Assembly (NCBI GenBank): GCA_028345195.1
Contig: JAOMCX010000004.1
Location: forward strand, 1-64,000
Source: Candidatus Nitrosopelagicus sp.
GTDB lineage: Archaea; Thermoproteota; Nitrososphaeria; Nitrososphaerales; Nitrosopumilaceae
Direction of reading: 5' to 3'
Length of the DNA: 64,000 bases
Shown here: piece after piece, positions 1 to 64,000 of the stretch
How positions within the stretch are numbered: the first letter of the stretch is position 1
Layout: each line of letters opens with the position of its first letter
Notes under the pieces: model-generated
What the model was told of the DNA's origin: nothing
Seen by the model: only the letters and a program-made list of their open reading frames with translations
Database searches by the model: none
Made by a program: the position numbers and the translations under genes

Positions 1-149
1 ATTGTGCTCAATCTTTCATTTTTTTCTTGAATCTCGCTTTCTAATTTTTCAATCTCGCTTTCTGTTTCATCTTTAATTTTTTTCAGATTTTCGTTTGTTT
101 CCTGATAAACATTAACATCCTCCTTTTTTGTTTTTTTAAATAATCCCAT
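1..149 (-). CDS. Coiled-coil protein, N-terminal part only
   Basis: Partial gene whose start codon is at 147-149 and which runs off the left edge of the window. The 49 visible codons begin MGLFKKTKKEDVN and continue as a charged heptad-like stretch rich in Glu, Lys and Asn (ESEIEKLESEIQEKNERL), so a coiled coil is likely. No domain is recognisable. It lies 8 bases after the stop side of nothing else on this strand: the 65-residue membrane protein at 158-355 is immediately upstream in the same direction, so the two are probably co-transcribed. Function unknown. Confidence 0.6.
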   Translation of the reverse strand, partial: MGLFKKTKKEDVNVYQETNENLKKIKDETESEIEKLESEIQEKNERLST

Positions 150-157
150 TCTAACTC

Positions 158-355
158 TTAGATCCGCTTTGCCTTTTTAATAAATCTCACATAGAATCCT
201 CCTGCTCCGACTATTATTCCGAAGATTAAACATACAATTCCTAATTCTGGGTTATCTGTGTGTAAATTTGGTGCTAAAAACAATAACAATGCTCCAAAAA
301 TTATTAGAAAAAACCCTCCACCTTTTTTTTGTCTATTGTGTTCGTTATGAGCCAT
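158..355 (-). CDS. Small two-helix membrane protein
   Basis: 65 residues with a hydrophilic start (MAHNEHNRQKKGGG), two hydrophobic segments at about residues 14-30 and 39-57, and a basic tail (RFIKKAKRI). This is a small integral membrane protein with no family I can name. Its ATG directly abuts the lysS stop codon (no intervening base), which suggests it is translated from the same transcript as lysS. The positive-inside pattern would put both ends in the cytoplasm. Confidence 0.65.
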   Translation of the reverse strand: MAHNEHNRQKKGGGFFLIIFGALLLFLAPNLHTDNPELGIVCLIFGIIVGAGGFYVRFIKKAKRI

Positions 356-1945
356 TTAATTCACGTATTTACCAATTTTTTCCGCTACGTTCTTTTTTCC
401 AATATCTAAAATGAATGGGCCAATTTTTGGTCCTCTAGTAGTTGATAAAATAATTTGGTATAATACTTTGAAGAAATCTTTTGGTTCTATGTCGTCACCT
501 TTTGCAATTTGATATATCTCATTTTGTAAATCTTCAATTTCTTCATCTTTTTCTAAAAGAATAACCAGTTTACTTAGTGCACCTTTGACCTTTGAATCTA
601 CATCAATATCAATTTCATCAGATATGTCAAATTCATCTGCAAAATTTCCTGCCATTTCAATTAATTTATCAATTTCAGCTGATGTTTCTTTGATTGCATG
701 ATAATCGATTAATTTTTTATTTATTCTGGGAACTCTATCTTCTTTGAAAATCTTACATAATTCTAAAAGAAGTCTATAACTTACTTGGGCTGGTATCTGC
801 TTTGGAGGCGTTAATAGATTCACATATTCATACAATCCTTTTGATTTGACCAATTTAGCTTCATTATCAATCTTAATTTTTCCAAAAAATATTTTCTCCA
901 ATTCATTATATTCGTCCATAAGTGATGGTATGTCTTCAAATCCCAATTCTCTTGCACCTGTAATTCTCTTGTATAGTAACAATAGTATTGATTCAGGTGT
1001 TCCAAATTTCAACCATGTTTGAGATGTTACCACATTACCAAGTGATTTTGATATTTTCTTTCCACCTTTGTCCAAAAACATTTCATATTTTATGTGATGT
1101 GGATGTGGGAAATTCAAAACATCATCTGCAACCCAATCATTAACTTTGACTGAATCCATGATATCTTTTCCATATGCTTCGAATCTAATATCAAATGCAC
1201 TCCATCTTGCAGCGAATTCCACTTTCCATGCTAATTTTCCAAGATCTTTTTTAATGTCTGCTTCACCTTCGTGTCCACAACCTTTGATAATTTTTCCACC
1301 AATTTCTGCATCGTGACATTTGTAACGAACCTTTCTTTCATCAGATAGATACTCTGTTGCTTCTGCAACATACAGTCTGTTACATTGTGCACAAACTGGA
1401 AAATATGGTAGGAATTTTTGATATTTTTCTTGTCCAACCAAGTCTTCAATTTTGGCTCCAATTCTTTCACTCTGTGTTAAGATTGTGTGAATCTGTTCTT
1501 GCAGTAAGCCCTCTTTGTAGGTATCTCTTGCTCTTTTGAAGGTGTATTCTATTCCTAATTTCTCTAATCCATCCAAAAGCCTACTACTCATATTCATTCC
1601 ATATGATTCATGTTCTCCTGTATGATCTGGTATTAGCGATACTGGTTTTCCAATATGTTCTTCAAGCGAATCTGGAAACCCTGCTGGAATTTTTCTTAAT
1701 CCATCAAGATCATCTGAATATGCAATTAATTCTGATTTGTATCCCATATTTTCTAAAGCAAGTTTTACTCCGTATGCTCTAACCGCATCTCCTAAACTAC
1801 CGATGTGAGGAATACCTGATGCACCTAATCCACTTTCAACTCTGATTAAACTTGTATCTCTTCCCAACTGTTCTTCTCTTTCAATTAATTCAGATGCTAG
1901 TTTGTCAATCCATGTACCTTTCCCTATAACATTTTGTTCAGACAT
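356..1945 (-). CDS. lysS: Lysyl-tRNA synthetase, class I
   Basis: Charges tRNA-Lys with lysine in the cytoplasm. The 529-residue length and the motifs fit the archaeal class I LysRS family: HIGS signature at residues 47-50 (GIPHIGSLGD), KISKS near residue 300, and a Cys/His-rich insertion (CAQCNR ... CHDAE ... GCGHEGE) that probably binds zinc in the catalytic domain. The C-terminal helical part is the anticodon-binding region. The gene is followed at once by the 65-residue membrane protein and preceded by elp3 with only 6 bases between, so elp3-lysS form a likely operon linking tRNA charging and wobble modification. A class II LysRS is not visible here. Confidence 0.95.
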   Translation of the reverse strand: MSEQNVIGKGTWIDKLASELIEREEQLGRDTSLIRVESGLGASGIPHIGSLGDAVRAYGVKLALENMGYKSELIAYSDDLDGLRKIPAGFPDSLEEHIGKPVSLIPDHTGEHESYGMNMSSRLLDGLEKLGIEYTFKRARDTYKEGLLQEQIHTILTQSERIGAKIEDLVGQEKYQKFLPYFPVCAQCNRLYVAEATEYLSDERKVRYKCHDAEIGGKIIKGCGHEGEADIKKDLGKLAWKVEFAARWSAFDIRFEAYGKDIMDSVKVNDWVADDVLNFPHPHHIKYEMFLDKGGKKISKSLGNVVTSQTWLKFGTPESILLLLYKRITGARELGFEDIPSLMDEYNELEKIFFGKIKIDNEAKLVKSKGLYEYVNLLTPPKQIPAQVSYRLLLELCKIFKEDRVPRINKKLIDYHAIKETSAEIDKLIEMAGNFADEFDISDEIDIDVDSKVKGALSKLVILLEKDEEIEDLQNEIYQIAKGDDIEPKDFFKVLYQIILSTTRGPKIGPFILDIGKKNVAEKIGKYVN

Positions 1946-1951
1946 ATTTTA

Positions 1952-3532
1952 TCACAACTCCTTTGCCATATACGGCCCATTATTTTTATAATTTAATTTT
2001 CTATAATATTCTCTTGTACCTACTGCACTGATAACACATAATTTGTTTGATGATAAATCTGTTGCAGCAATTTCTTCTGCTTTCATCATTAATTTTTTTC
2101 CAATTCCTTGATGTTGAAAGCTAAATTCTTCCTGCTCACCAATACCAACTGCTTTTCCTAATACATGTAGTTCTCTTACGATTGATGTTTTATCGGTAAT
2201 TTCCTCTCTATGTGCATTTTGACTAGGTTTTCGTAGTCTCAAAAATCCATATGTTAAGTCATTTTCGTCATTAAATGACAAAAATATCTCTTTTCCACCA
2301 CATGCATCGTAATCTATTCTTTCTAGTTTTAATTCTGAAAATTCTTTTTTGTTATTCAAACCTGCTTCTCTACATCTAATACATTTGCATGATGTTCCTT
2401 GTTTTTCTAATTCCTGATGAACTTTTTGTCTTAAATTTCCCATCTTTGGACCATCAATAATTTCATCTGTTGTTATTTCTCGTTGGACTCTCATGATTCG
2501 AACCCATTTTGGCACCATTTTCTTAGATTCAGTTAAAACGTTAATCATTTCTTTTGTTGAATACGGTTTGTAATTTCCTAATTTATAATCATCATAAAGT
2601 GGAGTATCTTTTAAAACTAAAGCAGGATAAATTTTTAGCATATCTGGTTTGAACTCTTCCATTTCGAATAATTTTTTAAAATCCGCAATGTCTTCTTTTG
2701 GACTCATAGTTGGAAGTCCTGGCATCATATGTGCAACAACTTTGTATCCTGCATCTTTTGCAATTTGAAATGAACTTATTACTTGTTGTAAATTATGACC
2801 TCTATTCACGATATTGTAAACTCGTTCAGTTAGACTTTGAACACCAATTTCTACTCTGGTTGTTCCATAATCTAGCATCATATCCACATGTTTTTGTTGA
2901 CAATAATCTGGTTTTGTTTCTATTGTGAAACCAACATTTCGCATTTTTGCTTTTTCATTATTTCTTTTTGCATCTTCTAAGCTACTTGATTCAAATCCAT
3001 TAATTGCATCATAACATGATTTTATGAAATTTCGTTGATATTCATCTGGCATAAACAGGAACGTACCTCCTACGATAACTAACTCTAATTTTGTAGGATC
3101 ATGACCAAATGCGATTAATTGTTCAATTCTTCTTTTTATCTGAGTTCCAGGTTCATAATCATCTTCTATTGCACTAAGTGTTACCGGTTCTTTTCCTGTG
3201 TAGCTGTTTGGAGTATTGATCTCTGTTCCTCCAGGGCAAAAAGTACATCTTCCATGTGGACATGCAAACGGTTTTGGCATTATTGCAATGACTGTTACTC
3301 CTGAAGCTGATTTGACCGGTTTTTTTAGCAAAACTTTTTGAAGCTTTAAGAATTGTTCTTCGGTTGCAGATGATAATATTTCTGAATTTCTAGGTAGTCT
3401 TTCTAATGCATATTTTGCACATACTTCTTTTATTTCATTTTTAATTTGACTTTTTCCTGGATTATCAATTTGAGATAATTTCTCACAAATTTCTTTACAC
3501 GCATGTAAAAAATCCTCACTTAATTTCTGCAT
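1952..3532 (-). CDS. elp3: Elp3-type tRNA uridine-34 carboxymethyl-modifying enzyme
   Basis: Radical SAM/acetyltransferase enzyme that starts carboxymethylation of U34 in tRNA anticodons. 526 residues. The radical SAM cluster motif is CPHGRCTFCPGG near residue 90, followed by a TIM-barrel section with GIQSL and a C-terminal GNAT domain with the acetyl-CoA loop QHQGIGKKLM near residue 490. In eukaryotes Elp3 acts in a six-subunit Elongator; in archaea it works alone. It sits upstream of lysS on the same strand. The start ATG at 3532 has a hydrophilic N-terminus as expected for the family. Confidence 0.93.
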   Translation of the reverse strand: MQKLSEDFLHACKEICEKLSQIDNPGKSQIKNEIKEVCAKYALERLPRNSEILSSATEEQFLKLQKVLLKKPVKSASGVTVIAIMPKPFACPHGRCTFCPGGTEINTPNSYTGKEPVTLSAIEDDYEPGTQIKRRIEQLIAFGHDPTKLELVIVGGTFLFMPDEYQRNFIKSCYDAINGFESSSLEDAKRNNEKAKMRNVGFTIETKPDYCQQKHVDMMLDYGTTRVEIGVQSLTERVYNIVNRGHNLQQVISSFQIAKDAGYKVVAHMMPGLPTMSPKEDIADFKKLFEMEEFKPDMLKIYPALVLKDTPLYDDYKLGNYKPYSTKEMINVLTESKKMVPKWVRIMRVQREITTDEIIDGPKMGNLRQKVHQELEKQGTSCKCIRCREAGLNNKKEFSELKLERIDYDACGGKEIFLSFNDENDLTYGFLRLRKPSQNAHREEITDKTSIVRELHVLGKAVGIGEQEEFSFQHQGIGKKLMMKAEEIAATDLSSNKLCVISAVGTREYYRKLNYKNNGPYMAKEL

Positions 3533-3576
3533 GCTCTATGCAAATCGATGCAACATAAAATGGTTTAAATGATATT

Positions 3577-3999
3577 TTACTTCCGCTTAGGAGCTGCTTT
3601 CTTTTTACTTGCCTTCCGCTTAGGAGCTGCTTTCTTTTTACTTGCCTTTTTTCTAGATGGTTTTTTGATTTGTTTTTTTAATGATTCTAACTCGTCAGTT
3701 AAAGTTACCATCTCTTTGAGTACCTGTAATTCCCCTCTTAATGCTGATACTTGTTTCTCAAACTCTGCTTTCTTTTTTATTTCATCTTCCGATTGATTTT
3801 TTGCAGCTGATGAAGCTTGAACTTGTGCAGCAGATTCATTTTGTATTTTTTCTGCATCTTCAACTTTCTGTGTTCTTTCTTCCTCGCTCATTGGAGTTTC
3901 TTCATATTGGTCTAATTCTACTTCTTTCTTTTTTGCTAATCTTTCTAGATAGTCTTTTTCATACTCTGAACGTATCTCTTCTCTAGACTTATCACTCAT
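3577..3999 (-). CDS. Coiled-coil protein with histone H1-like lysine-rich tail
   Basis: 140 residues in two parts. Residues 1-110 are charged and alanine/glutamine-rich with heptad spacing (likely coiled coil). The last 30 residues are Lys/Ala/Pro repeats (KKASKKKAAPKRK twice), closely resembling the C-terminal tail of histone H1 or bacterial HC1-type proteins. The tail is encoded by two perfect 33-bp tandem copies. Binding to DNA or RNA through the tail is an inference. It is a single-gene unit between elp3 and the antiporter, all on the minus strand. Confidence 0.75.
   Translation of the reverse strand: MSDKSREEIRSEYEKDYLERLAKKKEVELDQYEETPMSEEERTQKVEDAEKIQNESAAQVQASSAAKNQSEDEIKKKAEFEKQVSALRGELQVLKEMVTLTDELESLKKQIKKPSRKKASKKKAAPKRKASKKKAAPKRK
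3580..3645 (-). repeat. Two perfect 33-bp tandem repeats in a coding tail
   Basis: Units at 3580-3612 and 3613-3645 are identical. Each encodes 11 residues (ASKKKAAPKRK type) of the H1-like tail. The identity at DNA level, not only protein level, points to recent slippage or duplication. Confidence 0.9.
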
Positions 4000-4068
4000 G
4001 GATTTTTTCTGAACCGGTATGATTTAAATAATTTTTAAAATAGTTTGAACCACACATTCGTTTATTCT

Positions 4069-5295
4069 CTAATTATCCTCTGTTTTCACTGCAACTTCTC
4101 TTCTATAATCCATCTTCAACCAAATTGGTGTGATTATAGTTGTGACTGCTACCATGAGAACGATTGTTGTGTATACATCTCCTGTCAATACTCCTGATGA
4201 TAATCCAACTCCTGCAACAATCAATCCTACCTCTCCTCTAGAAATCATTCCTATTCCTACTCTCATTCCTGCTGCTTTATTTTTCAAAAATAGAATTGAT
4301 GGTAATCCACATCCAAATAATTTAGTTGCAATTGCAATTGCAATTACAACTGCACTTAACATTAACACATCCAGGTTTACCGTTCTAAAGTCTACTTGCG
4401 CACCAATTATTGCAAAGAACAATGGCGCAAAAATCAATCCTATCCTACTAATGAAATTCTCTATTTTCTCAAATACTTTTGTGGCTGAAAGAGCCATTCC
4501 TACCGCAAATGCTCCTACAATTGGAGATAATCCCAACATACCTGCAATTGCTGCAGCACCAAAGAATGATGCAGTTGCTATTCCCTCTACACTTCCTGTT
4601 GCTTTCCAAATTCTAGGTGTGATAACTTTTGGAATTACGAAAATGGCTGTAATTAATATCGCTGCAAAGAATCCTAATACCTTAAGAATTGTAAATGTAA
4701 CATCTACCAAATCAATATTGTCTATTGCTTCTGCACCTCCAAATGATGTAACGACAGATAATACTGCAATTGCCAAAATATCATCTACGACTGCTGCTGC
4801 AATAATTAAACGAGCTTCTGGTGATTTAATCTTATTAAACTCCTTTAGTACTTGAATTGAAATTGCTATACTAGTTGCAGTAAGTGCGGTTGCAATCATC
4901 ATTGCTTGTAATGCATCAAATCCAAATGCTTGAAATACTAAAAGTCCTGCAAAGAATGGAACTACTACACCTAGTGTTCCTACTGTAAATGATGCCTTTC
5001 CACCACGCAAAAATTCTTTTGGTGTCATCTCTAATCCTGCCATAAACAAAATTACAATTGCACCAATCTCTCCAAGTGTTCTAAGTTCTGGCCCGATTTG
5101 TAAAATTGATTCTCCTGTATCTGGATGAAGCAAAAATGCTCCTAGTGCAAATGGTCCAATAATCATTCCTGCCAATAATTCTCCTAGCACGATTGGCAGC
5201 TTTATTCTACTGAATAATTCACCCATTAGTTTTGCAGCTGCTAGTAAGATTCCTACTGCAATGATAACTTCAATGAAGCCTGCTTCTGCTGCCAT
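4069..5295 (-). CDS. Cation:proton antiporter (CPA2 family)
   Basis: 408-residue integral membrane protein with about 12 hydrophobic segments, matching the monovalent cation:proton antiporter-2 (Kef/NapA-like) transmembrane domain. Family features include the LGELLAGMIIGP segment near residue 37 and TALTATSIAISIQVLKE with the AVVDDILAI motif near residue 165, where the aspartate pair is the ion/proton site in NapA-like proteins. It ends shortly after the membrane domain, so the TrkA-N regulatory domain of Kef proteins is missing. Likely role: Na+ or K+ efflux and pH homeostasis. It is flanked by purM on the same strand with 71 bases between. Confidence 0.88.
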   Translation of the reverse strand: MAAEAGFIEVIIAVGILLAAAKLMGELFSRIKLPIVLGELLAGMIIGPFALGAFLLHPDTGESILQIGPELRTLGEIGAIVILFMAGLEMTPKEFLRGGKASFTVGTLGVVVPFFAGLLVFQAFGFDALQAMMIATALTATSIAISIQVLKEFNKIKSPEARLIIAAAVVDDILAIAVLSVVTSFGGAEAIDNIDLVDVTFTILKVLGFFAAILITAIFVIPKVITPRIWKATGSVEGIATASFFGAAAIAGMLGLSPIVGAFAVGMALSATKVFEKIENFISRIGLIFAPLFFAIIGAQVDFRTVNLDVLMLSAVVIAIAIATKLFGCGLPSILFLKNKAAGMRVGIGMISRGEVGLIVAGVGLSSGVLTGDVYTTIVLMVAVTTIITPIWLKMDYRREVAVKTEDN

Positions 5296-5366
5296 TATCT
5301 AATATTTTTAGAATTACGTCATATAAGCCAAATCTAGTAAAATTTTCTAAGACAAGATGTTATTTT

Positions 5367-6395
5367 CTATGCAATTTTCAATTTATTAATAAAAACGCCC
5401 TTGTTTTTACTAATTCTGCCAATTTCATAAGATTTCATCTTGTGTTTGTTGAAAATTTTATGGATATCTTTAACTTGATTTTCTGGTGAAATGATACAAA
5501 ATCCCACTCCCATGTTGAATGTTTTGTACATCTCTTCATTTTTCACTCCTGTATCTTCAATTAATTGCATTAATGCTGGAGTCTTTGGCATGTTATCCAA
5601 ATGATATCCTATTTTCTTCAATCTCAATAATTTTGTAAATGATCCTCCTGTGATGTGTGCTAATCCGTTAATCTTACATTTCTTTAGTATCTCTAAAACT
5701 GGCTTTACATAAATCTCGGTTGGACGTAAAAGTGCGTTACCTAAATTTCCAACTCCTTTGATGTTATCTTTGACTGAATATTTTGACAAAAGTGCTTTTC
5801 GTGCTAATGAATATCCGTTTGAATGTAAACCTGAACTTTGTATTCCAATAATTACATCATTTGGTTTTATTTTATCTCCCAAGACCATCTCTTTTTTTGA
5901 AAGCATTCCTACAACCATTCCTGCAAGGTCAAATCCAAAACCTTTACCTGAAATCAAGTCCGACATTATTGCGGTCTCCCCTCCTACAATTGGCATCGCT
6001 GATTTTTTTGCACCCTTTACCAGTCCTGATACAATCTGTTTGAATATTTTTTGATCATTTTTGTTTGCAGCAATATAATCTACAAATGATATTGGTGTTG
6101 CACCTATACAGATTATATCATTAACATTCATTGCAATACAATCTATTCCAATTGTATCATATCTTTTCAACATATTTGAAATAATCACCTTTGTACCAAC
6201 ACCATCGGTATGTGTTGCTAATAATTTTCCTCCAGGAATTTCAACAATACCTGCATAATGACCAAAACCATGTTTCATCTTGGCCAGTTTTTGTAAATTG
6301 TGTGTTGATTCTATTAATTTACCAATTGCTCGTTGACTTTTTTTAATCTCCGAAATGTCAACTCCTGCTTTTTTGTAAGTTATTGCCATACCCAT
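5367..6395 (-). CDS. purM: Phosphoribosylformylglycinamidine cyclo-ligase
   Basis: Makes aminoimidazole ribonucleotide in purine synthesis (ATP-dependent ring closure of FGAM). 342 residues, the usual length. Family motifs: GVGTKVIIS near residue 65, DCIAMNVNDIICIGATP near residue 85, and the ATP-grasp-like PurM C-terminal domain with GLAHITGGSF. The start may be the ATG at 6395 or the one two codons later. It begins 4 bases after the stop of the PAC2 protein gene, so the two share a transcript. Confidence 0.94.
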   Translation of the reverse strand: MGMAITYKKAGVDISEIKKSQRAIGKLIESTHNLQKLAKMKHGFGHYAGIVEIPGGKLLATHTDGVGTKVIISNMLKRYDTIGIDCIAMNVNDIICIGATPISFVDYIAANKNDQKIFKQIVSGLVKGAKKSAMPIVGGETAIMSDLISGKGFGFDLAGMVVGMLSKKEMVLGDKIKPNDVIIGIQSSGLHSNGYSLARKALLSKYSVKDNIKGVGNLGNALLRPTEIYVKPVLEILKKCKINGLAHITGGSFTKLLRLKKIGYHLDNMPKTPALMQLIEDTGVKNEEMYKTFNMGVGFCIISPENQVKDIHKIFNKHKMKSYEIGRISKNKGVFINKLKIA

Positions 6396-6399
6396 TCAC

Positions 6400-7125
6400 C
6401 TACATGTACATATTTGAATCAATTTTTTTATGTTCTGAATATTTATCTGATAATTCTCTTAAATCTGCACCAATCTGTTTTTTCTGTTTCTTTAAATTTT
6501 TGGTACTAATTTCAGTCTCATACACTCTATTCACTGCATCAATAATTGTGGCTGCAGCTAGAGGATCTGGAGTTGCTTCATTAGCTTTTGCAAGTAATGT
6601 AATACCTCGAATTTTCCTAATTAGACACTCATTTAGTATTCCGCCTGAAATTCCGGTAATGAATCCTTGAGGAATCATTTGGATATCGTTTTCTTCCATA
6701 ACTCTACACAAGTCAACCTCTGCTGCAAAAAACGCATTTCCATCATGTTTTTTATCTGCAACTCCATCTAGCACTATTATCTCGTTTGAGCCTTTTTTCT
6801 CAGCCCAATCTAAAATTGCCATAGCTATATTGTAAATCCCATCTTTACTGATTATTATTTCACAAATTATTGCACAGATACTTCCATCGTTATTTGAATA
6901 AATTCTGAATGGATGTCTTAGTCTACCTTGCATGAATACTGTTGATGGTGGTAAGTGTTTTGAACGTAGAAATCCTATCTCTTTCATATCTAATTCATTT
7001 ATCATATGATCTACTGCTATCGTTCCAACTAATCCTGCTCCCACAAACCCGACAAAAATGGTAGGGTTTTTTAATTTATTTTTCTCTACTTCATAGATCT
7101 CTGCTTCTGGTATGTTAGACTGCAA
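6400..7125 (-). CDS. Proteasome assembly chaperone family (PAC2) protein
   Basis: 241 residues matching the archaeal PAC2/DUF75 family (PbaB-like), which in archaea and eukaryotes helps assemble 20S proteasome alpha rings. Recognisable parts are the N-terminal VGFVGAGLVGTIAVDHMI segment and FITGISGGILNECL near residue 155, which correspond to the conserved glycine-rich loops. The C-terminal 40 residues are basic and probably helical. It lies directly upstream of purM in the same direction. The exact role here, proteasome assembly or another ATP-grasp-like chaperone activity, cannot be read from sequence. Confidence 0.85.
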   Translation of the reverse strand: MQSNIPEAEIYEVEKNKLKNPTIFVGFVGAGLVGTIAVDHMINELDMKEIGFLRSKHLPPSTVFMQGRLRHPFRIYSNNDGSICAIICEIIISKDGIYNIAMAILDWAEKKGSNEIIVLDGVADKKHDGNAFFAAEVDLCRVMEENDIQMIPQGFITGISGGILNECLIRKIRGITLLAKANEATPDPLAAATIIDAVNRVYETEISTKNLKKQKKQIGADLRELSDKYSEHKKIDSNMYM

Positions 7126-7176
7126 TGTTTTATTGATTATGTTTTGTTTAATTACTTGTTCGCTTGATGAAGAAAT

Positions 7177-7260
7177 ATGTCTCGTGGAATGATTCGTATA
7201 ATTATTTTTGGAACTGGTTCTATACTGTTTGTTTTGTTATATGCATCACGAATATTTTGA
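7177..7260 (+). CDS. Mini membrane protein, 27 residues
   Basis: ORF of 27 codons beginning MSRGMIRIIIFGTG with one hydrophobic segment (residues 6-23) flanked by Arg residues. It lies in the gap between the divergent PAC2 gene and the minus-strand winged-helix gene. A TATA-like TTTAATTA at about 7146-7153 is 24-31 bases before the ATG, which would suit leaderless transcription. No family known. It may be a chance ORF, but the charge pattern and promoter spacing make it plausible. Confidence 0.35.
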   Translation: MSRGMIRIIIFGTGSILFVLLYASRIF

Positions 7261-7261
7261 T

Positions 7262-7609
7262 CTAATTCTTCTCATTTATTGTAAATAAATCCAGCATAAT
7301 TCTTCCTTTTTCTGTAATGGTATAGATCACATTTGATCCTACTCTTTCTTTTTCTATGAATTTGTATTCTACACAAAAATGTAGATAATTCAGAAAAGAT
7401 TTTTTCATTCTTATCTTTGATTTTGAATATAAATCCGAAAATGTCATTGGGTTTGAGTTTAATTGATATAATAATTTCAATAGAGAGAGTGTACTGAATT
7501 CCTTTGTTTTTGCTCTAACTGCGTCTAACACTTGTTCATCTCGTTGAATTATGAATCCTTCAAATCGCTCTGCTACTTCTAGTGGCACATATGTCAATCT
7601 TGCTCTCAT
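7262..7609 (-). CDS. Winged-helix transcriptional regulator
   Basis: 115 residues. The segment from about residue 45 (LLKLLYQL..PMTFSDLYSKSKIRMKKSFLNYLHFCVEYKFIEKE) has the helix-turn-helix plus wing pattern of archaeal small winged-helix regulators, ending in YTITEKGRIML. The target is unknown. The N-terminal 40 residues may form a dimerisation helix. It is a single gene; upstream of it on the other strand lies the Ca/Na antiporter gene, so an involvement in regulating that gene is possible but unproven. Confidence 0.75.
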   Translation of the reverse strand: MRARLTYVPLEVAERFEGFIIQRDEQVLDAVRAKTKEFSTLSLLKLLYQLNSNPMTFSDLYSKSKIRMKKSFLNYLHFCVEYKFIEKERVGSNVIYTITEKGRIMLDLFTINEKN

Positions 7610-7775
7610 ACAGTATAGTACCGTACTTTACCATATTAAGGTTAAGTCATGCATTGTTGAGCTATTTGATCAGATTTACTAAACTTGAACAAATCTTGAC
7701 ATCTATTTTCCTTGTTAGAATTGTGAATTATAGGGAAGGAATGTGATTTAAACAAGATATCTTGGCATAGTTGTT

Positions 7776-8747
7776 GTGGATATACTTGATATTGGAAGTG
7801 TACTTGCAGGTTTAGTCCTTCTTTGTATTGGTGGATATGCCATAGTTTCTGGCGGTGTTTCTCTTGCAAAAAAACTTCGAATTAGTAGTATGATAATTGG
7901 TTTAACAGTCGTGGCATATGGTACCTCTACTCCTGAACTAGCTGCTTCTCTACTAGCTGCCTTTAATTCGCATACTGAATTAATCCTAGGAAACATTGTT
8001 GGAAGTAACGTCAGCAATGTTGGTATGGTGATTGGAATTTCTGCAATATTTACCCCTCTTCTAATTAGTAAAATTACTGTTAGTAGATGGATTCCAATTA
8101 TGATTGGTGTATCCTTGTTGGTTGTAGCAATGTCATATGATGGTGAAATCTCACAAATTGACGGCATCCTATTAATTGCAGCACTTATTGCATTTACCGC
8201 TTATACTATCAAAACTGTCAAAAAACAAAAAATTCAACAAAATGAAACTATCGAAAATGAAGCATTAGAAGGTGAATATTTCTTATCAAAATACAAAATT
8301 GAAACTTATCCTCAATCATTTGGTCTGATTGCAGCTGGAGTAATACTGCTATTTCTCGGTGGTCATCTCACAGTTGATGGTGCTGTAAATCTTGCTGAAA
8401 CTTTGGGATTGTCTCAACTAGTTATAGGAGTTGTAATTGTTGCAATTGGAACATCGCTTCCAGAATTAATTACATCTATTATCGCAATAGCTAAAAAACA
8501 AACCGATATTGGTGTAGGAAACATTGTTGGAAGTAACATATACAATATTCTATTGATATTGGGAGTTTCTTCAGCTATTGTTGGAATACCTGTCTCCTCT
8601 GATGTCTTTTCAAATTATTACATAATGATTGCATTTAGTCTTGTTTTATTCATTGGATTCAGAAAATCTATTCCACGATTTGTAGGGATTGGACTTACAA
8701 TCGCATTTGTCGCATATTTGGTGAGTCTTTTACTTAATTTTTTCTAG
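7776..8747 (+). CDS. Calcium/sodium antiporter (CaCA family)
   Basis: 323-residue, about ten-helix membrane antiporter of the YrbG/CaCA family. Both inverted alpha repeats are intact: GTSTPELAASLLAAF with GNIVGSNVSN (residues 50-85) and GTSLPELITSIIAIA with GNIVGSNIYN (residues 225-260). The Glu residues in the two GTS-PE motifs are the Ca2+/Na+ binding positions. The start is a GTG at 7776. The 3' end overlaps the convergent cofH gene by 14 bases. Confidence 0.9.
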   Translation: MDILDIGSVLAGLVLLCIGGYAIVSGGVSLAKKLRISSMIIGLTVVAYGTSTPELAASLLAAFNSHTELILGNIVGSNVSNVGMVIGISAIFTPLLISKITVSRWIPIMIGVSLLVVAMSYDGEISQIDGILLIAALIAFTAYTIKTVKKQKIQQNETIENEALEGEYFLSKYKIETYPQSFGLIAAGVILLFLGGHLTVDGAVNLAETLGLSQLVIGVVIVAIGTSLPELITSIIAIAKKQTDIGVGNIVGSNIYNILLILGVSSAIVGIPVSSDVFSNYYIMIAFSLVLFIGFRKSIPRFVGIGLTIAFVAYLVSLLLNFF

Positions 8748-10008
8748 GATTTTGATATTGGTATTTTTTAATTTTAATTAATTCAAAATATGATCCAAAT
8801 TTCTCTACATCATCGACGCCATCTAATCCCTCAGAACCTGTAGGTTCGACCTCAAATTCTTTAATTTTCTTATATGTTGTATTTCTTTCAGCAGGAATCC
8901 TTCCTATACTTCTAATCAAGTGTCGTATCTCTTTTGGTCTTAATAGCTGACCATGTTCTGCACCTGCTGCAGTTGATATGCTTTCATTGACTAGTGTTCC
9001 TCCAAAATCATTTGCTCCCCAATTAAGAAGTAATTGTGAAAATTTTGGTCCTTCTTTTACCCATGACATCTGGATATTATCTATAACATTATTCAACATG
9101 ATTCGTGAAATTGCATGAACCAACAATGCATCATTTGAATTCGCACCTTTTTTGATACCTTCATGAAGTTGATGTTTATACATTGGTGCTTCTGAGTAAA
9201 TGAAATTGAGTGGAACAAATTCTGTAAATCCTCCTGTTTCTTTTTGTATCTCTCTAATTGTGTCTAAATGATTTACTCTATGTTCATTTGTTTCCAAATG
9301 TCCAAACATCATAGTTGATGTGGATTTTATTCCCATCTTATGTGCCGTTTTTATAACATCTGTCCAATCTTTGACTGTAATCCTACCTGGAGAAATTTTA
9401 TCACGTAGTTTTTGATTAAGTATTTCTGCTGCAGTTCCTGGAATTGTATCTACACCTGCATCCTTTAACCTACTTAGATATTCTTTTGTTGAAATGTTAG
9501 ATCTTGTTGCACCATAAAGAATTTCTTCTGGAGAAAATCCATGTATGTGTATATCTGGAACTTCGGTTTTAATTTCTCTACAAATATTTTCATACAATCC
9601 TGCATCCATATCTGGTGGAAGTCCTGCCTGAACGCATACTTCTGTAGCTCCGTATGTGTATGCTTCTTTTGCTCTTCTTGTAATTTCTTCAATAGGAAGC
9701 GTATAGCCTTCCTCTTCTCTGAAATCCCGACTAAATGCGCAAAAACCGCATTGTTTTATGCATACATTTGTGAAGTTGATATTTCGGTTGACCACATAAG
9801 TTACTGTATCTCCAACTTTCTTGCTTCGTAAATAATCTGCAACTTTACCCACAAGTTGAAAATCAATTCCTTTTGCATCAAATAGAACTAGTGCTTCTCT
9901 AGATGTGATATCTTTCCCAGAAATTGCTTTATTGAGAATTGCAGCAATTACTGGATCTGCATATTGTAAAATTCCATCCACATCTTTATTTTCTAAATTC
10001 ATTTCCAA
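8734..10008 (-). CDS. cofH: F420 biosynthesis: FO synthase subunit 2 (CofH)
   Basis: Radical SAM enzyme that joins tyrosine and 5-amino-6-ribitylamino-uracil on the way to the deazaflavin FO, working with CofG. 424 residues. The iron-sulfur motif CIKQCGFCAF (CX3CX2C) is at about residue 82. Other family segments are VCVQAGLPPD and TSTMMFGHLE. Its start overlaps the end of cofG by 10 bases, so the two are translationally coupled. Tyrosine-binding and SAM-binding residues cannot be checked further by eye. Confidence 0.95.
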   Translation of the reverse strand: MEMNLENKDVDGILQYADPVIAAILNKAISGKDITSREALVLFDAKGIDFQLVGKVADYLRSKKVGDTVTYVVNRNINFTNVCIKQCGFCAFSRDFREEEGYTLPIEEITRRAKEAYTYGATEVCVQAGLPPDMDAGLYENICREIKTEVPDIHIHGFSPEEILYGATRSNISTKEYLSRLKDAGVDTIPGTAAEILNQKLRDKISPGRITVKDWTDVIKTAHKMGIKSTSTMMFGHLETNEHRVNHLDTIREIQKETGGFTEFVPLNFIYSEAPMYKHQLHEGIKKGANSNDALLVHAISRIMLNNVIDNIQMSWVKEGPKFSQLLLNWGANDFGGTLVNESISTAAGAEHGQLLRPKEIRHLIRSIGRIPAERNTTYKKIKEFEVEPTGSEGLDGVDDVEKFGSYFELIKIKKYQYQNPRKN

Positions 10009-11162
10009 TAACTCTCTTTTACATAATTTTCCTCATCCGCAATTAAAGATATTCTTTGTTTCAAATCATTATTTACTAATGAAATGAACTCTGGATATAC
10101 TGGAAATCTAGCTTTAAATGAAAAACCTGAATCATTACATTTCTTCTCAACATTTTGAATATTTGGCCATGAAAACTCGGGATTTACATAATCTGATGTT
10201 ATAGGCGAAATTCCTCCCCAATCATTAATTCCGACTGATAGAAATTCATGATAATTTTCTGGTGATAGATTAGGTGGAATCTGAATATTTGCATCCGGCA
10301 TAATAATTCTACATAATGCAACTACCGTCTTAAAATAATCTTCTTCAGGTGTTGATTGTTGAAACATTGATGTTTTTGGTTTTGGATGAAAATTTTGTAA
10401 TATGATTTCTTGAATATTTCCATATGTATCATAAAGTTCTTTGATGTCTAATATCGATTGAATACATTCTTCCATGTTTTCACCAATTCCGACTAGGATT
10501 CCTGTAGTCATTGGAATTTTCAATTCACCCGAATTTTTTAGAATATTTAATCTTGCATTTGGATCCTTACTTGGTGCATCATGATGTGGCATTCCTGCTT
10601 CTCTCAATCTAGGACTGGAGTTTTCAAGCATCATTCCCATACTGACATTAGTTTTTTGCAGTTCTTTCATTTCACTTTTAGTAAGATTTCCTGCATTAGT
10701 ATGTGGAAAAATACCTTCATTCAATACCATCTCTGAACAATGAATCAAATATTCTGATGTAGATGAAAACCCTTCATCTTTTAACCACTTTTTTGCTTCA
10801 GAATATTTTTGTTCAGGTCTTTCTCCTGTAACAAATAATGCTTCAGTACAATTATATTTTTTTGCCAAAATTGCCAATTCTTTAATTGTCTGCTTATTCA
10901 TCAATGATAATTTTGCATCTGCAGGTTCGGCTTTGTAGGTACAGTATGAGCATGTATCTCTACACAGATTGATTATGTTGAAAAATGCTTTTTTTGAAAA
11001 ACTAACAGTTCTACCTTTCTGTTCATCTCTAATTCTTGACGCTGTATCAAATAAGATTTTTTTAGGTGCACTTTCAGCTAATTCTAAAATCTCTTCTTTA
11101 CTGATCTCTTTGAATTCATTAATTTTATGAATAATTTCAAAATCAAATTGTAATTTACTCAT
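9999..11162 (-). CDS. cofG: F420 biosynthesis: FO synthase subunit 1 (CofG)
   Basis: Radical SAM partner of CofH that completes FO ring formation. 387 residues with the cluster motif CRDTCSYCTY (CX3CX2C) at about residue 68 and the TGERPEQKY segment typical of CofG. Transcribed with cofH (10-base overlap). The other half of the F420 pathway, cofC and cofD, is about 19 kb away in this window at 29.6-31.2 kb. Confidence 0.95.
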   Translation of the reverse strand: MSKLQFDFEIIHKINEFKEISKEEILELAESAPKKILFDTASRIRDEQKGRTVSFSKKAFFNIINLCRDTCSYCTYKAEPADAKLSLMNKQTIKELAILAKKYNCTEALFVTGERPEQKYSEAKKWLKDEGFSSTSEYLIHCSEMVLNEGIFPHTNAGNLTKSEMKELQKTNVSMGMMLENSSPRLREAGMPHHDAPSKDPNARLNILKNSGELKIPMTTGILVGIGENMEECIQSILDIKELYDTYGNIQEIILQNFHPKPKTSMFQQSTPEEDYFKTVVALCRIIMPDANIQIPPNLSPENYHEFLSVGINDWGGISPITSDYVNPEFSWPNIQNVEKKCNDSGFSFKARFPVYPEFISLVNNDLKQRISLIADEENYVKESYWK

Positions 11163-11203
11163 TGCTTAAAAATTCAGTACGGTCTATTTATTTTTGTAGA
11201 ATT

Positions 11204-12334
11204 CTATTGAGGTCTCTCTTCGAGAATCATGGTTAATTCTAACATCTCCCCATTTCTGTTTACAGATAGAACCATCTCATCTCCGACTGATTTCTCTCTT
11301 TGCAGGTGAACCAATATGTCTGAGATTTTTCTAACGGTTTCTCCATCTATTGATAATATTATATCTCCATCTAGAGCAAACTCTCTTCCATCCCTCTCTT
11401 CTGTTTCTGTAACTCCGAGTAACCCTGCCGTTTCTGCAGGACTTCCTTCAATTACAGATACGACTAAGAAACCTTTTGAACTTTTCAACCCTCTTACTTC
11501 TGCAAGCTCTGGGTCTACATCTGTTCCAGAAATGCCCATCCATGGATGTTTGAATTCCCCATTTTCTATTAAAACTGGAACTACTTTTTTTACTGTATTT
11601 GATGGAACTGCAAATCCAATACCTGAAAATTCTCCAGTTGCTGATTGTATAGCTGTGTTAATTCCTACAACTTCACCTTTCATGTTAATCAATGGCCCTC
11701 CTGAATTTCCAGGATTTATTGCGGCATCTGTCTGTATTACGTCTGGAATTGAATATCCGGTTTCTTGCGGTAACAATCGTCCCATTTGACTTACAATTCC
11801 TGCTGTCATGGAACCTGATAATCCAAATGGATTACCTATGGCTGCAATTTTTTCGCCAACCTTTAGTTCTGATGAATCTCCAATCTTGATTGGTTGTAGA
11901 TATGTATTAGTTGGTTCAACTTTAACAACTGCAATATCTAAATCTCTATCACTTCCTACAACATTTCCAATGTATGCTTCTCCGTCAAGAAATGTAATCA
12001 TTACTTTTTGTGCATCTTGAACTACATGCTGATTAGTAATAACATATCCTTCATCAGAATAAACAAAACCCGAACCCATTCCTCCTTCGGATTCTCCTCT
12101 TAGTACACTTACTTGTACAATACTTTCTTCAGATTTTTCAAAAATATCAATTAGTGAATATTCGTAACCTCTTTCTATTCCTGTTACTTCTCCTACTGTT
12201 TCTCCATAATTTCCATTTGTAACAATTAATTCCCCAGTTCCATTATCTGAAATTGAATTGAATGATACAAACACTGCAAATATTATTGCCACAGTTGCAA
12301 TTACTCCTCCAACAATAATACCATTATTTGCCAT
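11204..12334 (-). CDS. HtrA/DegP-type serine protease with PDZ domain
   Basis: Membrane-anchored protein quality-control protease. 376 residues: N-terminal hydrophobic anchor at residues 7-25, trypsin-like domain with His103 (TNQHVV), Asp133 (DRDLDIAVV) and Ser211 (NPGNSGGP), then one PDZ domain from about residue 265 (HPWMGISGTDV ... LSIDGETVRKISD). The catalytic triad is complete, so it should be active, probably outside the cytoplasmic membrane. Only one PDZ domain, as in DegS-like members. Single-gene unit on the minus strand. Confidence 0.92.
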   Translation of the reverse strand: MANNGIIVGGVIATVAIIFAVFVSFNSISDNGTGELIVTNGNYGETVGEVTGIERGYEYSLIDIFEKSEESIVQVSVLRGESEGGMGSGFVYSDEGYVITNQHVVQDAQKVMITFLDGEAYIGNVVGSDRDLDIAVVKVEPTNTYLQPIKIGDSSELKVGEKIAAIGNPFGLSGSMTAGIVSQMGRLLPQETGYSIPDVIQTDAAINPGNSGGPLINMKGEVVGINTAIQSATGEFSGIGFAVPSNTVKKVVPVLIENGEFKHPWMGISGTDVDPELAEVRGLKSSKGFLVVSVIEGSPAETAGLLGVTETEERDGREFALDGDIILSIDGETVRKISDILVHLQREKSVGDEMVLSVNRNGEMLELTMILEERPQ

Positions 12335-12388
12335 GACGAAATTATGTTTGGTTAAACTATAACCCTTACTGATTTTTGCTATATTCTA

Positions 12389-13600
12389 TTACACTTTAAG
12401 ATAATCTTGAGAAAATTCCTTAACGGAATATTTCCGACCTCTCCATGATACTGCGGTAGATTTGTTTGCATGTAAAATACCTGAAAGAAAACCAAGTATT
12501 ACGACAATACTTCCAATAGGTGCACATATTGAATTCACTATGTTTAGGTTTAATCCCATTCTAGTTTCCATTAAAGATGCTGAAAAAATTGTGATTGTAG
12601 AAATAATTGCAGAAATTAATAAAGTTGTAAATGATAGACTTGATTCAAAAGCAATAACCGAGTACCCTAACAATGGAATCGGCATAAACAAAATGAACAG
12701 CACTGCGAAGAATACGCCTATTGCTGATGAAGAGCTTTGATGATATAGTGGAACCATTAATCGTTTTAATCCATTCCACATTTCTTTCGAACTTCTTGAA
12801 TACAACGCTTCAATAAGATGTTCCCCTCTGACCATTTTTAGTGCATATCCTGATTCTTTAGTTATTTTACCTAATGCCCCATCTTCAATTATTTCTTGTT
12901 TAACTTTTTCATGAGTGCCAATTTCCTCATACACTTTTCGTTTAATTACAAAAAAACTACCGAAAAAATATCCTACCTTCTTCTTTGGATTGTTTACGTT
13001 CAGTGCGGAATATCTTGAATGTAGGAATGTAGATAACATCGGTAAAGTTATTTTTGTAATTCTATCAATACAACGAAGTCGTGGAATAACTGTTAGTGCA
13101 TCAAGATTTTCTGATTGTAGATGTGCTACTGCCAATGTAATTACATTTTTCTCAAATTTTGTGTCTGCGTCTGTAAATAACATAATCTCTCCTGTAGCTT
13201 TTTTGAATCCTTCCATACATGCCCAATTTTTTCCCATCCATTTTTCGGGTTTTTCTCTTGCACTTACATGGATGATTTTTGAATTATCCTTTGCAAATTT
13301 TGCAATAATCTCTCCTGTTTTATCTTCTGAAGAATCATCAATTGCAATTACTTCAAAGTCTTTGTAATCTTGTAAACTTAATGTCTCCAAACACTTTGAG
13401 ATAAAACCCTCTTCATTTCTTGCAGGTAAAATCACTGACACTTTTGGCGTTGTTGTGCTATTATTTTCAAATATATCTAAAAATGGTGTTTTGGTAAATG
13501 ATTGATACATAGAATGTAATAATGAAAGCCACGCCAAAAAAACTCCTACAAGTATGACTGTAAAAATAAAATTGAAAACATCGATGAAAATATCCACCAT
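12389..13600 (-). CDS. Membrane glycosyltransferase, family 2
   Basis: 403 residues: an N-terminal membrane helix (residues 9-28), a GT-A catalytic domain with VSVILPARNEEG near residue 54, DDSSEDKT, the metal-binding DAD triplet (LFTDADTKF near residue 142), an EIIEDGALG segment, and three to four C-terminal membrane helices. This resembles hydroxychlorobactene/CrtQ-like or polysaccharide-synthesising transferases. The acceptor is not known; S-layer glycan, lipid or carotenoid are all possible. Its start codon overlaps the stop of the SRPBCC gene by one base (TAATG), so the pair is co-translated. Confidence 0.85.
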   Translation of the reverse strand: MVDIFIDVFNFIFTVILVGVFLAWLSLLHSMYQSFTKTPFLDIFENNSTTTPKVSVILPARNEEGFISKCLETLSLQDYKDFEVIAIDDSSEDKTGEIIAKFAKDNSKIIHVSAREKPEKWMGKNWACMEGFKKATGEIMLFTDADTKFEKNVITLAVAHLQSENLDALTVIPRLRCIDRITKITLPMLSTFLHSRYSALNVNNPKKKVGYFFGSFFVIKRKVYEEIGTHEKVKQEIIEDGALGKITKESGYALKMVRGEHLIEALYSRSSKEMWNGLKRLMVPLYHQSSSSAIGVFFAVLFILFMPIPLLGYSVIAFESSLSFTTLLISAIISTITIFSASLMETRMGLNLNIVNSICAPIGSIVVILGFLSGILHANKSTAVSWRGRKYSVKEFSQDYLKV

Positions 13601-14028
13601 TAATTTTCCACTTCTTTTTTAATTTCTTGCAGTGCTTGCTCAGTTCCACTTTTGATATGTTTTTTTATTATTCCAGTGAACATGCCCATTTTTCCTGAAA
13701 GTTTTACATCCCATACTGCTTCTAGTTCGCATGAATTATCCATATTTTTCAACGTGAGAATTTTTTCTCCTACTATGACTCCTTTTGTAAATACTGCTTT
13801 AATTGTCTCTTTTGGAACAATCGTCACTTCTTGCAGGCATTTCTGATCACGAAATGCAATTGTAATTTCTCTTGATATTTGATTCCCATCTTTTGAAATA
13901 TTTCTAACTTCTTTCGTACCTTTCCAAAATTTTGGCTCATTGTCAATATCTGATATGACATCCCAAATTTTTTCTTGAGATGAATTAATGATTACAGACG
14001 TCTTAATTTCTGCCATATCTCCATCCAA
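13600..14028 (-). CDS. SRPBCC (START-like) domain protein
   Basis: 142 residues fitting the polyketide cyclase/SRPBCC hydrophobic-ligand-binding fold: TSVIINSSQEKIWDVISDIDNEPKFWKG at the N-terminus is the hallmark beginning, with the expected alternating strands and a long amphipathic C-terminal helix. It is coupled to the glycosyltransferase gene downstream, which suggests that it handles a lipid or isoprenoid ligand of that enzyme. That link is inferred only from adjacency. Confidence 0.8.
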   Translation of the reverse strand: MDGDMAEIKTSVIINSSQEKIWDVISDIDNEPKFWKGTKEVRNISKDGNQISREITIAFRDQKCLQEVTIVPKETIKAVFTKGVIVGEKILTLKNMDNSCELEAVWDVKLSGKMGMFTGIIKKHIKSGTEQALQEIKKEVEN

Positions 14029-14070
14029 TTACTCGAAAATATTAGGTTTATCAAAGTCTCACTATAATTT

Positions 14071-14105
14071 ACGGTCTAAAAATTTAGAAATTAATTTTAA
14101 ACCGT
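14071..14105. promoter_or_regulatory. Inverted repeat spanning the promoter of the tRNA-binding protein gene
   Basis: Arms ACGGTCTAAAA (14071-14081) and TTTTAAACCGT (14095-14105) pair at 10 of 11 positions with a 13-base spacer. The right arm contains TTTTAAAC, which lies about 26 bases before the ATG at 14122 and so is the likely TATA box. The arrangement could be an operator or simply two opposed TATA boxes for the divergent genes. Confidence 0.4.
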
Positions 14106-14121
14106 CTGTATTTCATGCATT

Positions 14122-14448
14122 ATGGATGATATTTCATATGATGATTTTTCAAAATTGGATCTACGTGTAGCAAAAATTGTATCTACTGAAAAAATCCCTG
14201 AGAAATCAAGAATAATCAAAGGTACAATTTCTTTGGGAGATGAGGAGCGTGATGTAATAATTGGCGGTGCACAATTTTACGAACCTGAAGATTTGATTGG
14301 AAAAACAGTAATTGTTGTTGCAAATTTAGAACCCAAAAAAATGGCTGGTGTTGAATCTAATGCAATGTTATTAGCTGCTGATATTGATGATAAACCATTT
14401 TGGTTAACTGTTGATGATGATGTTCCTGCAGGAACAAAGATTAAATAA
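14122..14448 (+). CDS. MetRS beta-like tRNA-binding protein (EMAP/Trbp111 fold)
   Basis: 108-residue free-standing OB-fold tRNA-binding domain equivalent to the C-terminal domain of bacterial MetRS. It shows DLRVAKIVSTEKIPEKS, the GGAQFYEPEDLIGK segment and VVANLEPKKMAGVESNAMLLA, all hallmarks of the family. In archaea it dimerises and gives synthetases extra tRNA affinity. The ATG at 14122 is 17-27 bases after a TATA-like box, so translation is probably leaderless. Confidence 0.92.
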   Translation: MDDISYDDFSKLDLRVAKIVSTEKIPEKSRIIKGTISLGDEERDVIIGGAQFYEPEDLIGKTVIVVANLEPKKMAGVESNAMLLAADIDDKPFWLTVDDDVPAGTKIK

Positions 14449-14452
14449 TTTT

Positions 14453-15013
14453 TTAATCGTAAACCATTAATTCTTTTTCTTCTAAAAGTGCATGTAAATT
14501 ATTCACTGAACGATAAACATCTTCTTCTTTTTTTGCACCTGTACATACTAGTTTCCCTGAAGAAAATAACAAAATGACTGTTTTTGGATCAAGCATTCTG
14601 TGAATCAAACCTGGAAATTGCTCTGGTTCGTACATGCTTCTTGGTAACGTTCTTGCTGCTTGTTCAAGATGAATTCGTCCACCTAAATTTATTGACGCAA
14701 CAATATTTTGAATTGTCACCACTGCATTTTTTTTAACTTTGATCTTCCCTTTTCTTAATTTCTCCACTACTGTTTTTACTGCATTTTTTGACATTTGTTC
14801 TGATTTTGCACCTGTACATACCATCTTTCCTGAAGTAAAAATTAGTGTAGCTGTCTTTGGACTTTTGATTCTGAATACTAATCCTGGAAATTGATCTGGA
14901 TGATATTCTACATCTGGAAATTTTTTTGTAATGTCATTAAGATCCATTTTTTGGTCTACTGTAGCTGAAGCCACCACATTTTCAATACTGATGATTGGTT
15001 TTGTCTGTGGCAT
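14453..15013 (-). CDS. tbp: TATA-box-binding protein
   Basis: General transcription factor that binds the promoter TATA element and recruits TFB and RNA polymerase. 186 residues made of the two classic imperfect repeats, each with a SGKMVCTGAKSEQ / SGKLVCTGAKKEE segment and a FPGLVFRI / FPGLIHRM segment. No acidic tail. It converges on the tRNA-binding protein gene with 4 bases between stop codons. Many promoters in this window have boxes that would be its targets. Confidence 0.97.
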   Translation of the reverse strand: MPQTKPIISIENVVASATVDQKMDLNDITKKFPDVEYHPDQFPGLVFRIKSPKTATLIFTSGKMVCTGAKSEQMSKNAVKTVVEKLRKGKIKVKKNAVVTIQNIVASINLGGRIHLEQAARTLPRSMYEPEQFPGLIHRMLDPKTVILLFSSGKLVCTGAKKEEDVYRSVNNLHALLEEKELMVYD

Positions 15014-15118
15014 ATCACAATATAGAAAATATCATTAATAAAAATACTCGTGAAATTACACGTTTCCTCTCTCAATTGCATGGATATGATTAAATTACAA
15101 AATTAAAGTAATTGATTA

Positions 15119-16243
15119 TTGGAAATTTTCGGTTATAATCTTGATGAATTTTTAGCATGGGTTGGTGAAGATATTGACACAGTAATGATGTTGATATGGA
15201 TACTACCTGTCATAATCTTTGTTTTTTACGGACAACGAATCCAACTGATAATTTCATCAAATGAAATTAAAAAAGATATTGGAAAACTAGACGAATATAC
15301 TACATCTACAAAAAAGGATTTTCTAAATTATGTAAAAAATAATCTTACTTACAAATCTGATCCATCAAAAAAATTGGATAGTTTTTTTGATTATTTCACA
15401 ATTATGCCTGTAGATATGGATCCTAATGGAATTATTTTAAAAATTAATCATCTAGTTCGTTCACGAGAAGATTTTATTAGATTACAAATTAATACAATGT
15501 TTTCTGATCTATCATCTGTAGAATTATCCAAACTTCAAAATTTATTGGAGATAGTTACTACTTTACAATTATTTCATAAATATACGCGTCATCTCTATCT
15601 TACTGCAAAAAAACAAAAAAACTTCCCATTGATTTTACCATTACAAATGATGATTCCTTTCATTATGGAAGAGGCTGTTGCATTGAAAGATGCAATGCCT
15701 GCAATAAAAAACGGTCAGCCAATTGGTGATGGTATTGGACCGATGATAGTTGGTGAAATGATGCTGGGTACTACAAAAGAATCTGCTGCATTTGAAACGG
15801 TCTGGTCAAAAACAACTTTTGAAGATAGAGATTTATTTTTATTAAAAGCTGAAGGTCCAAACGCAACTGTTGGCCGTCCTGGTGATGGGCTCGAAAAAAT
15901 CATCTCAATCAAAAAACCTGATTTGATAATTATGATTGACGCATCATTGAAACTTGAAGGTGAAGATTCTGCATCTATTGCTAAAGGATTCGGTGCAGCA
16001 ATTGGTGGTATTGGAACTGAACGATTTAAAATTGAAGAAATTGCCACTAATAATCAAATTCCAATTCTAGCACTTGTTGTAAAACAATCAATTCATGAAG
16101 CAATTACTCTAATGACTAAAGACATTGCAGATAGTGCAAAAACTGTCAAAGATGAACTGCATGAAATGATTAGAGAAAATACTTTTTCTGGACAATCAGT
16201 TCTAGTAATTGGTGTTGGAAATACTATAGGTGTGTCACAATGA
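15119..16243 (+). CDS. DUF1512 family membrane-anchored protein
   Basis: 374 residues, TTG start. One membrane helix lies at residues 21-38 (VMMLIWILPVIIFVFYG), followed by a large soluble domain that matches the archaeal DUF1512 family, with conserved GDGIGPMIVGEMM near residue 202 and GFGAAIGGIGTERFKIEE near residue 288. The function of the family is unknown. The stop codon overlaps the start of the 59-codon cysteine-rich gene (ATGA), so they are coupled. Confidence 0.85.
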   Translation: MEIFGYNLDEFLAWVGEDIDTVMMLIWILPVIIFVFYGQRIQLIISSNEIKKDIGKLDEYTTSTKKDFLNYVKNNLTYKSDPSKKLDSFFDYFTIMPVDMDPNGIILKINHLVRSREDFIRLQINTMFSDLSSVELSKLQNLLEIVTTLQLFHKYTRHLYLTAKKQKNFPLILPLQMMIPFIMEEAVALKDAMPAIKNGQPIGDGIGPMIVGEMMLGTTKESAAFETVWSKTTFEDRDLFLLKAEGPNATVGRPGDGLEKIISIKKPDLIIMIDASLKLEGEDSASIAKGFGAAIGGIGTERFKIEEIATNNQIPILALVVKQSIHEAITLMTKDIADSAKTVKDELHEMIRENTFSGQSVLVIGVGNTIGVSQ

Positions 16244-16419
16244 GTAAATCAAAAAATATGATTTCTACATGTTATACTTCTATGGAATGTAATTCATGTA
16301 AATTAATAAAGAAAAGAAAATTTTCTACTGGGGATGTTGTTTTTTCCACTTCTGAAGATTGTTCTGAATGTGATGGAAAAATGTTAATCACAAAAATTTT
16401 TGGCGTAATTATGGATTAG
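16240..16419 (+). CDS. Small cysteine-rich (zinc-ribbon-like) protein
   Basis: 59-codon gene starting at the ATG that overlaps the DUF1512 stop (ATGA). The product has CNSCKLIKKRKF and CSECDGKML, two CxxC knuckles about 23 residues apart, plus Cys11. A zinc ribbon is the simplest reading. It ends in the convergent map gene, overlapping it by 11 bases. Coupling to DUF1512 suggests a shared but unknown role. Confidence 0.6.
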   Translation: MSKSKNMISTCYTSMECNSCKLIKKRKFSTGDVVFSTSEDCSECDGKMLITKIFGVIMD

Positions 16420-17302
16420 TGGTTATCATCACTCCGTTCTCATTTGGAATGAATGTATGTTCTGCTTGAGCAACTCTCTGACCATTTCCTTCTACTAGTA
16501 CTGGATATGCATGAACTGCCTTTTTCTTGATCAATGTTTCTAAAATTCTTCTAGCATCCTTTTCTTCCCATTTTTCAAGTAACCATCTTAGCGCAAATGG
16601 CAACATATTGAAATTACTCCATATGTAATCTAACATATCATCTGCTTCTTTGTCTTTAGTTTTTTTTCTTGATGCTAATGCAAAAATATTTTTCACTTTT
16701 CCCTCATGAACAAATCCCAATCCATCTCCTGTTGTCACAAAAGGTTCACATGCAAATGCTTGTTCACTTGGAAAATTAAAAGAACCAATTGACCAAATAT
16801 TTGGTACGGATTTACCTGCATGAATTGTATACTGTTCTAAAGAATGACCGCTGAGATTTGCAATTGGAATTAGACCTAAATCTTTGATAGTTTTTTCTAT
16901 GGTCCTTCCAACATCACTTGACTTTATTCCTGTTTTCATCATTGACATTGCATTCTTTAATGCAGATTCTGCACCTTGAACAAGTGTGTCAAATTCTGGA
17001 TTATAACATACTGTTACTGCAGTATCTGCAATGTATCCGTCAATTTGTGCACCAAGATCAATTTTCACAAGATCATTATCTGTAATTACTATCTCATCGT
17101 TTGGTTCTGCTGTATAGTGTGCTGCTACTTCATTAATACTGGTATTTACAGGAAATGCACATTTTGCTCCTCGTTTTTTAATTTCTCCTTCAACATGCTC
17201 ACAAATTTCGTATACTGTTTTTCCTACCCAATCTGTTTTTCTAACATTTTCTCTAACTTCACCTGCAATTTTTCCTGCTTTAATATAATCATCAAGTGCC
17301 AT
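16409..17302 (-). CDS. map: Methionine aminopeptidase, type II
   Basis: Removes the initiator methionine from nascent proteins using two metal ions. 297 residues, the archaeal type II length, with the pita-bread fold metal ligands in DLGAQIDGYIADTAVTV (two Asp near residues 82 and 93), NLSGHSLEQYTIHAG (His near residue 153), the CEPFVTTGDG Glu and AQAEHTFIP (Glu near 281). The insertion typical of type II enzymes is present (DADDMLDYIWSNFN-like region near 220). Single gene; tRNA-Pro follows upstream of it on the other strand. Confidence 0.95.
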   Translation of the reverse strand: MALDDYIKAGKIAGEVRENVRKTDWVGKTVYEICEHVEGEIKKRGAKCAFPVNTSINEVAAHYTAEPNDEIVITDNDLVKIDLGAQIDGYIADTAVTVCYNPEFDTLVQGAESALKNAMSMMKTGIKSSDVGRTIEKTIKDLGLIPIANLSGHSLEQYTIHAGKSVPNIWSIGSFNFPSEQAFACEPFVTTGDGLGFVHEGKVKNIFALASRKKTKDKEADDMLDYIWSNFNMLPFALRWLLEKWEEKDARRILETLIKKKAVHAYPVLVEGNGQRVAQAEHTFIPNENGVMITTNP

Positions 17303-17367
17303 AAGCTATCTCTGATTTACTCAGTTAAGATTCTATTGTTTAAATTGGGCAATTGTTTTTGTTCGCT

Positions 17368-17441
17368 GGGAGCGTGGTCTAGCTTGGTATGATTCTGCGT
17401 TTGGGACGCAGAGGTCGCGCGTTCAAATCTCGCCGCTCCCA
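17368..17441 (+). tRNA. tRNA-Pro (anticodon TGG)
   Basis: Cloverleaf with acceptor stem GGGAGCG/CGCTCCC, anticodon stem CTGCG/CGCAG around loop TTTGGGA (anticodon TGG) and T-loop TTCAAAT. No intron. The T-stem GCGCG/CTCGC has one C-T mismatch at the fourth pair. No encoded CCA; discriminator base is A. Confidence 0.95.
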
Positions 17442-17579
17442 TTTTACATATTTATACAAAGAATTATCATATTATTCGCTGAACGATGAAGAAGAGTTAG
17501 AGTATGGAAATTGAATGAAATAATCTATTATCTGAGTTTGGCATTATCTTTTTATCAATAACATTGAATAGAAAATCAC

Positions 17580-17837
17580 TTGGCATTAAAAAGAAAAGAT
17601 TTTTTATTAATTGTTGGAATTTTATTTTTTTTGATTGGCTTAATGGGTGTTGGTCTTCCTCCCATCTATGCAATAATTATTTCATTGGCAATTTACTTTG
17701 GAATTAGAATTTTTGTCGGTCGTAGGAAAAAAATGATTGAAGAGTCTGTGGGTGAAGGAATATGTGTAAAATGTGGCTCAAAAATTGAAAATCAAAAATG
17801 TCCAATATGTGATAGAAAAAAATTCGGAAATGTATGA
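17580..17837 (+). CDS. Membrane protein with C-terminal zinc ribbon
   Basis: 85 residues with a TTG start. Two hydrophobic segments (about residues 8-24 and 27-45) are followed by a basic linker GRRKKM and a four-cysteine knuckle CVKCGSKIENQKCPICDRKK at residues 62-80. This resembles small archaeal membrane proteins with a cytoplasmic zinc ribbon. Function unknown. The 138 bases before it, after tRNA-Pro, contain no other convincing gene. Confidence 0.7.
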   Translation: MALKRKDFLLIVGILFFLIGLMGVGLPPIYAIIISLAIYFGIRIFVGRRKKMIEESVGEGICVKCGSKIENQKCPICDRKKFGNV

Positions 17838-17972
17838 TTTCTACGAGCGGTTTATACCAATTCATGCCTAATTTTTCGTATTGACCTCAAAAACATATAA
17901 GACTTTGACAAACGGATCAACTTTTTCTCAATTTGATTCTATTATTGTTAAAAATAGGAATATGAGTAGGAA

Positions 17973-20900
17973 ATGCATTTGAAAAATCCTTTACTATTTG
18001 GCCTAATGGCGATTTTATTACTAGGTGGTACTATAACTCCTGGACTTTCACAAAGTTCCTTCGATTTGCAAATTGTAATTAACGAAGTTGAAACAAACTC
18101 TGCTGGTTCTGATAAATCGGAATTTGTGGAACTCTATAATCCCACTTCAACTGAAATAGATGTTAGTGGATGGTCAATAGTTCCATCATCTACTTGGAAG
18201 ACACTTGAAATCCCTGATGGTACAATTATTGAACCAAATTCATTTTTAGCTTTTACACATGTGAATTTTTGGTTTAAAGACTTTGGTGAAACTGTCACAC
18301 TTCGTGATGTATCTGGAAATCTAATTGATGAAACTCCGTTAATTGAAGATCTAGAAAATAATAATTTCTCATGGCAAAGAACTACTGATGGATTTGATAC
18401 AGATTCTGTTTCTGATTGGGAGTTGAAACGAATGACTCCAAAATCATCTAATGGAAAACTTATTGATACTCAAGACAGCATATTCACTTTATTTGCAACT
18501 CTTGGTGACAAAACTGAATATACTTTTAATGAAAAAGTCACTATCTCTGGAACTGTATCTGAAGAATTATTCAATTCGGAAATTTCCTCCAACGCTCCTG
18601 AGATGATTAAAATAAATGTAAAAGGTCCAAACTATTTCAAAAATTTTGCATTATTCCCTGATCGTGATCTAGGTTTTTCTACTACACTAAATTTACAAAA
18701 AGTTTTAGGATTTAATCAAGGTAGTTATGATGTAAAACTTTCCTACGGTGAACATACTTCTGATCTAAATTTTACTATAAATGTTGAAGGAGAATCTTCT
18801 GTAGATGTATCTGAAAAAGACAATTTAGAAATCTTGACTGATAAGGAATCCTACATTCCAGGTGAAACTGTAATACTTACTGCTGATACTGATTCTTCAA
18901 TACAATATGGTGGGTTATACTATACTGTCACTAATCCAAATAAAGAAATTATTTTTGAAGGAACAATTTTTCCAAATGATCAGTTTTCAAAAGTATTCAA
19001 ACAAGGTGCTGGTGAACTATATGCATTTTCAACTCAATTATTCATGCAAACTGTAAATCCTGTTTATGGAACATATACAATTGAAGGTATTTACCAATCC
19101 CAAAACCCTCGTTACTATTCATCTGAAGATGTTCTAAATGCAAGTACTAGTTTTATTCTATCTGAAGATGTAAAGGAAAATGTACTAATTTCAATATCCA
19201 CTGATAAAGAAATCTATTCTGTTGGAGATACAATCAAAATCACTGGTAGAAGTAATGATATTTGGGTAGAAGATTTGGAATTGAAGGTAGTACAAACTGG
19301 TATTTTATCCACATCTGCAACGGGTGCTGATGCACGATATCTTGCACCTGATCCATTTGACTTACAAGATAGAGTGAGATTGAATGGAGATGGAACATTT
19401 GAGTATGAATTTAATCTAGTTGAAAATACTTCTTCTGATGAAAATTATGCTAGTAGCTTTGGTGATTACAAAGTATCTGTTTCTGAATATTTTGGAGATG
19501 GTGTAACATACTTCAAAGTAGTTGAGAATCCTGAATCTTTTGTTGATATCCGAACTCCACTTGGTCTAAAAATAGATAAATCTAGTTATGTGCTTGGTTC
19601 TGGTCTGTCACTTACTGGAAAGATTTTAGATTATCATGAAACAGAAGCTAAGAACAATTTACGTAATTCTTTAGATATTACTTTTATTGATCCTACTGGC
19701 AGCGTACTAATGTCTGAAGATCGTAGTAAAGTTGGAAATGATTATGGTAAATCTCCTAATTCTGTTACAAAATTTACTGCATTTCCTGATTCTGTAGGTG
19801 GTTATGAGATAGACGTTGTATTACATCCAATACAATTTGACTATGGAATGTATGTTGTAAAAGTTGTACACCAATTATCTGGTATTTCAGAATCTATTTC
19901 ATTTGAAATAAAATCTGCACAATCTGAGATTATCACTGAAACTGAAACTCAAGAACCACTTACCATGAATATTTGTAAAAGTAATCGTGCGCATGTTGAC
20001 GAAATTTTAAAAGATTTGAAAAGTATAGGAAAAGGTGAAATTCCACCTTCTATGGAATCTGTAGTGTGTGGTGAAAATTTAACATTTAATGTTGGTGATA
20101 AATTAGTTGTAACTGGAAAAGTAATTACAAAAACAGGTGTTGAATTGGACCAATCTTCTACAAAACCAAGTGGCCAAACTCAATTTGGTTCTTCTTATTC
20201 TACTAATTATGCACAGGCAATGATGAATTATGTTGAGGTATCAATTCCATATCCTAGATCTATGACTATTTCTACTAATTCCGCATTCCAGACTGTACCT
20301 GATGCCGACGAAAACTACACTGGTGGTGGTGGTTCAGGAGCAGGTGGTGCTTATTACAAAGATTCGGATGGAAATGTAATTCGTGGAGATGAAGATAAAA
20401 GTCAATCCGCACAAGATCGTCAAACCGGATATGATGGAACTGTCATAATGAAAGAGCAAAAACTTCTTCTCACTGATATGCGTTACAAAGCATATCCTGA
20501 CGAAGCAGGAAATTATGCAACCGTCTTTGAATTACGTGCTGGAGTCTTCAAAGATGGCATCTATGCGGTGAAAGCTGATTACTTTGGTTATCATGATGAA
20601 ACTTCTGTGAAAATAACTGATTCCTCATTAAAAGGTGGATTGTCCCCTTCAATTTCAGTAAACTTGGAAAAAGATGAATTTGCAGCTGGTGACACGGTTC
20701 GTATTTCTGGAAAAATAAATAATATCTATTATTATGATAGCGTATCTGTAAAAATTAACACACCTGATGTTTCAAAGATAAATTGTTTCGATGGTGCACA
20801 ATGTGGATTTGGAAATTCTGAAAAAAAGATACGTGTTCAAGAAGGTGTTAACGGACCGGGATTTTTCTGGAATTATAAATTACCTTCCGATGCTGCTTTA

Positions 20901-21452
20901 GGTTTATACACAATAGTTGTAGATACTCATTTCGGTGAATTTGAAAAACAATTCTTTGTAATAGATGAATCTGAAGTAATTGGAACTCCTGTTCCTGAAA
21001 CCACTCCAAATATTTCTAAAAAAATCATTGACAAATTCAATAGAATTGCAGATGATAAAATCCCAATCATCTTGACTGAAAAGTCTACTGATGATTCTAC
21101 TCTTGAACCACGTGTAATCCAAGGATCTCTATTCACTTCTGCTCGAGGTGAAGAATCTGATGTAAATCTTAGAATCACTACATTTGATGGTCAATGTATA
21201 ATTGGGCAAAGTTCAGATTGTTTAGTAACTGAATCAACTAGAAAACCTGGAGCAATTTATTCAATTGTTACAATTGATGATATTAATTATAAAATCAGAT
21301 ATAGTGGAGATGATGTAAGATTAGAAAAGTTCTCAATTGTACCTGAAGATTCTAATTCAAAAATCAATATTGATAACTGGAATGTAGAAATTCTCAAAGA
21401 TGAACAACCATCTAGATTCTATTACAAAGTATCATACGTAGCATTAGAGTAA
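17973..21452 (+). CDS. Large secreted protein with lamin-tail domain and Ig-like repeats
   Basis: 1159 residues with a signal peptide (cleavage after about residue 27, PGLSQS). Residues 32-120 form a lamin-tail domain (INEVETNSAGSDKSEFVELY and DVSGWSIVPSS). The rest is a string of beta-sandwich units recognisable by D-K-x-x-Y-x-x-G-D-x-I starts (DKESYIPGETVILTA, DKEIYSVGDTIKITG, DKSSYVLGSGLSLTG, EKDEFAAGDTVRISG). There is no C-terminal membrane helix or sorting motif. It is probably an extracellular structural or adhesion protein. The ATG is preceded by GAGTAGGAA, which could serve as ribosome binding site. Confidence 0.8.
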   Translation: MHLKNPLLFGLMAILLLGGTITPGLSQSSFDLQIVINEVETNSAGSDKSEFVELYNPTSTEIDVSGWSIVPSSTWKTLEIPDGTIIEPNSFLAFTHVNFWFKDFGETVTLRDVSGNLIDETPLIEDLENNNFSWQRTTDGFDTDSVSDWELKRMTPKSSNGKLIDTQDSIFTLFATLGDKTEYTFNEKVTISGTVSEELFNSEISSNAPEMIKINVKGPNYFKNFALFPDRDLGFSTTLNLQKVLGFNQGSYDVKLSYGEHTSDLNFTINVEGESSVDVSEKDNLEILTDKESYIPGETVILTADTDSSIQYGGLYYTVTNPNKEIIFEGTIFPNDQFSKVFKQGAGELYAFSTQLFMQTVNPVYGTYTIEGIYQSQNPRYYSSEDVLNASTSFILSEDVKENVLISISTDKEIYSVGDTIKITGRSNDIWVEDLELKVVQTGILSTSATGADARYLAPDPFDLQDRVRLNGDGTFEYEFNLVENTSSDENYASSFGDYKVSVSEYFGDGVTYFKVVENPESFVDIRTPLGLKIDKSSYVLGSGLSLTGKILDYHETEAKNNLRNSLDITFIDPTGSVLMSEDRSKVGNDYGKSPNSVTKFTAFPDSVGGYEIDVVLHPIQFDYGMYVVKVVHQLSGISESISFEIKSAQSEIITETETQEPLTMNICKSNRAHVDEILKDLKSIGKGEIPPSMESVVCGENLTFNVGDKLVVTGKVITKTGVELDQSSTKPSGQTQFGSSYSTNYAQAMMNYVEVSIPYPRSMTISTNSAFQTVPDADENYTGGGGSGAGGAYYKDSDGNVIRGDEDKSQSAQDRQTGYDGTVIMKEQKLLLTDMRYKAYPDEAGNYATVFELRAGVFKDGIYAVKADYFGYHDETSVKITDSSLKGGLSPSISVNLEKDEFAAGDTVRISGKINNIYYYDSVSVKINTPDVSKINCFDGAQCGFGNSEKKIRVQEGVNGPGFFWNYKLPSDAALGLYTIVVDTHFGEFEKQFFVIDESEVIGTPVPETTPNISKKIIDKFNRIADDKIPIILTEKSTDDSTLEPRVIQGSLFTSARGEESDVNLRITTFDGQCIIGQSSDCLVTESTRKPGAIYSIVTIDDINYKIRYSGDDVRLEKFSIVPEDSNSKINIDNWNVEILKDEQPSRFYYKVSYVALE

Positions 21453-21483
21453 AACACAAAACCTTCTCTAAACTCTTCATAAT

Positions 21484-21981
21484 ATGAAAATTAATCTCTT
21501 AATGTTTTATCAAGATGATCCAAAAAAATGTACAGCTGCCAAATTAATAAAATTTGGACTAGCAAGAAAAATTACAAAATCTCAATCAAAAACAGTTCTT
21601 TTACATCCGTACGCAAAAAAAACATTACTGAATAAGGAAAAATTACTTTTTACATCTATAACTGGAATTGACTGTTCATGGGCTTTAGCAGAAGAAGTTT
21701 TCCAAAAAAACTTTATTGGCCTATCTAGAAAACTACCCCCTCTTCTGGCCGGAAACCCCGTAAATTATTCAAAAATTAACAAATTAACTACTGTTGAGGC
21801 AATAGCAGGTGCTGCTTTTATTTTAGGTGATGAGGAATTGTCACAAAAACTACTTGAGAAGTTCAACTGGGGTCATACGTTTTTGGAATTAAATGAAAAT
21901 CTATTACATGATTATCAAAAAGTAACATCTGAAGTTCAGGTAAATGAGATTATACGTGAATATGGCTATGAATATAATTAA
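21484..21981 (+). CDS. tsr3: Tsr3-type rRNA aminocarboxypropyltransferase (DUF367)
   Basis: 165 residues of the DUF367/Tsr3 family, which in yeast transfers the aminocarboxypropyl group from SAM to a hypermodified uridine of 18S rRNA. Conserved stretches are DDPKKCTAAKLIKFGLA, GIDCSWALAEEVF and RKLPPLLAGNPVNY, followed by TTVEAIAGAAFILG. The methyltransferase gene follows after 19 bases on the same strand. Archaeal 16S target not shown by sequence. Confidence 0.88.
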   Translation: MKINLLMFYQDDPKKCTAAKLIKFGLARKITKSQSKTVLLHPYAKKTLLNKEKLLFTSITGIDCSWALAEEVFQKNFIGLSRKLPPLLAGNPVNYSKINKLTTVEAIAGAAFILGDEELSQKLLEKFNWGHTFLELNENLLHDYQKVTSEVQVNEIIREYGYEYN

Positions 21982-22000
21982 GTAAAATTTAACATCTCAA

Positions 22001-22624
22001 ATGGATAAAACTTCAAAATTATTTGATGTATGGGCAAATACTGGCCGCTCTGAAGAAATGGAAAAAGGTCATGGTACCACCGTCAATCAATTTTTGGATA
22101 AACTATCTCTAAAAGAAAATTTTAGATTTCTTGATATTGGTTGTGGTAATGGTTGGGTGGTACGAAAAATGTCTGAAAAAACCTCTTGTATCAAAACAAT
22201 TGGGATTGACAAAAGTAAGATGATGATTAAAAATGCAAAATCTAAAATCTCATCTAAAAAAGAAAGTTATTTTGTTACGGATCTTGAGTCATGGAATACA
22301 AAAGAAAAATTTGATATAATTTTTTCAATGGAATCATTATACTATTCTGTACCAATGGAGCTTGCATTAGAAAAGGTATTCAAATTACTCAAAAAGGGTG
22401 GTACATTCTACTGTGGAACTGATTTTTACAGTGATAATACTTTGACCACTAGATGGCTAAAAGATATGAATATTCCAATGGATTTACGTTCTGAAAAAGA
22501 ATGGAAGAAAATGTTCAAAGAGGTTGGATTTACGACCCGCTCAAAACATGTTACAGACTCAAATAGTAAATCTAAATGGAAACGTGAACTTGGAACACTA
22601 TTTGTTATTGGTAGAAAGTCTTGA
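22001..22624 (+). CDS. Class I SAM-dependent methyltransferase
   Basis: 207 residues of Rossmann-fold methyltransferase type. Motif I is FLDIGCGNGWVVRK near residue 45, followed by the acidic end of strand 2 (GIDKSKMM) and DIIFSMESLYYS as motif IV region. The substrate is unknown; the sequence resembles small-molecule or UbiE-like enzymes more than rRNA enzymes. It follows tsr3 closely and its 3' end overlaps the convergent solute-binding protein gene by 27 bases. Confidence 0.83.
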   Translation: MDKTSKLFDVWANTGRSEEMEKGHGTTVNQFLDKLSLKENFRFLDIGCGNGWVVRKMSEKTSCIKTIGIDKSKMMIKNAKSKISSKKESYFVTDLESWNTKEKFDIIFSMESLYYSVPMELALEKVFKLLKKGGTFYCGTDFYSDNTLTTRWLKDMNIPMDLRSEKEWKKMFKEVGFTTRSKHVTDSNSKSKWKRELGTLFVIGRKS

Positions 22625-25066
22625 TTTTCTAATTACCAAAATTGCAATAATACTAAAAATAGGAATAATTGATAATATGTACCAATAATTCACTTCTGAT
22701 TCTTTTATTTCACTAATCACCTCTACCTTTGGAACTTCTTTTTCATTTGAAATTATTATGAAACTTTTTGAGTATTCATATGGTTTCAGAACATCATCTA
22801 ACGCTGCAAAAATTTTGATGGTATAAACTCCTTCATTAATTGCTGAATTTTTATCTAAATTGATACTTGCCATATCATTCACTATCTTTTTAATTCCATT
22901 TAGAATGATTTTACCTTCTGAATTTATGATAAAGTAATGAATTTCAGATGAGTTCTCTGCTGAAACGAGAATTTCTTCATTTGAGTCTAAAACATATGGT
23001 TGTGCGAACTCAACTGAGTTGATTAATGGAAATTTAACATCCTCAAACTCCTTCCATTTTCCTTGCTCAAAAACATAATTTCCATAATCAAATGATTTGA
23101 TAACTATCGTCCTTGAATCTGGTGAATATCTGTCCAGATAAAATGGACCATTACTAATTACTGCATGGTTATTTTCATCAATCCATTCTTGACTAGAATC
23201 ATATCTGATATTTTGAAATCCGTTTTGTGGATTGAATTGTTTTAACGCATTTGGTATGTGTTCATTTTCTTCAAAAGTATTCAATTGCATTTTTACCTGA
23301 TTTGCATCATTTGGAATTATTAATGAAAGCCAATTGATGTTTTTTGTAATTGATTCTGTACGTGAAAATGAACTTTTTCCATCAACTACGATTTGTTCCA
23401 TAGATGCCATAATTTCCCAAGGCATACTACTCCAAACACTTCCCCATGATGCAATTTCTCCTGAGTCAAAATGCCAAAAATCAGTATACACCTCAATTGT
23501 ATTCTCATCAATTATTCGAATTCCCTTCATTGTATTCAAGACTTGAGATGCTTGTGGTGAAAAATCAGCATCATATGTTCTATCATCTTCAGTTCTTTCT
23601 GAGCCCCATTCTGACAGAAAGTATACTGAATAGATTATGTCATTCATGTTCATCTCTTGACCATGATGCCATTGATTAAATTTCAAATCATATGTAATCT
23701 TACTTTTTGCAGAAATTCCATTTCCTACTTTATCCCATTTTTCTGAATCAGGATTCCATTTTATTGCATCATTTGGAACATCCACTGATGATGCAATTCC
23801 ATTTGTTTCTACTTCCCATGAACTTCGTATTGGCATCATCTCTCCTGAAAATGGATGTCCTGTTAAAATTGGGTCTGTAATTGAGAGCCAAATCTGATTA
23901 CTGTATGTATCACCTAATCCTCCAATAGGATTCCATGCTGCTTGATAAATTTGCTTTACACCTACATCTAGTGTTCCTGAATCAGTTCTAACATTAATTG
24001 GTGTGAATCTACTTGGAACTCCAGCTCCTAATGCATTGATTATTCCATCTACCTCTTGATTCACAACATATTGATCAATTTTACTTGCAAGAAATATTCG
24101 AACCGATTCATTTACGCCTTCTTTCATTGCCTCTTTGATTATGCTGGTTCTTTCATCTTTATCATTAAACTCTCCAGAGTAAATTCTCTGAGTCAATTCA
24201 TCTAATTTTTCATTTTCATAATTCCAGTTTGATGGATTATTGTTTCCAGGCATGCTTGAAAACCATGGAGAATACATTTGGGCAAGTGTCACTGAATCAT
24301 ATCTTGTAAAACCTGAACTGCCCCATCCTTCAGTGTATAAACTCCATTTCTGTTCCGCAGGATTTGAACCATAAACCACAACATATGCCTTATTCAAATC
24401 GCCAAATTCTTTATTCACCTTAAATCCAATTTCTTCCAACTCTGATGATAGAATTTCTCCTATAGCTTTTCTAACAGGATCATCACTTCTGATAAAAAAT
24501 GTAATTTCTATTGGTTCATTTTCATAATTCCATACTCCATCAATTTTATCTGCTCCACGTATTGTCAATTCATCTGCAATTACTTTCTCTGCAAATGATG
24601 GATTGTATCTAAATTGGAAAGTCTCAATCACATCTAGGACTCTCAAATATTCTGCAGAAAAACTTCCATAATTTGAAAACATTGATGTCCCAAAACCTCC
24701 TAGTAATTCATTCACAATCAAATCTCTGTCCACCAGAAAATTCACAGCATATCGTATTTCTCGAATTGAAAAGGGATTGAATGGTCCTTCATCTGTAGGA
24801 TTTAATAAAATACTGTAGTATCCTCCAGTTGATTCAAACACCTTCAACTTCTCTCTTGATTCGGAATCTTCTATTCTGTCTGAAGAAATTCTATAATAGT
24901 ACATATCAAGATTTCCATTTTTGACTTCTTCTAAGGCTGTATTCTCATCAAGATATTGTATGAATTTTATCTCATCAACATACGTACCTTTTTGAGCAAA
25001 TGCTGTCGGAATTATAGATATTAAACAAATAATGATAATTATTTTAAAAATTTTCAACTGTTTCAA
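22598..25066 (-). CDS. ABC transporter solute-binding protein, family 5, membrane-tethered
   Basis: 822 residues, well above the usual 500-600 of peptide/oligopeptide-binding proteins. Signal peptide at residues 5-24 (ending AFAQKG). The family 5 (DppA/OppA-like) domain is seen in REIRYAVNFLVDRDLIVNELLGGF, EKWDKVGNGISAKSKITYDLKF and WHHGQEMNMNDIIYSVYF. A C-terminal helix (ILSIIPIFSIIAILVI, about 794-810) with a basic end anchors it to the membrane. No permease genes lie nearby; an OppF-like ATPase gene is about 12 kb away. Likely ligand peptides or nickel-type, not determinable. Confidence 0.85.
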   Translation of the reverse strand: MKQLKIFKIIIIICLISIIPTAFAQKGTYVDEIKFIQYLDENTALEEVKNGNLDMYYYRISSDRIEDSESREKLKVFESTGGYYSILLNPTDEGPFNPFSIREIRYAVNFLVDRDLIVNELLGGFGTSMFSNYGSFSAEYLRVLDVIETFQFRYNPSFAEKVIADELTIRGADKIDGVWNYENEPIEITFFIRSDDPVRKAIGEILSSELEEIGFKVNKEFGDLNKAYVVVYGSNPAEQKWSLYTEGWGSSGFTRYDSVTLAQMYSPWFSSMPGNNNPSNWNYENEKLDELTQRIYSGEFNDKDERTSIIKEAMKEGVNESVRIFLASKIDQYVVNQEVDGIINALGAGVPSRFTPINVRTDSGTLDVGVKQIYQAAWNPIGGLGDTYSNQIWLSITDPILTGHPFSGEMMPIRSSWEVETNGIASSVDVPNDAIKWNPDSEKWDKVGNGISAKSKITYDLKFNQWHHGQEMNMNDIIYSVYFLSEWGSERTEDDRTYDADFSPQASQVLNTMKGIRIIDENTIEVYTDFWHFDSGEIASWGSVWSSMPWEIMASMEQIVVDGKSSFSRTESITKNINWLSLIIPNDANQVKMQLNTFEENEHIPNALKQFNPQNGFQNIRYDSSQEWIDENNHAVISNGPFYLDRYSPDSRTIVIKSFDYGNYVFEQGKWKEFEDVKFPLINSVEFAQPYVLDSNEEILVSAENSSEIHYFIINSEGKIILNGIKKIVNDMASINLDKNSAINEGVYTIKIFAALDDVLKPYEYSKSFIIISNEKEVPKVEVISEIKESEVNYWYILSIIPIFSIIAILVIRKSRLSTNNK

Positions 25067-25129
25067 CTAATGCTTCACCTTGGATAAATTTTAGCATTTT
25101 AATACAATTGTAATTGAACTGAATTATAC

Positions 25130-25759
25130 ATGAATCCAAAACAGGTTGTAAAGGGAATCAACGGTATACTTGAAGGAGGAGTGAGCGTTACTGATTTTTC
25201 CATTGTTACAGAATTGGATGAAATTAGCGCAAAAGAATTACTATACACGCTAGTTCAAAATGGGATTGGTACCTGGAATGACGATCTAGTAGATTTCGAT
25301 ATTCCAAATGATAGACTTCAAACAGCATTATTTGCTATCAAATTAGGTGCCGATGTAGAATCTGTATCTGAATATCTCACTTGGCAAGATTTTGAATCTA
25401 TCACTGGATTAATTCTTGAAAAAAAGGATTTTGACGTAACAAAAAATCTCATCTTAACAAAACCTAGAATGGAAATTGATGTAGTTGGAACAAAAATGGA
25501 CATTGCACTATTGATAGATTGCAAACATTGGAAAACTATGAGTAAATCTGCATTAAATGAGATTGTGAAAAAACAGGTTGAACGTGTAAAACGATATGTG
25601 ACTGATGAAAATATGTCTGCACTTCCTGTCATTGTAACGCTACATCAAGAAGAAATTCAATTTATTGAGAATGTGCCAATTGTACCTATAATGAAACTAT
25701 CATCGTTTTTAGATGAATTTGTAGGAAATTTAGATTCTCTTGCGTCTATAGAAAAATAA
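25130..25759 (+). CDS. PD-(D/E)XK nuclease-like protein
   Basis: 209 residues. From residue 85 the segment WQDFESITGLILEKKDFDV followed by EIDVVG (Asp117) and LLIDCKHWK (Asp130-x-Lys132) is the pattern of Mrr-type/restriction-endonuclease-like folds, with Glu89, Asp117, Asp130 and Lys132 as candidate catalytic residues. Residues 1-80 look like a small helical, possibly winged-helix, domain. No methyltransferase or helicase is adjacent, so repair or Holliday-junction-like function is as likely as restriction. The assignment is by motif only. Confidence 0.6.
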   Translation: MNPKQVVKGINGILEGGVSVTDFSIVTELDEISAKELLYTLVQNGIGTWNDDLVDFDIPNDRLQTALFAIKLGADVESVSEYLTWQDFESITGLILEKKDFDVTKNLILTKPRMEIDVVGTKMDIALLIDCKHWKTMSKSALNEIVKKQVERVKRYVTDENMSALPVIVTLHQEEIQFIENVPIVPIMKLSSFLDEFVGNLDSLASIEK

Positions 25760-25795
25760 TCTGGTTTAGATATAGCTTGTATATCCAAATGAATA

Positions 25796-25936
25796 TTGAA
25801 ATTCAAAACTCTAGGTATCATCATGATGATGATTGTTGCAAGTTGTCTGTTAGTTTCAGTTCTTTCTACTGGTGATTTTAGTTCAGTTGGTGAATACCCG
25901 TCTGATAACGGCAAGATCTTAACACGGTCACCATAG
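25796..25936 (+). CDS. Possible small secreted or membrane protein
   Basis: 46-codon ORF with TTG start. An internal ATG at 25823, 9 bases after TAGGT, could instead give 37 residues. The N-terminal part is strongly hydrophobic (LGIIMMMIVASCLLVSVLS) and includes a lipobox-like VASCLL, followed by a short polar tail. No family known. It lies between the nuclease-like gene and the convergent DUF2070 gene. Confidence 0.35.
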   Translation: MKFKTLGIIMMMIVASCLLVSVLSTGDFSSVGEYPSDNGKILTRSP

Positions 25937-25975
25937 AAACTCAGGTTTTAGAAATAGATACTAGCTTTAAACTAT

Positions 25976-27718
25976 CTATAGAAAAATAGCAGCTAAAAAT
26001 AATCCTGCATCTGCTATTAGACAATATTTTGTAATATTCATTGTCTTATCCATTATCTTTGAATAATCTGAAAATATTGTTGGTCCCATGACCTTTACAT
26101 TTGTTTGATGTTCTAACACCTCGAATGATCCTTCTTTAATTCTTGATTCAGCTTTTTGTGCTAAATCAAAATACCAGTTTGATAATTCTGGTGGTTTTGA
26201 TAATACTCCTAACTGATGATATCCATTTCTATTTCTTGCACCGCTTGCTGTATAGTGTGTATCTGATGTACAAATTTCAATTAACTCTGATCCATTATCT
26301 GCAAAGTGTTTGACTATGGTTTCTCTCACTCCATTTTCCATATTATTGGCATCTGCCCATCCCAAAAAATATTTTTTATTATTTATCTCCAAACATAAAA
26401 TCGCAATTCCTCCTCCTGCGATGTCATTTTCAATTAACTCCATGTCTTCGGAATTGGCAAATCCAAACTTGAATGGATGACTCTCTTTTGTCTTTAATGT
26501 GTCCAGTGTAGATTTTGCAGCTAAAAGCAAATCTTCTGAATCTTCTTTTGAAATATCTTTTCCCATGGCATTATGAGTGTCCACAATCATAACTTGCTCA
26601 AAATTTCTATTTTCAGCAAACTGTTCAATCTCACTTCTAACGTTTGGTGGTAAATCTTCCATTCCGTGAGGTGACAATGATAAAAATAACAAAGCAGTTC
26701 TATCAAATAGCAATCCTCCTGCTCTAGCCTTGTTTATTGTAACTGCTACTGGTTCTGTACATACTGCTCCCCCTTGCTGTACCTTACTTTCTTGTAAACT
26801 GTTTAGATAATTTTGAACCTCTTTTTGTGTTGGTAGATTAAGATCATGATTTGAAATACTATGCATGACCATTGCAGTTGAATCCATTTTCTTGTAAATC
26901 AGGTCTGTAATGTTACTTCCACCTATAGGATGAAATGGACCTGGATGAATATCTGGTAATACTATTCTGAAATCATCTTCTTTATCTGATGATTCAAATC
27001 TTAATTGTGATGTAGATACAGTTGATTCTGTTGCACTTTGTTCAATAATTTTTTCTAATGGGTCTGGGTCTTTCCTGGACATTGATGTAACATAAGCTTG
27101 AATCAATTCATGAGTACTTTTCAATCCTGGTCGTCCTGCCTTATCTGTAAGATAAGCCCATGCTGTTGCTAATCCTAAAAATATTGCTCCAAAAAATAAT
27201 GCCATTGGGTTTGTAAGTGAACCTACCCACATCTCCGGTGGAATTAAAACCAAATACATTGCTAGAGGTTGAATAAATGCAACTGCCCATGCCTTCTTTA
27301 CACTTGCTCCAAGAATTGTTGTGAAAATTCCGATTCTAAAGCTTGCAAATACAATCATTCCCATTGTAACGTAAAACAAATCTAATCCATCTTTTTCAAA
27401 CAGTCCCATTGCACCAAATCCTATCAGTGTACTAACAAAGAACAATCCATTTCCAAATAATGAAACATGTAATGATTTTGAATATTCTTTATGTTTTGAA
27501 AATAAAATATCTAAAAATTGTGTTCCAACTAATGCACCAATGACTGCTATTGTTGGAAATAGTAAATCAGTTGATCCTAAATATGTTGCAGCAGTGAATG
27601 CTCCAATTAATCCTGCAATTACAATTGATACTGCTAGAGAAATGTAATGTGATGATGGGTTAATCAGCGATAACGTATATTTATCGTGTATCTTACTAAC
27701 GTCGTCTTTTTCAGGCAT
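25976..27718 (-). CDS. DUF2070 family archaeal membrane protein
   Basis: 580 residues. Residues 25-190 contain about six membrane helices; the C-terminal two thirds is a soluble domain with conserved PDIHPGPFHPIGGSN (near 254), SPHGMEDLPPNVR (near 350) and VDTHNAMGKD (near 377), then a final hydrophobic tail. The His- and Asp-rich motifs suggest a metal-dependent hydrolase-like site, which is inference. The family is restricted to archaea and uncharacterised. The Sec61-beta gene ends 8 bases upstream of its start, so they are co-transcribed. Confidence 0.85.
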   Translation of the reverse strand: MPEKDDVSKIHDKYTLSLINPSSHYISLAVSIVIAGLIGAFTAATYLGSTDLLFPTIAVIGALVGTQFLDILFSKHKEYSKSLHVSLFGNGLFFVSTLIGFGAMGLFEKDGLDLFYVTMGMIVFASFRIGIFTTILGASVKKAWAVAFIQPLAMYLVLIPPEMWVGSLTNPMALFFGAIFLGLATAWAYLTDKAGRPGLKSTHELIQAYVTSMSRKDPDPLEKIIEQSATESTVSTSQLRFESSDKEDDFRIVLPDIHPGPFHPIGGSNITDLIYKKMDSTAMVMHSISNHDLNLPTQKEVQNYLNSLQESKVQQGGAVCTEPVAVTINKARAGGLLFDRTALLFLSLSPHGMEDLPPNVRSEIEQFAENRNFEQVMIVDTHNAMGKDISKEDSEDLLLAAKSTLDTLKTKESHPFKFGFANSEDMELIENDIAGGGIAILCLEINNKKYFLGWADANNMENGVRETIVKHFADNGSELIEICTSDTHYTASGARNRNGYHQLGVLSKPPELSNWYFDLAQKAESRIKEGSFEVLEHQTNVKVMGPTIFSDYSKIMDKTMNITKYCLIADAGLFLAAIFL

Positions 27719-27725
27719 TTTTTGA

Positions 27726-27893
27726 TCAAGGAATTAGCAGTATATCTAACAACCATGAGACTACAATCAGACTAATTGGAATTGAAACAACAATTCTTGG
27801 ATCTACTTTGACTCCTTTAGTCTCATCCTCAAAAAATCTTAAAAGACCTGCACCTGATGCTGGAAGTGATGCACTTGTTTTACTATCTGCCAT
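27726..27893 (-). CDS. secG: Preprotein translocase subunit Sec61-beta (SecG-like)
   Basis: 55-residue tail-anchored subunit of the SecYE-beta translocon. The cytoplasmic part contains the diagnostic PASGAGLLRFFEDETKGVKV and the C-terminal helix IPISLIVVSWLLDILLI crosses the membrane. Start is the ATG at 27891-27893. It lies just upstream of the DUF2070 gene on the same strand. SecY and SecE are not in this window. Confidence 0.93.
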   Translation of the reverse strand: MADSKTSASLPASGAGLLRFFEDETKGVKVDPRIVVSIPISLIVVSWLLDILLIP

Positions 27894-27930
27894 GAATCAA
27901 AACAAGAAATTACGAATAAAAAGTTTTTGA

Positions 27931-28251
27931 CTACTTTTTTAGCTTAGATATCGTGTCGATGAGTAAATTAATCGATTTTAGCATGTTTTGCTGTTTTTCA
28001 GGATCTTTTTCATTTGATAATTCATCTGTCATATTTTGTAATTTTTCCTCTAATTTTCTAATGGGTGAGTCATTTTGAGGCTCACTGACATTTTTTTCAA
28101 GTTCTTTATCTGGTGATTTTCCACAACTTACACATAATGCATTTCCGTCTTTCATGACTCTAACTCCTTTACAATACGGACATGGTTCACTGAGTAAAGT
28201 GGCACCATTCAATAGCATTTCTATTGCCTTTTTTCTAACATCTTCTGTCAT
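27931..28251 (-). CDS. Zinc-ribbon protein of the autoantigen p27 (Sjogren/scleroderma) family
   Basis: 106 residues. The N-terminal KAIEMLLNGATLLSEPCPYC followed by ALCVSCGKSP is the UPF0148 / autoantigen p27 signature with four zinc-ligand cysteines. The C-terminal 55 residues are charged and probably coiled coil. The function is not established in archaea. It is in the same direction as Sec61-beta and DUF2070, 37 bases upstream of Sec61-beta. Confidence 0.85.
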   Translation of the reverse strand: MTEDVRKKAIEMLLNGATLLSEPCPYCKGVRVMKDGNALCVSCGKSPDKELEKNVSEPQNDSPIRKLEEKLQNMTDELSNEKDPEKQQNMLKSINLLIDTISKLKK

Positions 28252-28336
28252 ATTTTTACTTGTTATACAACCTAAAAAAATTGTATTTCTTTCTACTAAG
28301 GCTTAATAATATGATAATTCAAAGCTTTTCGAACTA

Positions 28337-28645
28337 ATGGCGGTAATCTGTAATACTTGTGGTCTTCCTGATGATTTATGCGCTTGTGGTGATTTAGACA
28401 AAGATAGTTCTCAAATAATTATTCGTTTAGAGACTAGGAGATTTAAGAAAAAAGGAACAATGATTGAAGGACTAGATCCTAAAATTAACAACTTGGAAAG
28501 TGTAGCAAAAGAACTAAAAGGTAAATACGCGTGTGGTGGAACTGCAAAAGAAGGTTACATCTTTTTACAAGGTGATCATCGAGATACAATTAAAGAAGCA
28601 CTTGTTAAATTAGGATTTTCTGAAGAAAAAATAGAACTTCACTAG
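28337..28645 (+). CDS. Translation initiation factor SUI1/eIF1
   Basis: 102 residues. An N-terminal zinc-knuckle-like segment (CNTCGLPDDLCACGDL) precedes the SUI1 domain with RRFKKKGTMIEGLD, KYACGGTAKEGYIFLQGDH and the final LVKLGF. This factor checks start-codon recognition on the small ribosomal subunit. Its stop is 7 bases before the GTG start of the CPBP protease gene. Confidence 0.93.
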   Translation: MAVICNTCGLPDDLCACGDLDKDSSQIIIRLETRRFKKKGTMIEGLDPKINNLESVAKELKGKYACGGTAKEGYIFLQGDHRDTIKEALVKLGFSEEKIELH

Positions 28646-28652
28646 AACTATC

Positions 28653-29645
28653 GTGTCTCTTTTAGAAAATTTTTCACAAGGTTTTGGAATTCCTTTCTCT
28701 GCTTTAATGTCTGTAATTTTTGGTTTGATGATTGTTTCTTTTCCATTAGGTATGTATGCAGTTTTTAATTCTGATATTGGAGACGATATAGATTATACTT
28801 TTCCTCTCGAAAAATTTGATATTTTCGTTGCAGGTGTAAATGTTCAAGTTCCATTAGAATATCAAATAGGTGATCTATTTGTAATTTTTTGGTCTATCTT
28901 CATAATTTTATTTGTTATCTCATTTTTAGGTCCTAAGAAAAATTTTATTAAAATAATTGGAAATATTTTATCCAATGAAAAAATTTCTTTTTCTGATAAT
29001 TACATGCTTAATATCATCAAATGGTTTTCCATACTTGTTTTAGTCTCTGCAGTAATTACAATAGTACAAGAAAGTTTTGGAATTGTAACTGAACCTCCTG
29101 ATACTGAAAATGATCTTATATTATTTTTACAAATTTCTTTGGCTCCAATTACTGAAGAAATTGGTTTTCGTTTAATCTTAATAGGAATTCCATTATTTTT
29201 AATTTATTCACATAAATCCTCCATAAAATTTTTTATAAAATCATTATGGAGTCCATATTCAACCTTACACGTATACGATAGCAAAAAAGCCATTGGAATT
29301 ATTGTTATTGTTGGAATTTTCTTTGGCGTGGCACATGTTATTTCTGGTGAACCGTGGACAACTGGTAAAATTTTACAAGCATCTGTTGGTGGAATAATTC
29401 TTGGTTGGGTCTATTTTAGATATGGATTAGCTGCTGCAATTATCTTGCATTGGGCTACTAACTATTTCATCTATTCATATCTGTTTTTGATATCTGAAAT
29501 TAACGGAATTTCTGTACAAAATGCATCTGCCCATTCCATGATTGGTACTTTTGAAATAATTCTAATCATCTCTGGTATCATTTCTGTGATAATGTTATTT
29601 CTAAACTATAAAAAATCTGTAAATTCTTCTATAATTCAAGAGTGA
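28653..29645 (+). CDS. CPBP family intramembrane metalloprotease
   Basis: 330 residues, GTG start, about eight membrane helices. The family motifs are EEIGFR near residue 168 (Glu-Glu-x3-Arg), FFGVAHVISG near residue 224 (catalytic His) and HWATNYFIY near residue 268. This is the CAAX-protease/bacteriocin-processing (Abi, Rce1) fold, active in the membrane. Substrate unknown. It follows the SUI1 gene closely and converges with cofC two bases later. Confidence 0.88.
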   Translation: MSLLENFSQGFGIPFSALMSVIFGLMIVSFPLGMYAVFNSDIGDDIDYTFPLEKFDIFVAGVNVQVPLEYQIGDLFVIFWSIFIILFVISFLGPKKNFIKIIGNILSNEKISFSDNYMLNIIKWFSILVLVSAVITIVQESFGIVTEPPDTENDLILFLQISLAPITEEIGFRLILIGIPLFLIYSHKSSIKFFIKSLWSPYSTLHVYDSKKAIGIIVIVGIFFGVAHVISGEPWTTGKILQASVGGIILGWVYFRYGLAAAIILHWATNYFIYSYLFLISEINGISVQNASAHSMIGTFEIILIISGIISVIMLFLNYKKSVNSSIIQE

Positions 29646-29646
29646 T

Positions 29647-30279
29647 TCATCTTTCAATAATTCTTCTAATCTTCTCACAAAACTCCGGTTTAATGTTCTG
29701 TTTTAACACAAATTCTAAGTCTTTTGTATTATCAATATCTAACATTAGTCTGTATATCAGACCAATTGAAATTTTCACATCATCCTTTTTTGCAGATTCG
29801 ATCTGAAAACTATAACTTCCTTCGTCATATCTTGGTGTCATAGAATTAATTGGCGTTCTAACTAGAGCATTAGTTCCATCAAAATGTCTTGATGGAACTA
29901 TTACTACTGATCCATCTGATGAGAACTTCAATAATTCTTCCAAATCTTCAGAATAGAAAAATGGAACATCTAATGGTAGAACAATTGAATGTGTAAATTC
30001 ATTATCTAACAGATATTTTTCTGCTAGTTTTACAGCATCATTCACACTAGTTTCATATTCATCTTGAATTTTTTCACAATCATACTTTTTTATAATATCT
30101 AAAACTTGCTCTTCATTTGTAACAACAATTATCTTATCAATTAATTTTATTTCATTGATAGTTTTTATGACTTCTTCCAATAACAATCTACACAAGTCTT
30201 TTGTTTTATCTTCTGATAGATGTAATCTTGTTTTAGATTTTTGAAACGTCTTAACAGGAATTATTACTGATGTTTTCAA
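29647..30279 (-). CDS. cofC: 2-phospho-L-lactate guanylyltransferase (CofC)
   Basis: Activates 2-phospholactate (or phosphoenolpyruvate) with GTP for coenzyme F420 synthesis. 210 residues of the nucleotidyltransferase fold, starting SVIIPVKTFQKSKTRL, with PLDVPFF near residue 101 as the metal-binding segment and GSVVIVPSRHFDGTNAL as the CofC-specific part. It is directly adjacent to cofD with no intervening base; both are one operon. Confidence 0.93.
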   Translation of the reverse strand: MKTSVIIPVKTFQKSKTRLHLSEDKTKDLCRLLLEEVIKTINEIKLIDKIIVVTNEEQVLDIIKKYDCEKIQDEYETSVNDAVKLAEKYLLDNEFTHSIVLPLDVPFFYSEDLEELLKFSSDGSVVIVPSRHFDGTNALVRTPINSMTPRYDEGSYSFQIESAKKDDVKISIGLIYRLMLDIDNTKDLEFVLKQNIKPEFCEKIRRIIER

Positions 30280-31200
30280 CTATAATTTCAATTGTTTTAA
30301 AATGAATCCTGCAAGTGCTTCTTCAGCTATTTTATTTTGCATTTTAATTTTTGTATCTAATACACGTATATCTAAGCCCTCGATTTTTGGTGCAAGTGCT
30401 TTATCTTTTGTATCTATAATCATTTTTGAACATACGTCTGCATAAAATTGTGCTAATCCAAATACTGAAACTTCAATTCCTGCAGCTTCCATGTATTTAT
30501 CTGCTGGTCCACTAAATGATTTATTTCCAATTAGTGGTGAAACTGCAACTACTTTCTTTTTATTTTTAGTTAATTCTTTTCTAACTCCTTTTATTCCCAT
30601 CATTGGTCCAATACTTGTTAATGGATTTCCTGGTGCAATTACTACTAATTCTGCATCTTGAATTGCTGCTATGGCATCTGGATTTGGTCTTGCTTTGTCT
30701 GCACCAACATATTGAATTCCCTCAATTGTCCCTCTGCCTCTATGTTTAACCCAAAATTCTTGCAGATGCAAGTCTTCGCCATTTGCTGTAATTCTTGTTT
30801 CAACTGTATTGTCTGTAATTGGAATGACTTTTGATTCAACTGCAAATTTCTCACACATCCATTGCGTGATATCAGAAAGATTTTTTCCATTCTTCAACAT
30901 GTTGGTTCTCATTAGATGTGTTGCAGCATCTCTATCTCCCACTCTAAACCATGTTTCTTCTCCGAATACTTCCATTTGTCTTAGAAAATTATTGGTATCT
31001 TTTTTTACGCCCCATCCTTTATCTTCATCTAAAATACCTGATAATCCATAAATTATTGTGTCAATGTCTGGACAAACATACATTCCATAAAGCCAGTAAT
31101 TATCTCCCACATTACTAATTACAGTTACTTCTTGATCATGAGCTGCAAAACCTCTGACCATCTTAATTGATCCTGTGCCGCCAGCCAATATTGTTATCAT
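30280..31200 (-). CDS. cofD: 2-phospho-L-lactate transferase (CofD)
   Basis: Transfers the phospholactyl group onto FO to give F420-0. 306 residues starting ITILAGGTGSIKMVRGFA, the nucleotide-binding loop of CofD, with VISNVGDNYWLYGMYVCPD and IAPGNPLTSIGPMMGIKG further along. It is co-transcribed with cofC, completing the lower branch of F420 biosynthesis that cofG and cofH begin. The ligase CofE, which adds glutamates, is not in this window. Confidence 0.95.
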   Translation of the reverse strand: MITILAGGTGSIKMVRGFAAHDQEVTVISNVGDNYWLYGMYVCPDIDTIIYGLSGILDEDKGWGVKKDTNNFLRQMEVFGEETWFRVGDRDAATHLMRTNMLKNGKNLSDITQWMCEKFAVESKVIPITDNTVETRITANGEDLHLQEFWVKHRGRGTIEGIQYVGADKARPNPDAIAAIQDAELVVIAPGNPLTSIGPMMGIKGVRKELTKNKKKVVAVSPLIGNKSFSGPADKYMEAAGIEVSVFGLAQFYADVCSKMIIDTKDKALAPKIEGLDIRVLDTKIKMQNKIAEEALAGFILKQLKL

Positions 31201-31312
31201 AAATTATTATACCGAAAGTCTCAAAACGCTGACTACATATTACTTCTTCCAAATGATCGCAAAAAACAATCGTCGAAGTTAGATTTATTATTAAGAGTAA
31301 AAAAATCGCTAC

Positions 31313-32638
31313 GTGTCTCGTGTAGGAATTTTAGTAGCATCACTTGCTGTAATTATGCTAGCATCTACTGTAGGTCCTGCCTTTGCAGCACAAATGGAAT
31401 TTAGGACTTGGGTTGAAGGTGGTGCATCTGATGAAGTTGAGATAAAGTTCCAAAGAACCGTCATTTTGAACTATGATAATGGTGGAATGCTCGCTGATGA
31501 ACTTAGAGGTCAAAAGTTTGCAAAAACCTTCAGTGTTGACTCTAATGACCCAGGCGTCAATGAATTACGTGATAGAATTAATTACCAATTTTCCCAATCA
31601 GGAAGTTCTGCTGCTGTAACTGATGTTCAAATTGATTATGATACTAAATTAACAGGTCGTGGATTAAACACCTCTATTGATTATAAAATTATTTTAACAA
31701 TGACACTTACAAATCACGTACTCCGTGAATCTTCTGGAGGTAACTCCGGTTTAGTTGATATGAATTGGAGAGGATTAATGATTCCAGGTGAAGTTACTGT
31801 AAATGCTAAAGGAATCCCTCATGAAATCAATCTCCCAATCTCATTTATTTCTGATGTTGCTCCAGGGTTATACTCTGCAATATTAGGTAGTGAGGCTGAA
31901 ACTCTATTGAATTCTCCAATTATGGATGCAAGTGGAATTAAAGCACAGCCATTAGGCAACTGGCACTTTTTGTTTGACCCAACAGGAATTAACGTTGATG
32001 CATCACAATACGGAATGTCTTCTGAATTAGCAGGAGTTGTTTGGTCATCTTACACAATGGGAGAAAGTAGTCTCAGAGAAGGAATCCAAACAGAAAAAGA
32101 ACATGAAGCATCATTTACCACTGACACGACTTATGATTTACGAACTATTGAATCTGCAGATTCTGCAAACATTTTCTTTGCAGGATTCGCAAACATTGAC
32201 ACATTAGACCGCACAGAAGTTGTAGGTGTTTATCCAGAAGCACCTGAAGGTTATGCAACAACATCTACTGGTGAATTCCCTGTTATGATTATCTATGGAA
32301 TGGCTGGATTTGCTGGTATCGCCGGAGTTGCAATTTTCATCGTAAGTGAAAAGAAACGTAAAGGTGACATTGCAGCAGGAAATGTACAAACAGGTATTGA
32401 TCCTTCGCAATTAGTCGGTGCTGATACAAGTACTGGCTCTGGTGGTTACAAAACTAACAGAGGTGAAGCACATCTCAAATCTGATGATTACGAACATCAT
32501 CGAAGTGTTTATGACAATCCACAAGTTGAACAAAAAGCTGAAGAAACAACAACTGAACAAGCACCTGCTGAAGAAACAACAACTGAAGACCCAGCAAGTA
32601 AACCTGGAGCCATGCCAAAAGGCTGGAAACCAGAGTAA
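31313..32638 (+). CDS. Secreted type I membrane protein of unknown function
   Basis: 441 residues, GTG start. Signal peptide at residues 1-25 (TVGPAFAAQ), a large beta-rich extracellular domain, one membrane helix near residues 325-345 (YGMAGFAGIAGVAIFIV) with basic EKKRKG after it, and an acidic/Thr-rich cytoplasmic tail with two EETTTE-type repeats and a terminal PGAMPKGWKPE. The architecture is common in Nitrososphaerota surface proteins. No known domain. The stop codon is two bases from the 3' end of the convergent RNase P RNA gene. Confidence 0.75.
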   Translation: MSRVGILVASLAVIMLASTVGPAFAAQMEFRTWVEGGASDEVEIKFQRTVILNYDNGGMLADELRGQKFAKTFSVDSNDPGVNELRDRINYQFSQSGSSAAVTDVQIDYDTKLTGRGLNTSIDYKIILTMTLTNHVLRESSGGNSGLVDMNWRGLMIPGEVTVNAKGIPHEINLPISFISDVAPGLYSAILGSEAETLLNSPIMDASGIKAQPLGNWHFLFDPTGINVDASQYGMSSELAGVVWSSYTMGESSLREGIQTEKEHEASFTTDTTYDLRTIESADSANIFFAGFANIDTLDRTEVVGVYPEAPEGYATTSTGEFPVMIIYGMAGFAGIAGVAIFIVSEKKRKGDIAAGNVQTGIDPSQLVGADTSTGSGGYKTNRGEAHLKSDDYEHHRSVYDNPQVEQKAEETTTEQAPAEETTTEDPASKPGAMPKGWKPE

Positions 32639-32640
32639 TA

Positions 32641-32926
32641 GTGCGTGCTGGCCGTAACCCTCTTTCTGTTTTACACATTATTCCGCTTTGCAGCCTACCT
32701 GAACCAGATGCAGAATTCTATAGTTCTGTTTGGCTTTGCTCCTTGTGGGTCAGATTTCTCATTCTCTTTTCTCAGAAACCTCAGATTTTGTCCTCATCGT
32801 ACACTCCAAGAGAGATTTTTTTCTGCTCTGTTGCCAACCATCTCTGATTGCCCATCTCCGGACCACAATTTCTGCAAGGAGAGAGGAGTTTCCTCTGTCG
32901 TAACAGCACTGTGCACCAGCTCGCAC
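32641..32926 (-). ncRNA. rnpB: RNase P RNA, archaeal
   Basis: A 286-nt structured RNA in an otherwise AT-rich region. The minus strand starts GUGCGAGCUGG and ends CCAGCACGCAC, which pair as helix P1 over 11 positions with one mismatch. CR-I-like GAGGAAACUCC maps to 32885-32895, the universally conserved GGAGCAAAGCCAAACAG to 32726-32742, and the 3' CR-V-like AGGGUUACGGCC to 32650-32661. It processes the 5' ends of tRNA precursors with its archaeal protein partners. Confidence 0.93.
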
Positions 32927-32973
32927 TTGTAATTCTTCTAAAAACTAATCAGTTATTTCAAGATATCTGAAAA

Positions 32974-35319
32974 TTAGGCATTAAAGTGGTCATCATCATA
33001 TCTATCTTTTTGAGATTTTGCTCTCATGGAGTAAATCTTCTGCATGATATTGACATAAATCTGGTAGATGAATTTCACTTGAATTATTTTCGGCATAATG
33101 AAATTTGCAAAAGATCTTGCATGTACTTCGGAAAACCTATGATTTCTAACTATTATTGCTGATTTACCACTTTTATCTAAAATACTTAATGTCTTTGGAC
33201 TAAATGCGGTATCGGTTTGATTACCTGCACCTAGTATTAACAATGCATTCTTTTCTTTTTTGAAATTATCTAATAGTTCATTTATGATATTTGAATCTGA
33301 ATACACTTTCTCAAATTGTATTTTTGGTAATTCTAATTCAAACATTTTTTCATTAATCCTGTTCACAATTTGTGTTTCTTCTTTTGGATCCTCAATAACT
33401 CCTCTAATTACGCGAATTTTTGACTGCTCCATTTTTTGAAATGAATTAGCAATTTCCAAACCTAGATCACTATGTCTTCCTTTATCGTATGCTACAATGA
33501 TATTTTTCATATCTTCTTCAAATGTTTTTCTTACTCTTACTCCAATAATATCGCATGTTGTAAGTGAAAGTAATTTTCTATTATTTTTCAAAAAATCAAA
33601 GTCAATCAATAATGTATTGATATCTTGTTCTTCTGTAGTTTGTAAAATTGCCTCTGTTGGATCATGTGCTAATCTTACTAGGTATCTATTTCTTAACGAA
33701 CCTGTAATTTCTCTTTTGAATTCTTCTATTGCTTTTAATCCCTTATCTCCAAAACCATGTGTCAATGATAATGGTGTTTGTCGTGGTACATTTACAACAT
33801 CTAAAATTGTAACTTCTCCATCTTTATCTTTAGCAATGGATCTTGCCATTGTATACATTCTTTCTGCAGAACGTTTGTCGAAAACCATCAAGACTCTGTA
33901 TTTTTTTCGTAACTTTGGACCTTGTGTAAAGACTAGTGGGGCATTATGTTCTAACTCTTTTTTTGATGTATAAAATTTGTAAATTACAAAACCAATTGCT
34001 ATCCAAATTATAGCTATTAACCAACTCTCGGGGTGTGTAAATAATAGATAAATTGAAAGTCCCATTGCCGTGATTATTCCTATTATTGGAATTAATGGAA
34101 ATAGTGGAGTCTTGAATCCATAATCTACCGTTGATGCATACAATCTTCTAATCGTAATTGAGGCTAAATTCACCTGTGTGAACAAAAATAGGAACATAAC
34201 ACTTGCTGCAAACGCAATTGCGGTCAAATCCATGGATACTGCAAGAACTAACATGATTATTCCTGAAACAATTGTTGCTACAAACGGTGTGCGATATTTT
34301 GGATGAATTTTGCTGAATACAAATGGTAAATTGTATTGTGTTCCCATCGCAAAACTCACTCGACTTGCTGCAAATGTAGTTGCATTTAATGCAGAAAGTG
34401 TAGAAACTAAACCTCCTGCCAATACAATTAATGCACCAAATGGAAGAAATTGATCTGCCGCTTCAATTATTCCTAATTCTCCAAAACTTCCAATAAATTC
34501 CCATGCGGGCATTCCTATTACTGATTCATTTAATCCTCCAATGAAAACAAATGTAAATACAATGTAAACTGAAACAACAATTCCAAGTGAAATCATAATT
34601 GCACGTGGGATATTTTTTCTAGGATTTTTTATCTCATCTCCTGCTTGTGAAATTATTTCATAACCTTCAAACGCAATGAATGTCAATCCCATCGCTAATG
34701 CCAATCCGGCTACTCCGCTAGGAAGGAAATCTCTATAATTATCAGACCAATTTGGATTTGCAAACATCATTGCACCAATTGCTGCAGCAATTAGTATGCC
34801 AATTATTGCTAATTGTGTAAATGTAATTGCATTACCAACCTTTCCTGTATCTGATGATCCTCTGACATTAACAAATGTAAAAATGATTATTGCGATTATG
34901 GCAAAAATTTTATCTACTGGAATTCCTGTATCATCTCCAATAATTCCTGATGTTATCAATAGATGCGCAAAAAATGAACCAAACGCAACTGCATAGAGAG
35001 AACCTGCAATCGTATGTCCAAACCATGCCATCCATCCACTAAGATATGCGTTAGGTCTTGGTAATCCCTCTCTCACCCATTTGTAACCTCCTCCTGTTGC
35101 AGGAAATGCAGATCCTAATTCTGCATATGTTAATGCTGTAAATACTGTAATTACACCATTAAGCAAGAATGCAATCATTAATGCAGCTCCTGCTTGAGCC
35201 ATACCTGGTCCTACTAGAACAAAAATGGCTCCACCTATCATGGATGCCACTCCAATCATAACTGAATCCTTTAGAGATAAGCTACGAACTAGCCCTGATT
35301 CTGATTTTTCAAATGCCAT
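32974..35319 (-). CDS. APC family amino-acid permease with C-terminal universal-stress domains
   Basis: 781 residues: a 12-helix amino acid-polyamine-organocation permease domain (to about residue 450), beginning SVMIGVASMIGGAIFVLVGP, followed by a cytoplasmic region of about 300 residues containing two universal-stress-protein-like units (start RVLMVFDKRSAERMYTMA, and NIIVAYDKGRHSDLGL near residue 615). Such fusions may sense nucleotides and gate transport; this is inference. Substrate cannot be told. It lies just past the 5' end of the RNase P RNA gene on the same strand. Confidence 0.9.
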   Translation of the reverse strand: MAFEKSESGLVRSLSLKDSVMIGVASMIGGAIFVLVGPGMAQAGAALMIAFLLNGVITVFTALTYAELGSAFPATGGGYKWVREGLPRPNAYLSGWMAWFGHTIAGSLYAVAFGSFFAHLLITSGIIGDDTGIPVDKIFAIIAIIIFTFVNVRGSSDTGKVGNAITFTQLAIIGILIAAAIGAMMFANPNWSDNYRDFLPSGVAGLALAMGLTFIAFEGYEIISQAGDEIKNPRKNIPRAIMISLGIVVSVYIVFTFVFIGGLNESVIGMPAWEFIGSFGELGIIEAADQFLPFGALIVLAGGLVSTLSALNATTFAASRVSFAMGTQYNLPFVFSKIHPKYRTPFVATIVSGIIMLVLAVSMDLTAIAFAASVMFLFLFTQVNLASITIRRLYASTVDYGFKTPLFPLIPIIGIITAMGLSIYLLFTHPESWLIAIIWIAIGFVIYKFYTSKKELEHNAPLVFTQGPKLRKKYRVLMVFDKRSAERMYTMARSIAKDKDGEVTILDVVNVPRQTPLSLTHGFGDKGLKAIEEFKREITGSLRNRYLVRLAHDPTEAILQTTEEQDINTLLIDFDFLKNNRKLLSLTTCDIIGVRVRKTFEEDMKNIIVAYDKGRHSDLGLEIANSFQKMEQSKIRVIRGVIEDPKEETQIVNRINEKMFELELPKIQFEKVYSDSNIINELLDNFKKEKNALLILGAGNQTDTAFSPKTLSILDKSGKSAIIVRNHRFSEVHARSFANFIMPKIIQVKFIYQIYVNIMQKIYSMRAKSQKDRYDDDHFNA

Positions 35320-35373
35320 ACAATTTTCGAGAAAATCTAGATGAATAAAGCCTTGCCTCGTACTGATTATGGA

Positions 35374-36582
35374 TTACGTACCTTTGACCATATTGAATAA
35401 CTGTCTTACAACCATCTTTGGATGGTGCGTAGCAAGCTTTACCATTTTTGCCACTCCAAAATCTGCACGAATAAAATCTAAAAACTCATCTGCTGTTAAT
35501 TCATTAATAATGTCTAATTCCTTATCCCATTCGTCATCTGATAATCCCACCCATCTATTTTGAACCTTAACTGCTGAATTAATTTTTGATTCTATTGCCT
35601 TTTTCCATTCTTTTTCATATGGAATTAATGATGCTTCTGTTGTATTGTTATTTTTTATTGCATCTGCTGCAACCTTACCTGCAACTTCTCCAAATCTAAT
35701 TGCATATCTTATTCCTTCTAAAACAAGAGGATTTGCTTGACCTGCTGAATCTCCAACTAGAATTAAATTATCATAAACTGTTTTCCTTGACAATCCATCA
35801 TTTGGTATTAATCCGTAATGAAACTCAATTTTTTCAATATTTCCCAAATCTTTGATAGGACCAATTTTTTTATCAATTAATTCATTTAATCTGACTGTTG
35901 GATCAACATCTGAATCTGGCTTTCCAATTCCCACTCCAATTCTTGCAGTATTTTTTGATGTTGGAAAAATCCATGCATATCCTGCAGGTGAATACTCCTG
36001 CCCTACCATTAACCACCAATTATCATATTCTAATTTCTCTGTCTTTACTTCAAACTCTGCTCCTGCTCCAAATTTTTTCCACTGGGTCACATATCCTAAT
36101 TCTTTAGCAACAATTGATGTGAATCCGCTTGCATCAATTATGACTTTAGCGTTAAATTGGATAAGTTTACCTTGTGATTTAGCAACAACTCCTACACATT
36201 TACCTGATGAATCCTTTAAAACCTCTGAAACATTTGTATCTGTAAATAATTCACTGCCTGATGATTTTGCTCTTGTTGCTAAAAACCTGTATGTTTTTCT
36301 GACATCCAATACTGCAGCTTTTGCAACATCGTCTGCAATTGTAACATAATTTTTTGGTGAACAAAAAGAAAATTTCTTTATTGGATTATAGCAATCTTTG
36401 GGAATTCCAAATTCATTAATATCTGAAATCCATGTTACACCGCTTGTTCTAACAGTTTCTGCAATTTCTTTTTCTTTTTCAATTAATGCAACTGTACAAC
36501 CATTCTTTGCTGCCATATGTGCTGCAGATGACCCTGCAGGACCTCCGCCAACTACAACTACATCAAAATTTAATTCTTCCAA
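35374..36582 (-). CDS. FAD-dependent oxidoreductase, geranylgeranyl reductase family
   Basis: 402 residues. The N-terminal dinucleotide-binding motif VVVGGGPAGSSAAHMAA and the second FAD motif LVGDSAGQANPLVLEGIRYA are typical of geranylgeranyl-reductase-family flavoproteins, and an intermediate RIGVGIGKPDSD segment is present. In archaea the family reduces the isoprenoid chains of ether lipids; other members act on other polyprenyl substrates, so the exact substrate is open. It stands between the permease gene and a 45-residue membrane protein. Confidence 0.87.
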   Translation of the reverse strand: MEELNFDVVVVGGGPAGSSAAHMAAKNGCTVALIEKEKEIAETVRTSGVTWISDINEFGIPKDCYNPIKKFSFCSPKNYVTIADDVAKAAVLDVRKTYRFLATRAKSSGSELFTDTNVSEVLKDSSGKCVGVVAKSQGKLIQFNAKVIIDASGFTSIVAKELGYVTQWKKFGAGAEFEVKTEKLEYDNWWLMVGQEYSPAGYAWIFPTSKNTARIGVGIGKPDSDVDPTVRLNELIDKKIGPIKDLGNIEKIEFHYGLIPNDGLSRKTVYDNLILVGDSAGQANPLVLEGIRYAIRFGEVAGKVAADAIKNNNTTEASLIPYEKEWKKAIESKINSAVKVQNRWVGLSDDEWDKELDIINELTADEFLDFIRADFGVAKMVKLATHHPKMVVRQLFNMVKGT

Positions 36583-36669
36583 CTAAATTGATTACATTTC
36601 TGAATATTATAATCTAACAATTGATATTTTTTTTAACATGTTTATTTTGGTGTAAATTCACACTAATTC

Positions 36670-36807
36670 ATGGCAGATACTGAAGTTGTACCATTTGTAA
36701 TGTGGTCCGGATTGACTGCCATTTTGATGGTCATCACCGGATTGGCCTATAAGGCATATCAAAGAAAAAACTCTAAAGAAAAAATCACATCATCAAATAA
36801 TGACTAA
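36670..36807 (+). CDS. Small single-helix membrane protein
   Basis: 45 codons. A short acidic start (MADTEVVPF) precedes one membrane helix (residues 9-28, WSGLTAILMVITGLAYKAY) and a basic/polar tail. No family known. It is divergent from the flavoprotein gene, and converges on the ABC ATPase gene 10 bases later. Confidence 0.6.
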   Translation: MADTEVVPFVMWSGLTAILMVITGLAYKAYQRKNSKEKITSSNND

Positions 36808-36817
36808 ACTCGCATAA

Positions 36818-37645
36818 TTATTCAAATAAAATCTTCTTTTCTTTATACAGATTTTTAGGGTCTGGCTCTGAAATTGCAGAAATTAGTGCTTTAGTGTATG
36901 GATTTTCAGGTTGTGATAACACCTTCTCAACTGTACCTATTTCCATCACTTTTCCTGATTTTAAAATCAAAATATCATCTGCAAAGTGTTTGGCTGTTGC
37001 AAGATCATGTGTAATGTATATCATTGAAATATTATTTTCTTTCTGAATTTCTTTCATCAATTCTAAAACCTCTGCACGTATTGAAACATCTAGCATGGAT
37101 ACTGGCTCGTCTGCGATAATTATTTCTGGTTTTACCACTATTGCTCTTGCAATCACAACTCTCTGTCGTTGTCCTCCTGATAACATATGTGGATATTTTT
37201 TGGAAATTTCTTCTGCAGGTTCTAGTTTTACTTTTTCTAATGTTTCAATCACTCTTTGTTTCCGTTCCTTTTTTGTCCCTACATTGTGAATCTCTAAAGG
37301 TTCACTGACAATATCTGAAATTGTCATTCTTGGATTAATTGAATCATAAGGATCTTGGTATATCATTTGACATTTCATTCTAAATTTTTTTAGCTCATCT
37401 GAATTATCCATAATCTCTTTTTGATTATGAAAAATTTTACCGGAATCTGGTTTAATAGCTCTGAGAATTAATTTTGCAATAGTTGATTTTCCTGAACCCG
37501 ATTGTCCTGCTATAGCTAGAATTTTTCCTTCTTCGAGTGAAAAATTAACTGAATCTGCTGCAATAACTTCATCTGAATCAGATGAAAAAAAGTTTTTTTT
37601 CTTAAATTTCTTTGTCAGATCTTCGATTCTTAGTACCTCTTTCAT
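36818..37645 (-). CDS. ABC transporter ATP-binding protein, OppF/DppF-like, orphan
   Basis: About 275 residues from the likely start ATG at 37645 (MKEVLRIEDL); an 18-codon upstream extension overlaps the divergent egtD and is unlikely. Walker A GQSGSGKST, Q-loop region MIYQDPYDSINPRM, signature LSGGQRQRV and Walker B IIIADEPVSMLD are intact, and a C-terminal ISAISEPDPKNLY tail is typical of the oligopeptide subfamily. No permease or binding-protein gene is adjacent; it may serve the tethered binding protein at 22.6-25.1 kb, which is inference. Confidence 0.88.
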   Translation of the reverse strand: MKEVLRIEDLTKKFKKKNFFSSDSDEVIAADSVNFSLEEGKILAIAGQSGSGKSTIAKLILRAIKPDSGKIFHNQKEIMDNSDELKKFRMKCQMIYQDPYDSINPRMTISDIVSEPLEIHNVGTKKERKQRVIETLEKVKLEPAEEISKKYPHMLSGGQRQRVVIARAIVVKPEIIIADEPVSMLDVSIRAEVLELMKEIQKENNISMIYITHDLATAKHFADDILILKSGKVMEIGTVEKVLSQPENPYTKALISAISEPDPKNLYKEKKILFE

Positions 37646-37678
37646 ATTGGTATTATATTCTCCTATGATAAGAAATTT

Positions 37679-38728
37679 ATGCAAAGCAAAAATCGCCAAA
37701 ATATGAACGATAAATCAAAACAAGAAATGTCAGGATATCAATCATATTTAATCCAAGATAATCTAAAATATTTCAAACCTCATAAGACTCGTGTTACTGT
37801 AACCTTTGCCGAAGAACTTCGTAAGACACTCAAGGAACCAAAAAAATCAATTAGCCCAAAATTTTTCTATGATGAAAATGGTTCCAAACTATTCGATGAA
37901 ATATGTTCTCTTCCGGAATACTATCCTTACAATTCTGAAACAGAAATTCTACAAACACTTGAGAAAAAATTACTCCCATACCTTTCAAACGAATTTCATC
38001 TAGTAGAGTTAGGAAGCGGTTCTTCTGTAAAGACTCGTCTTTTAATTGATATTTTATTCAAATCTCAAACACATTTACAATATTTCCCAATAGATATTTC
38101 AGAAATTTTAGATCAAAGTGCCAAAAATCTTTGCATGGATTATGAGAATCTTACAGTAACTGGTGTGGTGGATACTTTTGAAAATGGCCTTGATTTCATT
38201 GAACATTATGATGACAAGCCAAATCTAATCACTTTTCTTGGTTCAAGCTTTGGAAACTTTAATGAAAATGAAGGAATGAAATTTCTTCAAAAAATTAACA
38301 ATCTTATGAAATCTGATGATCTATTTCTAATTGGACTAGACCTGAAAAAAGATCAACAGGTATTACACAATGCATACAATGATTCTCAAAATATAACTGC
38401 AAAATTCAATCTAAATGTCTTGAAAAGAATTAATGATGAATTGGGCGCAGATTTTGATTTAGAAAATTTTGAACATCATGCAATTTATGATGAAGAAAAA
38501 GGTCGTGTTGAGATGTATCTTCGTTCATTATCTGATCAATCCATAAAAATTCCAAAATCTGATCTATCTGTAACTCTTTCAAAAGATGAGTTAATTCATA
38601 CTGAAAACTCACACAAATTTTCCATCTCCCAAATAGATTCTTTATTGAAAGAATGTAATTTTGAAAAGTTAGAGATTTGGTTTGATTCTAAAAACTACTA
38701 TTCACTCGTTTTAGCAAAAAAACTCTAA
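37679..38728 (+). CDS. egtD: Histidine N-alpha-methyltransferase, EgtD family
   Basis: 349 residues (an alternative start at 37703 would make it 341). Fits the EgtD/DUF2260 methyltransferase that trimethylates histidine to hercynine: family segments FYDENGSKLFDEICSLPEYYPY, the SAM-binding LVELGSGSSVKTRLLI, and FLGSSFGNF near residue 195. It converges with egtB, which has a 4-base overlap of the stop codons. Together these two genes would make hercynylcysteine sulfoxide. The final C-S lyase (EgtE) is not evident in the window. Confidence 0.9.
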   Translation: MQSKNRQNMNDKSKQEMSGYQSYLIQDNLKYFKPHKTRVTVTFAEELRKTLKEPKKSISPKFFYDENGSKLFDEICSLPEYYPYNSETEILQTLEKKLLPYLSNEFHLVELGSGSSVKTRLLIDILFKSQTHLQYFPIDISEILDQSAKNLCMDYENLTVTGVVDTFENGLDFIEHYDDKPNLITFLGSSFGNFNENEGMKFLQKINNLMKSDDLFLIGLDLKKDQQVLHNAYNDSQNITAKFNLNVLKRINDELGADFDLENFEHHAIYDEEKGRVEMYLRSLSDQSIKIPKSDLSVTLSKDELIHTENSHKFSISQIDSLLKECNFEKLEIWFDSKNYYSLVLAKKL

Positions 38729-40026
38729 ATATCTTCTACGCATCTGAATCCAGAAATTAACCATCTCTCATCTAATCTGAAAAAATTTCTGTAAGATCCT
38801 CTAATTGATTTTGATGGTGTTCCAAAAGATCCTCCACGTAAAACTTTTTGATTTGTAAACCACTTGTCATTATATTCATCGAATCCACTTTTGAATCCTG
38901 GGTATCCGATAAACTCTGATGATGTCCATTCCCAAACATCTCCTATCATTTGATAACATCCGTAGTTGCTTTTTCCATTCTCATAGGCACCCACATTACT
39001 GCAGTTCCAAATATTTGATTCTAACAAATTTGCATGTGATTCTGTAGGTTTTTCATTTCCCCATGGGAAAATCGTCTTGATTTCTTTTTCATTATTCCAA
39101 AGTGCAGCTTTTTCCCATTCTGCCTCTGTTGGTAGTCTTTTATTTGCCCACTTACAGTATGCTGATGCTTCATAGAAGCTTACGTGACATACAGGTTCAT
39201 TTGGATTAATTTTTCGTTTTCCTGCAAAATCTCTTGTAATCCAGTCATCTCCATCTTTTTCCCAGTACATTGGGGCTTTCCATTCATTTTTCTTTACTGC
39301 GTCCCATCCATCTGAAAGCCAAAATGAATAATTTTCATATCCTCCATCATTCATAAATTCCAAATATTCTGAATTACTTGTCAAAAAATTATCAATCTGA
39401 TAATCATTTAGATACGTTTTATGTTCTGGAAGTTCAATATCATAACAATAATCGTTTCCTGAATATCCTAAATTGTATAGCCCTCCGTCCACTTTGATAG
39501 CTTTCTTTTCTTTATTTGATGATGCTACTGGTTCGTTTATTTTAGCTGGTCTATATTGATCTCCTAGCAGATGTTGTAAATCATAAACTAAAAGTTCTTG
39601 ATGTTGACATTCATGATTGATTGCCATTGTGAAAAGATACGCAGTTTCTTTTTCTAAGGGTTTACTGATAACATCTCTAACCTTATTTGTTATAATATCA
39701 AAGTATTGTAGAATTTCATCTACAGTTGGTCTTGACATTACTCCTCGTTTTGATTTATCATATGGTTTACCAAATTGATTATAGTATGAATTTAGATATT
39801 CAGAAAGTTCATCTGAAACAAATTCATAATTAGGTTGTGTTTTGCTTAAGACTATTTCATTTAACCAACTTACATGTCCAATGTGCCATTTTGGTGGGCT
39901 CATGAAAACTGCAGTTTGTACACCAAAATCATCTCTTTCTAAGTTTTTTACTAATTGCAATGTTGTATTTCTTGTCTCATTAAATGAGTCTAAAAGAAAA
40001 TTCTGAGATGGTTCTTCAAGTGTCAT
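38725..40026 (-). CDS. egtB: Ergothioneine sulfoxide synthase-like protein, EgtB family
   Basis: 433 residues in two parts: an N-terminal DinB-like helical domain with candidate iron ligands His51 (WHIGHVSW), His138 and His142 (NHECQHQELL), and a C-terminal formylglycine-generating-enzyme-like domain (GDVWEWTSSEF, RVLRGGSFGTPS, RNFFRLDERWLISGFRC). This is the layout of EgtB, a non-heme iron enzyme that couples hercynine to a thiol using O2. It lacks the methyltransferase domain of OvoA. Whether cysteine or gamma-glutamylcysteine is used cannot be told. Confidence 0.9.
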   Translation of the reverse strand: MTLEEPSQNFLLDSFNETRNTTLQLVKNLERDDFGVQTAVFMSPPKWHIGHVSWLNEIVLSKTQPNYEFVSDELSEYLNSYYNQFGKPYDKSKRGVMSRPTVDEILQYFDIITNKVRDVISKPLEKETAYLFTMAINHECQHQELLVYDLQHLLGDQYRPAKINEPVASSNKEKKAIKVDGGLYNLGYSGNDYCYDIELPEHKTYLNDYQIDNFLTSNSEYLEFMNDGGYENYSFWLSDGWDAVKKNEWKAPMYWEKDGDDWITRDFAGKRKINPNEPVCHVSFYEASAYCKWANKRLPTEAEWEKAALWNNEKEIKTIFPWGNEKPTESHANLLESNIWNCSNVGAYENGKSNYGCYQMIGDVWEWTSSEFIGYPGFKSGFDEYNDKWFTNQKVLRGGSFGTPSKSIRGSYRNFFRLDERWLISGFRCVEDI

Positions 40027-40065
40027 GTAATAGTTGAAATTTTTTGAATATATTTGGTTTTATGA

Positions 40066-40554
40066 CTATTCTTTCATTACACAGCATGTAGCGTTGTTAA
40101 TGTTACGCATGGCCCACCAAATTGAAAATGTTAGTGCTCCGATAGATATGAATTTCAATTCTAATCCTTGCAATGGGAATATGGCAAGTCCTCCTACAAT
40201 TCCTAAAACTGCTGATAATGATGTTGTACATGCAGGACAACCAGGAGTAAATGCTGTTAGCGCGCCTCCTAATATTGCACTTGTACCATTTTTCATATTT
40301 TTACTTCGTTGTGTCTTAATATTGTAAGCGACCAGTGCGATGTTTATTCCTGCTAATACTGCCACTACTGCTGTCAATGTAATTGATGCTGCCATATACA
40401 TTGGCAATAATTCAATTTCTGCTGACATGTGGGCTAATCCCATTTCCAATGTGAGGAAATAGTATAATGTCCCTACACTCACTCCTGAAATCACAGCAAT
40501 CATTCCAAACGTTCGCTGTTTCAAAATATCCTTAATTGTTAATTTCAGCATCAT
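40066..40554 (-). CDS. Four-helix membrane protein with CPAC motif
   Basis: 162 residues with about four membrane helices. A FTPGCPACTTSLSAVLG segment near residue 107 carries a CxxC (C-P-A-C) and a C-terminal NNATCCVMKE pair, so thiol-redox or metal handling is possible. The family is not one I can name. It is monocistronic, between the egtB and moxR units. The stop is at the low-coordinate end and the start ATG at 40554 is preceded by no clear ribosome binding site. Confidence 0.65.
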   Translation of the reverse strand: MMLKLTIKDILKQRTFGMIAVISGVSVGTLYYFLTLEMGLAHMSAEIELLPMYMAASITLTAVVAVLAGINIALVAYNIKTQRSKNMKNGTSAILGGALTAFTPGCPACTTSLSAVLGIVGGLAIFPLQGLELKFISIGALTFSIWWAMRNINNATCCVMKE

Positions 40555-40678
40555 ATTAGTTTATGATAATCTATGATTAATAATATTGATGTTATTTTTT
40601 ATGATAAAATTGAATTTTTGAAATAGTACAATGATAGATCTATTGTGATCATTATTATATTCATAATTCAAAATTAGA

Positions 40679-41701
40679 TTGAATCTTATGACTGTTGAAT
40701 CATCATACCACTCTGCTAATCCTGAAATTCAAACATTAACTGAACAATCAAAGAATTACTCCAAACAAATAATGACAATTGTAGATGAAGTTCAAAAAGT
40801 CATAGTAGGACAAGAAGAAGTAATTAAAAAATTAGTAATTGCAATGATGGCTGACGGACATGTTCTATTAGAGGGTGTACCTGGTTTAGCTAAAACCAAA
40901 ATGGTTGATACATTGTCAAAAACACTCGGTGCAAATTTTTGCCGAATACAGTTCACTCCTGATTTACTTCCTGCTGATATCACTGGAACAAAAATTTATG
41001 ATAACAAAAATGAAAAATTTGTAACTGAGAAAGGACCTGTTTTTAGTAATCTAATACTCGCTGATGAAATTAATCGCGCACCTCCTAAAGTTCAATCTGC
41101 ATTACTTGAAGCAATGCAAGAACGACAAGTAAGTATACACGGTGATACATTTGAAATTGAAAAACCATTTTTAGTTCTTGCAACACAAAATCCAATTGAA
41201 AGTGAAGGAACATACAGATTACCTGAAGCTCAAATTGATAGATTTGCATTAAAATTAATTATCAACTACCCGTCTAAAGAAGATGAAAAACTAATCATTC
41301 AGCGAAATACACAAGAAAGTAAACCCTCTGCAGAAAATATTGTATCAAAGGATGTAGTACTTGAGATACAAAAATTTGTCCAAAAAATCTATGCAGATGA
41401 AAAAATTGAAGAATATGTATCGAGTATTGTGGATGCCACACGAAATCCAAAAAATTATGATCTTGAACTAGGCGATATGATAGAATTTGGTGCCTCTCCT
41501 CGTGCATCAATCTGGTTAATTTTAGCAGCAAAAGCAAATGCATTACTTGCAGGACGGGGTTTTGTCATACCTGATGACATTAAATCAATTGCACATGATG
41601 TCTTACGACATAGAATTATCCTAACATTTGAGGCAGAAGCTGAAGGTAATACTTCTGATGCTCTAATTGATAAAATATTGGAAAAAGTCCGTGCACCATA
41701 G
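40679..41701 (+). CDS. MoxR-type AAA+ ATPase
   Basis: 340 residues; the listed start is a TTG, and the ATG at 40688 is an equally good start. Walker A EGVPGLAKTK near residue 67, Walker B LILADEINRAPPKVQSA near residue 125, sensor region FLVLATQNPIESEGTYRL near 165. MoxR ATPases act as chaperones or remodelers with VWA proteins. It heads a four-gene unit (MoxR, DUF58, VWA, secreted Gln-rich protein) whose genes overlap or are spaced by 2-3 bases. Confidence 0.92.
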   Translation: MNLMTVESSYHSANPEIQTLTEQSKNYSKQIMTIVDEVQKVIVGQEEVIKKLVIAMMADGHVLLEGVPGLAKTKMVDTLSKTLGANFCRIQFTPDLLPADITGTKIYDNKNEKFVTEKGPVFSNLILADEINRAPPKVQSALLEAMQERQVSIHGDTFEIEKPFLVLATQNPIESEGTYRLPEAQIDRFALKLIINYPSKEDEKLIIQRNTQESKPSAENIVSKDVVLEIQKFVQKIYADEKIEEYVSSIVDATRNPKNYDLELGDMIEFGASPRASIWLILAAKANALLAGRGFVIPDDIKSIAHDVLRHRIILTFEAEAEGNTSDALIDKILEKVRAP

Positions 41702-42581
41702 AACTCAATTGTCTGAAATTAAAGATCTACTAAAACGCATTCGTGAATTAGAAATCAAAACCAAAGGATTAGTGGATGGTATGATGGCAGGAAGCTACAA
41801 ATCAAAAATTCGTGGGAGAGGAATAGAATTTTCTGAAGTTAGAGAATATGTTTTGGGTGATGATGTAAGACATATTGACTGGAATGTCACTGCACGTACT
41901 AACAAATTACATGTAAAAGAGTTCGTTGAAGAGCGTGACTTACGTGTGTATGTGATATTTGATTATTCGGCAAGTAATGACTTTGGGTTTATGAAAAGTA
42001 AAAAATCGATAGGACATGAAGTTGCAGCATCAATCATATTTTCTGCAATGAAAAATAATGATAATGTTGGACTTGGAATATTTACCAATAAACTAGAACA
42101 ATTTGTTCCTGCAAGAAAAGGTAGAAAACACAGTTTATCATTACTTCGAACATTACTTGCATACAAACCAAAAAGTACACAAACTGATATCCAATCTTCA
42201 TTACTACAATTACATCGCATTTTAGGCCAACAAAGTGTAGTATTCATAATATCTGATTACATATCACCGAACTTTTTACGTCCATTAAAATTTCTTAAAA
42301 ATCGTCATGATGTAATTTTAGTAAATCTATCTGACATACGTGAATCTGAGTTACCTGATATTGGCTATACAATGCTAGAAGATATTGAATCTGGTGAACA
42401 ATTAATGGTCAATACTTCTGATGCATCATTTAGGGATGCATTTACAAAAAACTCATTAGAAAATAGCGAAAAAATCAAAAATGATATTACAAAATTAAAA
42501 GTAGAAATGGTAAATGTTTCAGAACAAGTTCCATTTGATGTTGCGTTAAGACAATTCTTTAACCAACGTATGAGGCGATAA
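41667..42581 (+). CDS. DUF58 domain protein of MoxR operon
   Basis: 304 residues. The start may be the ATG at 41667, inside the moxR gene, or the GTG at 41691, which gives an 11-base overlap. The DUF58 core GRGIEFSEVREYVLGDDVRHIDWNVTARTNKL is near residue 50 and DLRVYVIFDYSAS follows; the C-terminal half resembles a degenerate VWA fold (VVFIISDYIS). DUF58 proteins almost always accompany MoxR and VWA partners. Confidence 0.9.
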   Translation: MIKYWKKSVHHRTQLSEIKDLLKRIRELEIKTKGLVDGMMAGSYKSKIRGRGIEFSEVREYVLGDDVRHIDWNVTARTNKLHVKEFVEERDLRVYVIFDYSASNDFGFMKSKKSIGHEVAASIIFSAMKNNDNVGLGIFTNKLEQFVPARKGRKHSLSLLRTLLAYKPKSTQTDIQSSLLQLHRILGQQSVVFIISDYISPNFLRPLKFLKNRHDVILVNLSDIRESELPDIGYTMLEDIESGEQLMVNTSDASFRDAFTKNSLENSEKIKNDITKLKVEMVNVSEQVPFDVALRQFFNQRMRR

Positions 42582-42583
42582 AT

Positions 42584-43534
42584 ATGGATTATGAATTTGG
42601 TTATTGGTATGTTTTATTTGCACTTTTAATATTGCCTGGATTTTATTATCTGTATAGATTTTATACAAAAACAAAGAAATCAAATTCACTAAAATTCAGT
42701 AATCTACAGCTTGTAAAAAATTCTGTTTCATCACAATCGCAATTACGAAAACACCTTCCATTCATACTCATACTTGTCGCTGTAGGTCTAATCATAATTG
42801 GTCTTGCAGATCCAAGAATGCCGCTTGAAAATATTCAAGAAGGAGTGAATGTTGTATTGGTTCTTGATGGCTCTGGAAGTATGGCTGCAACTGACTATCC
42901 ACCTACTAGATTGGAATCTGCAAAAAATGCAGCTGAGATTCTAATAGATAATCTTGAACCAAATGATCATACTGGAATCATTTTATTCGAGTCTGGCGCA
43001 ACAACTGTTTCATATCTGACCCCATTCAAAGAAAAAACCATTAACGATTTACAGTCAATTCGACAAAGAGATGGTGCTACCGCAATCGGTGATGGTCTTG
43101 TATTAGGCGTAGATATGGCAAATTCCATTCCTAACAAGAAAAAAGTAGTAATTTTGCTAAGTGATGGTGATCATAATGCTGGTATTGTAACACCAAATGA
43201 AGCCGTACAATATGCATTGCAGAAAAAAATTCAAATTCATACAATTGGCATGGGCTCTGATGAACCTGTATTACTTGGAACAAACATCTATGGAAATCCT
43301 TTGTATGCAGAATTAAACGAAGAGGAATTGATTGCTATTGCAACTGCTGCAAATGGAAAATATTACAAATCTGTTGACAATGATAGTTTGAATGAAATTT
43401 TTGAACAAATCACTGATGATATTGATAGAGAATTAGAACAAGTGAGCATAAAGGACTGGTTTTTCATTGCAGCCGTAGCCGTTTTAGCTGCTAATATTTA
43501 CATTGTATACGGCAAATATAGAATAGTGATATAA
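42584..43534 (+). CDS. VWA domain membrane protein, BatA-like
   Basis: 316 residues. Membrane helices at about 8-24 and 62-80 flank a cytoplasmic loop, followed by a von Willebrand A domain with MIDAS DGSGSM (near residue 98, Asp-x-Ser-x-Ser) and a conserved Thr/Asp set (LLSDGDHN near 185), and a C-terminal helix at about 295-312. It starts 2 bases after the DUF58 gene. In bacteria, BatA-type proteins form complexes with MoxR partners; metal-dependent protein binding at the MIDAS site is expected. Confidence 0.9.
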   Translation: MDYEFGYWYVLFALLILPGFYYLYRFYTKTKKSNSLKFSNLQLVKNSVSSQSQLRKHLPFILILVAVGLIIIGLADPRMPLENIQEGVNVVLVLDGSGSMAATDYPPTRLESAKNAAEILIDNLEPNDHTGIILFESGATTVSYLTPFKEKTINDLQSIRQRDGATAIGDGLVLGVDMANSIPNKKKVVILLSDGDHNAGIVTPNEAVQYALQKKIQIHTIGMGSDEPVLLGTNIYGNPLYAELNEEELIAIATAANGKYYKSVDNDSLNEIFEQITDDIDRELEQVSIKDWFFIAAVAVLAANIYIVYGKYRIVI

Positions 43535-43536
43535 CT

Positions 43537-45033
43537 GTGAGAAAATTATTTTATCTCTTCATCATAATGGGGCTAATTCCTCTATTTGGTTTACCTGCAT
43601 TTGCTGGAGGGGGATTTGTAGCAGCTAAAACCCCTGAAGTATTAACTACTGATTCTGGTTTTATCATTCAAAGTGTAAATGAAGCTGAGAATTCTGTTTT
43701 TATGCAACATGTATTGATAAATGATTCTGGCACTCCTGTTAATGTTTCAGTTTCAAGTTATGCTAGTGCAAATTTTTTAAAAATAGATGAAACATGCAAA
43801 CCTCAAACATTGTTTACAAATCATATTTTAGTAATTCCATATTCTCCCGTTCAGATTGCTGATCTAGGGAGATATGTTATGCTTCCGGCATTAGTTGAAT
43901 TTGAACATCCTGAAACTTTTGATCAAATTGAAATATTTTTTGAAAAATATGGTTTATTACTTGATGATGGGGAAAACACTGGATTCACAAATTCTGTTGA
44001 TTTTTCATGTGATGATGTTTACATCTCAATGAATCCACGATATGATAATTTATTCCAAGAGAATCTTACAATGCAGAGTCAATCTAGTTCATCATCTCAA
44101 AACGGTGCACAACAAAACGGTGCACAACAAAACGGTGCACAACAAAACGGTGCACAACAAAATAGTCCTCAAAATGGTCAACAATCAGGCACAAATTTGA
44201 CACCTCAGGAGCAAGAACTTCTCCAACAGGCTGATGAATTATTACGTGAATATCAGATGGCAGCTGAACTACAAAATTCTCCTCTTGATCCAACTGAACG
44301 CCCATTTTTAGTTGAGCAAAATACTGAACAATTTCGAGATGAAATTAGAGAACAAATGCAAATGCAAGAACAACTAATGCAGCAATTACAGCAAAATCCT
44401 GACTTTCGAAATTTTGATGAACAATTATCAAACGAAGGTTTGACACAACAACCTCCATCACTTTCTATGTCTGATGATGAGACCTTGTTATCGGTCCCAT
44501 ATGAAAATGATAATATGTCTGCTGCAATATCTGCAGAATTTCAAAATGGACAAATAACAAATGTTTTACTAGAACGTCCATCTGATGAAATAGAATCTAA
44601 TCTCTTATGGATAATTCCTTTGATAATCGGAGTTATTGCGGTTGCAATATTCATATCGATGAAACTTCCAAAAAAGAAATCAATTATACAAACTCCTATG
44701 ATAGTAAAAAATGATAATTATACTATCAGCTATGTTGATCTAACCCGTGAAATGCTAACTGAGGCTCAACAAATGTATGATGAGGATCTTTTCAAAGATG
44801 CACACGAAAAACTATCTCAATCAATTCGATTCTATTACTCCAATAGATTTTCTACCGGAACAGAAATCACAAACATGGATGCATTACAATTGTTAAGAAA
44901 GGAGAATATTCCTGAATTCGATTCTATACTTGACTATCTTGGTATGTGTGAAATGATTGAATTTGCAAAAAATCCTACGGAAAGAAAAAAATTCTTTTCT
45001 GCGATAGAGAGATTTTCACAAATTATTGAATAG
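43537..45033 (+). CDS. Secreted/membrane protein with Gln-rich repeats, MoxR operon
   Basis: 498 residues with a GTG start. Signal peptide at residues 1-24 (GLPAFAGGG), an extracellular beta-rich domain, then a low-complexity Asn/Gln region including four exact NGAQQ units at DNA level (44101-44160), a membrane helix near residues 348-368 (LLWIIPLIIGVIAVAIFISM) and a C-terminal cytoplasmic helical domain (KLSQSIRFYYSNRF). The C-terminal part resembles DUF4129-like tails found with MoxR operons. Likely the substrate or partner of the VWA complex, by position only. Confidence 0.8.
   Translation: MRKLFYLFIIMGLIPLFGLPAFAGGGFVAAKTPEVLTTDSGFIIQSVNEAENSVFMQHVLINDSGTPVNVSVSSYASANFLKIDETCKPQTLFTNHILVIPYSPVQIADLGRYVMLPALVEFEHPETFDQIEIFFEKYGLLLDDGENTGFTNSVDFSCDDVYISMNPRYDNLFQENLTMQSQSSSSSQNGAQQNGAQQNGAQQNGAQQNSPQNGQQSGTNLTPQEQELLQQADELLREYQMAAELQNSPLDPTERPFLVEQNTEQFRDEIREQMQMQEQLMQQLQQNPDFRNFDEQLSNEGLTQQPPSLSMSDDETLLSVPYENDNMSAAISAEFQNGQITNVLLERPSDEIESNLLWIIPLIIGVIAVAIFISMKLPKKKSIIQTPMIVKNDNYTISYVDLTREMLTEAQQMYDEDLFKDAHEKLSQSIRFYYSNRFSTGTEITNMDALQLLRKENIPEFDSILDYLGMCEMIEFAKNPTERKKFFSAIERFSQIIE
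44101..44160 (+). repeat. Four perfect 15-bp tandem repeats
   Basis: AACGGTGCACAACAA occurs four times in tandem, encoding NGAQQ x4 in the secreted protein of the MoxR operon. Perfect at base level; a likely site of length variation. Confidence 0.95.
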
Positions 45034-45048
45034 TTTCAAAAATTTTGA

Positions 45049-45225
45049 TTAGATTTCTTTTATGAGCGTCTTGATGTTTGCCACATTTTCAGGTGTAAGT
45101 TCAATTTCTTTGTGTTCTGCTTTTACATGTTCTTCGATTTTTACCATCAATTCATTTTCTGTTGGTGCGCTTGCAGACCATTCACAATCTTTTCCTGCAT
45201 CGTGGCAGCTGATAGTTTTTCTCAT
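45049..45225 (-). CDS. DUF1059-like small metal-binding protein
   Basis: 58 codons. MRKTISCHDAGKDCEWSASA at the start resembles the DUF1059 family, whose conserved His and Cys residues (Cys7, His8, Cys14) suggest metal binding, and the HVKAEHKEIE helix with a second His pair fits. The family is uncharacterised. It converges with the VWA operon's last gene (15 bases between) and lies directly after the aquaporin gene on the same strand. Confidence 0.8.
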   Translation of the reverse strand: MRKTISCHDAGKDCEWSASAPTENELMVKIEEHVKAEHKEIELTPENVANIKTLIKEI

Positions 45226-45260
45226 AATCGTGCCTAATTTATCAGATATTTATTGATTTT

Positions 45261-45947
45261 TTATGATTTAGATTCTTGTAATCTCTGAGCTTTAAACTTA
45301 CCACGAAATGCGAATGCAGCAATTATAGTTCCTACAAATGGGGCTGTCCAATATAACCATAAATTTTCCATTACTCCTGATAATAATGCTGGAGCAAGCG
45401 CACGGGCTGGATTCATTGATGCGCCTGAGATAAATGCCAAAAATAAAATGTCTAATCCTACAATGCCTCCTATTGCTACGCCACTAAATCCTCTCAAGCC
45501 TTTTGTATACACGACATAAAAGATGACTCCCATGAGCATTGCAGATGCCAAAACTTCTACTGGAAATATCAAAAACATGGAAAAATCAAAGTTTGGTGCA
45601 TTTACGCCCAAATCTGCTTTATCTCCAATTATACTTAGAACAAACAAAGAGCCTAGTATGGCACCAATTATTTCTGCTGCAAAATAATATAGAATTTGAA
45701 TTTTTGATATATGTCCTGTGATATAATATCCAATTGTTACGGCTGGATTGAAATGTGCAAGTGATACCTTTCCAAATGAATAAACTCCAATTAATAACGC
45801 AATGAATGGTGCAACTGCTGCAAATGGAATTCCCAGTTCTCCGTTAAACATCTCTGCATCCAAAACAATTGAACCTGTTGCAAAAATTACAAGAATGAAC
45901 GTTCCGATTAACTCAACTGTAAAAATTTGTAAATTTGAATATGTCAT
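45261..45947 (-). CDS. Aquaporin/MIP family channel, arsenic-associated context
   Basis: 228 residues, six membrane helices, with both NPA boxes: AHFNPAVTIGYYITG near residue 66 and ASMNPARALAPAL near residue 186. It overlaps the arsC-type gene by one base (stop/start at 45947). MIP proteins linked to arsC and arsR genes (AqpS type) let trivalent arsenic leave the cell after reduction of arsenate. Water or glycerol transport is the alternative. Confidence 0.88.
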   Translation of the reverse strand: MTYSNLQIFTVELIGTFILVIFATGSIVLDAEMFNGELGIPFAAVAPFIALLIGVYSFGKVSLAHFNPAVTIGYYITGHISKIQILYYFAAEIIGAILGSLFVLSIIGDKADLGVNAPNFDFSMFLIFPVEVLASAMLMGVIFYVVYTKGLRGFSGVAIGGIVGLDILFLAFISGASMNPARALAPALLSGVMENLWLYWTAPFVGTIIAAFAFRGKFKAQRLQESKS

Positions 45948-46354
45948 TATTTCTCATTATCTATTGAGGCAATCAAATTCAAAACTTCAGATTTTATTTG
46001 ATCACGAATTTCTCTGACCTGTTCTATTGTTTTTTCTTTAGGGTCTGGTATATTCCAATCAACTATATCTTTTACAAAAAGTGCCGGACATGATTCTTTA
46101 TCAATACATCCCATGTTAACTGTCTTAAATGAATTAGAAATCATTGATTGAGATATTGTCTTTGGAGATTGATTTACCATGTCAATTCCAATTTCTTTCA
46201 TAACTTGTACCACAATTGGATTTATCTTTGTTGAAGGAACTGTTCCTGCACTAATTACATTAAATTTATCATCTGAGAATTTTTTGAAAAATGCTTCCGC
46301 CATCTGACTACGACCTGCATTTTCTACACATGCAAAAAGAACATCTCTAGTCAT
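45947..46354 (-). CDS. arsC: Arsenate reductase (LMW-phosphatase, thioredoxin-linked type)
   Basis: 135 residues of the low-molecular-weight phosphatase fold. The catalytic P-loop is CVENAGRS (Cys9, Arg14) and a redox pair Cys83/Cys89 lies in NMGCIDKESCP, exactly as in thioredoxin-coupled arsenate reductases, with Asp near 105 in NIPDPKE. It reduces arsenate to arsenite. Translationally coupled to the aquaporin gene. The regulator gene lies divergently 41 bases away with a palindromic operator between. Confidence 0.92.
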   Translation of the reverse strand: MTRDVLFACVENAGRSQMAEAFFKKFSDDKFNVISAGTVPSTKINPIVVQVMKEIGIDMVNQSPKTISQSMISNSFKTVNMGCIDKESCPALFVKDIVDWNIPDPKEKTIEQVREIRDQIKSEVLNLIASIDNEK

Positions 46355-46389
46355 AATATTTATATAAATATATGTTGATATAAATATTA
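46354..46389. promoter_or_regulatory. Palindromic operator between arsC and arsR
   Basis: Twelve-base arms TAATATTTATAT (46354-46365) and ATATAAATATTA (46378-46389) are perfect inverted repeats with a 12-base spacer. They fill the space between the divergent start codons at 46354 and 46396, and contain the TATA-like sequences, so binding of the ArsR protein would block both promoters. Confidence 0.7.
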
Positions 46390-46395
46390 ATTGAT

Positions 46396-46695
46396 ATGAA
46401 TGGACCTGCTCTTTTGAAGTGTATTTGTGATGAAACTAGATTTGAGATACTAGAATTATTACAAAAAGATAATGAATTATGTGTAAATGATTTTGTTGAG
46501 AAATTAGAAAAAGATCAACCTCTCATCTCGCATCACCTTAAAACTCTAAAAAATTGTGGGATTGTAAAATCTCGTAATGAGGGAAAAAAAGCAATGTATG
46601 CAATATCAAACCCACAACTATCTACTTTGATATCAAATGTTACAAAAACAAGCAAGAAAATCCCACATCTTTGTACAACTACCGAGTGTTGCTAG
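46396..46695 (+). CDS. arsR: ArsR family repressor
   Basis: 99 residues of winged-helix ArsR/SmtB type (FEILELLQ, LISHHLKTLKNCGIV). Cysteine 29 sits in ELCVND, the place of the classic metal site ELCVCDL where one of two Cys is missing, and the C-terminus ends LCTTTECC (Cys93, 98, 99), giving an alternative thiolate site. Binding of arsenite to these cysteines would release it from the operator at 46354-46389. It converges on the SbtB-like gene with a 4-base overlap. Confidence 0.88.
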   Translation: MNGPALLKCICDETRFEILELLQKDNELCVNDFVEKLEKDQPLISHHLKTLKNCGIVKSRNEGKKAMYAISNPQLSTLISNVTKTSKKIPHLCTTTECC

Positions 46696-46994
46696 AACTT
46701 TTCAGTTCTAACTACGCCAACATCACTAACGTACAAAATTATGGTAAAATCTGGAAATAATGTTCTAGATATATCCTCAATTACTGCTGATAATTTCTCT
46801 TCACGCATAATTACTTCAACTTTGACATTTTTTTCAGATTGTATGCCTTGACCTCTTAGTCCCTTTTCTCCATTACCATCAACTTCATAAGATGTGTATC
46901 CTGTAATTTCATGATTCTTCAAAATATCAATGACATTTTTTTGTGCCAATATCTCACAGGTGATTGTAAGTAATTTTACATCATAAAGTTTCAT
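46692..46994 (-). CDS. PII-like protein, SbtB type
   Basis: 100 residues with the ferredoxin-like fold of PII signalling proteins: KLLTITCEI start strand, GYTSYEVDGNGEKGLRGQG as T-loop region, and VEVIMREEKLSAVIEDISR. The GYTSYEV-GNGEKGLRG pattern resembles SbtB, which in cyanobacteria binds the bicarbonate transporter SbtA and senses cAMP/AMP. The gene overlaps the end of the SbtA-like gene by 4 bases (stop and start), so the pair is translationally coupled, as sbtAB are. Confidence 0.85.
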   Translation of the reverse strand: MKLYDVKLLTITCEILAQKNVIDILKNHEITGYTSYEVDGNGEKGLRGQGIQSEKNVKVEVIMREEKLSAVIEDISRTLFPDFTIILYVSDVGVVRTEKF

Positions 46995-48073
46995 ATGAAC
47001 ACCCTTGTAACGTAATTGAATAAGTCTATTGCTTCTTCACCATGTACCCACGTTGAAACGGTGAACATGATTGGCAGTAACACGATAATATTGTATGGGA
47101 ATGTAATTCCTAAAGCTGATGTAATGTATAGACTTGGATTTGCTTGAGGGATTGCATGACGTAAAACAGCTGGTGCTGCAATAAATGATGCACTAGCCAA
47201 AAGTAATCCAAACATAACTGCCCCGCCTAAACTTAATCCCAATGCTGTTGAAACTAGTACACCAATTATTCCATTAATTGTTGGCATTATTATTGCAAAT
47301 GAGGTAAGAAAAACTCCGACCTTTTTGATATCTTCTAATCTTTGTCCTGCAATTATTCCCATCTCAATCATAAAAATTACTATTGCTCCTGTAAACAGAT
47401 CATCAAAAACAATACTGATTGGTTCAAAACCTTCTTCTCCAATTATGTATCCAATTACAATACTTCCAAGTAAAATTACTATTGCTTTTCCTGTAATTGA
47501 TTCTTTTAACACCTGAGAAAGTTTTGTTTTAGTTTCTTTCATTCCCATGTCGATATCAGATACTTTGTCACCTGAAAATGACTGTTTTTTTGTACGAATT
47601 TGTTTTGATACTGCCATATTTGTCAAAAATATTGCCAGGATGAATGCTACCGGTTCTAACACTGCAAGAATTGCTGCCAAATATCCTTCTGATGTAACTC
47701 CTTGGTTTTTGAGAAATGACAATCCTACTGAGAATGTTACTGCTCCAACTGCACCGTATGTGGATGCTAATGCGTATGAATCAAAGATGTTGAATTTCCC
47801 TAATCTTCTTAGAATTTGATAATGGTTCAATGTGAATAATAATGACAGACCTATTGCAACTAGCATTGGTACTAACATCTCCTCAAAACCCGTCTTTCTC
47901 ATCTCTATTCCTCCATGAAGGCCGATAGCAGCTAGGAGGTATATCGGCAAAAACTCTGAAATTGCTTCAGGAATTTTTAAATCAGATTTTATTCGTGCTG
48001 CAATAATCCCAAACAAGAAGAATAGGATGATTGGAGTTAGCAGATTCGATTGGATTAATTCTAAAATATCCAT
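46991..48073 (-). CDS. sbtA: Sodium-dependent bicarbonate transporter, SbtA family
   Basis: 360 residues, about ten membrane helices, matching the DUF897/SbtA-type sodium-dependent bicarbonate permease. Segments such as IPEAISEFLPIYLLAAIGLHGG, LEPVAFILAIFLTN and FGLLLASASFIAAPAVLRHA near residue 300 agree with the two inverted repeats of the family. Likely imports HCO3- for the 3-hydroxypropionate/4-hydroxybutyrate cycle in an autotrophic ammonia oxidiser; function inferred from the family. Confidence 0.88.
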   Translation of the reverse strand: MDILELIQSNLLTPIILFFLFGIIAARIKSDLKIPEAISEFLPIYLLAAIGLHGGIEMRKTGFEEMLVPMLVAIGLSLLFTLNHYQILRRLGKFNIFDSYALASTYGAVGAVTFSVGLSFLKNQGVTSEGYLAAILAVLEPVAFILAIFLTNMAVSKQIRTKKQSFSGDKVSDIDMGMKETKTKLSQVLKESITGKAIVILLGSIVIGYIIGEEGFEPISIVFDDLFTGAIVIFMIEMGIIAGQRLEDIKKVGVFLTSFAIIMPTINGIIGVLVSTALGLSLGGAVMFGLLLASASFIAAPAVLRHAIPQANPSLYITSALGITFPYNIIVLLPIMFTVSTWVHGEEAIDLFNYVTRVFI

Positions 48074-48144
48074 TAGCTATATTTGAAAAAATTTTCTGCT
48101 GAAATAAAAATCCAGAGGTCATTTTTGATGCCTATAGTGATAAT

Positions 48145-48165
48145 CATTTGATATGCATTTGATAT
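48145..48165. promoter_or_regulatory. Two direct 10-bp repeats in the sbtA / PII-fusion promoter region
   Basis: CATTTGATAT at 48145-48154 and again at 48156-48165: exact copies with an 11-base period, about one helix turn. They lie between the divergent starts of sbtA (48073) and the PII-fusion gene (48226). A tandem operator is plausible. Confidence 0.4.
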
Positions 48166-48225
48166 AATATTCCATAGTTTCGAAATAATGATTATGTATA
48201 ATAAAGAATAATTCAGCGAAATATT

Positions 48226-48792
48226 ATGAAGAAGATTGAAGCTATAATCAACCGAAAAAATTACCCTGTTCTTCGTGAAAAATTAGATTCTTTGGGTATT
48301 GACATTATCGATAAACGAAATTTAGAAGACAGTAAATTCATCAGTGAATCAAAAGGTTCTCGTGCTGGTGGAACTGGTGTTAGATCCACAATGCTTGCAA
48401 AAATTGAACTGGCTATGCAAGACAAAGAAGCACGTGCGGTCCTAGAGATAATTTCTAAGAATTCAGGTCTTCCTCAATCTATCAAGAGTAAAATTTTTGT
48501 CTTTGATATGGAAGAAAGTATTGATCTATCCACTCTTGAAGGCCAGGCTGATGTAGAACCTGAAGAAAAACCTATTCCTGTTAGATTTACTACAAAACGT
48601 AATAGATTGGTTCCACTTCAAAAGCGAACCTTGTACAAATTAGAACAATACTATGATGAGCATAGTGAAATTTTAGAATCTGACTATAGAATTCGTTCAT
48701 TTAGCGATTTTGTTAATTATTGTATCTTGAAATATCTTCCAACCCTAGATAAGCAATTAAAGAATCCAACAATGCTTTACGAAGATATTTAG
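48226..48792 (+). CDS. PII-like protein fused to a C-terminal domain with possible RHH fold
   Basis: 188 residues. Residues 1-108 follow the PII pattern: KKIEAIINRKNYPVLREKL, GSRAGGTGVRSTMLAKIEL, and VLEIISKNSGL...IFVFDMEESID, so a ligand-sensing ferredoxin-like trimer is likely. Residues 118-172 (PVRFTTKRNRLVPLQKRTLY ... SFSDFVNYCILKYL) look like a beta strand plus two helices as in ribbon-helix-helix DNA-binding proteins. This fusion, if real, would be a PII sensor acting directly on DNA; the assignment of the second domain is my inference. It stands between sbtA and the glnK operon. Confidence 0.7.
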   Translation: MKKIEAIINRKNYPVLREKLDSLGIDIIDKRNLEDSKFISESKGSRAGGTGVRSTMLAKIELAMQDKEARAVLEIISKNSGLPQSIKSKIFVFDMEESIDLSTLEGQADVEPEEKPIPVRFTTKRNRLVPLQKRTLYKLEQYYDEHSEILESDYRIRSFSDFVNYCILKYLPTLDKQLKNPTMLYEDI

Positions 48793-48801
48793 TAATTTTT
48801 T

Positions 48802-48921
48802 TTAAATATAATCTGCAAACAAATACAGACCAAGTAAGGTCATACCTACTGCTGCAAACCCAAGTTTAGCAACAAAGATTTTTGATTTTCTAATTTGAGT
48901 TGTAATTTGTTGTAGTTTCAA
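48802..48921 (-). CDS. 39-residue single-helix membrane protein, glnK operon
   Basis: Starts at the TTG 48919-48921, overlapping the stop of the preceding 91-residue gene (TTGA). Product begins MKLQQITTQIRKSKIFVAKL and ends in a hydrophobic helix (FAAVGMTLLGLYLFADYI). Small, basic at the N-terminus and membrane-anchored at the C-terminus. It is the last gene of the glnK unit. Confidence 0.5.
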   Translation of the reverse strand: MKLQQITTQIRKSKIFVAKLGFAAVGMTLLGLYLFADYI

Positions 48922-49193
48922 TTTATTTTGATTAACCTTCGTTTTGTTCCACGTTCTGTGGTAATATATGCCATTTTTGGTTTGGATGACTCAATTTCTG
49001 AAGAATTTTCCAAATATTTTGTTACAGTTCCTCTTGCTGAGGTGATCACTGTTTTATTTCTTTTAGATAAAATGACTGATGCAGTTCTTCTTGATTGATA
49101 TTCTTTGAATGTCTGTCCTGCCCAGTTGTAGCTGATATCATCTTCAACTATCTTGTTTGAGGTTCCACGTTTTGTTATTAATCTAAGGCTCAT
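48918..49193 (-). CDS. Basic protein with three RGT repeats, glnK operon
   Basis: 91 residues from the ATG at 49193, which follows a GAGG ribosome-binding-like stretch and overlaps by no bases the preceding stop at 49199. The protein has three similar units: LITKRGTSNKIVE, VITSARGTVTKYLE and YITTERGTKRRLIK, i.e. I-T-x-x-R-G-T-x-x-K/R. Basic overall; no known family. Position within the glnK operon suggests a link to PII signalling. Confidence 0.6.
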   Translation of the reverse strand: MSLRLITKRGTSNKIVEDDISYNWAGQTFKEYQSRRTASVILSKRNKTVITSARGTVTKYLENSSEIESSKPKMAYITTERGTKRRLIKIN

Positions 49194-49198
49194 GTTCC

Positions 49199-49321
49199 TC
49201 AGTTCACCAACATTATCATAATTAGAGGTGGAATTACGACTATTACGCCTATAATTGTGCATTTTAGATAGTCTAATTTGGTTAATTTTGAGAATTTACT
49301 TCTATCAAGTGATAATTTCAT
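49199..49321 (-). CDS. 40-residue membrane mini-protein, glnK operon
   Basis: From the ATG at 49321, one base after the glnK stop: MKLSLDRSKFSKLTKLDYLK followed by one hydrophobic helix (TIIGVIVVIPPLIMIMLV). Basic N-terminal part, C-terminal membrane anchor. The immediate abutment to glnK implies joint translation. A membrane anchor for GlnK or a partner of Amt is a possibility, not shown. Confidence 0.6.
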   Translation of the reverse strand: MKLSLDRSKFSKLTKLDYLKCTIIGVIVVIPPLIMIMLVN

Positions 49322-49322
49322 T

Positions 49323-49652
49323 TTAGATAACTTCTTCCCCTTCGTTTCCGGATTTGATATCAATTGCCCGTAACATTTGTGAGATGAAAATTTTACCATT
49401 TCTTGCATTCTTCTTGATAATGTCTACTGTTTTTTCTTCTTTTGACTCTGGAACTACTACCATCATTCTATATTTGTCGCCAAAATGAGGTGTAAACACT
49501 TCCATACCTTTTGATGTGTGAATTTCAGGTTCAGTCTTTGCACCTCGACCTCTAACTTTGATAATTGTTAGTCCGCCAACGTCAATTTCTTTTAATCCTT
49601 CACTGATTTCCATCACGTCGTTTTCTGCAAGTATGACTTCAAGTTTTAACAT
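49323..49652 (-). CDS. glnK: PII nitrogen regulator, GlnK/GlnB family
   Basis: 109 residues. Core elements KLEVILAENDVMEISEGL, GLTIIKVRGRGAKTEPEIHT (start of T-loop), FGDKYRMMVVVPESK and GKIFISQMLRAIDIKSGNEG match the PII family. The uridylylated Tyr51 of enteric GlnB is not evident. It is divergently transcribed from amt, the usual glnK-amt pairing, and regulates ammonium uptake by binding Amt. It heads an operon with three small genes. Confidence 0.92.
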   Translation of the reverse strand: MLKLEVILAENDVMEISEGLKEIDVGGLTIIKVRGRGAKTEPEIHTSKGMEVFTPHFGDKYRMMVVVPESKEEKTVDIIKKNARNGKIFISQMLRAIDIKSGNEGEEVI

Positions 49653-49707
49653 GAATTATTTTATCTGTCAAAGTAATTAATAATTTAGAAATTGTACATC
49701 TTTTGAT

Positions 49708-49729
49708 TATCACTGATAACCAAATTGGT
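49708..49729. promoter_or_regulatory. Two adjacent palindromes between glnK and amt
   Basis: TATCACTGATA (49708-49718, 4-bp arms around a 3-base centre) is followed directly by the perfect palindrome ACCAAATTGGT (49719-49729). They are 57-36 bases before the amt start and about the same distance from glnK. Likely an operator for the nitrogen genes. Confidence 0.45.
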
Positions 49730-49764
49730 AAACTGTTAAATGAAAAAAACTTTCAAAATTTTTA

Positions 49765-51057
49765 ATGATAGATACCGGAGACACAGCATGGATGTTAATA
49801 GCAGGATGCTTGGTTCTGTTAATGATCCCGGCACTTGGATTATTCGAGTCGGGTCTTTTGCGAAAGAAAAATGTGGTTTCGATTTTCATGCAGATCTTCT
49901 TTGGAATGTCACTCCTAAGTGTAATGTGGTTTGTCTTCGGATTCAGTCTATCATTTGGTCCATCAACACAGGGTATTATTGGTAATCTTGATTGGACATT
50001 TTTGAAAGGAATTCCTTGGGATGCACCTCTTGAACAGTACGCGCCAACAATTCCTGGTGTATTATTTGTAAAGTTCCAATTGATGTTTGCATGTATCACA
50101 CCTTTACTACTAACTGGAACTATCGCTGAAAGAATGAAGTTCAGCTCTTTTATCATATTCATATCTGCATGGTCAATGCTCATCTATTACCCAATCGTTC
50201 ACATGGTTTGGGGCGGTGGATGGTTAGCAGAACTCGGTGTAGTTGACTTTGCCGGTGGTATCGTTATTCACACTACTGTAGGAATGGCAGCACTTGCAGC
50301 CGCTTTAGTACTTGGAAAAAGAAGAGGATTTGGCCCTGCCATAAACATCCCTCACAGCATTCCTCTTGCAGTATTAGGATCTTCATTATTATGGCTAGGA
50401 TGGTTCGGATTTAACGCAGGAAGCGCACTTGCATCTGGAGGTGTAGCAGGAAATACTGTAATTGTAACCCACTTGGCATCCTCTGTATCTGCTCTAATCT
50501 GGGCTGGATTGTCTTGGATGCGTACAGGAAAACCATCTATTGTTGCTACAATAAACGGCGCTATTGCCGGTCTTGCAGGAATTACCCCTGCATCAGGCTT
50601 TGTCAGTGTAGAACATGCATTTGTTCTTGCAATAGCAATTGGTATCTTGTCATACGGAGGAGTCGTACTAATTAGAGATAAATTAAAAATTGATGATTCA
50701 CTTGATGTAAGTTCCGTACACGGTATTGCAGGAATTGTAGGTGCACTTGGAATTGGAATATTTGCAAGCACTTTGATTAATCCTGCAGGTGTTGACGGCT
50801 TGCTCATTTCTGGAAGTCTGGATCAAATCTGGATACAGGGTGTTGGAATTGCAGTAGCTGCTGCTATGGGCTTTGGTGGAACATGGCTACTTTTACAGTT
50901 AATCAAACATCTTATCGGTATACGTGTCGAACCAGAACAAGAAGACGTTGGTTTGGATATCAGTGAGCATGCAGAACAAGCTTACTCCGATGAAGAAGAA
51001 TTCAAGTTAAGTCTTGATGAAAAATTAGAGTCGTCAAAAAAGAAATCTAACTCCTGA
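49765..51057 (+). CDS. amt: Ammonium transporter (Amt)
   Basis: 430 residues, eleven predicted helices and a cytoplasmic C-terminal tail with Glu/Asp-rich end. Family segments: DTAWMLIAGCLVLLMIPALG, FGFSLSFGPSTQGIIGNLDW, VWGGGWLAELGVVDFAGGIVIHTTVGMAALAA (near 150, containing the first pore His, DFAGGIVIH) and VHGIAGIVGALGIGIF near 315 (second pore His). The N-terminus lacks the longer signal-like leader of some archaeal Amts. Supplies ammonium to the ammonia oxidiser; partner of the divergent glnK. Confidence 0.96.
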   Translation: MIDTGDTAWMLIAGCLVLLMIPALGLFESGLLRKKNVVSIFMQIFFGMSLLSVMWFVFGFSLSFGPSTQGIIGNLDWTFLKGIPWDAPLEQYAPTIPGVLFVKFQLMFACITPLLLTGTIAERMKFSSFIIFISAWSMLIYYPIVHMVWGGGWLAELGVVDFAGGIVIHTTVGMAALAAALVLGKRRGFGPAINIPHSIPLAVLGSSLLWLGWFGFNAGSALASGGVAGNTVIVTHLASSVSALIWAGLSWMRTGKPSIVATINGAIAGLAGITPASGFVSVEHAFVLAIAIGILSYGGVVLIRDKLKIDDSLDVSSVHGIAGIVGALGIGIFASTLINPAGVDGLLISGSLDQIWIQGVGIAVAAAMGFGGTWLLLQLIKHLIGIRVEPEQEDVGLDISEHAEQAYSDEEEFKLSLDEKLESSKKKSNS

Positions 51058-51098
51058 TGTCTGATGGATGACGATAAAGACTACGAAGAGAGACCTGA

Positions 51099-51488
51099 AT
51101 GGGAATGGCTGAAGAAATAGTAACTACACAATCTTATGAAAAACTTTGTAGTGATGTACTTTATTCAAATGAAAGTGTTCGTTTTGTAGGTTTGGTAAAT
51201 AATAAATCTGATTTACTACACAGTGTTCAAAAAAAAGATTTAGATCCACTTTTGGATGATGATGAAATAAAAATTTCAATAAATTATTCATTAGAAAGAT
51301 GGAGAAAAGCACAAAATCTTTCATTTCGTTTAGGTCATGAAAAACTCACACTAACTGAATATGAACATGTAACTTTAATTTCAATTCCATATGATGGAAA
51401 ATTATTACTAATCAGTACCCAGCCAACTATACATTATCATGAAATGATACAAGCAATCATTTCTGTAATTCCTCCGTGGGAGAATTAA
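51099..51488 (+). CDS. DUF6659-like uncharacterised protein
   Basis: 129 residues; the second ATG at 51105 is an alternative start. The sequence has the profile of a roadblock/longin-like or DUF6659 protein found in Nitrososphaerota (SESVRFVGLVNNKSDLL-type N-terminal segment, EHVTLISIPYDGKLLLISTQPTI near residue 90). Not secreted, no membrane helix. It follows amt on the same strand and is followed by the FAD-dependent gene after 4 bases. Confidence 0.65.
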   Translation: MGMAEEIVTTQSYEKLCSDVLYSNESVRFVGLVNNKSDLLHSVQKKDLDPLLDDDEIKISINYSLERWRKAQNLSFRLGHEKLTLTEYEHVTLISIPYDGKLLLISTQPTIHYHEMIQAIISVIPPWEN

Positions 51489-51492
51489 TAAT

Positions 51493-52323
51493 TTGGAAAA
51501 CGCTACTGTTAGTTATGTTCAATTACTACGAGAAGATTTAGCTATATTTCGAGTGGTACCTGAAGGTCCTTTTCCTGAATACAAAGCAGGTCAGTTTCTC
51601 ACTTTGGGGCTTCCTGTAAAAAGTGAAAATAATCGTGTAATCAGTCGTGCATATTCAATTGCATCTCATCCTGAAAATAAAAAATATATCGAGTTTGTCA
51701 TTAGGTGGGTAAGAAAACCATATCCTGGAAGATTAACCACTGCAATGTTTAATCTAAAAGAAGGTGATAAAATTCAATGGAGAAAAGCTAATGGCACTCT
51801 TACAATTAATGACAAATTACCAAACGGTGAACCTGACAAACGAAGAATTGTCTGTATTGGAGGTGGAACCGGATTGGCACCGTTTGTTAGTTTTGCCCAA
51901 CATCTTCATGATGTAGGAGATAAGCGTGAACTAGTTGTTTTACACGGAGCAAGTTACGTTGATGAACTAAGTTACAGAGAACGTCTGACGGATTTAGAAC
52001 TTGAAAGTATTGATAGAGGTGCAGACAAATGGAATTTCAAATATCGAGCAGCAATTAGTAGACCACAAGAATGGCTAAATCGTTCTTGGACTGGACAGGT
52101 GGGAAGAGTAGAACAATTTCTAAGAGCAAGACCTGGACAAATATCTCCATTAGAAGAATTAGTTGGTGAAAAAATTACACAAGAAAATACCATGTTTTAC
52201 ATTTGTGGATGGCAAGGAACAATTGATGGAACCTTGGATTTTCTTGGAAACAAGGAGTTTGTAACAGAGAGAAACAAACGCGAAGATGGTAGTTACGAAG
52301 TTAAATTCGAATCTTACGGATAA
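51493..52323 (+). CDS. Ferredoxin-NADP reductase family oxidoreductase
   Basis: 276 residues, TTG start. The FAD-binding motif RAYSIAS near residue 55 (R-x-Y-S) and the NAD(P) loop GGGTGLAPFVS near residue 120 show the FNR fold; CGWQGTIDGTL near the end is the usual C-terminal tail strand. Could pass electrons between NADPH and ferredoxin or to an iron protein. The ferritin-like gene downstream makes iron-linked electron transfer conceivable. Confidence 0.87.
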   Translation: MENATVSYVQLLREDLAIFRVVPEGPFPEYKAGQFLTLGLPVKSENNRVISRAYSIASHPENKKYIEFVIRWVRKPYPGRLTTAMFNLKEGDKIQWRKANGTLTINDKLPNGEPDKRRIVCIGGGTGLAPFVSFAQHLHDVGDKRELVVLHGASYVDELSYRERLTDLELESIDRGADKWNFKYRAAISRPQEWLNRSWTGQVGRVEQFLRARPGQISPLEELVGEKITQENTMFYICGWQGTIDGTLDFLGNKEFVTERNKREDGSYEVKFESYG

Positions 52324-52341
52324 TAAATTTCTGTGTCATAT

Positions 52342-52379
52342 TACGGCGTTTAACAAAACAGATCAGTCGTATATACTAG
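52342..52379 (+). promoter_or_regulatory. 38-bp promoter element, copy 1
   Basis: Identical to the copy at 52521-52558. It contains the TATA-like GTATATAC and ends 17 bases before the ATG of the 31-codon gene at 52397. The box would place transcription start at the ATG, i.e. leaderless. Confidence 0.7.
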
Positions 52380-52396
52380 ATTCACTTGTCAAGGAC

Positions 52397-52492
52397 ATGG
52401 GTTCAATTGATTTAGGACATACCGAAAATGAATGGGGTTCAAAGAAAAAAAAGAGATCTGTAATTATAGCATATGATGTTTTAGAAAAATAA
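52397..52492 (+). CDS. 31-residue leaderless small protein
   Basis: ATG at 52397, 17 bases after the first 38-bp promoter repeat. Product starts MGSIDLGHTENEWGSKKKKR and ends YDVLEK; small and basic in the middle with a Lys cluster. No family known. Its promoter is the same as that of the ferritin-like gene 180 bases further on, so co-regulation is likely. Confidence 0.55.
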   Translation: MGSIDLGHTENEWGSKKKKRSVIIAYDVLEK

Positions 52493-52520
52493 TTTTTTTT
52501 AAAATATTACTCTGTTATAC

Positions 52521-52558
52521 TACGGCGTTTAACAAAACAGATCAGTCGTATATACTAG
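52521..52558 (+). promoter_or_regulatory. 38-bp promoter element, copy 2
   Basis: Perfect copy of 52342-52379, ending 17 bases before the ferritin-like gene at 52576, with TATA-like GTATATAC about 26 bases before that ATG. Confidence 0.75.
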
Positions 52559-52575
52559 TATTACGTTATCGGCTT

Positions 52576-53058
52576 ATGGGCAAAAAGAATATTGAAATTG
52601 CTGGAGCTGCAGAAGGAACAATCGAAATGCTAAAAAAAGCATATGCATTAGAAATGTCCGCATTTCATTACTGGTTTTACATTGATCAGTATGCAGAAGG
52701 ATTGGGATTCTTGCACAGTGATTTCTATTCAGAAAGTGCTAACGACGAGTTAGAACATGCAAAAAAAGTTGCATTGAGATTGGATCAGTTGGGAGCAAAA
52801 GCAACCGACAATCCACAAGACTGGGCAGAAGTTTCTGGACTAGGAAACTTGGAACCTGGTAACCATGTTACATTGCGAAGTGCATTAGAATATGCACTTG
52901 AATTCGAAAGAACTGCAATAGAACATTACAACGAACTTGCAAGCAGCACTCAAGGAAAAGACCACATAACATACCATCTCGCACTAGACTTGGTAACTGA
53001 TGAAGCAAAAGACGAACAAGACATCGAAGACATACTAGACAAACTGGAAATTTCCTAA
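52576..53058 (+). CDS. Ferritin-like (Dps-like/bacterioferritin) protein
   Basis: 160 residues of ferritin-like four-helix type: EMLKKAYALEMSAFHYWFYIDQYAEGLG with metal-binding Glu/His, ESANDELEHAKKVALRLDQLGA, EYALEFERTAIEHYNELA with E-x2-H and a final helix with DEAKDEQDIEDIL. It would oxidise and store iron or detoxify peroxide. Start directly after a leaderless promoter shared, in sequence and spacing, with the 31-codon gene. Confidence 0.88.
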   Translation: MGKKNIEIAGAAEGTIEMLKKAYALEMSAFHYWFYIDQYAEGLGFLHSDFYSESANDELEHAKKVALRLDQLGAKATDNPQDWAEVSGLGNLEPGNHVTLRSALEYALEFERTAIEHYNELASSTQGKDHITYHLALDLVTDEAKDEQDIEDILDKLEIS

Positions 53059-53076
53059 TTTCCTTTTTTTTAGAAA

Positions 53077-53322
53077 TTATTTGGATTTTGGTTTTTGTGA
53101 TTCTTTTGGATGTTTTCTTGGTAAATCTAATCCCACTACACTCATCATAGATTCTCCAATTGGTTCATAAATCGATTTGAGTGATTCTTCATCATAATAT
53201 TTTGCAATCTCGTGTAATTTTGCTTCAATCTTTTTTTGTTCTATGCGAATCAAAATACTTCTTGCGATGAGTGCTTTTAATTCATCAATCTTATTTTCTG
53301 GTATTGTATTTTTTGTTTTCAT
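53077..53322 (-). CDS. Charged hypothetical protein, 81 residues
   Basis: Mostly helical and highly charged (DELKALIARSILIRIEQKKIEAKLHEIAKYYDEESL), ending in a Lys/Pro-rich tail (KHPKESQKPKSK). No family known. Its start is 2 bases after the stop of the 65-residue gene upstream, so they form a pair. It converges with the ferritin-like gene. Confidence 0.6.
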   Translation of the reverse strand: MKTKNTIPENKIDELKALIARSILIRIEQKKIEAKLHEIAKYYDEESLKSIYEPIGESMMSVVGLDLPRKHPKESQKPKSK

Positions 53323-53324
53323 GA

Positions 53325-53522
53325 TTAAGGTGCATCTCGAACTTTCACTACAGAGCCATATGTGAGCTGAATCTCATTTAGTGAATATTTGATAGTCTCT
53401 AATGGGTCCAACATGTGTTCGTCAGCATCGCAAATGAAAATTGGAAGTTCTTCTTCTACTTCACTCTCAATTTCAGATATTTGTTTCATGTTCGTTTGAA
53501 CTTCTTTTCTAACATAAATCAA
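53325..53522 (-). CDS. Acidic hypothetical protein, 54-65 residues
   Basis: The long reading is 65 residues; the ATG at 53489 would give 54 (MKQISEIESEVEEELP). A cluster of acidic residues is followed by IFICDADEHMLDPLETIKYSL. Function unknown. Two-gene unit with the downstream charged protein. Confidence 0.55.
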   Translation of the reverse strand: MIYVRKEVQTNMKQISEIESEVEEELPIFICDADEHMLDPLETIKYSLNEIQLTYGSVVKVRDAP

Positions 53523-53676
53523 ATTGTTATTCTAAGATCTTGTTCTAAAGTTATCAAATCAAACTCTTATGGATGATTGATAAACAAAATCTTTTGATCG
53601 CGTGATACGTCTACTATATAGTTGCCATATAGAACACGTGGATCAGTCTTAACATCAAAATTTTATTTTATTTGTT

Positions 53677-54306
53677 ATGGGACAATGGTTTTCTTGGGTA
53701 AAATCAAATGAAAAAGAACTGTTAGTGATTTTAGATGGTTTGGCAAAAAAGGCGGTTGAAGCATCTGAAGCTGTATACGAATTATTACAAGACCCAACCA
53801 ATGTTGAAAAAATAAAAGACGTATCACGAATTGAAACTGAGGCCGACGTCCTAACACGGGATATTTTTTCAGAACTAAACAGAACTTTCATCACACCATT
53901 AGATAGAGAAGATATGCAAAGAGTTGCATCAAAGATAGATGATATTATTGATTTTATGGATGGAATAGGTGCGAGATTCTTGAGTTACAAAATTACTGAA
54001 TCTCCTCCGCATGCACTGGAAATGGCAGAAGAACTGGTAAAAGCCACAAAAGAGGTTGAATACATGGTATCAAAATTAAGCAATGTCAAGAATCCTAAAT
54101 CAATGATCGAACATTGTAGAAATACAAGTGTAATTGAGCATAAAATTGATGATTTGTACAGAACTGCAATAACTGAACTCTTTGAAAGTAATGATGCAAT
54201 ACACATAATCAAACTAAAAGATATCTATGAAACTATGGAAACTGCATCAGACCGATGTGTTGATGTGGCAGATGTAATTGAAGATATTGTTTTAAAATAT
54301 ACCTAG
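53677..54306 (+). CDS. DUF47 (PhoU-like) phosphate transport regulator
   Basis: 209 residues, all helical. KEDMQRVASKIDDIIDFMDGI-type segments (DREDMQRVASKIDDIIDFMD near residue 85) and CVDVADVIEDIVLKY at the end are typical of DUF47/Pit accessory proteins, which regulate PiT transporters. It is 9 bases before the PiT gene on the same strand. Confidence 0.9.
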   Translation: MGQWFSWVKSNEKELLVILDGLAKKAVEASEAVYELLQDPTNVEKIKDVSRIETEADVLTRDIFSELNRTFITPLDREDMQRVASKIDDIIDFMDGIGARFLSYKITESPPHALEMAEELVKATKEVEYMVSKLSNVKNPKSMIEHCRNTSVIEHKIDDLYRTAITELFESNDAIHIIKLKDIYETMETASDRCVDVADVIEDIVLKYT

Positions 54307-54315
54307 GAGAAAAAT

Positions 54316-55302
54316 ATGTTAGAAATAGCGATTATAGGAATTGCCATCGCTCTGGTGTTCGATTTTGTTAATGGCTTTAATGATTCAGCAAACTCGGTAG
54401 CCACTGTAATTGGTACACGTGTTTTAAAACCAATTCATGCAGTTGCAATTTCAGCAGTTGCAAACTTTGTAGGACCATTCGTTTTTGGAGTTGCAGTTGC
54501 AACAACCATAGCAAAAGGAATCGTCAGTCCCGATGACATTACAGTTTACATGATTATTGGAGGATTAGTAGGAGCAATTGCATGGAGTTCCTTATGCACA
54601 TACTTTGGACTGCCAATTTCAAACAGCCATTCATTAATTGGAGGCATAATGGGGGCAGGAATTGCAGGATTAGGATTTGAAAAATTAGTTTATGATGGAT
54701 TAGGCAAAGTTTTCACAGGAATAATTGTTGCACCTATTGGAGGAGTGCTTTTTGGAGTTGCAGTGACAGGGCTCATCATATTCTTTTTTGCAAGAAGAAA
54801 ACCCGCTATTGTAAACAAAACATTTGGAAGATTACAAATTATCTCATCAGCATGGTTTGCCTTAACACATGGAGCAAATGATGGACAAAAAACCATGGGA
54901 ATTATAGTTTTAATTTTATTTGCAGCAGATTTAATCCCCGAACTTGAAATGCCATTATGGGTAATATTTGCGGCAGCCGCCGCCATGGGGTTAGGCACGT
55001 TCTTTGGAGGATACAAAGTAATCAAAACATTGGGCGTTAAGATTACTAGATTGAAACCATATCAAGGATTTGCAGCAGAAACTAGCGGGGGATTAATGCT
55101 TGCAGTATTTGCAACATTAGGAATTCCTGCAAGTACAACTCATGCAATTACAGGTACTATCATGGGTGCAGGGTCTGCACGAAGAATACGAGCCGTAAGG
55201 TGGAAGGTAAGTAGACAAATTATCTTTTCATGGGTCATAACAATTCCAGGTGCTGCAGGACTGGGGGCGTTGGGCACTTACATCATAAATCTATTTGTAT
55301 AG
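54316..55302 (+). CDS. Inorganic phosphate transporter, PiT family
   Basis: 328 residues, about ten helices. Both PD signature regions are present: DFVNGFNDSANSVATVIGTRV near residue 16 and ALTHGANDGQKTMGIIVL near residue 184, plus ISNSHSLIGGIMGAG and SGGLMLAVFATLGIPASTTHAITG. Proton- or sodium-driven phosphate uptake. Co-transcribed with the DUF47 gene. Confidence 0.95.
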   Translation: MLEIAIIGIAIALVFDFVNGFNDSANSVATVIGTRVLKPIHAVAISAVANFVGPFVFGVAVATTIAKGIVSPDDITVYMIIGGLVGAIAWSSLCTYFGLPISNSHSLIGGIMGAGIAGLGFEKLVYDGLGKVFTGIIVAPIGGVLFGVAVTGLIIFFFARRKPAIVNKTFGRLQIISSAWFALTHGANDGQKTMGIIVLILFAADLIPELEMPLWVIFAAAAAMGLGTFFGGYKVIKTLGVKITRLKPYQGFAAETSGGLMLAVFATLGIPASTTHAITGTIMGAGSARRIRAVRWKVSRQIIFSWVITIPGAAGLGALGTYIINLFV

Positions 55303-55320
55303 AAAATAAAAAACCAAAAA

Positions 55321-55340
55321 TGATGATCAACTGATCATCA
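55321..55340. promoter_or_regulatory. 20-bp near-perfect palindrome after the PiT gene
   Basis: TGATGATCA and TGATCATCA are exact inverted copies around AC. It lies 19 bases after the PiT stop codon and about 90 bases before the phoU start, so it may be a terminator hairpin or an operator. Confidence 0.4.
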
Positions 55341-55431
55341 ATTCTCAACTATGTAGCTTATTCTATAACTCTGTTTTTACGACGTGGAACTATGTTGCCC
55401 CCTTATATCCTCTGTATTTTTTGAAAAAGTT

Positions 55432-56493
55432 ATGATGTCTACAAAGACCAAAAACATTGAACGTAGAAATATCCAGATTAGCGGAGGCTCTACTTATGTA
55501 ATCTCACTTCCAAAAAAATGGATTGAAAGACTAAATCTAAAAAATGGCGATTCAATGCAAATTGTAAACAATCCAAATAATTCTATAACACTCTCTTCCG
55601 ATACTAAACAAGAAGAATCATCAACATATCCTGAAATTAAAATCAAAAAAACAGACTCTGTAGAGTCAATAAAGCGAAAAATCATCTCATTATACATCTC
55701 TGGGCACAATTTTATCGTATTAAATTCACCACGAGCAAAAATTGAAACAGATGTGCGCTCTATGGTTATGAAATTAATTCGAACCAAGTTTGTAGGAACA
55801 GAAATTATAGAATCTGATTCGGAGTCAATAACAATCAAGGTACTTACCGCAACTCCTGAGATGAAACTAGAGTTGGCATTCAACAGAATGTTCAAATCAA
55901 CATCAAACATGTTTTCTGAAACAATGCATGCAATTGAAAAAGGAGATTCTGAATATGCACAAGAAATCGTTCACATGGATGATGAGATTGACCGCTTTTC
56001 ATATTATCTTACCCGAAACTTGGTTATGGCCTTAGATGATAGCAACATCTTATCTGCATTGGGATTAGAAAAAACATCTCAGGCAATCGGCTACAAAAGA
56101 ATCATCAACTGTGTTGAAAGAATTGCAGACCATATTACTACAATTGCAAAACTGGTTGTTGATATGGATAAAAACATCTCAAAAATCCCAAAAGACATCT
56201 TGAGCACATATCAAAAAACGATTGAATTCTTTGATAAAACCATGATTCTCATATCTGAGAGAAATTACTCACAGGCAGAAAAACATGCTGAAGAAATAGA
56301 GGCACTAATTGATGAGACAAACGCCTTGGTAAAATCTACTAAATCAAATTCTGAAGCATCTGTCGTATATCAAAATTTGATATATCAAAACAGACGAATC
56401 TTAGATTACATCTTAGATGTATCTGAGGTTGTCATGAATGATACAGTAGATTCTATTGTTTCTATGAAAACAATTGAGAATACTGAGGCTTAA
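55432..56493 (+). CDS. phoU: PhoU-family phosphate regulator with AbrB-like N-terminus
   Basis: About 353 residues from the ATG at 55432, 27 bases after a TATA-like CCTTATATCC; a longer reading from 55384 is unlikely. Residues 8-48 (RNIQISGGSTYVISLPKKWI) form an AbrB/SpoVT swapped-hairpin DNA-binding domain, and the rest is two PhoU helical bundles (ERIADHITTIAKL and similar). This layout is typical of archaeal PhoU regulators of phosphate genes such as those upstream. Confidence 0.9.
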   Translation: MMSTKTKNIERRNIQISGGSTYVISLPKKWIERLNLKNGDSMQIVNNPNNSITLSSDTKQEESSTYPEIKIKKTDSVESIKRKIISLYISGHNFIVLNSPRAKIETDVRSMVMKLIRTKFVGTEIIESDSESITIKVLTATPEMKLELAFNRMFKSTSNMFSETMHAIEKGDSEYAQEIVHMDDEIDRFSYYLTRNLVMALDDSNILSALGLEKTSQAIGYKRIINCVERIADHITTIAKLVVDMDKNISKIPKDILSTYQKTIEFFDKTMILISERNYSQAEKHAEEIEALIDETNALVKSTKSNSEASVVYQNLIYQNRRILDYILDVSEVVMNDTVDSIVSMKTIENTEA

Positions 56494-56558
56494 GATCCTA
56501 TAGAAATTTCTTAGACTAACTATTTCTCATAATTCTGAACTTGAATCTTAAGAATATT

Positions 56559-57074
56559 CTATAGTGAAGACATGATATCTGCAAGGTTATCTGATGCAGA
56601 TTCTACTACGTCTGGGTGATATTCGGTAATTAGATTTGAAATTCTTTGTTTTTCTACAATAAAGTAATTTTTCTTCAAATTAACTTTCTTGAAACTAACA
56701 ATTTCATCATTAACTAATTTTGATAAATAAAATGATACTGTAGCGCTTGCTTTTCCAACACTTGAGACAATTTCTTGAAACTCCATTCTGTCATTTTCTA
56801 ATAATGATACGAGGATTGCTTTTGGTGTTGTCTGTCTTAGACGTGATACAACTTTGGTTTCTTCTTGTGTCATATCATTAATGAAGAATCTTGAAACTCG
56901 TGTTGTTCTCTGAGTTTTGATTATTCCATTATTTTCTAATTTTCTGACATAGTAACTTAAAACACCATTTGAGAGGTTTATTTTTTCCATTACTTCTCTA
57001 AATCTAATTCCAGGATTTCTTTTGATCTCTGAAATGATTAATTCCTCTCTTGATTCCATGTTTGCCAATTTCAA
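56559..57074 (-). CDS. Double winged-helix transcriptional regulator
   Basis: 171 residues with two similar winged-helix units: residues 8-60 (ELIISEIKRNPGIRFREVM, LSYYVRKLENNGIIKT) and residues 84-145 (KAILVSLLENDRMEFQEIVS, TVSFYLSKLVNDEIVSF). It resembles archaeal regulators in which both helix-turn-helix copies lie in one chain. Its start overlaps the stop of the upstream membrane protein by 4 bases (ATGA), so both are translated together; the membrane protein could be the sensor. Confidence 0.82.
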   Translation of the reverse strand: MKLANMESREELIISEIKRNPGIRFREVMEKINLSNGVLSYYVRKLENNGIIKTQRTTRVSRFFINDMTQEETKVVSRLRQTTPKAILVSLLENDRMEFQEIVSSVGKASATVSFYLSKLVNDEIVSFKKVNLKKNYFIVEKQRISNLITEYHPDVVESASDNLADIMSSL

Positions 57075-57460
57075 TCTCTCCTAAATATAGCTAATGCGAG
57101 CAGCCCAATCATTGCAAGCATCATTAAATGTGCTATCTCTGATGGTGATTCTAAAATATTGTAAACGTGAGTTTTAGTTGCATCTAAAAGTTGAACAATC
57201 TCTGCTGCTGTAAAGACCATAAAGGCAATTGTAGTTATGATCATTTTTTTTGTTCTCATCTTATAGTATGCATTAACACTGAGAATTGCTAAAAATACTG
57301 ACAAAATTATTCCTGATGTGTGTAAAAGTAGATGCCAAATGTGTGCACCATGATAAATGTGAGGCATCAATACTGGAACTGATAATGCTGCAACAGTTGT
57401 CAAAATGACCGCAATGAGTAATTTTGGTTTACTTTCAGCAAATTGCTGGTAACTAATCAT
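57071..57460 (-). CDS. Four-helix membrane protein coupled to the double winged-helix regulator
   Basis: 129 residues with four hydrophobic helices (about 14-30, 37-60, 70-90, 106-122) and His-rich loops (MPHIYHGAHIWHLLLHTSG). Several histidines within helices could bind heme or metal. Co-transcribed with the regulator downstream; a membrane sensor function is a guess. No named family. Confidence 0.65.
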   Translation of the reverse strand: MISYQQFAESKPKLLIAVILTTVAALSVPVLMPHIYHGAHIWHLLLHTSGIILSVFLAILSVNAYYKMRTKKMIITTIAFMVFTAAEIVQLLDATKTHVYNILESPSEIAHLMMLAMIGLLALAIFRRD

Positions 57461-57530
57461 ATTCCATAATCATAACATTTCTAATTTAAAACGATATAGT
57501 ACAACTGTCGAAAATTTATGAATAGATGGA

Positions 57531-58001
57531 TTATCTAACGGTAATCATACCTTCCATCCAAGGATGAAGTGTACAATGGTATTGGTATTTTCCTAATTCA
57601 TGAAATTTGTAAACAAAATATTCATTTTGTTTTATGACATCTGTTGGGAAATGTAGGTAATTTGGGTCTCCTCTTAGTCTGACATTATGTTCGAATTCAT
57701 CTTGATTCACAAATAATATCGTCTCACCTACGCCAATTATTTTTTCATAGGGTAAGAAACATGAATCATCTATCTCACATCCTTGTTTCCATGAATCTTT
57801 TACTATTATGATTACATGCTGAGCTTTATCTTTTGTGTTACCGCTGTACGGTGCTTCTGTAAAAATTTCCTTTTCAGAATAGATTGAATCAATTAATTCA
57901 TTATCTGTATTTTGAATTTCAAAATTCATCATATCTGATATACTTGCATACAAGATCAGAATGGATGCGGTAATGATTAAACCTAAGATGATAATTTTCA
58001 T
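57531..58001 (-). CDS. Plastocyanin-like cupredoxin, membrane-anchored
   Basis: 156 residues. N-terminal anchor at residues 3-20, then a cupredoxin domain with type I copper ligands His105 (EHNVR), Cys143, His146 (YHCTLHPWMEGM) and Met149 or 152. An extra Cys pair (Cys75, Cys81) may form a disulfide. Nitrososphaerota use such small copper proteins in place of cytochrome c for electron transfer. Its ATG directly follows the rlmN stop (TAGATG). Confidence 0.88.
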   Translation of the reverse strand: MKIIILGLIITASILILYASISDMMNFEIQNTDNELIDSIYSEKEIFTEAPYSGNTKDKAQHVIIIVKDSWKQGCEIDDSCFLPYEKIIGVGETILFVNQDEFEHNVRLRGDPNYLHFPTDVIKQNEYFVYKFHELGKYQYHCTLHPWMEGMITVR

Positions 58002-59063
58002 CTAGTTTGTGTTTACAATATCTGTTCTAAGCTGACCACATGCAGCAGATATTTCAGTTCCTTTCTCAATGCGAATTGTACAATTCACGCCTGCTTCATT
58101 TAAAATTCGTTTAAACTCAAAAACTCTGCTTTTTGATGGGCGGTTGAAATTACCTGCTGTTGGATTTATTGGAATTAAATTCACATGTGATCCATTTCCT
58201 CGCAAAAGTTCAGCCAATTCGTGTGCAACATCCCGTGAATCATTAACTCCTTCCATCAATGCATATTCAAATGTCACACGCCGTCCTGTTTTCTTAAAAT
58301 AATAATGTCCTGCATCAATTATCTCTTTAACAGAATCTTTTGTCGCGGTAGGAACCAATTTTTTACGTAATTCATTGTTTGGTGCATGGAGTGATATTGC
58401 AAGTCCAATCTGAAGATCCTCATTTGCCAATTTTTCAATTCCTTCTTTGATTCCAATTGTTGATATTGTAATGTGTCGTTGTCCCAAACCAAATCCTCTT
58501 GGGTCTGTTAAAATTTTCACGGCTCTTATCATTTCATCATAATTTGCCATCGGTTCGCCCATTCCCATAAAAACTAAATTTGTAATGTGCTCTTTTTTTT
58601 GCTCAATAATTTCTTCAAAATGAACTACCTGTGCCACAATATGCTCTGCCTTTAGATTTGTCTCAAAACCCATCTGCCCTGTTGCACAAAATGTACATCC
58701 CATGGCACATCCAATCTGAGTTGAAACACATACTGTTGATCTAGGTAGCCCTCCTTCTTTCTCAGATTCATATTGCATGAGAACAGTTTCAACAGATTTA
58801 TCGTTAGTGAGATTAAGTAATAATTTCGTAGTATCTCCATCTTCACTAGTAACTCTGTGAATTTCTTTTGCTGAACCTATTGTATATCCTGCTTCAACCA
58901 ATTCTGCAATCATTGTCTTTGGAAGTTGTTTAATGTCTGCAATATTTTTAGGAAATTTGAAATAAAGTGGCATTAGAATTTGGTCTGCTCTGTACCTTTG
59001 ATAGCCCATATCAATTACTAATTTCTCCATCTCTTCTGGAAGTAATCTGTATAGATCAGTCAT
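58002..59063 (-). CDS. rlmN: 23S rRNA/tRNA adenine methyltransferase, RlmN family
   Basis: 353 residues of the radical SAM RlmN/Cfr fold. Cluster motif CAMGCTFCATG near residue 118 (CX3CX2C), LVFMGMGEPMANYDEM and ISTIGIKEGIEKLA follow; the methyl-carrying Cys in a CGQLR-type C-terminal segment (ISAACGQLRTD) is present. It methylates A2503 of 23S rRNA (and tRNA A37) via an mRNA-independent radical mechanism. Followed directly by the cupredoxin gene. Confidence 0.95.
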   Translation of the reverse strand: MTDLYRLLPEEMEKLVIDMGYQRYRADQILMPLYFKFPKNIADIKQLPKTMIAELVEAGYTIGSAKEIHRVTSEDGDTTKLLLNLTNDKSVETVLMQYESEKEGGLPRSTVCVSTQIGCAMGCTFCATGQMGFETNLKAEHIVAQVVHFEEIIEQKKEHITNLVFMGMGEPMANYDEMIRAVKILTDPRGFGLGQRHITISTIGIKEGIEKLANEDLQIGLAISLHAPNNELRKKLVPTATKDSVKEIIDAGHYYFKKTGRRVTFEYALMEGVNDSRDVAHELAELLRGNGSHVNLIPINPTAGNFNRPSKSRVFEFKRILNEAGVNCTIRIEKGTEISAACGQLRTDIVNTN

Positions 59064-59160
59064 ATCATAACTAAATCTCCAATTGATATTATAATCTAGC
59101 TTCTACTGTTATGAAACAATTGTGAAATTTTTTATAATCATCTAATTGAAAATTTATCAT

Positions 59161-59532
59161 ATGATTACAGTTGATTGCCATGAAGTTGAATCAATTCAAA
59201 ATGAATTACTAATTTATGTGGCTGATGATGTGGCCGCAATCCCTAATATCAAATATCATGAATTTATTTTGTCTCCTATAGAAGAAGAAGGTGTCATTGA
59301 TACAAACGAGGTGGTCACATCCATCAAACGATTTTTGGATTCAATTGGTGAACAACGTAACTTTGCTGTAATTTCTCGAGGTGACATAATATCAATAGAA
59401 TCTATTGCTGGTAAAACAATTGAACGTGATGCAAAACAATCTTCAGAAGGATTATTCTCTTGCCCTCATTGTGGTCATATTACTCCATATGAGACGGTAC
59501 ATCAAACTCATATGAAAATTCATTATTTCTAA
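59161..59532 (+). CDS. Hypothetical protein with C-terminal C2H2-like zinc finger
   Basis: About 123 residues from the ATG at 59161 (a TTG at 59146 gives 128); a TATA-like TTTATAAT about 27 bases before the ATG supports the shorter, leaderless start. The C-terminal SCPHCGHITPYETVHQTHMK-type segment has Cys-x2-Cys and His-x-x-His-like spacing of a C2H2 finger. The N-terminal part is an alpha/beta domain of unknown function. Confidence 0.65.
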   Translation: MITVDCHEVESIQNELLIYVADDVAAIPNIKYHEFILSPIEEEGVIDTNEVVTSIKRFLDSIGEQRNFAVISRGDIISIESIAGKTIERDAKQSSEGLFSCPHCGHITPYETVHQTHMKIHYF

Positions 59533-59540
59533 ACTAAGAA

Positions 59541-59615
59541 AGCCAATGGAGAGATTTGAACTCTCGACCTATTGATTACAAATCAATTGCTCTAACCAGG
59601 CTGAGCTACATTGGC
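59541..59615 (-). tRNA. tRNA-Thr (anticodon TGT)
   Basis: Acceptor stem GCCAATG/CATTGGC, D-loop AGCCTGGTTAGAG, anticodon stem ATTGA/TCAAT around loop TTTGTAA with anticodon TGT, T-arm GAGAGTTCAAATCTCTC. No intron seen. A TATA-like TTTTAAAA lies about 25 bases upstream (on the minus strand). Confidence 0.95.
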
Positions 59616-59702
59616 ACTGCATTTTTTACAAATTTGCTGTTTTAAAATGTTAAGTTTGCTAACTATGGCTGTTTTAACAAGTCATACTTTGATCATCTTT
59701 TT

Positions 59703-59777
59703 TTATCTTAATCCAAAATACAACAATGCTACCACACTAACGATTAGAAGAACAAACGCGAAGCGATATAATCTCAT
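59703..59777 (-). CDS. 24-residue membrane mini-protein with Shine-Dalgarno
   Basis: MRLYRFAFVLLIVSVVALLY then FGLR. One hydrophobic helix with basic ends. A GAGGAG sequence 7 bases upstream of the ATG is one of the clearest ribosome-binding sites in this window. No family known. Confidence 0.5.
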   Translation of the reverse strand: MRLYRFAFVLLIVSVVALLYFGLR

Positions 59778-59824
59778 ATAATCTCCTCATTAAACTAGCT
59801 AATTTTTGTTATCCTAAAATGTTA

Positions 59825-59842
59825 AGATATTATGAAATATCT
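59825..59842. promoter_or_regulatory. Inverted repeat before the gene at 59868
   Basis: AGATATT and AATATCT are exact inverted arms with a 4-base centre, ending 25 bases before the ATG at 59868, at the usual position of a TATA box. Possible operator. Confidence 0.3.
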
Positions 59843-59867
59843 ACTAGAAAATCTTAACTAACGATTA

Positions 59868-60257
59868 ATGCATACAAAATCTATGTTGAAAGATCTCCTC
59901 TCTGATATTGTTAAGGTTGATGATGTTTTAATGATAGTCAAGAGTAATGGTGCTACAATAGAAATGAGAAGTAATTCTCTTTCAATAAGACAAAAGGAAC
60001 AATGGATAACTATTGGAGAAAATGACGGTCCGTGTCACATGCATGTTAACAATGAAATGATAAAAAATGCTGAATTTGTAGCAGAACAAAAACCAGAAAG
60101 AATTAGTTACAGTGTAAGATTTTTTGATGAAAATAATGAACGTGTCTTGGCATGTTTCTTCACAAAAATGTATGATGAATCTAAAACAATAAAGTCTGAG
60201 CGAAAAAAATTGTATGATGACCTGCAGGGAAAATATGGCTCAAAAATTCAGTTCTAA
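59868..60257 (+). CDS. Hypothetical protein, weakly HutX/ChuX-like
   Basis: 129 residues. The stretch ITIGENDGPCHMHVN followed by ISYSVRFFDENNERVLACFF resembles the end of heme-utilisation (HutX/ChuX) proteins, which share the G-H-x-H and S-x-x-F-F-D pattern. The match is by eye only. An inverted repeat at 59825-59842 precedes it. Otherwise unknown. Confidence 0.5.
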   Translation: MHTKSMLKDLLSDIVKVDDVLMIVKSNGATIEMRSNSLSIRQKEQWITIGENDGPCHMHVNNEMIKNAEFVAEQKPERISYSVRFFDENNERVLACFFTKMYDESKTIKSERKKLYDDLQGKYGSKIQF

Positions 60258-60349
60258 TCGTAAGATCTTTCTATTAATTTACTCAAACTAGTTTCGCATA
60301 ACTATCTCCATACTCATAATTTAATAACTTCTAAACTCTGGTTTGATTA

Positions 60350-60601
60350 TTGAAATTAAAATACGTTCAGCCAAAGAAACTCAAAATTCTCATATTAGTA
60401 TTCACTGGGGTGGGTCTATGGGGTATTGGATTTGGTTTGTTCCGAGGTAGTATTGATGATTCTGGTTCAATGAATAATTTCATGATTGTTGTTTTAGGTG
60501 TAGTTAATCTATTCTTAGGTGCATTCATGGCATACCTATACTTGACACAAGTTAGAAAAATTGATCCAAGAAAAGATTCAAAGTACAAACGAAAGAAATA
60601 A
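60350..60601 (+). CDS. Two-helix membrane protein, 83 residues
   Basis: TTG start. Basic N-terminus (KLKYVQPKKLKI), helices at about residues 12-30 and 44-64, and a strongly basic tail (RKIDPRKDSKYKRKK). Its 3' end overlaps the convergent CPBP-like gene by 24 bases. Function unknown. Confidence 0.65.
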   Translation: MKLKYVQPKKLKILILVFTGVGLWGIGFGLFRGSIDDSGSMNNFMIVVLGVVNLFLGAFMAYLYLTQVRKIDPRKDSKYKRKK

Positions 60602-61150
60602 CATTCCCACAACCAAAATATTTGTCGCAAAATGCATTGCGTAAGAATGCTTTATTCCTTTTTTATCATAAATATACTTGAATACAAATCCAATTGGTAT
60701 CAAAACCAATGCCATGTGTATCTTTATGCCCATTCCGATGTGGATTAATGCCCATACTAAGACCATTTTTTTTGATTTTCTAAAGTAAAATTCTTCAAAA
60801 TAATTGATATGTAAAAACATGTAAAGCAACAATGGAATAAATGGAATTATTCCTAACATGCCTTGGTCTGCAAATGGCCCAAACGCAATATTATATCCAA
60901 GCCAACTCCAGTTTAGTATTGGTATTTGATCAACATATTCAAACACAAACAAAACGTATACTACTAAAATTCCAAAAGCTATTGGTGCATATTTGATTGA
61001 GCCGATACCTGATTTAAGATCTAAAATTCGTTTCTTTGTATCCTTGATTAAAAGAAGACTTGCTCCTACTGTTAGTACATAATATCCGATAAGAAATACA
61101 TCTGAATCAAGAAATGAAAGGTCCAATGTAATCAAAGTGCACACTTTCAT
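60578..61150 (-). CDS. CPBP-like membrane protein
   Basis: 190 residues from the ATG at 61150; a longer reading overlaps the divergent peroxiredoxin gene. About six helices. NYFEEFYFRKSK has the E-E-x3-R of CPBP proteases and is followed by ALIHIGMGIKIHMAL and AMHFATN, corresponding to the other His-containing motifs. So it is likely an active or degenerate CAAX-type protease. Substrate unknown. Divergent from the peroxiredoxin gene 16 bases away. Confidence 0.7.
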   Translation of the reverse strand: MKVCTLITLDLSFLDSDVFLIGYYVLTVGASLLLIKDTKKRILDLKSGIGSIKYAPIAFGILVVYVLFVFEYVDQIPILNWSWLGYNIAFGPFADQGMLGIIPFIPLLLYMFLHINYFEEFYFRKSKKMVLVWALIHIGMGIKIHMALVLIPIGFVFKYIYDKKGIKHSYAMHFATNILVVGMLFLSFVL

Positions 61151-61165
61151 AAATAACCCCTTCCA

Positions 61166-61642
61166 ATGGAATACATGACTCTTCAAAAAGGCGATATGGC
61201 TGAAGACTTTGAATTATTGGCACATGATGGAACAACCATTAGATTAAGTTCATACAAAAATTCAAAAAACGTAGTATTGTGTTTTTACCCAAAAAATCAT
61301 CTCTTTGCATGTCCTTCAAAAAAAGTCTTTGAGATGGCAAAAAGTGTGATTTCAGTTTATTCTGAAATCATTGCAACTGAAACTGTTGTGTTTGCCATAT
61401 CTGTAGATTCTGTAGATTCTCAGTCTGATTTTATCAAGGAATATGAAATTCCATATGTACATCTAAGTGATCCAAAGAAAATCGCTTGTAAGAAATACGC
61501 CGGAACCAACATCACCGGTCTTGCTAAACGGAGTACCTTTGTAATTGATAAAAATGGAATAATACAAGATGTAATGAGAGAGATTAATGTAGCATCTCAT
61601 GGACAAGAAATTCTTAATTCTTTAAAGAAAATCAAACTATAA
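61166..61642 (+). CDS. Peroxiredoxin (AhpC/TSA-like), atypical active site
   Basis: 158 residues of the thioredoxin-fold peroxiredoxin family (LCFYPKNHLFACPSKKVFEM and KRSTFVIDKNG). The catalytic Cys is in FACPSK, but the Thr of P-x3-T-x2-C is replaced by Leu (PKNHLFAC), an unusual change. A possible resolving Cys is in KKIACKKYAG. Start may be the ATG at 61166 or 61175. It removes peroxides in the cytoplasm if active. Confidence 0.85.
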   Translation: MEYMTLQKGDMAEDFELLAHDGTTIRLSSYKNSKNVVLCFYPKNHLFACPSKKVFEMAKSVISVYSEIIATETVVFAISVDSVDSQSDFIKEYEIPYVHLSDPKKIACKKYAGTNITGLAKRSTFVIDKNGIIQDVMREINVASHGQEILNSLKKIKL

Positions 61643-61667
61643 ATCACACAATAAAATTATCCGAAGA

Positions 61668-62219
61668 ATGATTGATTTAGTTGCTAAGGAGTTATTTCTT
61701 ACACGAGGTATTGGTGTTCATGAAGATAAACTCACAAGTTTTGAATATGCACTACGTGATGCAGGAATTGCTGGAACAAACATCGTTTTAATCTCTAGTA
61801 TATTTCCGCCAAAAGCAAAACTCATTCCTAAAAAGGAAGGTTTGAAGAAGATTAAACCTGGACAAATTCTTTTTACAATTTATTCTAGAAATCAAACAAA
61901 TGAACCTCATAGAATGATCTCTGCATCTGTTGGTTTGGCATTACCAAAAGATCGTACTAGATATGGCTACTTATCCGAATATGATGCATTTGGACAAAAT
62001 GAAAAACAAGCAGGTGATTACGCTGAAGATATTGCCGCACAAATGCTTGCATCATCACTTGGAATACCTTTTGATATTGATAAAAGCTGGGATGAAAAAA
62101 GACAACAATGGTCGATTTCTGGAAAAATTTACAAATCTCAAAATATTACCATGACTGCTAAAGGTGACAAATCTGGAAAGTGGACCACGGTATTTTCTGC
62201 AGCCTGTTTAATTCTCTAA
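61668..62219 (+). CDS. pdaD: Pyruvoyl-dependent arginine decarboxylase
   Basis: 183 residues. The self-cleavage site is VLISSIFPP near residue 44, where the second Ser becomes the pyruvoyl group; TRGIGVHEDKLTSFEYALRDAGIAGTN and SASVGLALPKD also match. It converts arginine to agmatine for polyamine synthesis. It is followed by the convergent hypothetical secreted gene with a 4-base overlap. Confidence 0.94.
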   Translation: MIDLVAKELFLTRGIGVHEDKLTSFEYALRDAGIAGTNIVLISSIFPPKAKLIPKKEGLKKIKPGQILFTIYSRNQTNEPHRMISASVGLALPKDRTRYGYLSEYDAFGQNEKQAGDYAEDIAAQMLASSLGIPFDIDKSWDEKRQQWSISGKIYKSQNITMTAKGDKSGKWTTVFSAACLIL

Positions 62220-63442
62220 CGTTTTGGTTTGTATCCTTTTAGATAAAATATTGCAGCACCAATACCTATTACAATTATGATTGCAAGCACCACGTATTGA
62301 GATTGATCATCTCCGGATTCTTTCTTTCCAAAGTCTTCTATTGATTGGTATTCGTCATCATTCTGTGGAATGTCTTCTACTGAATAAAATGACAGTTCGC
62401 TGTTACCATCCCATGATCCTATCTCTACTCTTAATTCATCTTGAGGAATAACTTTACTTTGACCAAATAGGAATTTTGCATCAATTGAGTTTCCTGCAGG
62501 AGAGCTAAAGAACCAACCTCTTTTTGAAATATTCTCTAATGTGGTTAAATCAGTTATTGCATGTGTTGCTATTGTATCTATTTTTGCAGGTTCACTTGGA
62601 ATTACTACTAAATGAATGACTGAATTTAGCGGAACATTTTTTCCATCAAATACATCTGAGCGTGAAATTTCGTTTACTCCAAAGTTTTCTAGTACGTTAA
62701 TTCTTGAAATTTCATCAGCTACTTCTTTCATTTCGTTTGTCACCTTGAAAATGAATAAATTTTCATCTCCAGTTTTTATAATGCTAATGGAAATTATTGA
62801 TTCATCATTTTTTGATAATTTTTTTGAAATATCATAGAAACCTTGTCCATCTCTAATTTCTTTACTGATTAATTTCCCTGCCAAGTCTGTAAATAAGAAA
62901 TCAGTTGATTGTTTTGGCATGATAAATGTGGCTGAAACTGCGCCTCTTCCAGAAATTACACCTGATGTTTCTAGTAATAGATTTGCATCATCTACTGTAT
63001 GTATGAATGTGGAATGAAATTCACTTTCTACTCCTAATATTTGATTTAAGTCATTAATTATTTCATTTCCCATCTCTCTTGCAGAATCTTGAACCATTCT
63101 GATCCCGCCATCACCTTTCAATTGTTGATAATCAAAATTAATCATTATACATTGTTCCTCACTTGTTACGCCTATCACACATTCTCCTGCATTTGTAAAT
63201 ACCACCGCTCTAATTTTCTCATTATCATTTATTTTTTGGATTAATTCATCTGTAAATTTTATTTCTTGATTATCTGTAGTTTCTAGTCCGATTGAGGTTA
63301 TTATTGAATTTGAATATTGTTGATCATAAATTACAAGTGCACTTTCTTGAAATGTGGCCTTTTCAAACAACTGTCCGCTTGCAAATGGCATCATGAGCAT
63401 TATCCCAAAAATAACTCCAAGTGGAAGTAATTTTCTTTGCAT
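62216..63442 (-). CDS. Secreted, membrane-anchored hypothetical protein
   Basis: 408 residues. Signal peptide 1-24 (FASGQ), an extracellular domain with many alternating strands, and a C-terminal helix at about 383-401 (VVLAIIIVIGIGAAIFYL) with a basic tail (KGYKPKR). No known domain; a Cys pair (ECVIGVTSEEQC) may be disulfide-bonded. Typical of Nitrososphaerota surface proteins. Confidence 0.75.
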   Translation of the reverse strand: MQRKLLPLGVIFGIMLMMPFASGQLFEKATFQESALVIYDQQYSNSIITSIGLETTDNQEIKFTDELIQKINDNEKIRAVVFTNAGECVIGVTSEEQCIMINFDYQQLKGDGGIRMVQDSAREMGNEIINDLNQILGVESEFHSTFIHTVDDANLLLETSGVISGRGAVSATFIMPKQSTDFLFTDLAGKLISKEIRDGQGFYDISKKLSKNDESIISISIIKTGDENLFIFKVTNEMKEVADEISRINVLENFGVNEISRSDVFDGKNVPLNSVIHLVVIPSEPAKIDTIATHAITDLTTLENISKRGWFFSSPAGNSIDAKFLFGQSKVIPQDELRVEIGSWDGNSELSFYSVEDIPQNDDEYQSIEDFGKKESGDDQSQYVVLAIIIVIGIGAAIFYLKGYKPKR

Positions 63443-63543
63443 GAAACATGAAACTTGTATTATTTTATTTAGTTTACTGCTTCATGCTATAACGTTTAAA
63501 TCACTAATCAAATTTTGCATAATTGACATCGAATTCAAACCGT

Positions 63544-63587
63544 TGGGGAACACGCTGGCAGTCCGATGGCTCGGGCTGCCAGCCCCA
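63544..63587. ncRNA. GC-rich hairpin, candidate structured RNA or terminator
   Basis: A perfect 12-bp stem CTGGCAGTCCGA / TCGGGCTGCCAG (63555-63566 with 63571-63582, one G-U pair) closes the tetraloop TGGC; a 5-bp outer stem TGGGG/CCCCA (63544-63548, 63583-63587) is separated by a 6-base bulge. It is strikingly GC-rich in AT-rich surroundings, which in such archaea often marks functional RNA. Strand is uncertain. It is also about 75 bases downstream of the end of the oligopeptidase gene on the minus strand. Confidence 0.45.
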
Positions 63588-63593
63588 CATTTT

Positions 63594-63654
63594 AATTATA
63601 ATTTAGATAGTCCTATCACTTTTTGATATAATTGAATCTACTCTGCAGGAATTT
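63594..63654 (-). pseudogene. Decayed duplicate of the oligopeptidase C-terminus
   Basis: Read on the minus strand from 63654 it gives K-F-L-Q-S-R-F-N-Y-I-K-K, then two stops, then D-Y-L-N-Y, which lines up with K-F-W-Q-S-G-F-D-Y-I-K-K and the D-D-L-A-K-L end of the intact gene at 63662-63725. The two copies are in tandem, 66-70 bases apart. No longer coding. Confidence 0.6.
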
Positions 63655-63661
63655 CAATTAA

Positions 63662-64000
63662 TTATAATTTGGCCAGATCGTCTACTTGTTTTTTGATATA
63701 ATCAAATCCACTCTGCCAGAATTTTGCTTTAGAAATATCCAGTCCGTGTTCTTTTAGCAGTTTTTCTGGTTTTTGTGAACCACCTGCAGATAAAATATCT
63801 GTGTATGTTGAGACAAAATCATCTCCTTCATTTTTGTATGTCTGGAATAATGACACTGCAAGTAAATTGCCAAATGAATAAGAATAGCAGTAAAATGGTG
63901 AATGGTAAAAATGTGGAATACAACTCCATTCTATTCCAAAATCATCTGAAATATCTACTGAATTTCCAAATTGTTCTTTTAGATTTTTTCTATAGATATT
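63662..64000 (-). CDS. pepF: Oligoendopeptidase F-like (M3 family), C-terminal part
   Basis: Partial: 112 residues from the right edge, which continues beyond the window. The segment DDFGIEWSCIPHFYHSPFYC, then YSYSFGNLLAVSLFQTYKNEG, followed by FVSTYTDILSAGGSQKPEKL, is the C-terminal end of M3/PepF peptidases. The zinc site HEXXH is not inside the window. It degrades short peptides in the cytoplasm. Confidence 0.8.
   Translation of the reverse strand, partial: NIYRKNLKEQFGNSVDISDDFGIEWSCIPHFYHSPFYCYSYSFGNLLAVSLFQTYKNEGDDFVSTYTDILSAGGSQKPEKLLKEHGLDISKAKFWQSGFDYIKKQVDDLAKL

Follow-up and report, generated by a model that had tools for sequence, protein, structure and literature searches.

Genomic context of the fusion gene

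The window analysed here is a stretch of 64 kb from a Candidatus Nitrosopelagicus sp. contig. At 48226..48792 on the + strand it contains a gene of 188 aa, with an ATG at 48226, in which a PII domain is joined to a putative ribbon-helix-helix (RHH) domain; the feature is supported by the ORF, Pfam, orthologues and a conserved neighbourhood. The original prediction placed this PII-RHH fusion gene between sbtA and the glnK operon, and the ORF list and Pfam searches confirmed these neighbours. Divergent from the fusion gene lies the bicarbonate transporter gene sbtA (46991..48073, - strand; Pfam Sbt_1), which is overlapped by a second PII gene, SbtB-like by Pfam (46692-46994, - strand). On the other side, an ORF of 114 aa separates the fusion gene from its conserved partner glnK (49323..49652, - strand; Pfam and synteny), beyond which is amt (49765..51057, + strand), assigned to the glnK-linked type by Pfam, synteny and the distribution of Amt proteins. 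Three PII-family genes (SbtB-like, fusion and glnK) are found inside 3 kb of the window. A small gene of 129 aa (51099-51488) lies directly 3′ of amt and occupies the same place in several loci.

Full-length relatives of the fusion protein were identified in 10 of the 31 genomes of the window's genus, in 78 of the 200 genomes of the family and also in a second family of the same order; Archaeon HR04 encodes a relative (32% over residues 1-183). The occurrence of full-length relatives across two families, together with a tail that is the best-conserved part of the protein, indicates that the fusion is not due to chance. The observed gene order is likewise conserved. Among the loci surveyed, most genera carry the block in the order fusion→ ←glnK amt→, and the HR04 group has the fusion gene divergent from amt. 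A PII-like gene next to sbtA recalls SbtB, but the window has a separate SbtB-like PII gene from which the fusion gene is distinct; moreover, the fusion gene is linked to glnK-amt across genera and to sbtA only within one genus, where the two genes adjoin in only part of the loci surveyed.

In one genome (G157, locus L090) the fusion gene breaks off after residue 85 and has lost its adjacency to glnK and amt; here the fusion-glnK-amt module seems to have been lost or deleted as one unit. Elsewhere the fusion gene is frameshifted within the PII part (L002), interrupted by an in-frame TGA (L046) or split (L100), and these interruptions are decay or sequencing error. The architecture of the gene, a PII domain followed by a second conserved domain in a real 188-aa ORF, was confirmed.

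A divergent PII domain forms the N-terminal half

Residues 1-106 (48226..48543, + strand) constitute a divergent PII domain as judged by Pfam PF00543, the AlphaFold (AF2) fold, Foldseek and alignment. The match to the Pfam P-II family (PF00543) extended over residues 1-101 and was a marginal pass (26.9 bits against a cut-off of 25, E 6.5e-6). AlphaFold, run on the single chain with a 20-sequence alignment, predicted the order E-H-E-E-H-E (E2-9, H10-22, E27-33, E57-64, H66-79 and E90-94); the alignments behind this and the other models are shallow. In a Foldseek search the top PDB matches were all PII proteins (4co3, E 4.8e-7). Pfam score, predicted order and structural matches thus bear out the earlier reading of residues 1-108 as a PII protein.

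The fusion protein resembles GlnB/GlnK (PF00543) in its fold, its glnK-amt linkage, its above-cut-off Pfam score and its best structural matches, and differs from them by its extra C-terminal domain, by the absence of the signature patterns and by its ligand-binding loops. In the alignment, the RxRTGE of the C-loop is replaced by D-L-S-T-L-E, with the arginines gone, and most of the B-loop has disappeared, the lysine before I-F being retained; most residues of the two loops that bind ATP and 2-oxoglutarate are lost. PROSITE-type PII signatures for the uridylylation site and the C-terminal B-loop matched 0 of 61 homologues, a result that is a weak test, against canonical GlnB only, since the neighbouring glnK and SbtB-like PII proteins of the window likewise fail these patterns.

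The loss of the C-loop arginines and of most of the B-loop, the missing signatures and the lower conservation of the PII half relative to the tail would all fit a protein that binds DNA but whose PII half senses nothing and serves only to trimerise, or to mix with a sensing GlnK. We regard this as rather unlikely. Strict conservation among the 61 homologues extends to the PII core, the K-I-F strand and a number of polar positions, which goes beyond the needs of a pure scaffold, and the failure of the signature patterns is shared with the neighbouring PII proteins. In the preferred reading the PII half would be a sensor and, because the canonical ATP/2-oxoglutarate motifs are degraded, it may use an alternative small molecule as its signal or may receive its signal through mixing with GlnK.

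The C-terminal tail is highly conserved and is suggestive of an RHH domain

The PII domain is followed by a flexible linker (residues 107-123; 48544..48594, + strand), recognised by pLDDT values below 50 in the AF2 model at residues 107-127 and by alignments. Its length differs between species, being longer in HR04, and positions 112-123 vary freely. The RHH-like C-terminal domain occupies residues 124-179 (48595..48762, + strand) and was delimited by conservation, AF2 helices and profile comparison. In 61 distinct homologues this tail was observed to be more conserved than the PII half, with the consensus KR[SN]R[LF]VPLQK..TL..L...Y...K..L...Y[RK]I[KR]SFSDF[VL]N.CI..[YS]LP. Invariant or nearly invariant positions are K124, R125, R127, P130, L131, Q132, T135, Y143, L150, Y154 and I156, followed by S158-F-S-D-F-V-N-x-C-I; they include a basic block, KR[SN]R, and the motif SF[ST]DFxN.

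The tail had been predicted to consist of a beta strand and two helices. AlphaFold modelled helices at residues 133-145, 147-153 and 159-179 in the full chain (pLDDT 81-92) and at 128-145, 147-154 and 159-179 in the tail alone. Helix A, a loop and helix B, the latter with S-F-S-D-F, are present. The strand was absent from these monomer models, in which residues 126-132, the presumed strand, were either coil or continued into helix A. As the strand of an RHH domain forms between chains, a single-chain model neither proves nor excludes this fold.

Direct searches returned no assignment. Residues 110-188 had no match of any kind in Pfam, RHH families included, and no PDB match was obtained either in a Foldseek search with the C-terminal model or when the PDB was searched with a sequence profile of the tail. 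Viral contigs contained no relative. A weak NCBIfam similarity of residues 108-153 to XerA/XerD (E about 0.01-0.02) was judged to be chance, as the alignment ends ahead of the conserved helix B.

The tail resembles the RHH repressors Arc, MetJ and CopG (PF01402) in helices A and B, in the S-x-S-[DE] motif of helix B and in a bridged profile match. It differs from them by ~8 extra residues between the core of helix A and helix B, by a proline within the presumed strand, by a hydrophobic residue where a DNA-facing position is expected, and by the lack of a direct Pfam match and of a modelled strand.

Relatives of the tail provided a link to the RHH families. Stand-alone relatives of 57 aa (L109), 70 aa (L108) and 81 aa (L152) contain a T-V-T-L strand pattern, and two stand-alone relatives gave sub-threshold Pfam matches to RHH_1/RHH_5 (E about 0.04) that cover the strand and helix A in one and helix B in the other. 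Many genomes of the family encode a protein of ~131 aa in which a tail-like N-terminal domain is followed by a Zn-ribbon-like, Cys/His-rich C-terminal half (L187-L193 and L235; e.g. L191:1489-1884, + strand); it belongs to no Pfam family above cut-off. Proteins of 182-195 aa (L231:1409-1954, - strand; L232, L233 and L234), which also lack a Pfam match above cut-off, appear to consist of three strand-helix-helix repeats of this same domain in tandem and are possibly single-chain multi-RHH proteins. The tail relatives read as strand-helix-helix, e.g. KTVTLREKVIEEI...RSFSDFLNFILDQYL, and L190 is without the ~8-residue extension and resembles a canonical RHH domain. Weak matches elsewhere in the phylum (G412, G446, G424, G356, G570, G379 and G380) were attributed to chance by E-value; the loci of G446 and G424 were opened and held no such small tail-like gene.

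A bridged profile made of the fusion tail and all intermediates was compared by hhalign with 30 RHH_1 proteins of related archaea. The two aligned in register with a score of 20.6, against maxima of 13.8 among 200 column-shuffled profiles and 16.7 among 53 windows of unrelated proteins; a reversed profile scored 9.0 and ArsR-type HTH domains 7.0. For comparison, divergent true RHH_1 proteins scored 62.9 against the rest of RHH_1. The fusion tail alone scored 12.7, which is within the control range. The bridged profile thus exceeds all controls, and the profile of the fusion tails only does not. These comparisons are suggestive of RHH as the best assignment of the tail, by way of the intermediates.

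Tandem arrays in the intergenic regions of the locus

The sbtA-fusion intergenic region contains an operator-like array of three units with 11-bp spacing, TGATAATCA-TT-TGATATGCA-TT-TGATATAAT (48138..48168), 57 bp ahead of the ATG of the fusion gene. Nothing else in the 64 kb matches two degenerate units (0.21 expected at ≤1 mismatch) or the three-unit form (0.06 expected at ≤2 mismatches). A degenerate operator-like pair, TGATTATCA-C-TGATAACCA, with 10-bp spacing lies at 49704..49722 in the glnK-amt region. Each of these two intergenic regions has one copy of the exact 11-mer AGTGATAATCA, and the window contains no other. Elsewhere in the window's genome, the best-matching array (C28:61450) is located beyond the ends of two convergent genes and was dismissed as chance.

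In the window's clade the array was observed 50-61 bp ahead of the fusion gene irrespective of the upstream gene, be it sbtA, a ferredoxin-reductase-like gene or another. The array therefore follows the fusion gene and not sbtA; because it keeps its place in genomes with a different upstream neighbour, service to sbtA was rejected as its main explanation.

The glnK-amt array of the window's own species is degenerate; full 11-bp arrays are present in most of the orthologous regions. There the unit is a palindrome, TGAT(A/T)ATCA (TGAT[AT][AT]TCA), in 2-3 copies 11 bp apart. Two units at 11 bp, with ≤2 mismatches, were found in 93% of 41 distinct glnK-amt regions; at a spacing of 10 bp the figure was 15%, at 9 and 12-15 bp it was 0%, and in shuffled sequences ~0%. 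Three perfect units are present in 4 of the 41 versions, e.g. TGATAATCAAATGATAATCAAATGATAATCA. The typical distance of the array is ~43 bp to the start of glnK and 44-47 bp to that of amt.

One genome (G134, locus L092) has units TGTATAACA/TGTATTACA in place of TGATAATCA, at the same 11-bp spacing and in the same place. This genome has two fusion genes. The altered units and the two fusion genes raise the possibility that operator and protein have co-diverged.

A tandem palindromic array at putative target promoters is, on sequence grounds, the layout of an RHH-type operator. It resembles that of Arc, whose tandem palindromic operator has its units about one helical turn apart. DNA binding by the fusion protein is supported indirectly by the presence of a conserved tandem array in the two intergenic regions that had been named beforehand as candidate targets. 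These DNA elements weigh more heavily as evidence than the sequence of the tail.

Co-occurrence of the array and the fusion gene

The 200 genomes of the family were scanned genome-wide with the pattern TGATWATCANNTGATWATCA at ≤1 mismatch. Direct observation linked the array with the fusion: it was present in 54 of 200 genomes, comprising 51 of the 78 that are fusion-positive and 3 of the 122 that are fusion-negative, and the reversed pattern was found in 1 of 200. Fisher's test of this co-occurrence gave p 7e-24, a value that ignores, and is inflated by, the relatedness of the genomes. The three arrays in the fusion-negative genomes G036, G070 and G108 were located at unrelated genes, and the one in G167 was inside an unrelated ORF.

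In genus g18, six genomes have the fusion gene far from glnK-amt, and their array is found in the remote glnK-amt region. In five genomes of genus g9 glnK-amt is kept, with an Amt ~74% identical, and both the fusion and the array are missing. Genus g9 is the one informative natural control for amt without the fusion, and it is a single genus. Its loci (L288-L292) carry glnK in two tandem copies, which are divergent from amt. Among the genomes without the fusion, those checked from the window's genus and from genera g12 and g15 encode only a distant Amt (~45% identical) or none, and, being without this amt, do not count as independent evidence.

The AT-richness of the palindromes, their position near both start codons and the AT-rich genomes in which they occur would be compatible with a core-promoter or DNA-structural element rather than an operator. 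This is very improbable, given the specificity of the spacing for 11 bp, the rarity of the array genome-wide and its absence from the orthologous glnK-amt region in the genus without the fusion.

A second alternative concerns the identity of the binding protein. The tail could serve for protein interaction, as an RHH-like or helical domain, and the array be bound by another regulator, such as the conserved RHH_1 protein of ~138 aa of these archaea or a protein of the Lrp/ArsR type. The RHH assignment is unproven (no Pfam match, no strand modelled, no PDB match), and the genomes encode other DNA-binding proteins, among them RHH_1 proteins and many HTH proteins. This explanation is nevertheless improbable. 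The conserved RHH_1 protein is present in G038, a genome of the window's genus that has neither fusion nor array, so its distribution does not match that of the array; the distribution of the fusion does, even in the genus in which the fusion gene lies apart from the array.

A proposed model for direct transcriptional control by a PII protein

Taken together, these data make it probable that the product of the fusion gene is a PII-RHH transcription factor that acts through TGAT(W)ATCA arrays on glnK, on the low-affinity amt and/or on its own gene. The protein would be a one-component factor in which a trimerising PII-type sensor is connected by a flexible linker to a ribbon-helix-helix-type DNA-binding domain. 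Paired RHH domains would read the TGAT(W)ATCA palindromes that recur every 11 bp, or about one helical turn, with one RHH dimer per palindrome and adjacent dimers on one face of the helix. Since the array in most species lies between the divergent start codons of glnK and amt, joint control of these two genes is probable. In the window's clade, where the best array is 57 bp ahead of the fusion gene, autoregulation is implied.

The direction of regulation would more readily be negative. Repression is slightly favoured over activation by the location of the array beside the presumed TATA/BRE region of glnK and amt, where the array-bound protein would exclude the archaeal basal factors. Because PII proteins trimerise and RHH domains pair, two PII trimers would supply exactly three RHH dimers for three units. 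The fuller version of the model, in which two PII trimers and three RHH dimers span the three units, the ligand state is converted into promoter occupancy and the protein is the hitherto missing regulator of nitrogen in many ammonia-oxidising archaea, is on balance doubtful.

A precedent for this architecture is NikR, a one-component regulator in which an RHH domain is combined with a ferredoxin-like, ligand-sensing oligomerisation domain. Compared by architecture, the fusion likewise has a putative RHH-type domain joined to a probable sensing oligomerisation domain; it differs in its reverse domain order and in having PII in place of the ACT-like domain of NikR. To our knowledge, known PII proteins influence transcription via partner proteins and not through DNA binding of their own, as in the PII-PipX-NtcA axis.

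According to PMC4836417, neutrophilic ammonia oxidisers of group 1.1a have PII genes near the low-affinity amt, on which basis the glnK-linked Amt of the window is probably of the low-affinity type, Amt1. PMC7490402 describes the low-affinity amt as missing from deep-ocean genomes and depressed under starvation, and amt expression as altered under ammonia limitation; the excerpts of these two papers name no regulator of amt. In literature excerpts the PII proteins of these archaea are mentioned only in the role of regulating uptake and assimilation. In the open-access literature searched, the titles and opening abstract lines of the papers returned described neither a PII-DNA-binding fusion nor such an operator; PII and RHH-type regulators are each known, and for their combination no report was found in these sources.

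Few signal proteins are as widespread as PII proteins, which are known for acting via protein partners. If the model is correct, a PII protein that itself carries a DNA-binding domain, and for which an operator can be recognised, would represent a direct signalling shortcut. The operator also allows an immediate test with a short DNA duplex. Ammonia-oxidising archaea are very abundant in sea and soil, and the PII-RHH protein would be a candidate switch for their low-affinity ammonium uptake.

Follow-up and report, generated by a model that had tools for sequence, protein, structure and literature searches.

A conserved family of small basic proteins with three RGT motifs in Nitrosopumilaceae and its member in a presumed glnK operon: a putative nucleic-acid-binding protein

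The window analysed here, a stretch of 64,000 nucleotides from Candidatus Nitrosopelagicus sp. (contig JAOMCX010000004.1, positions 1 to 64,000), carries four short minus-strand genes in the order glnK, TM1, triple-RGT and TM2 (Table 1), of which the first encodes a PII protein, TM1 and TM2 encode microproteins with no Pfam or NCBIfam match, and the third is named for the RGT motifs of its product. The triple-RGT reading frame starts with ATG at 49193, ends with TGA at 48920-48918 and is preceded on its 5' side by GAGG at 49200-49197 (noted by eye), while the TTG start of TM2 overlaps its stop codon. From their spacing, we infer that the four genes are read as one transcript; a promoter and terminator scan, which covered bacterial types only, found promoter-like sites to be no commoner than in shuffled sequences. 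The amt gene is followed directly by a gene for a DUF6659 protein (51099-51488, plus strand, E 7.8e-9). Behind an SbtA-like bicarbonate transporter gene (46692-48073, minus strand, PF05982, E 2.1e-105) comes a PII-like gene (PF00543, E 9.8e-16), which brings the number of PII-type genes within 3 kb to three. The extension of roughly 83 residues in the convergently encoded PII-domain protein has no Pfam match and, by eye, a ribbon-helix-helix-like look; look-alikes of this protein occur near the glnK operon in genomes G022, G025, G015 and G065. The triple-RGT protein itself gave no match to PF00543 and is not a PII protein.

Table 1. Positions of the glnK operon, its neighbours, the motifs of the triple-RGT protein and the extended paralogues (window coordinates unless a locus label is given)
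Feature	Position	Strand	Evidence or remark
glnK, PII protein, 109 aa, first gene of the presumed operon	49323..49652	minus	PF00543, E 1.2e-15
TM1, microprotein, 40 aa, one hydrophobic stretch, between glnK and triple-RGT	49199..49321	minus	
Triple-RGT protein, 91 aa, pI 10.4, 19 K/R and 8 D/E	48918..49193	minus	ORF, homologues
RGT motif 1, residues 9-11	49161..49169	minus	
NWAG motif, residues 23-26, linker 1	49116..49127	minus	
RGT motif 2, residues 54-56	49026..49034	minus	
RGT motif 3, residues 81-83	48945..48953	minus	
TM2, microprotein, 39 aa, one hydrophobic stretch	48802..48921	minus	
amt, ammonium transporter, divergent from the glnK operon	49765..51057	plus	PF00909, E 7.6e-112
PII-domain protein with C-terminal extension of ~83 aa, convergent with the operon	48226..48792	plus	PF00543, E 6.5e-6, residues 1-101
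Extended paralogue, first copy	L137:8066-8530		tandem with short paralogue
Extended paralogue, second copy	L138:2588-3061		tandem with short paralogue
Extended paralogue, third copy	L139:4954-5427		tandem with short paralogue

The initial annotation had described the 91-residue product as three copies of one I-T-x-x-RGT unit, spaced by about 40 and about 30 residues. The three peptides that it quoted are present, with coordinates correct for the minus strand, and the pattern holds for copies 2 and 3, whereas copy 1 reads I-T-x-RGT (LITKRGT) and is one residue shorter. The distances between successive RGT motifs are in fact 45 and 27 residues in the window protein, and about 39 and 27-28 residues in most of the 31 members listed. 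As a single repeat, the three units agree in their core, (G)RGT, which is conserved across the family, but the I-T part varies among members. Three RGT motifs did not arise in any of 200,000 shuffled versions of the 91-residue sequence. The BLOSUM self-similarity summed over the three segments was matched in 0.015% of 20,000 shuffles, with fractions of 0.027, 0.0022 and 0.031 for the single segment pairs. Outside the GRGT core the units are weakly alike and their flanks add little: against a null of 1593 off-register pairs, from which the exact registers alone were excluded, 88, 30 and 17 pairs scored at least as high as the real flanks 1-2, 1-3 and 2-3, respectively. This weak similarity is what could be said for a chance repeat or a non-coding frame, a reading that is hardly credible and was rejected in view of the shuffles, the retention of RGT in homologues throughout the family and dN/dS values well under 1 (0.03-0.30 in five comparisons), indicating purifying selection. 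The ORF is a real gene, and that it belongs to a conserved family of real proteins is virtually certain.

Conservation of the repeats in homologues, on which the description of the protein as a periodic unit depended, was found throughout: all three RGT motifs are kept in each of 54 distinct whole open frames, drawn from 77 of 80 loci with homologues found by similarity rather than by motif. The three loci left out of this count (L007, L035, L047) lie at contig edges; L035 has three RGT, while L007 and L047 are truncated ahead of the first motif. Outside the count also stands the most diverged copy seen (L105:3799-4071, genome G216), which reads KGT, KGT, RGT. Across 31 members the columns R9-G10-T11, G26, R54-G55-T56 and G82-T83 are invariant, and the family plan consists of an RGT, about 39 residues containing W-x-G-x-x-F/Y-K-x-x-Q, a second RGT, about 27 residues, a third RGT and a basic tail. 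In a set of 61 rows, which was chosen by a pattern of three [RK]GT, so that motif invariance there is partly by construction, the W-x-G of linker 1 is near-fixed (G in 61 of 61, W in 58 of 61 and F in the rest); the window version, NWAGQTFKEYQ, fits W-x-G-x-x-(F/Y)-K-x-x-Q, and its NWAG probably heads an amphipathic helix. The window protein matches the family profile with E 2.2e-25, a value to be read with the fact that it is itself a row of the profile, and an independent search with the member from G031 reaches it with E 4.6e-5. The characterization as a basic protein of regular period also holds for the family, with near-fixed spacing and a pI of 9.5-12.0 across the 31 listed members. The members have low hydropathy, and in a charge-hydropathy plot 58 of 61 fall on the disordered side. 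Mean net charge per residue is +0.126 for copies linked to glnK (n=9) and +0.146 for the others (n=52); within the window genome, the operon copy has 0.121, compared with 0.256 for the copy linked to gatE. A single-sequence AlphaFold2 model of the triple-RGT protein has a pLDDT of 40 and a pTM of 0.25 and is uninformative.

With the window protein as query, 19 of 61 genomes yielded relatives, and with a canonical member 43 of 61, all from the same archaeal family. With the 31-row profile, 109 of 137 Nitrosopumilaceae genomes (90% completeness bound) were positive, and wider draws gave 14 of 101 genomes in the order, 71 of 150 in the class and 26 of 200 in the phylum, every positive belonging to family f1; all these genome draws overlap. 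This family is presumably the Nitrosopumilaceae, since near-identical genes belong to named Candidatus Nitrosopelagicus records. Copies usually number one to four per genome, with five matches in one case, and the window genome, which is 85.5% complete, has two. The profile search with the same completeness bound found no triple-RGT gene in 28 of the 137 genomes: genus g29 has none in 18 listed genomes, and the negatives listed also include G064 and G451, which belong to other genera. Absence from g29 and from at least two genomes of other genera indicates that the gene is dispensable at the level of the family. No convincing match was obtained in Pfam, NCBIfam, PHROGs or the PDB, scattered single-member matches (E 0.006-0.12) being judged to be chance, and a literature search with limited coverage of most subscription journals yielded no paper recognized as dealing with the family, which is thus apparently undescribed and unnamed. 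Viral contig scans and tblastn against phages gave no relative, and a viral or mobile origin was rejected. The libraries of protein families that were searched have no entry for this gene, present in 109 of 137 genomes. Members of the Nitrosopumilaceae rank among the most numerous cells of the oceans and, to our knowledge, their chromosome organization and ammonium sensing are poorly known.

Most of the family genes whose neighbours were read lie outside the glnK operon. The second copy of the window genome (G000:C1:1500) adjoins gatE and gatD, with dnaJ upstream, and copies between dnaJ and gatE, sometimes with an extra ORF in between, occur in G031, G025, G000, G028, G071 and G075; in G034 the copy adjoins gatE-like and DnaK/DnaJ-like genes, and in G036 gatE-like and gatD-like genes without dnaJ. 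Another group lies next to a transaldolase gene with CorA on the opposite side (G098, G083, G216, and G065 with one more ORF), and copies in G098, G083, G216, G252 and G071 adjoin a gene for a 115-residue protein without a Pfam match. These neighbours were named by Pfam or NCBIfam in the representatives G000/G025, G098 and G004, and by look-alike translations elsewhere. Three genomes that belong to the genus of the window (G004, G008, G024) have two family genes in tandem, one of which encodes an extended protein of 154-157 residues that has 47-50 K/R, no D/E at all, six RG(T/Y) motifs and repeated SGRGY/SGRGT units. In G004 (L137) a helicase gene lies at a distance of about 0.4 kb from the extended gene, and a gene for a family-B DNA polymerase at 2.5 kb; by eye, G024 has look-alike neighbours and G008 a look-alike helicase.

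The arrangement at glnK was compared across genomes. With the window glnK as query (E 1e-20), 22 of 44 genomes matched, and 24 of 25 loci were counted, L113 being left out at a contig edge. Eight of the 24 have the order glnK-TM1-triple-RGT-TM2, the genes overlapping slightly or lying no more than 14 nt apart; five have glnK-TM1-TM2 without the triple-RGT gene, one has TM2 alone and ten have neither microprotein. Given the E value used and the length cut-off by which ORFs were picked, these counts may overlook tiny genes and more distant copies of glnK. The microproteins follow glnK in genera g1, g32 and g39, and TM2 alone in g42. TM1 and TM2 of loci with the triple-RGT gene are homologous to those of loci that lack it, as none of 5000 shuffles reached the observed score in any of 12 comparisons. 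All four genes show purifying selection in most pairs; the L114-L117 pair of TM1 is a weak case (dN/dS 0.62), and the L118/L120 pair of TM2 was left out of this set. The nine glnK-linked copies, all with glnK upstream and one of them (L001) identical to the window copy, form a single clade on a long stem (99/99 support, one change on the tree) in a phylogeny built from few columns and rooted at the midpoint. The existence of glnK-TM1-TM2 loci without the triple-RGT gene suggests a recruited paralogue, and recruitment into the operon is the probable course of events, rather than ancestral presence followed by loss. In a single event, one paralogue would have been inserted between the membrane microprotein genes TM1 and TM2 behind glnK, and the operon copy may then have spread vertically or horizontally. 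Lying inside the glnK operon, the paralogue would therefore be made together with the nitrogen sensor and may serve an ammonium-responsive variant of the family activity. In either form, with or without its RGT gene, the glnK-TM1-TM2 operon provides a tangible entry point to PII signalling in organisms that depend on ammonium for their living.

Among the ligands named by the initial annotation (nucleic acid, nucleotide, or the acidic loops of PII), nothing points to nucleotide. The charge, the low hydropathy and the zero-acid paralogue suggest a polyanion as ligand, most likely nucleic acid, which is held the likeliest candidate because of the charge; a polycation with no D/E, such as the extended paralogue, is hard to explain without a polyanion ligand. 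For the family as a whole, whether nucleic acid is the main ligand is an even call, and for the window copy the same proposal is somewhat more doubtful. Column patterns suggest that each unit comprises a short strand, a GRGT turn and a K/R-rich strand. The turn could present one Arg and the neighbouring Lys/Arg to a phosphate backbone, and the three turns would hold nucleic acid, more likely DNA than RNA, at three points, in a manner resembling AT-hook or RGR-type minor-groove motifs. Several observations count against nucleic acid: the window copy has eight acidic residues and is less basic than the gatE-linked copy of its genome, the diverged copy L105 has KGT in place of RGT at two motifs, no known DNA- or RNA-binding family or other known domain was matched in Pfam, NCBIfam, PHROGs or the PDB, genus g29 lacks the gene, the units are weakly similar outside GRGT, the structure model is uninformative, and a basic charge would fit a membrane lipid, polyphosphate or an acidic protein partner as well. 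Histone is present in 37 of 38 genomes and Alba in 38 of 38, with or without triple-RGT; this co-occurrence gives no sign that triple-RGT replaces a chromatin protein, and a role as histone or Alba substitute, which would call for complementarity, was rejected.

The main rival, which we consider less probable, makes the window protein an adaptor in GlnK-Amt regulation: together with TM1 and TM2 it would form a platform linked to the membrane and assist GlnK in docking to the divergently encoded transporter or in detaching from it, its basic RGT turns touching acidic T-loops or a lipid surface. Its co-operonic position with glnK, tightly packed in eight of 24 loci, lends PII binding a contextual argument, amt is divergent in the window and, by look-alike translations, in G022, G025, G015 and G065, and sP36 (PMC10714827) supplies the precedent of a functionally comparable small archaeal protein reported to be tied to GlnK/Amt. 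However, the operon lacks the triple-RGT gene in five of the 24 loci, copies without a PII link retain the three RGT just as well, and glnK stands beside the family gene in one of 22 stretches read (L107), the others lying near gatE/gatD, transaldolase/CorA or other genes; PII binding is therefore unlikely as a family-wide function. Binding of the family to the ribosome or to structured RNA, as an assembly or stasis factor, with the window copy placed under nitrogen control, is improbable. The small size, basic character and low hydropathy of the members, as well as one widespread copy adjoining gatE/gatD and dnaK/dnaJ, would suit such a factor, but the neighbourhoods read, as judged by eye, comprise no ribosomal operons, and the g29 gap and the missing RNA-binding match weigh on this reading too. 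Equally improbable is a family that binds some other polyanion, such as acidic lipid head groups, polyphosphate or a cell-surface polymer, in place of nucleic acid or PII: charge by itself would allow it and the hydrophobic microproteins of the operon would be apt neighbours, but no signal peptide was noticed by eye, and the zero-acid paralogue of G004 lies near helicase and DNA polymerase genes. The best explanation, held tentatively and at a little under an even call, remains that the window protein is a diverged glnK-operon member of a basic (G)RGT family that putatively holds nucleic acid at three points. A bolder version is unlikely, namely that the GRGT turn is a new archaeal nucleic-acid module of which one copy was captured by the GlnK operon, in company with two membrane microproteins. 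If true, a nitrogen-sensing switch would join PII and the membrane to the nucleoid or RNA, and a new module, with three GRGT turns, or six with RGY in the extended form, would be widespread in the most abundant marine ammonia oxidizers.

Known systems offer partial parallels. The AT-hook and the prokaryotic RGR/QGR motifs, of HMGA, H-NS and Lsr2, are minor-groove motifs and share with triple-RGT a short Gly-Arg core, basic flanks and several copies per small protein. In contrast, the core here is RGT rather than RGRP or RGR, the spacing is fixed, and a conserved W-x-G helix, as predicted from the sequence, would stand between copies 1 and 2. R-G-R-P is absent from the window protein and no Pfam AT-hook match was found in 31 members at E 0.1; a GRP does occur in linker 2 of some relatives, unlike the window protein. 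Histones and Alba are likewise small, basic and archaeal, but the family co-occurs with both, and its members have no Pfam match to the histone fold or the Alba domain. Histone is reported to make up less than 0.06% of the Nitrosopumilus maritimus proteome (PMC7613761). Another parallel is sP36 of Methanosarcina mazei, a protein of 61 residues that is reported to bind AmtB1 and GlnK1, to mediate their interaction and to occur in Methanosarcinia, Halobacteria and some bacteria (PMC10714827). Both are small archaeal proteins with a tie to GlnK/Amt, which for triple-RGT is one of gene order; a glnK link is rare among the triple-RGT copies whose surroundings were read. The context differs in the brz-brb operon of Halobacterium, which is reported (PMC3184054) to resemble the present operon in that a small basic protein is co-transcribed with a regulator.
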